A stretch of 12,430 nt of DNA from Gemmatimonadota bacterium (GTDB lineage: Bacteria; Gemmatimonadota; Gemmatimonadetes; Gemmatimonadales; Gemmatimonadaceae). Positions 1 through 12,430 of this stretch are shown piece after piece (positions within the stretch are counted from its first letter, which is position 1; each line of letters opens with the position of its first letter). Location of the stretch: assembly GCA_003222065.1 (NCBI GenBank), contig QHUV01000017.1, positions 1 to 12,430 of the forward strand, in the 5' to 3' direction. Under the pieces are notes generated by a model, which did not search any database, was not told where the DNA came from, and was given only the letters and a program-made list of their open reading frames with translations. A program made the translations under genes and the position numbers.

Positions 1-7
1 GAAAGCT

Positions 8-1078
8 ATGCGAATTCTCCACTGTCTTAGCCTCATTGCTATCGCGGCTATCGCGGCATTGCAACTTGATGCGCAAGCCACCCGCAGCGGCTCAGACGCG
101 GTCCTCGAGAACTTTCGTTTCGCCGACGGCGAATCGCTGCCGGAGTTGCGTGTTCACTACATTGCCCTCGGCAGGCCGCGTCGAGACGCGAGTGGGACGG
201 TGCGCAACGGCGTGCTCATTCTGCACGGCACGACAGGTTCGGGCTCGGGATTTCTGTCGCGCAGTTTCGCGGGCGAGCTATTCGGGCCGGGCCAACTGCT
301 CGACACGTCGCGCTACTACGTGATTCTTCCCGACGGCATCGGCCACGGCGGCTCGAGCAAGCCGAGCGACGGCCTGCACGCGCATTTTCCGCGATATACG
401 TACGACGACATGGTGGATGCCCAACATCGATTGCTCGTCGAAGGGCTGCGGGTGAACCATCTGCATCTCGTCATGGGCACGTCGATGGGGTGCATGCATG
501 CGTGGGTGTGGGGAGAGCGCTATCCCGATTTCGTCGACGGCCTGGTGCCATTGGCCTGCGCGCCAACACAGATCGCCGGGCGCAATCGCATGATGCGGAA
601 GATGATCATCGACGCGATTCGCGCCGATCCCGACTGGCGCGGCGGTGACTACACATCGCCGCCCGAGCGCGGGCTTCGCACCGCGCTCGCCATGTTGTTC
701 ACGATGACGTCGAGCCCGTTGCAGCAGCAGAAGTCGGCGCCGACGCGCGATAGCGCCGACGCGTTCATCACGAAGTACGTCGACGACCGTCTCCGCACAA
801 TGGATGCGAACGACATGCTCTACGCGTTCGATGCGTCGCGTGACTACGATCCGTCGCCCAATCTCGAGTCGATTCGCGCCTCCGTGCTGGCGATCAACTC
901 CGCGGACGACGTCGTAAATCCTCCCGAGCTCGGCCTCATGGAGAAGCTGATGCCGCGCGTGAAGCACGGGCGGTACGTGCTCATTCCCACCAGCGATCAG
1001 ACGCGTGGGCACGGAACGCACTCGCTGCCCGCGGTCTGGAAGCAGTATCTCGCTGAGTTACTACAGCAACAACCCTGA
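8..1078 (+). CDS. Exported alpha/beta hydrolase, MetX (homoserine O-acetyltransferase)-like fold
   Basis: A 356-aa alpha/beta hydrolase. Residues 1-24 form a signal peptide (basic start, long Ala/Leu/Ile core, AQA-T cleavage site), so the mature protein is probably periplasmic or secreted. HGTTGSG at 73-79 fits the oxyanion-hole loop. The nucleophile elbow is GTSMG with Ser159. The acid is probably Asp300 in SADDVVNPPE, and the base is His335 or His338 in RGHGTHSLP. Length and order of motifs match homoserine O-acetyltransferase-like proteins, but true MetX enzymes are cytoplasmic, so an exported esterase or acyl-hydrolase is more likely than methionine synthesis; the substrate is not visible. 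The ATG at 8 is preceded by only seven bases, so its ribosome site and promoter cannot be judged. The next gene starts 9 bp after the stop, which suggests co-transcription. Confidence 0.85.
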   Translation: MRILHCLSLIAIAAIAALQLDAQATRSGSDAVLENFRFADGESLPELRVHYIALGRPRRDASGTVRNGVLILHGTTGSGSGFLSRSFAGELFGPGQLLDTSRYYVILPDGIGHGGSSKPSDGLHAHFPRYTYDDMVDAQHRLLVEGLRVNHLHLVMGTSMGCMHAWVWGERYPDFVDGLVPLACAPTQIAGRNRMMRKMIIDAIRADPDWRGGDYTSPPERGLRTALAMLFTMTSSPLQQQKSAPTRDSADAFITKYVDDRLRTMDANDMLYAFDASRDYDPSPNLESIRASVLAINSADDVVNPPELGLMEKLMPRVKHGRYVLIPTSDQTRGHGTHSLPAVWKQYLAELLQQQP

Positions 1079-1087
1079 ACGACCGTC

Positions 1088-2041
1088 ATGCGAGTTTCCG
1101 CTCTGATTTTCTCCGGGACCACCGCGCTCGTCGCCGCAACACCGCAACGTGTCGACGGGCAGTGTTTGGGCCAGCGCCTGCCAACCAGCGCCAGCACACG
1201 CGGCGTGGCGATGGGCGACGCGAGCACGGCAATGCGCGACGACGACGTGATCTTCTACGGGCCCGCGCAGCTCGCCGTCGCGCGCGGAACGAGTGCGGCC
1301 GCGGAACGCTACTTCGATCGGCTCGCCAGCGGCACGGTGTCGACGGCGTCGCGGCTCGCATCGGGAGGAATCGGTGTTGGCGCACAGGTCATCGAGGGAC
1401 GGAACGTCGACCCGTGTCTCCAACCGATGCTCGGCCCAGGCGGCACGTTCACCTTCACGCCTGCGGCACGTACGATCTCGCGCACGTTGGCGGTTGTCGG
1501 TGCCGCGCAAACGTACAAGCGGTTTCACGTCGGCGCGTCGGCCAAGTACGCCGCGGCACAGCTGGATGACCAGCGCACGTCGCGATTTCTCTTCGACGCC
1601 GGCGCTTCACGCGACTTCACGCTCGGCGATTTCGTCCCGCTCACCGTGGCTCTTGCAGTGCAGAACATCGGTACCAGCGCACGCGATACGACTCAGCTCA
1701 TCACGCCGTTGCGAGGCGCGCTCGGTTTGGCCAGCGGTGGTCCCGTCGGCCCGTTCGATCTCGCAATTGCTGCACAGCTCGCGGTCGAGCGAAATGGTGT
1801 CCAGTCGATCGTCCGACACGGCCGTTTCATTCCCGGTCTTGGCGTGGAGCTCGGCTACACGTGGCTCGACGGCTACAGCGTCGCCGTACGCATTGGAGAG
1901 CGCACACCACCGACGCGAACGGATTTGCGTCACTTCACATTTGGCGGCGGCCTTGTCCTCGACCGCATCTCGGTTGACTACGCCGTCGAGGATCTTGTCG
2001 GCTTCCGCCTCGCGCATCGCGTCGGCATTCGCCTTCGCTGA
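1088..2041 (+). CDS. Putative outer-membrane beta-barrel protein, PorV/PorQ (UPF0164)-like
   Basis: A 317-aa protein with a signal-peptide-like N-terminus (about residues 1-25, hydrophobic core SALIFSGTTALVAA). Residues 39-64 (GVAMGDASTAMRDDD, then FYGPAQLA) closely follow the pattern of PorV/PorQ and FadL-like barrels, in which a glycine/alanine-rich start is followed by a 'D-A-..-F-W/Y-N/G-P-A-L' segment. The rest alternates polar and hydrophobic residues with many glycines and short turns, and ends in arginine-rich strand-like sequence (HRVGIRLR), as expected for an outer-membrane barrel. This is a pattern match, not a proven family. It lies between two exported hydrolases with gaps of 9 and 8 bp, so a role in their secretion, anchoring or product uptake is possible but is only context. 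No Shine-Dalgarno sequence stands out before the ATG. Confidence 0.7.
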   Translation: MRVSALIFSGTTALVAATPQRVDGQCLGQRLPTSASTRGVAMGDASTAMRDDDVIFYGPAQLAVARGTSAAAERYFDRLASGTVSTASRLASGGIGVGAQVIEGRNVDPCLQPMLGPGGTFTFTPAARTISRTLAVVGAAQTYKRFHVGASAKYAAAQLDDQRTSRFLFDAGASRDFTLGDFVPLTVALAVQNIGTSARDTTQLITPLRGALGLASGGPVGPFDLAIAAQLAVERNGVQSIVRHGRFIPGLGVELGYTWLDGYSVAVRIGERTPPTRTDLRHFTFGGGLVLDRISVDYAVEDLVGFRLAHRVGIRLR

Positions 2042-2049
2042 CCCCTTTC

Positions 2050-3978
2050 ATGATTGCCGAGATGAAAAACTTCTCAATCGCGGTTGTCGCGTCGACGCTC
2101 GCCGCGTGCGCGCAACCGCTCAAGCTCACGCCCGACGACTCGAAGGTCGTCCTCGCCCATCAGCTGCTCGATGCGCCGAACCCGGCGGACCGCGGGCCGT
2201 ACACTGTGAAGACCTTGTATTACGGGAGTGGGACCGACAAGCAGCGCCGGTACTTCCGGGATTCGGTCGCGATCAAAACGAAGCCGACCGATGCTTCGGC
2301 GTTCGTGTCCATGACTCCGGAGCAGGCGAGCGATCGAAAAGGGTATTGGGGATTCGAGGCGAAGCAGTTTCCGATCAACGGTCGCGTGTGGTATCCCGAC
2401 GGCCCGGGGCCCTTCCCGCTCGTGCTCGTCGTGCACGGCAACCACAACATGAAGGACTTCTCTGATCCCGGCTATCAATATCTGGGCGAACACCTCGCGT
2501 CGCGCGGGTTCATTCTCGTATCGCTCGATGAGAATTTTCTAAATGGCGCTCTCCGCAACGAGAACGACGGCCGGGCGTGGATGATGCTCAAGCATCTCGA
2601 GGCCTGGCGCGGGTTCAATGACAGCGTGACGAGCCCGCTGCGCGGTAAGGTCGACATGCGCAACATCGCCATCATGGGCCACTCACGCGGCGGCGAGGCG
2701 GTCGGCCATGCGGCGGCGTTCAATCGACTGTCGCGCTATCCTGATGACGCGAAGGTGAAATTCAACTTCAACTTCGACATCAAGGCCGTCGTCGCCATCG
2801 CCCCCGTCGACGCGCAGTACAAGCCGGCGGGACAATTCACGCCTGTCGAGAACGTGGACTATCTCGTCATTCATGGCTCGCACGACGGCGACGTGTCCGC
2901 GTTCACCGGTCTGCGGCAGTGGCAGCGCGTGAAGTTCACGGACGGAAAACCGTGGTTCAAATCGGCGTGGTATGTCTACCGCGCCAATCACGGCCAATGG
3001 AACACCGTGTGGGGCAGCACTGACGCGGGGCCGCGGAGCGCGCGGTTCCTCGACTTGCGTGGTCTGATTTCTCCGGAAGAACAACGTCAGTTCGGCAAGG
3101 TCGTGATCGGCGCGTTCCTCGAGGCCACGCTCCATAACAAGCATGAGTACCTGCCGCTCTTCCGCGATCATCGCGTTGCCGGTGCCTGGCTCCCGAAGAC
3201 GATGTACATCACTCGCTTTCAGGAGAATGGCTACGAGCCGCTCGCGAATTTCGAGGAGGACGTGGACGTCACCACGGGCACCGTCGCCGGCGTGAGCCTA
3301 ACGGGTGACAGCCTCTCGACGTGGAAGGAAGACGCCCTCAATCTGCGCTGGCAGAACGCGCCGATGAACGACAACGCGGTGTGGCTTGGTTGGAATCGGC
3401 ACATTGCCGGTGACGACACAACGAAGCTCGGACGGCCAGCCACCTATACCATCGCGCTCAGCGATTCTATTTCCCATGCGCTACACGTCGACATGCGATC
3501 GTCGATCTATCTCTCGGTGGCGCCGACGGAGGCGAAACCTGGTCCGCGTGAAGCGGCGAAGGATTCGACCAAGAAGCGCGATTCGACTAAGGCGCGGCCG
3601 AAGCCGAAGCCGCCTGAGACGAAGAAAGACGCGAAGGACACCACAACAATCGACTTCACGGTGGAGCTGGTCGACGCGAACAACGTCACGGCGCGATTAC
3701 CGCTGACGCGATATGGCGCGCCACGACGGCCACTCGAGACGCACGTGCTGCGCCGCGCCGACCGCGAGCAGAGCCAGTTCGCGAACACGTACGAGCTTGT
3801 GCTGCAAACGTACGTGATGCCGCTAGCGGATTTCGTCACCGCGTCGCCGCAGTTCGCGCCCGACAAGCTGAAAGCCATCCGCCTCGTATTCGATCGCGCC
3901 GTCGTCGGCACGATCATCCTCGACGACATCGGCGTCTCGGCGATCGATCCAGCGTTTCTCGCGCAGGCGCGGCCGTGA
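2050..3978 (+). CDS. Lipoprotein alpha/beta hydrolase with C-terminal beta-sandwich
   Basis: Up to 642 aa. The N-terminus has a lipobox (STLAAC; Cys20 from this start, Cys16 if translation begins at the in-frame ATG at 2062, MKNFSIAVVASTLAAC). Lipid anchoring to a membrane is therefore likely; neither start has a good ribosome site, and 2062 gives the more typical lipoprotein signal. The hydrolase domain covers about residues 95-370: HGNHN as oxyanion-loop candidate, GHSRGGE with nucleophile Ser212, HGSHDGDV with Asp279 or Asp281, and NHGQW with His314. It resembles dienelactone hydrolase/PET-hydrolase-like esterases. Residues about 380-642 look like a beta-sandwich (strands ending in VVGTIILDDIGVS, typical of galactose-binding-like modules). 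They are interrupted by a Lys/Asp/Pro/Thr-rich stretch at 498-534. The substrate is unknown; esterase or polymer-degrading activity at the envelope is inferred. It is the last gene of the left operon. Confidence 0.85.
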   Translation: MIAEMKNFSIAVVASTLAACAQPLKLTPDDSKVVLAHQLLDAPNPADRGPYTVKTLYYGSGTDKQRRYFRDSVAIKTKPTDASAFVSMTPEQASDRKGYWGFEAKQFPINGRVWYPDGPGPFPLVLVVHGNHNMKDFSDPGYQYLGEHLASRGFILVSLDENFLNGALRNENDGRAWMMLKHLEAWRGFNDSVTSPLRGKVDMRNIAIMGHSRGGEAVGHAAAFNRLSRYPDDAKVKFNFNFDIKAVVAIAPVDAQYKPAGQFTPVENVDYLVIHGSHDGDVSAFTGLRQWQRVKFTDGKPWFKSAWYVYRANHGQWNTVWGSTDAGPRSARFLDLRGLISPEEQRQFGKVVIGAFLEATLHNKHEYLPLFRDHRVAGAWLPKTMYITRFQENGYEPLANFEEDVDVTTGTVAGVSLTGDSLSTWKEDALNLRWQNAPMNDNAVWLGWNRHIAGDDTTKLGRPATYTIALSDSISHALHVDMRSSIYLSVAPTEAKPGPREAAKDSTKKRDSTKARPKPKPPETKKDAKDTTTIDFTVELVDANNVTARLPLTRYGAPRRPLETHVLRRADREQSQFANTYELVLQTYVMPLADFVTASPQFAPDKLKAIRLVFDRAVVGTIILDDIGVSAIDPAFLAQARP

Positions 3979-3999
3979 AGGGCCCGTCATGACAGCGGC
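3979..3999. other. 21-bp gap between convergent genes
   Basis: The hydrolase gene (+) and the small charged protein gene (-) converge here with only 21 bp between stop codons. The gap contains two small palindromes, GGGCCC and GTCATGAC, but no hairpin followed by a T-run. Termination for both genes must lie inside the opposite gene or be factor-dependent. Confidence 0.5.
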
Positions 4000-4335
4000 C
4001 TAAAGCATCCTCTCCGCCGCGGCGACGATGCGCGCCGCGTAAGTAGCCGCGGACTCGTCATCACGGCGCCGCGGCACGACGAGCCGCTCGTCATCGGGCT
4101 GCGACGATTCCGGCGTATTGACGAAGCTGTCCTCACCGAGCTGAGCGAGCCGACCCTCGAACGTCTCGACCGCATTTACGATGAGGAGCACATCCTCGTC
4201 GGATTCATCACCAATGAGCTCGATGCGTCGCTCGCGCAAGCGTGCCTCGAGCTCGTCGCGCGCGTGTCGCCGCTCCTCGGCGCGGTGCGGATTCCGCTCT
4301 TCATCCGCCGGGTCGTTCCATCGAGACATGGCCAT
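4000..4335 (-). CDS. Small highly charged hypothetical protein
   Basis: A 111-aa protein that I do not recognise. The start at 4335 (MAMSRWNDPADEE) is chosen over upstream in-frame ATGs because a strong Shine-Dalgarno sequence, GGAGGAA (4342-4348), lies 6 nt before it; a second ATG two codons later is less well spaced. Residues 8-40 are rich in Glu and Arg and probably form a long charged helix or coiled coil. Residues 46-67 (DEDVLLIVNAVETFEGRLAQL) could be an amphipathic helix. Residues 70-95 are polar and probably loose, and 95-111 form a final Ala-rich helix. No signal peptide or membrane segment is visible, so it is likely cytoplasmic. It is transcribed away from the 589-aa protein gene across a 134-bp divergent region. 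Its clean ribosome site and uninterrupted frame argue it is real. Confidence 0.75.
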   Translation of the reverse strand: MAMSRWNDPADEERNPHRAEERRHARDELEARLRERRIELIGDESDEDVLLIVNAVETFEGRLAQLGEDSFVNTPESSQPDDERLVVPRRRDDESAATYAARIVAAAERML

Positions 4336-4469
4336 GTGACGTTCCTCCACCGTCCGCCGGTTCGCCCACTGTGTCGTTCGCTCGGTGCGACTGCAGCGCC
4401 ATCTGGCACGCGCCGTGCCGCTCCCGTAGTGTAGTCGAGCATAGCTTCCGGCGCGCACTCAACGATTGC
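4336..4469. promoter_or_regulatory. Divergent intergenic region with 15-bp inverted repeat
   Basis: This 134-bp stretch separates two divergently transcribed genes and should hold both promoters. The clearest structure is GGCACG-CGC-CGTGCC at 4405-4419, a perfect 6-bp inverted repeat with a 3-bp centre. It lies 8 bp downstream (minus-strand sense) of a possible -10 element, TACACT. No convincing -35 pairs with that -10 at normal spacing, so the promoter is weakly supported. The inverted repeat could be an operator or a short hairpin in the minus-strand leader. Confidence 0.35.
4342..4348 (-). promoter_or_regulatory. Shine-Dalgarno site deciding the start of the small charged protein
   Basis: On the minus strand the sequence reads GGAGGAA, 6 nt, then ATG at 4335. 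It is one of only two strong ribosome sites in the window and rules out the longer 152-aa reading that would begin at 4458. Confidence 0.8.
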
Positions 4470-6239
4470 ATGCTTGCTTCACTGTTCGTCGCTGCTCTAT
4501 CGACGGTCGTGCAGGGGACGCCCCTCCAAACCGTCGTCGTGGCGCGCCGTGACGAGCCGGCACAGGCGCGGAAGGCGGCGACTTCTGATTCGATCCGCGC
4601 CTCGCGGTCGGCGCGCCGCGCTCAAGAGACGTTCGAGTTTGTGCGCCGGCAGTATCTGCCAAGGGAGTACGGCGTCGGCAGTCACCATTGCGACGTGCGC
4701 ATCGGCCGCTGGTGTATCTGGAACGACGAGACGAATGATCGAAAGCCGCCACCCGAGTCCCCGCATGTCACGCAAGCGCGGGAAAGACTACTTGGCGTTC
4801 TCGACACGGTTGGCGCACACTTTCCGGGCGACGAATGGGTTGCCGCGCAACAGGTGCGGTACCTCATCGAGGCGAAGCGATTCGGAGACGCGGTGCGCAT
4901 CGCCGAACGTTGTGCGTCGAGCGGGTCGGTTTATCTGTGCCGCACGTTCGCCGGTGTTGCGCTTCACGATTCGGGCGCTGTCGCCGCAGCCGATTCGGCT
5001 TTCTCCGCGGCGCTCGGAGCGATGCCTGACTCAGTGCGTTGCCGATGGAGCGACATCTCGGTGCTCCTCGATGACAACGTCGCCGATCGATACGAGCATG
5101 CCGATTGCACCGAGCGACATCCCATCGAGGCCGCCTTCTGGCGCCTAACGAATCCGCTCTATCTACGTGAAAACGATTTCCGGAACGAGTATCTCGCTCG
5201 TGTCGCGCGAACCGAGATGCAGAGAAACTCGCGGACGCCGATGGGTTCGCCGACTGACGATGCATTTCGTGAGACGGCGTTGCGCTATGGCTTCGATACC
5301 TGGTTCGTGCGCGACGACCCATCAGTGGGATCAATGAGCGAGCCGGCGATCGCCGGCTATCGCGAGGGTGGACCGGGATTCAACTTCGTTCCCTCATCAT
5401 CCGCATTCGAGTCGCCTGCCGATCTGCGGCCGAGTGATTGTGACTTGAGGCTTCGCTCGGCGCGCGCGATTTATGCCCCAGCATATGCGCGGCATTTTCG
5501 TTCGCTCGATCGCCAACAGGTCGCTGTTTTTCGCCGCCGTGATTCCGCTCTTGTCGTCGCCGCGTACGATGCGCGCGACGACACGGCCCTCACTCAGCGA
5601 CCGTTGGAGGTGGGTCTCTTCGCCGCCGTGGTGGAACCCACCTCGATTCGTGCGGCGCAAGGCACGACGACGACGCAAACCGACTCGCCTGGCTTGCTGA
5701 CGACGACTACGCTCTGGGGTCCGATGTTGGTGAGCATCGAGCTCCTCGATCGCGAGACCAAGACGGCCGCTCGTGCGCGGTATGGCGTTAGGCCCCCGCC
5801 CTCGATTGGACGAATCGGCGTGTCTGATCTCCTGATGTTCGCCCCACGCGCCGGAGACTCCGCGCCATACAAGCTCGCGGACGCACTCCCGCTCGTTTTG
5901 CACGCTGGGCGAGTCTCGGCAACTCAACCATTGGGTCTCTTCTGGGAGACATACGGCGTGCGTCCGCAGGGCGAATCGTTTGGCGTGTCGCTTACCATCG
6001 ATCGGATTCAAGAGGGCTGGATGCGTCGGGCGGCTGAGCGAATTCATCTTGCCACTCCATTCTCGCCGGTCCGCGTGGAGTGGCAGGAGGTGCCGGACCG
6101 CGGCGACAACATTGCGTCGCGAGCTGTCTCGCTCGACCTCTCACGCCTCTCCCCGGGCCGCTATGAGATCACTCTTACGGTGACACCCAAGGATGAGCCG
6201 AGCGTAGTCGCCAAGCGTGAGGTGACCGTAGATCGTTGA
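4470..6239 (+). CDS. Exported GWxTD-like / TPR-like hypothetical protein
   Basis: A 589-aa protein from the ATG at 4470 (MLASLFVAALSTVVQG). A longer reading from 4242 would run across the divergent region and the opposite gene and is rejected. The N-terminus looks like a short signal peptide, although it lacks the usual basic residue. Residues about 99-200 are helical and TPR-like (SGAVAAADSAFSAALGAMPD). Residues about 223-277, starting FWRLTNPLYLRENDFRNEYL and ending in RYGFDTW, resemble the GWxTD domain found in Gemmatimonadota and Acidobacteriota proteins, but the diagnostic Gly-Trp-x-Thr-Asp is not intact. The C-terminus (PGRYEITLTVTPKDEP) resembles the Ig-like tail of such proteins. Two cysteines flank RIGRW near residues 75-85. 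Its function is unknown, and the family link is a pattern judgement. The small membrane protein follows 68 bp downstream. Confidence 0.7.
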   Translation: MLASLFVAALSTVVQGTPLQTVVVARRDEPAQARKAATSDSIRASRSARRAQETFEFVRRQYLPREYGVGSHHCDVRIGRWCIWNDETNDRKPPPESPHVTQARERLLGVLDTVGAHFPGDEWVAAQQVRYLIEAKRFGDAVRIAERCASSGSVYLCRTFAGVALHDSGAVAAADSAFSAALGAMPDSVRCRWSDISVLLDDNVADRYEHADCTERHPIEAAFWRLTNPLYLRENDFRNEYLARVARTEMQRNSRTPMGSPTDDAFRETALRYGFDTWFVRDDPSVGSMSEPAIAGYREGGPGFNFVPSSSAFESPADLRPSDCDLRLRSARAIYAPAYARHFRSLDRQQVAVFRRRDSALVVAAYDARDDTALTQRPLEVGLFAAVVEPTSIRAAQGTTTTQTDSPGLLTTTTLWGPMLVSIELLDRETKTAARARYGVRPPPSIGRIGVSDLLMFAPRAGDSAPYKLADALPLVLHAGRVSATQPLGLFWETYGVRPQGESFGVSLTIDRIQEGWMRRAAERIHLATPFSPVRVEWQEVPDRGDNIASRAVSLDLSRLSPGRYEITLTVTPKDEPSVVAKREVTVDR

Positions 6240-6271
6240 GCCCGATGGCGCGCGCGCACGGCACCTGCACT

Positions 6272-6301
6272 GTTCCTCGGTGCTTCAAGAAATCGAGGAA
6301 C
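6272..6301 (+). promoter_or_regulatory. Hairpin burying the ribosome site of the next gene
   Basis: GTTCCTCG (6272-6279) and CGAGGAAC (6294-6301) are perfect 8-bp complements around a 14-nt loop. The right arm contains the whole GAGGAA Shine-Dalgarno sequence (6295-6300), 7 nt before the ATG at 6308. In RNA the stem would hide the ribosome site, a layout used for translational control or coupling to ribosomes arriving from the upstream gene, whose stop is at 6237-6239. The arms are plainly visible; regulation is inference. Confidence 0.5.
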
Positions 6302-6307
6302 GGCCGC

Positions 6308-6796
6308 ATGCAGTCTTCCCGCAACACCTCTGTCGCCCGCGCCGCTGGCCGCGGCGCCATCGCTGGGCTCGTCGGCGGCGCCGCCATGACGGCCGCCGAG
6401 CGAGTCATCCTGCCACGTTTGCCTGACCGACGCGCTCCCCGCATTACGCCTTGGGATGCGCGCCTTTCCGACGCCGTCGACGCACTTGGTTGGGAGATGT
6501 CTCCCCGGGCACGCACCGCAGCCGGCATAACGACGCAGTTACTTTACTCGGCCCTCCTGGGCGCCGCGTACGCCGCGCTGGTAAGTCGCAGGCCACCACG
6601 CGCTGTGCACGATCTCGCCGATGCCTTGCTCATCTTCGCCGCATCGCTCGTCGCACCTGAGCTGCCGCGCCGGCGGAAACGGCGAAGGCAGGGCAGCCGG
6701 CTTGCCAAGCTGGGGCGCCGGGCGGTCGAGCCAATCACCGTGCCGCGAGTGTTCGGCCGCGCGACGACGCTCGCGTTGCGCGCGCTGGAGCGATGA
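6308..6796 (+). CDS. Small membrane-associated protein, YagU/DUF1440-like
   Basis: A 162-aa protein. The ATG at 6308 is chosen because GAGGAA lies 7 nt upstream; a TTG at 6236 (overlapping the previous stop as TTGA) and an ATG at 6245 have no comparable site. Hydrophobic or amphipathic segments lie at about residues 14-35 (GRGAIAGLVGGAAMTAAERV), 71-93 (QLLYSALLGAAYAALV) and 101-118 (LADALLIFAASLVAPEL). The glycine-rich first segment, with GLVGGAAMTAAE, resembles the start of YagU/DUF1440-type inner-membrane proteins. Residues 121-139 are strongly basic (RRRKRRRQGSRLAKLGRR), suggesting a cytoplasmic face that contacts lipid or nucleic acid. The function is unknown. The stop codon sits inside the left arm of a perfect 20-bp inverted repeat. 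Confidence 0.7.
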   Translation: MQSSRNTSVARAAGRGAIAGLVGGAAMTAAERVILPRLPDRRAPRITPWDARLSDAVDALGWEMSPRARTAAGITTQLLYSALLGAAYAALVSRRPPRAVHDLADALLIFAASLVAPELPRRRKRRRQGSRLAKLGRRAVEPITVPRVFGRATTLALRALER

Positions 6797-6846
6797 CCGT
6801 CATCCCGAGCGAAGCGAGGGATGACGGTCATCGCTCCTCGGAATGA
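6787..6846. repeat. Dispersed hairpin repeat (GTCATCCCGAGCGAAGCGAG type)
   Basis: GGAGCGATGACCGTCATCCC (6787-6806) and its exact reverse complement (6818-6837) flank an 11-nt loop, GAGCGAAGCGA, giving a perfect 20-bp stem. The core GTCATCCCGAGCGAAGCGAG is, to my knowledge, a widely dispersed intergenic repeat in many soil bacteria, usually closed by a reverse arm like the CTCGGAATGACA seen here at 6837-6848. The element therefore has an inner pair of arms and an imperfect outer pair (GTCATCCCGAG against CTCGGAATGAC). The left arm contains the last codons and TGA of the small membrane protein gene. No T-run follows, so this is a hairpin repeat that may stop or stabilise transcripts rather than a classical intrinsic terminator. 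Confidence 0.75.
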
Positions 6847-6924
6847 CAGGTGTGCTCTTCCGAGACGCCGAAGGCGACCCCACATTTGGCCGCGGTCATT
6901 TTTCTCTTCGATGGCGGTGTGTGT

Positions 6925-9240
6925 ATGCGCTCCCTCGTGCGTCCTCTTTCGTGCGTCGCTCTTGCCGCCGCCGCGATGGCGGGCTCCCCGTCCCTCCCGG
7001 CACAGAGTCCTTCGTCAGCGACCCACGCCGGGAAGGACTCCCTATTCACCGCCGAAGACGGCCTGGACGTCGTCACTTACAATGCGCTCGACCTAACGAG
7101 TGACGGCCGCTGGCTCGCCGCGACGTCGGCGTCGCGGCGCGACGGCCTCGGCGTCGATTATCGGCGCGACGGCGATCCCACATATATCCGGCCGGCTGCC
7201 GCGCGCGTGTGGGTGATCGATACGCGCTCGGGCAGCCCACGCTCGGTGTTCGGCGACAAGCGCAATGTTCGCGCGGCTCGCTGGGCGCCGGACGGATCAC
7301 GACTCGCGCTGCTCGTTTTCGACGCGAAGAGTGCCGCCTTTCAGCCGGTCCTCTGGGAGCGCGAGAGCGGTCGCCTAACGACCATCGCCGTCCCGGCCGG
7401 GAAGTACGTCGCCGAGAACAGCGAGTTGCGCTGGAGTGCCGACGGTAAGCGGCTCCTGTACGCGCTGCACACGCTCGCCTGGCGGAAAGCGGTCCAGGAC
7501 TCGTTCGCGGTAATGACCGCCGGTCCGGTATTCGTGCAATCGAGCGACAACTCGTTCCTGACCTGGGACGCACTGCGCCGCGCCGCGAATGTCCGGAGCA
7601 TCGTTGCGTATGATCTCCCGTCCGGTAAGACAATCGAGCTCCTGCCAGAAACGATGGTCGCGAGCTGGGACGCGAGCGAGGATGCCTCGACGCTCACCTA
7701 CAGCGAGGACATCACCAAGAAGACCGACTACGACGTGATCTTCGGAAGTGAGAACAAGCTCATGGCACGCGCCCTCGCGTGCCCCGCTGCGCCCGATGCC
7801 TGCGGCAAGTCGCGCGTACTCCTTCCGACGCTCAAGGGAACCAACATCGTCTGGTCAGAGGACGGTGGGCATTACGCGTACGCGAAGGAAGGTCGCGTGT
7901 ACGTCGCCACACTCAACGATACGGCGGCGCGGCAGGTTGCCGGCCCGGCGGCGGAGACGAGACGCGATGTACCGTCCGATAGCTCGCGCGACGCGCGGGA
8001 ACGACGTGAGCGTGAGCGCTTTCGCGTCGTTCGCTACAGTCCGGCGAACGTCGCCCTCCTCGTCGCCAATTCGCAGGGCTTTTGGTTGCTCGAGCTGCCG
8101 AGCGCCGCGAAGCAGCTCATCGTCGAAAGCGCGGATTCCGGCTCAACGACCCTCCCCCGCGCCACGCTCGCGGCCTGGAGCAACGACGGCAAGAAGCTGT
8201 ATTTCACGGTCGCGTCACGAACGAAGTGGGAACGGGCTATCGTTCGCTACGATCGGTCGACATCGAGTAAGCAAACGCTCATCAGTGATGGCCGCACGTA
8301 TTCGAACGTGCGTCTCTCCAAAGACGGCCGTGTCGCCACGTTGAACGTTTCGGAGGGCAATCGCCCCCCTGTGCTTTCGGTCGCCGACGCCGACTTCACG
8401 TCGGTGCGTCCGCTCATCGAGCCGAATCCACAGTTGAACGTCAAGCGCTTCGGGCCGACCAGTCTCGTGAACTACCTCGACGCCGACGGTCACGCGAAGT
8501 ACGCGGTCGTGTACTATCCGGTTGGTTACGAGCGCGGAAAAACGTATCCGACGATCTTCATCATCTACGAGGACTTCTTCGACGACACATTCGATCCGGT
8601 GGCGAACGTGCTCACCGCGAATGGCTACGTCGTCGTCAAACCGTCCGTCGATTTCGACATCGGCTATCCCGGCGAGGCGTGGATCAAAGGCGTGACCGCC
8701 GCCGCCAACAGGCTGATCGAGATGGGCGTCGCCGACTCATCGCGTCTCGGCGTACATGGCACGAGCTACGGTGGTTATGCGACGAATCTGCTCATCACGC
8801 AGACCAATCGGTTCAAGGCCGCGATCAATATTTCGGGGAAGGTCGACATCATCAGCTTTTATACCGACAGTCCCCGGCTCGGGGTACGCAACGTGCACGC
8901 GGCGGAGAAGAGCCAGGACCGCCTCGGCGCAACGTTGTGGCAGCAGCCGCAGAAGTACGTGCAGCAATCCGCGATCATGTTTGCCGATCGAATTCAGACA
9001 CCGCTCATGCTGATTACGGGCGCGCAAGATTCCAACGTGCCCGCCGACAATACGCGCGAGATGTATTACGCCTTGCGCCGCCTCGGCAAAGAAGTGGTCT
9101 GGGTGAATTACATGAATGGCGGGCATGGCGGCGGCAATGCAACCGCGGATGACGTCCTCGACATGCAACGCCGCATGTTGACCTGGTACGACTCCAAGCT
9201 GAAACGCGCACCGTCGAAAGTCGCGTCAGCGTCGCCATGA
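6925..9240 (+). CDS. Exported S9-family (prolyl oligopeptidase-type) serine peptidase
   Basis: A 771-aa protein from the ATG at 6925, chosen because it begins a clean signal peptide (MRSLVRPLSCVALAAAAMAG, ending near LPAQ); a GTG at 6850 would put 25 non-signal residues in front. The ribosome site is weak. Residues about 35-500 form a WD40/TolB-like beta-propeller with repeated blades (WAPDGSRLALL, WSADGKRLLYAL, WSEDGGHYAYA, WSNDGKKLYFTV). The C-terminal alpha/beta hydrolase domain starts near residue 515. The triad is Ser614 (GTSYGG), Asp702 (GAQDSNVP) and His734 (NGGHGG), at spacings normal for S9. It probably cleaves small peptides in the periplasm or outside the cell. The usual HGGP oxyanion motif is replaced by YEDFF at 548-552. 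It is preceded by the hairpin repeat and stands alone between transcription units. Confidence 0.93.
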   Translation: MRSLVRPLSCVALAAAAMAGSPSLPAQSPSSATHAGKDSLFTAEDGLDVVTYNALDLTSDGRWLAATSASRRDGLGVDYRRDGDPTYIRPAAARVWVIDTRSGSPRSVFGDKRNVRAARWAPDGSRLALLVFDAKSAAFQPVLWERESGRLTTIAVPAGKYVAENSELRWSADGKRLLYALHTLAWRKAVQDSFAVMTAGPVFVQSSDNSFLTWDALRRAANVRSIVAYDLPSGKTIELLPETMVASWDASEDASTLTYSEDITKKTDYDVIFGSENKLMARALACPAAPDACGKSRVLLPTLKGTNIVWSEDGGHYAYAKEGRVYVATLNDTAARQVAGPAAETRRDVPSDSSRDARERRERERFRVVRYSPANVALLVANSQGFWLLELPSAAKQLIVESADSGSTTLPRATLAAWSNDGKKLYFTVASRTKWERAIVRYDRSTSSKQTLISDGRTYSNVRLSKDGRVATLNVSEGNRPPVLSVADADFTSVRPLIEPNPQLNVKRFGPTSLVNYLDADGHAKYAVVYYPVGYERGKTYPTIFIIYEDFFDDTFDPVANVLTANGYVVVKPSVDFDIGYPGEAWIKGVTAAANRLIEMGVADSSRLGVHGTSYGGYATNLLITQTNRFKAAINISGKVDIISFYTDSPRLGVRNVHAAEKSQDRLGATLWQQPQKYVQQSAIMFADRIQTPLMLITGAQDSNVPADNTREMYYALRRLGKEVVWVNYMNGGHGGGNATADDVLDMQRRMLTWYDSKLKRAPSKVASASP

Positions 9241-9266
9241 ACCTTCCGTCTTCGGCGAGCGCACCC

Positions 9267-9296
9267 TTGCTTCGCTGCCGGCAGCGTCACTAGCTT
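9267..9296 (+). promoter_or_regulatory. Putative marR promoter with 14-bp palindromic operator
   Basis: TTGCTT (9267-9272) and TAGCTT (9291-9296), 18 bp apart, form a weak sigma70-like promoter. The spacer begins with CGCTGCCGGCAGCG (9273-9286), a perfect 14-bp palindrome. MarR-family repressors commonly bind palindromes overlapping their own promoters, so this is the best operator candidate. A second short inverted repeat, ATTGG-CAC-CCAAT (9303-9315), lies near the expected transcription start. The palindromes are directly visible; promoter and operator roles are inferred. Confidence 0.45.
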
Positions 9297-9327
9297 CGAT
9301 GCATTGGCACCCAATACAACGGTATCC

Positions 9328-9819
9328 GTGACTTCTTCCGACGACACCGCCCGCGCGATGAACGCCGTTCGTAGCATCGTGCGCGCGTTGCGTCTGAACA
9401 CGCGCAGTATCGAGGGAAAACTGGGCATCAGCCTCGCGCAACTCTTTGTTCTTCAGCAGTTGGTCGACAAGCCGGCGCAATCGTTGAATGAGCTCGCGGA
9501 GCGAACGGCGACACATCAGAGCTCCGTTTCGGTCGTCGTCCGCCGGCTGGTCGACCGTGGATTCGTGACGCGCGTCGCCTCGACGTCCGATCGCCGTCGC
9601 GTGCACATTGCGCTGACGGCCGCTGGCGAGAGCTTGCTCCGCGGCGCGCCGCCAACCGTGCAGAGTGATCTCATGCACGGCATGTCGCGGATGCGTCCCG
9701 ATCAGCGGGCCACGTTGGCGGAGCTGCTCGAGCTGTGGGTCCTTGCCAGCGGGATCGACCTGGCGGCGCCACCGATGATGTTCGAGGACGAGCCGGGAGC
9801 TCGCGTCGGGAGTGCCTGA
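9328..9819 (+). CDS. MarR-family transcriptional regulator
   Basis: A 163-aa regulator using the GTG at 9328 (MTSSDDTARAMNAV). A TTG at 9304 (171 aa) and an ATG at 9358 (153 aa) are alternatives, and none has a clear ribosome site. The winged helix covers about residues 52-101: SLNELAERTATHQSSVSVVV holds helix-turn-helix and recognition helix. It is followed by RRLVDRGFVTR and the wing ASTSDRRRVHIALT, with the conserved Asp-Arg of MarR proteins at 88-89. Helices before and after would form the dimer interface. It probably represses its own operon until a small ligand or oxidant binds. The stop overlaps the start of the ClC gene by 8 bp, so the two are almost certainly co-transcribed. A palindrome in the upstream promoter supports autoregulation. 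Confidence 0.9.
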   Translation: MTSSDDTARAMNAVRSIVRALRLNTRSIEGKLGISLAQLFVLQQLVDKPAQSLNELAERTATHQSSVSVVVRRLVDRGFVTRVASTSDRRRVHIALTAAGESLLRGAPPTVQSDLMHGMSRMRPDQRATLAELLELWVLASGIDLAAPPMMFEDEPGARVGSA

Positions 9820-11716
9820 CGAGTCGCAAACGCCGTTGAACGCCGCGAGTGGTTTACCGGTCGCGCCGTCGCTAGAGCCGGCGCTCGCTGCGGTCGATGC
9901 GCCGCCCGAGTACGTCCCCGTCGACCGACGCGTCGTCGTTATTTCCGCGATCGCGGTGCTCGTCGGTATTGGCGCGGCCCTGCTCGCCAATGTGCTCACC
10001 CGCCTCATTGGGCTGATAACCAACGTCGCCTACTATGGACGCGTCTCGACGGCGTTCGCCGCGCCGAGCACCGTTAGGCTCGGCGCCTGGTCGATTCTCA
10101 TACCGCTCACGGGCGCGTTTGTCGTCGGGATCATGGCCCGTTACGGGGCAGCAGCGATACGCGGTCACGGTATTCCCGAGGTGATGGAGCGCGTGCTCTA
10201 CGCACGCAGTCGCATCGCGCCACGCATCATGTTTCTCAAACCGCTTTCCGCGGCGATCGCCATCGGCACCGGCGGGCCGTTCGGCGCCGAGGGACCGATC
10301 ATCGCGACGGGCGGTGCATTGGGTTCGATCGTCGGCCAATTCGTTAGGATGACGGCCGACGAGCGGAAGACACTATTGGCCGCCGGTGCCGCCGCTGGTA
10401 TGGCCGCCACGTTCGGCAGTCCGGTCTCGGCGGTGCTGCTCGCCGTCGAGCTGCTGCTCTTCGAGTATCGCCCGCGCTCCGTCATCCCTGTCGCGCTCGC
10501 GTCGGCGGTCGCGACCGGCGTGCGCGCCGCGTTCGTCGGCTCGGCGCCCGTGTTCTCGGTGCCCGCGCTCACGCAACCCGATCTCGAGACGCTGTTCGCG
10601 TACACGCTAATCGGCGCTCTGGTCGGCGTCGCGTCGGTCGGCGTCACGCGCTTCGTTTACTGGGTCGAGGACCTGTACGAGGAGCTGCCGATTCACTGGA
10701 TGTGGTGGCCTCTGGTCGGCGCGCTGGTGGTTGGCGTCATCGGATACTTCGAGCCGCGAACGCTCGGCGTCGGTTATACGAACATCGACGCGATTCTCTC
10801 GGGGAACATTGTCGGCCGGGCGCTGCTCGTCCTGATCGTCCTGAAGTTTCTGTCGTGGGCGATCTACCTCGGCAGCGGCACGTCGGGCGGAACGCTCGCC
10901 CCGTTGTTCACGATCGGTGGTGGCCTCGGCGCGGCGCTCGGTTCGTTAGGCATTCTCATCGACCCGAGGCTTGGCATCGACGCGCATGTCGCGGCGCTTG
11001 TCGGCATGGCGGCCATCTTTGCCGGCGCATCGCACGCGCTCCTCGCCTCGGTGGTGTTTGCGTTCGAGACGACGCGGCAACCGCTCGGCCTTCTACCGCT
11101 CCTCGCCGGATGCAGCGCGGCATATCTCGTATCGCTACTGATGATGCGCAGCTCGATCATGACCGAGAAGCTCGCTCGGCGCGGAGCGCGCATACGCACC
11201 GAGTACGCCGTCGATCACCTCAGCCACGTACTCGTGCGCGACGCGTCGTCGCGACAGGTCGTTTCGCTTCGCGCCGCCGATCGATTGGGCGATGTGCGGC
11301 ACTGGTTGGCCAGCGGCGCAAAGGGCTCATCGCATCAGGGGTTTCCGGTGATCGACGAAAGAGGCGAGCTATGCGGGGTCGTGACGCGGCGTGACTTGCT
11401 CGACGCTGCACGCGACGATACGACGACGATCGCCAGTCTCGTGCGGCGCGGCGCGGTCGTCGTCTACGAGGACAACACGTTGCGTGAAGCCGCGGACCAC
11501 ATGGTGCGCGCTGGCGTCGGCCGTCTGCCTGTCGTCGCCCGCGAGGCGCCGCGTGTCGTCGTCGGCATCGTGTCGCGAAGTGACCTGCTCTCCGCGCACG
11601 AGGATCGGCTCGACGCCGCGCACGTGCCCGAGGAGAGCCTGCCGCTGGCCGCGCCCTGGTCGCGTCGCCACTCCGTCATGAGTAGGCGAAGGACCCGCCT
11701 GCGCGACCGAAGCTGA
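9812..11716 (+). CDS. ClC-family anion channel/transporter with CBS-domain pair
   Basis: A 634-aa inner-membrane protein. It starts at a GTG overlapping the marR stop, which suggests translational coupling. The ClC membrane domain spans about residues 45-450 with the family landmarks in order: GHGIPEV (118-124), FGAEGP with gating Glu160, VELLLFEYRP with Glu213, and GTSGGTLAP with Leu362. Residues about 470-615 form two CBS domains (FPVIDERGELCGVVTRRDLL; LPVVAREAPRVVVGIVSRSDLL), which usually bind adenine nucleotides and regulate gating. Compared with E. coli ClC-ec1, His119 replaces the central Ser, Leu214 stands where Glu203 would be, Leu362 replaces the Phe of GIFAP, and Met450 is at about the Tyr445 position. 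The external gate Glu is kept. The transported anion and the coupling to protons are therefore uncertain. The residue alignment was made by eye. Confidence 0.92.
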   Translation: MPDESQTPLNAASGLPVAPSLEPALAAVDAPPEYVPVDRRVVVISAIAVLVGIGAALLANVLTRLIGLITNVAYYGRVSTAFAAPSTVRLGAWSILIPLTGAFVVGIMARYGAAAIRGHGIPEVMERVLYARSRIAPRIMFLKPLSAAIAIGTGGPFGAEGPIIATGGALGSIVGQFVRMTADERKTLLAAGAAAGMAATFGSPVSAVLLAVELLLFEYRPRSVIPVALASAVATGVRAAFVGSAPVFSVPALTQPDLETLFAYTLIGALVGVASVGVTRFVYWVEDLYEELPIHWMWWPLVGALVVGVIGYFEPRTLGVGYTNIDAILSGNIVGRALLVLIVLKFLSWAIYLGSGTSGGTLAPLFTIGGGLGAALGSLGILIDPRLGIDAHVAALVGMAAIFAGASHALLASVVFAFETTRQPLGLLPLLAGCSAAYLVSLLMMRSSIMTEKLARRGARIRTEYAVDHLSHVLVRDASSRQVVSLRAADRLGDVRHWLASGAKGSSHQGFPVIDERGELCGVVTRRDLLDAARDDTTTIASLVRRGAVVVYEDNTLREAADHMVRAGVGRLPVVAREAPRVVVGIVSRSDLLSAHEDRLDAAHVPEESLPLAAPWSRRHSVMSRRRTRLRDRS

Positions 11717-11732
11717 TTCGCAAGCTCTCGTT

Positions 11733-12430
11733 ATGCTCGAGATCCTGAACCTCGAGAGCCTGGAGGTCCGGGCCCGGGAGCGGCTCGATCCAATGCTCTT
11801 CGACTACATCGCCGGCGGAGCGGGCGACGAGTGGACGCTTCACGAGAATCGCGCCGCATGGTCTCGCCTTCAGTTGCTGCCCCGCATGTTGCGCGGCGTC
11901 GGCAGTCGCGATCAGCGAACGACGGTGCTCGGCACCGCGGTGTCGTTTCCCGTCCTTGTGCCGCCGATGGGCTTCCACGGTCTCTGCCACGAAGATGCCG
12001 AGGTCGCGACAGCGCGCGCGACCGCGAGTGCCGGCACCATCTTCGTTGCCAGCACGGTGTCCAATCGAAGTCTGGAAGCCATTGCCGAGGCGTGTGCCGG
12101 ACCGCGCTGGTTCCAGCTCTATGTCTATCGAGACAAGGCGATAACGCGCGACCTCGTCCAGCGCGCCGTCGCGGCTGGTTACTCCGCCCTCTGCCTAACG
12201 GTCGACACACCATTGGCGGGACCTCGGGAGCGCGATCGGCGAAATCGGCTACGGATGCCGGCCCACCTGGGACTGGAGAATTTTCCGGCGACGCACGCCG
12301 AGCGGCACACCGCCGGCAGCGAGTCGGAGTCGGCACTTGCGCGCTACATCGCGGATATGTGGGACGCAAATCTCACGTGGGCCGATGTGGATTGGCTAGA
12401 ATCCATCTCGAACCTCCCGGTGATCATCAA
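11733..12430 (+). CDS. FMN-dependent alpha-hydroxy-acid dehydrogenase/oxidase (3' end outside window)
   Basis: The frame from the ATG at 11733 (MLEILNLESLEVRARERLDP) stays open to the window end: 232 complete codons of a family usually 350-390 aa. Residues line up with glycolate oxidase numbering plus one: Tyr25 (FDYIAGGAGDE), Tyr130 (FQLYVYRD), Asp158 (LTVDTP) and Arg165 (GPRERDRRN), all substrate or FMN contacts. The segment VPPMGFHGLCHEDAEVATA is the FMN-binding first strand and loop and looks closer to lactate oxidase than to glycolate oxidase. The window stops in LPVII plus AA, exactly at the codon expected for the catalytic-site lysine. The enzyme would oxidise a 2-hydroxy acid such as lactate, glycolate or mandelate to the keto acid; the acceptor cannot be told. 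It begins 16 bp after the ClC stop with no clear ribosome site, so it is probably the third gene of the marR operon. Confidence 0.93.
   Translation, partial: MLEILNLESLEVRARERLDPMLFDYIAGGAGDEWTLHENRAAWSRLQLLPRMLRGVGSRDQRTTVLGTAVSFPVLVPPMGFHGLCHEDAEVATARATASAGTIFVASTVSNRSLEAIAEACAGPRWFQLYVYRDKAITRDLVQRAVAAGYSALCLTVDTPLAGPRERDRRNRLRMPAHLGLENFPATHAERHTAGSESESALARYIADMWDANLTWADVDWLESISNLPVII

Follow-up and report, generated by a model that had tools for sequence, protein, structure and literature searches.

The 8-mer GCCTAACG of Gemmatimonadota: a dispersed motif under DNA-level selection and a candidate DNA uptake sequence

The 8-mer GCCTAACG is under DNA-level selection as a dispersed motif in a patchy set of Gemmatimonadota genomes, a conclusion that is strongly supported. 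We consider that it may be a self-label, most likely working as a DNA uptake sequence, and give this reading about an even chance. No report of the word was found in the literature searched.

The motif in the window

The window, i.e. the whole 12,430-bp stretch of DNA that was analysed, has a GC content of 64.4% and contains nine copies of the 7-mer CCTAACG/CGTTAGG. Dinucleotide shuffles of the window give 0.72 copies on average (sd 0.79, maximum 3), and nine were reached in none of 200 shuffles. The first-pass annotation had reported nine copies on the two strands between 3297 and 12200, with none in the first 3.3 kb; all are confirmed where it placed them, at 3297+, 5144+, 5786-, 7092+, 7374+, 10072-, 10342-, 10944- and 12194+, and none precedes 3297. 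The 7-mer, which it had taken as the unit, is indeed over-represented, but the real word is longer by one base: seven of the nine copies carry the extra GC pair that had been pointed out and are GCCTAACG.

The first copy (3296..3303, plus strand; 7-mer start 3297) lies in a hydrolase-like ORF (2050-3978), where x-GC CTA ACG encodes Leu-Thr; G361 and G242, the two congeners compared, both retain it. ORF 4242-6239, for which a Pfam search returned no match, contains a plus-strand copy at 5143..5150 (7-mer start 5144), kept in both congeners, and a minus-strand copy at 5786..5793 (CGTTAGGC on the plus strand; GTT AGG codons), kept in neither. Two plus-strand copies fall in an S9 peptidase ORF (6850-9240): one at 7092..7098 matches the 7-mer only (ACCTAACG) and is kept in G242 but not in G361, and the complete GCCTAACG at 7373..7380 (7-mer start 7374) is kept in both. 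The ClC channel gene (9812-11716) has three minus-strand copies, namely, GCCTAACG at 10072..10079 (CGTTAGGC on the plus strand), kept only in G242; a 7-mer-only copy at 10342..10348 (TCCTAACG on the minus strand), kept in neither congener; and GCCTAACG at 10944..10951 (CGTTAGGC on the plus strand; TCG TTA GGC codons), kept in both. The last copy (12193..12200, plus strand; 7-mer start 12194) lies in ORF 11733-12428, which leaves the window; TGC CTA ACG encodes Cys-Leu-Thr, and the site is kept in G361 and altered at its last base in G242.

The three same-direction copies that had been noticed near the ClC gene are thus all inside it, on one strand, and their clustering calls for no special explanation: the genome averages about one copy per 1.8 kb. 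The codons at the copies are the A/T-rich ones described previously (CTA, TTA or GTT-AGG). TAAC and GTTA together number 22, more than the approximately 19 first estimated, and 9 of the 22 lie within the motif, where about half had been given.

Abundance and distribution

The 3.73-Mb genome contains 2,065 copies of GCCTAACG, versus 226 of the reversed word, at a density of ~553 per Mb and with even strands (986 plus, 1,079 minus). In 142 kb of sampled sequence GCCTAACG is the top 8-mer, with 104 copies versus 4.7 expected from a third-order Markov model, an excess of approximately 20-fold. By inspection, the word is non-palindromic, its reverse complement being CGTTAGGC. It ranks first by z-score in eight of the nine carrier sets compared and second in the remaining one, G245.

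Among 395 Gemmatimonadota genomes, 23 have 361-4,469 copies (11 genera in two families), three have 168-181 and 369 have at most 93; the carrier with most copies is Gemmatirosa kalamazoonensis. Carriers and non-carriers are interleaved on the tree, and the distribution is patchy. In pooled non-carrier DNA (20-60 kb per group), the top words are weak or local; the strongest, from genus g14, is a tandem repeat of 7 bp. Near forms of GCCTAACG are enriched clade by clade, in a dialect-like manner; GCCTAACA and GCCCAACG are the forms named. No extended flank consensus was seen around the word, no flanking column exceeding 0.31 bits. Perfect two-copy hairpins are few (L158:503, L125:13221), and in G080 only 13 of 255 sites, some of them duplicated, have an inverted partner. 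In the G080 chromosome sample, the two halves hold 62 plus and 77 minus copies and 41 plus and 42 minus copies, respectively, i.e. no polarity when the origin is assumed to lie near base 1. Element L101, largely a repeat of the chromosome's first 14.5 kb, was included in the G080 sets for gap spacing, synonymous shuffle, near forms, gene-relative density and inverted partners.

Selection in coding sequence

Genes were predicted with a comEC-seeded model, and the coding results depend on these predictions. In 150 kb, predicted coding sequence holds 101 copies of GCCTAACG, versus 2.7 (maximum 6) in 30 synonymous-codon shuffles, and the same holds in all ten genome samples (13-190 copies versus 0.3-3.8). 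The counts thus depart from both the Markov and the codon-aware expectation, against which the first-pass annotation had asked that its claim be measured. Four placements relative to the reading frame are used, NCG TTA GGC being dominant in several genomes; the two placements with an in-frame stop occur at gene ends, and GCCTAACG provides the stop codon in 69 of 1,104 predicted genes, versus 4.5 expected. In the Gemmatirosa sample, 118 of 143 TTA codons (part of the DNA being counted twice) and 34 of 103 TAA/TAG stops fall within the motif.

Sites are also retained between congeners. In genus g1, 34 of 43 are kept, versus 25-28% of control windows, and over all 15 ordered congener pairs the figure is 68 of 104, versus 27.7%; some genera show little or no retention (6 of 17 in g10, 0 of 2 in g41). 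TTA codons outside the motif were retained in only one of 19 cases in g1. Excess over the synonymous shuffle, stop-codon use and congener retention together indicate that GCCTAACG is selected as DNA, as had been suspected from the window. Its density per kb, with stop-codon copies set apart, is 0.79 in convergent, 0.39 in tandem and 0.28 in divergent intergenic regions and 0.42 in coding sequence. In G080, an apparent excess of 4.4 per kb where genes converge was discarded: it falls to 1.56 without motif-borne stops and L101, and to 0.79 over all samples. No preference for core genes was seen, with 104 copies in 262 kb of genes that have a relative in the congener stretch and 18 in 36 kb of genes that do not (p 0.33).

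A DNA uptake sequence as the preferred reading

The DNA uptake sequences (DUS) of Neisseriaceae are described, in the sections of the sources used here, as short non-palindromic words present in thousands of copies both in and between genes, with no orientation bias and with clade-wise dialects (PMC3630211, PMC1939737). For the uptake signal sequences (USS) of Pasteurellaceae, the part of the source consulted gives 31-913 copies per Mb (PMC12616744). In these partial accounts, known uptake sequences are enriched in non-coding DNA, and inverted two-copy pairs are described, occasionally in USS. GCCTAACG resembles DUS, read by the minor pilin ComP, in being short, non-palindromic and abundant, in occurring both in and between genes, without orientation bias, and in having near forms by clade. 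It differs in being another 8-bp sequence in another phylum, patchy within a family and without clear excess outside genes, and its receptor and uptake are putative. It is similar to USS in density per Mb and in the occasional inverted pairs, but is a different sequence and has no extended flank consensus. The Gemmatimonadota pattern fits an uptake signature: the word is in excess genome-wide and constrained as DNA, uses the codon placements open to it as well as stop codons, lacks strand polarity and has near forms particular to clades, and the genomes carry uptake genes. Uptake sequences were not among the roles named in the first-pass annotation, yet they are the best fit.

By this reading, the type IV pilus/competence machinery would include a DNA receptor at the cell surface, presumably of pilin type, that favours fragments bearing GCCTAACG, and recombination of the favoured fragments would maintain and spread the word wherever coding permits, so that uptake would itself be the selecting process. 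The PilT family is present in 20 of 20 carriers and 22 of 22 non-carriers, DprA in 17 of 20 and 21 of 22, ComEA-like proteins in 19 of 20 (mostly under the curated cut-off) and 20 of 22, and ComEC in 19 of 23 and 27 of 30. Competence genes thus occur in non-carriers as well, and nothing found tracks GCCTAACG. The comEA-pilB-pilT-pilC locus is similar in three carriers and three non-carriers, and no receptor candidate emerged from one pilus locus in six genomes or from a pilin comparison of four genomes (54 matches, 30 loci given; nine pilins picked by pattern). The patchy spread of one identical 8-mer requires several losses or gains. The density between genes, which is not clearly raised, the lack of a visible core-gene preference, the scarcity of inverted partners and the uneven site retention among genera also count against this reading. 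That several Gemmatimonadota lineages possess a self-recognising uptake system, marked by a single 8-mer with five or more losses or gains across the relatives sampled, we judge to fall just short of an even chance. As a speculation, the match of the word to the integron attC core might then favour uptake of cassette DNA.

Alternative readings

An abundant intracellular DNA-binding protein acting in nucleoid organization, segregation, recombination or repair might instead bind GCCTAACG, which would then be kept for chromosome architecture. This would suit a dispersed, conserved word found on both strands about once per 1-2 kb, whose gaps in most samples are a little more regular than chance would give (gap CV 0.66-0.97; short contigs uncorrected). 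We nevertheless regard it as unlikely: an essential architecture site would hardly be expected to come and go between closely related genomes, segregation sites such as KOPS or matS have far fewer copies, and the halves of the closed G080 chromosome show no polarity, on which ground a polar, KOPS-like motif as first suggested was rejected.

Recognition by a DNA-modifying enzyme is improbable. The precedent is HIP1 of cyanobacteria, in the part of the source used an over-represented 8-mer linked to methyltransferases (PMC4390886), which dominates the genome and is absent from some relatives. The likeness to HIP1 proposed earlier holds for scale; HIP1, however, is palindromic, whereas GCCTAACG is not. 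Nor is it a published adenine-methylated motif: the SMRT methylome of the carrier G. kalamazoonensis reports only RGATCY, ATGCAC and CCAGN7TCA (PMC3974934), which contradicts adenine methylation as a form of the methylation site that had been considered. Sampled GCCTAACG sites overlap one of these motifs in 1 of 275 cases. SMRT data of that kind detect 5-methylcytosine poorly, and the rejection applies to adenine, not to 5-methylcytosine.

A Chi-like role, also among those first suggested, in which RecBCD, AddAB or AdnAB would read the word as a recombination hotspot, is quite improbable. Like Chi of E. coli, GCCTAACG is an over-represented non-palindromic 8-mer within genes, but its excess is ~20-fold. 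It lacks polarity and the reading enzymes are undetected in most carriers examined, on which grounds this role was rejected. RecC was found in 2 of 20 carriers and 4 of 22 others; the PF12705 nuclease domain had no match in 13 of the 20 carriers, weak single matches in four, matches in two RecC-bearing genomes and a long AddAB-like pair in one. AddAB-like pairs are present in the low-count genomes G229 and G033, which adjoin carriers in the tree.

Spread of the word by integron recombination is very improbable. The integron attC/attI core box is RYYYAAC (GTTRRRY), which GTTAGGC fits. GCCTAAC(G) adjoins several integrase genes, including those of non-carriers, and some low-count genomes have same-strand runs with cassette-like spacing (G002:C43, G138:C5, G114:C2). 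Dispersed GCCTAACG copies, however, are single and lie on both strands within conserved genes; only point changes separate them from their orthologues, with no paired core box in the alignments seen. Integrases above cut-off show no association (13 of 23 carriers, 17 of 30 others), and arrays and an integrase link were both rejected.

Codon, peptide or mutation bias without any reader, to which the dominance of NCG TTA GGC would lend itself, is scarcely credible, being refuted, within the gene predictions, by the synonymous shuffles, the use of four placements with stops at gene ends, and the retention of motif sites but not of other TTA codons.

Implications

GCCTAACG holds most of the sampled TTA codons and many of the sampled TAA/TAG stops of Gemmatirosa and therefore strongly shapes its coding sequence, even if another protein is the reader. 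If the uptake reading is true, self-recognising uptake would exist outside Neisseriaceae and Pasteurellaceae, in another phylum, and comparing carriers with non-carriers, whose competence machinery is similar, could serve to locate the receptor. Because this distant phylum, for the most part known through metagenomes, has carriers and non-carriers mixed on its tree, such an additional example would make it possible to study the origin, spread and disappearance of words of this kind.

Abundance of GCCTAACG in the window and its genome

A pattern search recovered nine copies of CCTAACG/CGTTAGG at the places where the first-pass annotation had put them; dinucleotide-preserving shuffles of the window contain a mean of 0.72 copies and a maximum of 3. 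Seven of the nine are the 8-mer GCCTAACG, in line with the extra pair noticed in seven copies. TAAC/GTTA tetranucleotides number 22 rather than the claimed 19 or so, and 9 of these fall in the motif. The whole 3.73 Mb genome (736 contigs, 81.7% complete) carries 986 forward and 1,079 reverse copies of GCCTAACG, versus 114 and 112 for a reversed-reading control word. Within a 142-kb sample made up of the window and 20 further contigs of its genome, GCCTAACG is the top 8-mer under a third-order Markov model, with 104 copies versus 4.7 expected, as the proposed over-representation predicts. Information content does not exceed 0.31 bits in any flanking column, so the unit is 8 bp long.

Distribution in Gemmatimonadota

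Among 395 genomes of the phylum, 23 (carriers) contain 361–4,469 copies of GCCTAACG, three contain 168–181 and 369 contain at most 93. Family f1 contributes nine carrier genera and f2 two. One carrier, G080, is Gemmatirosa kalamazoonensis (100% match over the first 20 kb of the megaplasmid) and hence a member of Gemmatimonadaceae in the NCBI taxonomy; it shares a family with the window's genome. When words with at least eight occurrences are ranked by z-score, GCCTAACG is the top 8-mer in eight of nine carrier sets (G080, G156, G090, G102, G109, G200, the window's genome G000, and its combined congeners G242 and G361). In the ninth, G245, the overlapping GTTAGGCA ranks first and GCCTAACG second. 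There are 222 copies in 400 kb of G080 versus 8.7 expected, whereas a 442-kb pool of low-count genome sequence has one versus 1.1 expected. In a ComEC phylogeny, which is a single gene tree and not a species tree, covering 40 genomes (19 carriers, 21 low-count) out of 46 with a ComEC match, the carrier and low-count labels need eight changes, at least five of them forced by well-supported branches. Low-count G229 and G033 neighbour G200 and G363, and low-count G159 groups with G080 and G245, the internal order of this group not being resolved.

Other repeats were observed along the way. The G080 chromosome sample has a second over-represented word, GAGTCCCGA/ACTCGGGAC, and G080 contains local three-copy motif runs (sampled stretches L102:18234, L133:8156 and L137:5869; steps of 16, 9 and 11 bp). 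G. kalamazoonensis also has a 21-kb high-copy element (L101; L101/L102 are contigs G080:C1/C2), a possible phage according to the genome announcement, which matches parts of chromosome bases 1–14,513; when 20 kb of it were compared, all but ~480 bp were identical. Genus g14 has a 7-bp tandem repeat, (ACTAGTC)n, at many places (e.g. L200:1429-1589 in G047:C19), with no relation to GCCTAACG; pattern matches number 412 in G047, 120 in G113, 70 in G095 and only 4 in G246.

Motif usage and conservation in coding sequences

Genes were predicted with a purpose-built codon-model finder rather than a standard annotator. Compared with 30 rounds of synonymous shuffling, which hold protein sequence and codon pool constant, predicted coding sequences contain 101 copies of GCCTAACG versus 2.7 in the window's genome, 190 versus 3.8 in G080 (a set that contains the redundant element L101) and 13–41 versus 0.3–1.5 in the remaining eight samples. 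In G080, 118 of 143 TTA codons lie within the motif. The two motif placements with an in-frame stop are found where genes end. Of 1,104 predicted genes, 69 terminate inside the motif, versus 4.5 expected if the last codon, the stop and the next two bases are independent, and it supplies 41 of 269 TAG and 28 of 122 TAA stops. Together with the conservation described below, these counts strongly support selection on the motif at the DNA level.

Reciprocal best orthologues were aligned by codon, and conservation was scored at sites with identical amino acids. Within the window's genus g1, GCCTAACG is kept at 34 of 43 sites, versus 25–28% of other amino-acid-identical windows, 34 of 448 control windows with a rare Leu codon and 1 of 19 TTA codons outside the motif; these are six ordered pairs from three genomes, so that sites recur. 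In the window, copies at 3297, 5144, 7374 and 10944 are retained in both congeners, those at 10072 and 12194 in one and that at 5786 in neither; the 7-mer-only sites are retained in one (7092) or none (10342). The other genera kept 24/38 (g13; control 34%), 6/17 (g10; control 20%), 4/4 (g24, with nearly identical genomes; control 74%) and 0/2 (g41). Over 15 ordered pairs the total is 68/104, versus 55,804/201,603 control windows. Across genera, G090 and G156 share 7 of 13 sites (control 22%); further such pairs have few usable sites. When carrier G080 is compared with low-count G159, 0/2 sites are kept, and 0/12 when amino acids are ignored.

Possible roles of the motif

An integron link was rejected. 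GCCTAACG resembles the integron attC core and adjoins some integron integrase genes, but the integrase family exceeds the cut-off in 13 of 23 carriers versus 17 of 30 others. In low-count G002:C43, G138:C5 and G114:C2, same-strand runs of GCCTAACG with steps of ~400–2,000 bp look like integron cassette arrays. The suggested Chi-like role is unlikely, RecC being present in 2 of 20 carriers versus 4 of 22 others. PF12705 is absent in 13 of 20 carriers; the other seven comprise four with a single weak match, two with RecC, and G155 with an AddAB-like pair. A methylation site was also suggested; for adenine methylation this is contradicted in G. kalamazoonensis, whose published SMRT methylome motifs are RGATCY, ATGCAC and CCAGN7TCA, without GCCTAACG (PMC3974934), and 1 of 275 sampled sites overlaps any of them. 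A polar architecture motif was rejected on strand counts from the closed G080 chromosome, sampled as 20 stretches (62+/77- for the first half and 41+/42- for the second, with the origin assumed near base 1, where GC skew is weak).

The best-fitting known class of over-represented word is the DNA uptake sequence. Passages of PMC1939737 describe such sequences as non-palindromic, ~10% in inverted repeats, unbiased in orientation and enriched outside genes; parts of PMC3630211 add thousands of copies, dialects that follow phylogeny and accumulation in the core genome. GCCTAACG is similar in copy number, absence of palindromy and polarity, and clade-specific near forms. By contrast, it has no clear excess outside predicted genes and no clear difference in density between genes with and without a relative in the congener stretch, hence no core preference shown, and inverted partners (13 of 255 G080 sites) are fewer than in published uptake sequences. 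Most carriers possess uptake genes, as do non-carriers to the same extent, and three genomes of each group have a similar comEA-pilB-pilT-pilC locus.

Uptake sequences are known from only two families according to part of PMC12616744, and passages of PMC5217627 name neither Gemmatimonas nor Gemmatirosa. In open-access PMC literature, we found no title or abstract reporting GCCTAACG in Gemmatimonadota on either strand, including searches on natural transformation in the phylum, Gemmatirosa with the motif and over-represented words, and no paper combining uptake sequences with Gemmatimonad names.

Enrichment of single-mismatch forms differs by clade: GCCTAACA and GCCCAACG in g16 and g24 (mainly GCCTAACA in g28), ACCTAACG in g1, g10, g18 and g41, GCATAACG in g1, g10, g13 and g18, and GCCTGACG in most genera. 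Such forms might reflect a reader's dialects or decay of the motif. As an uptake sequence, GCCTAACG would be recognized by a putative receptor.
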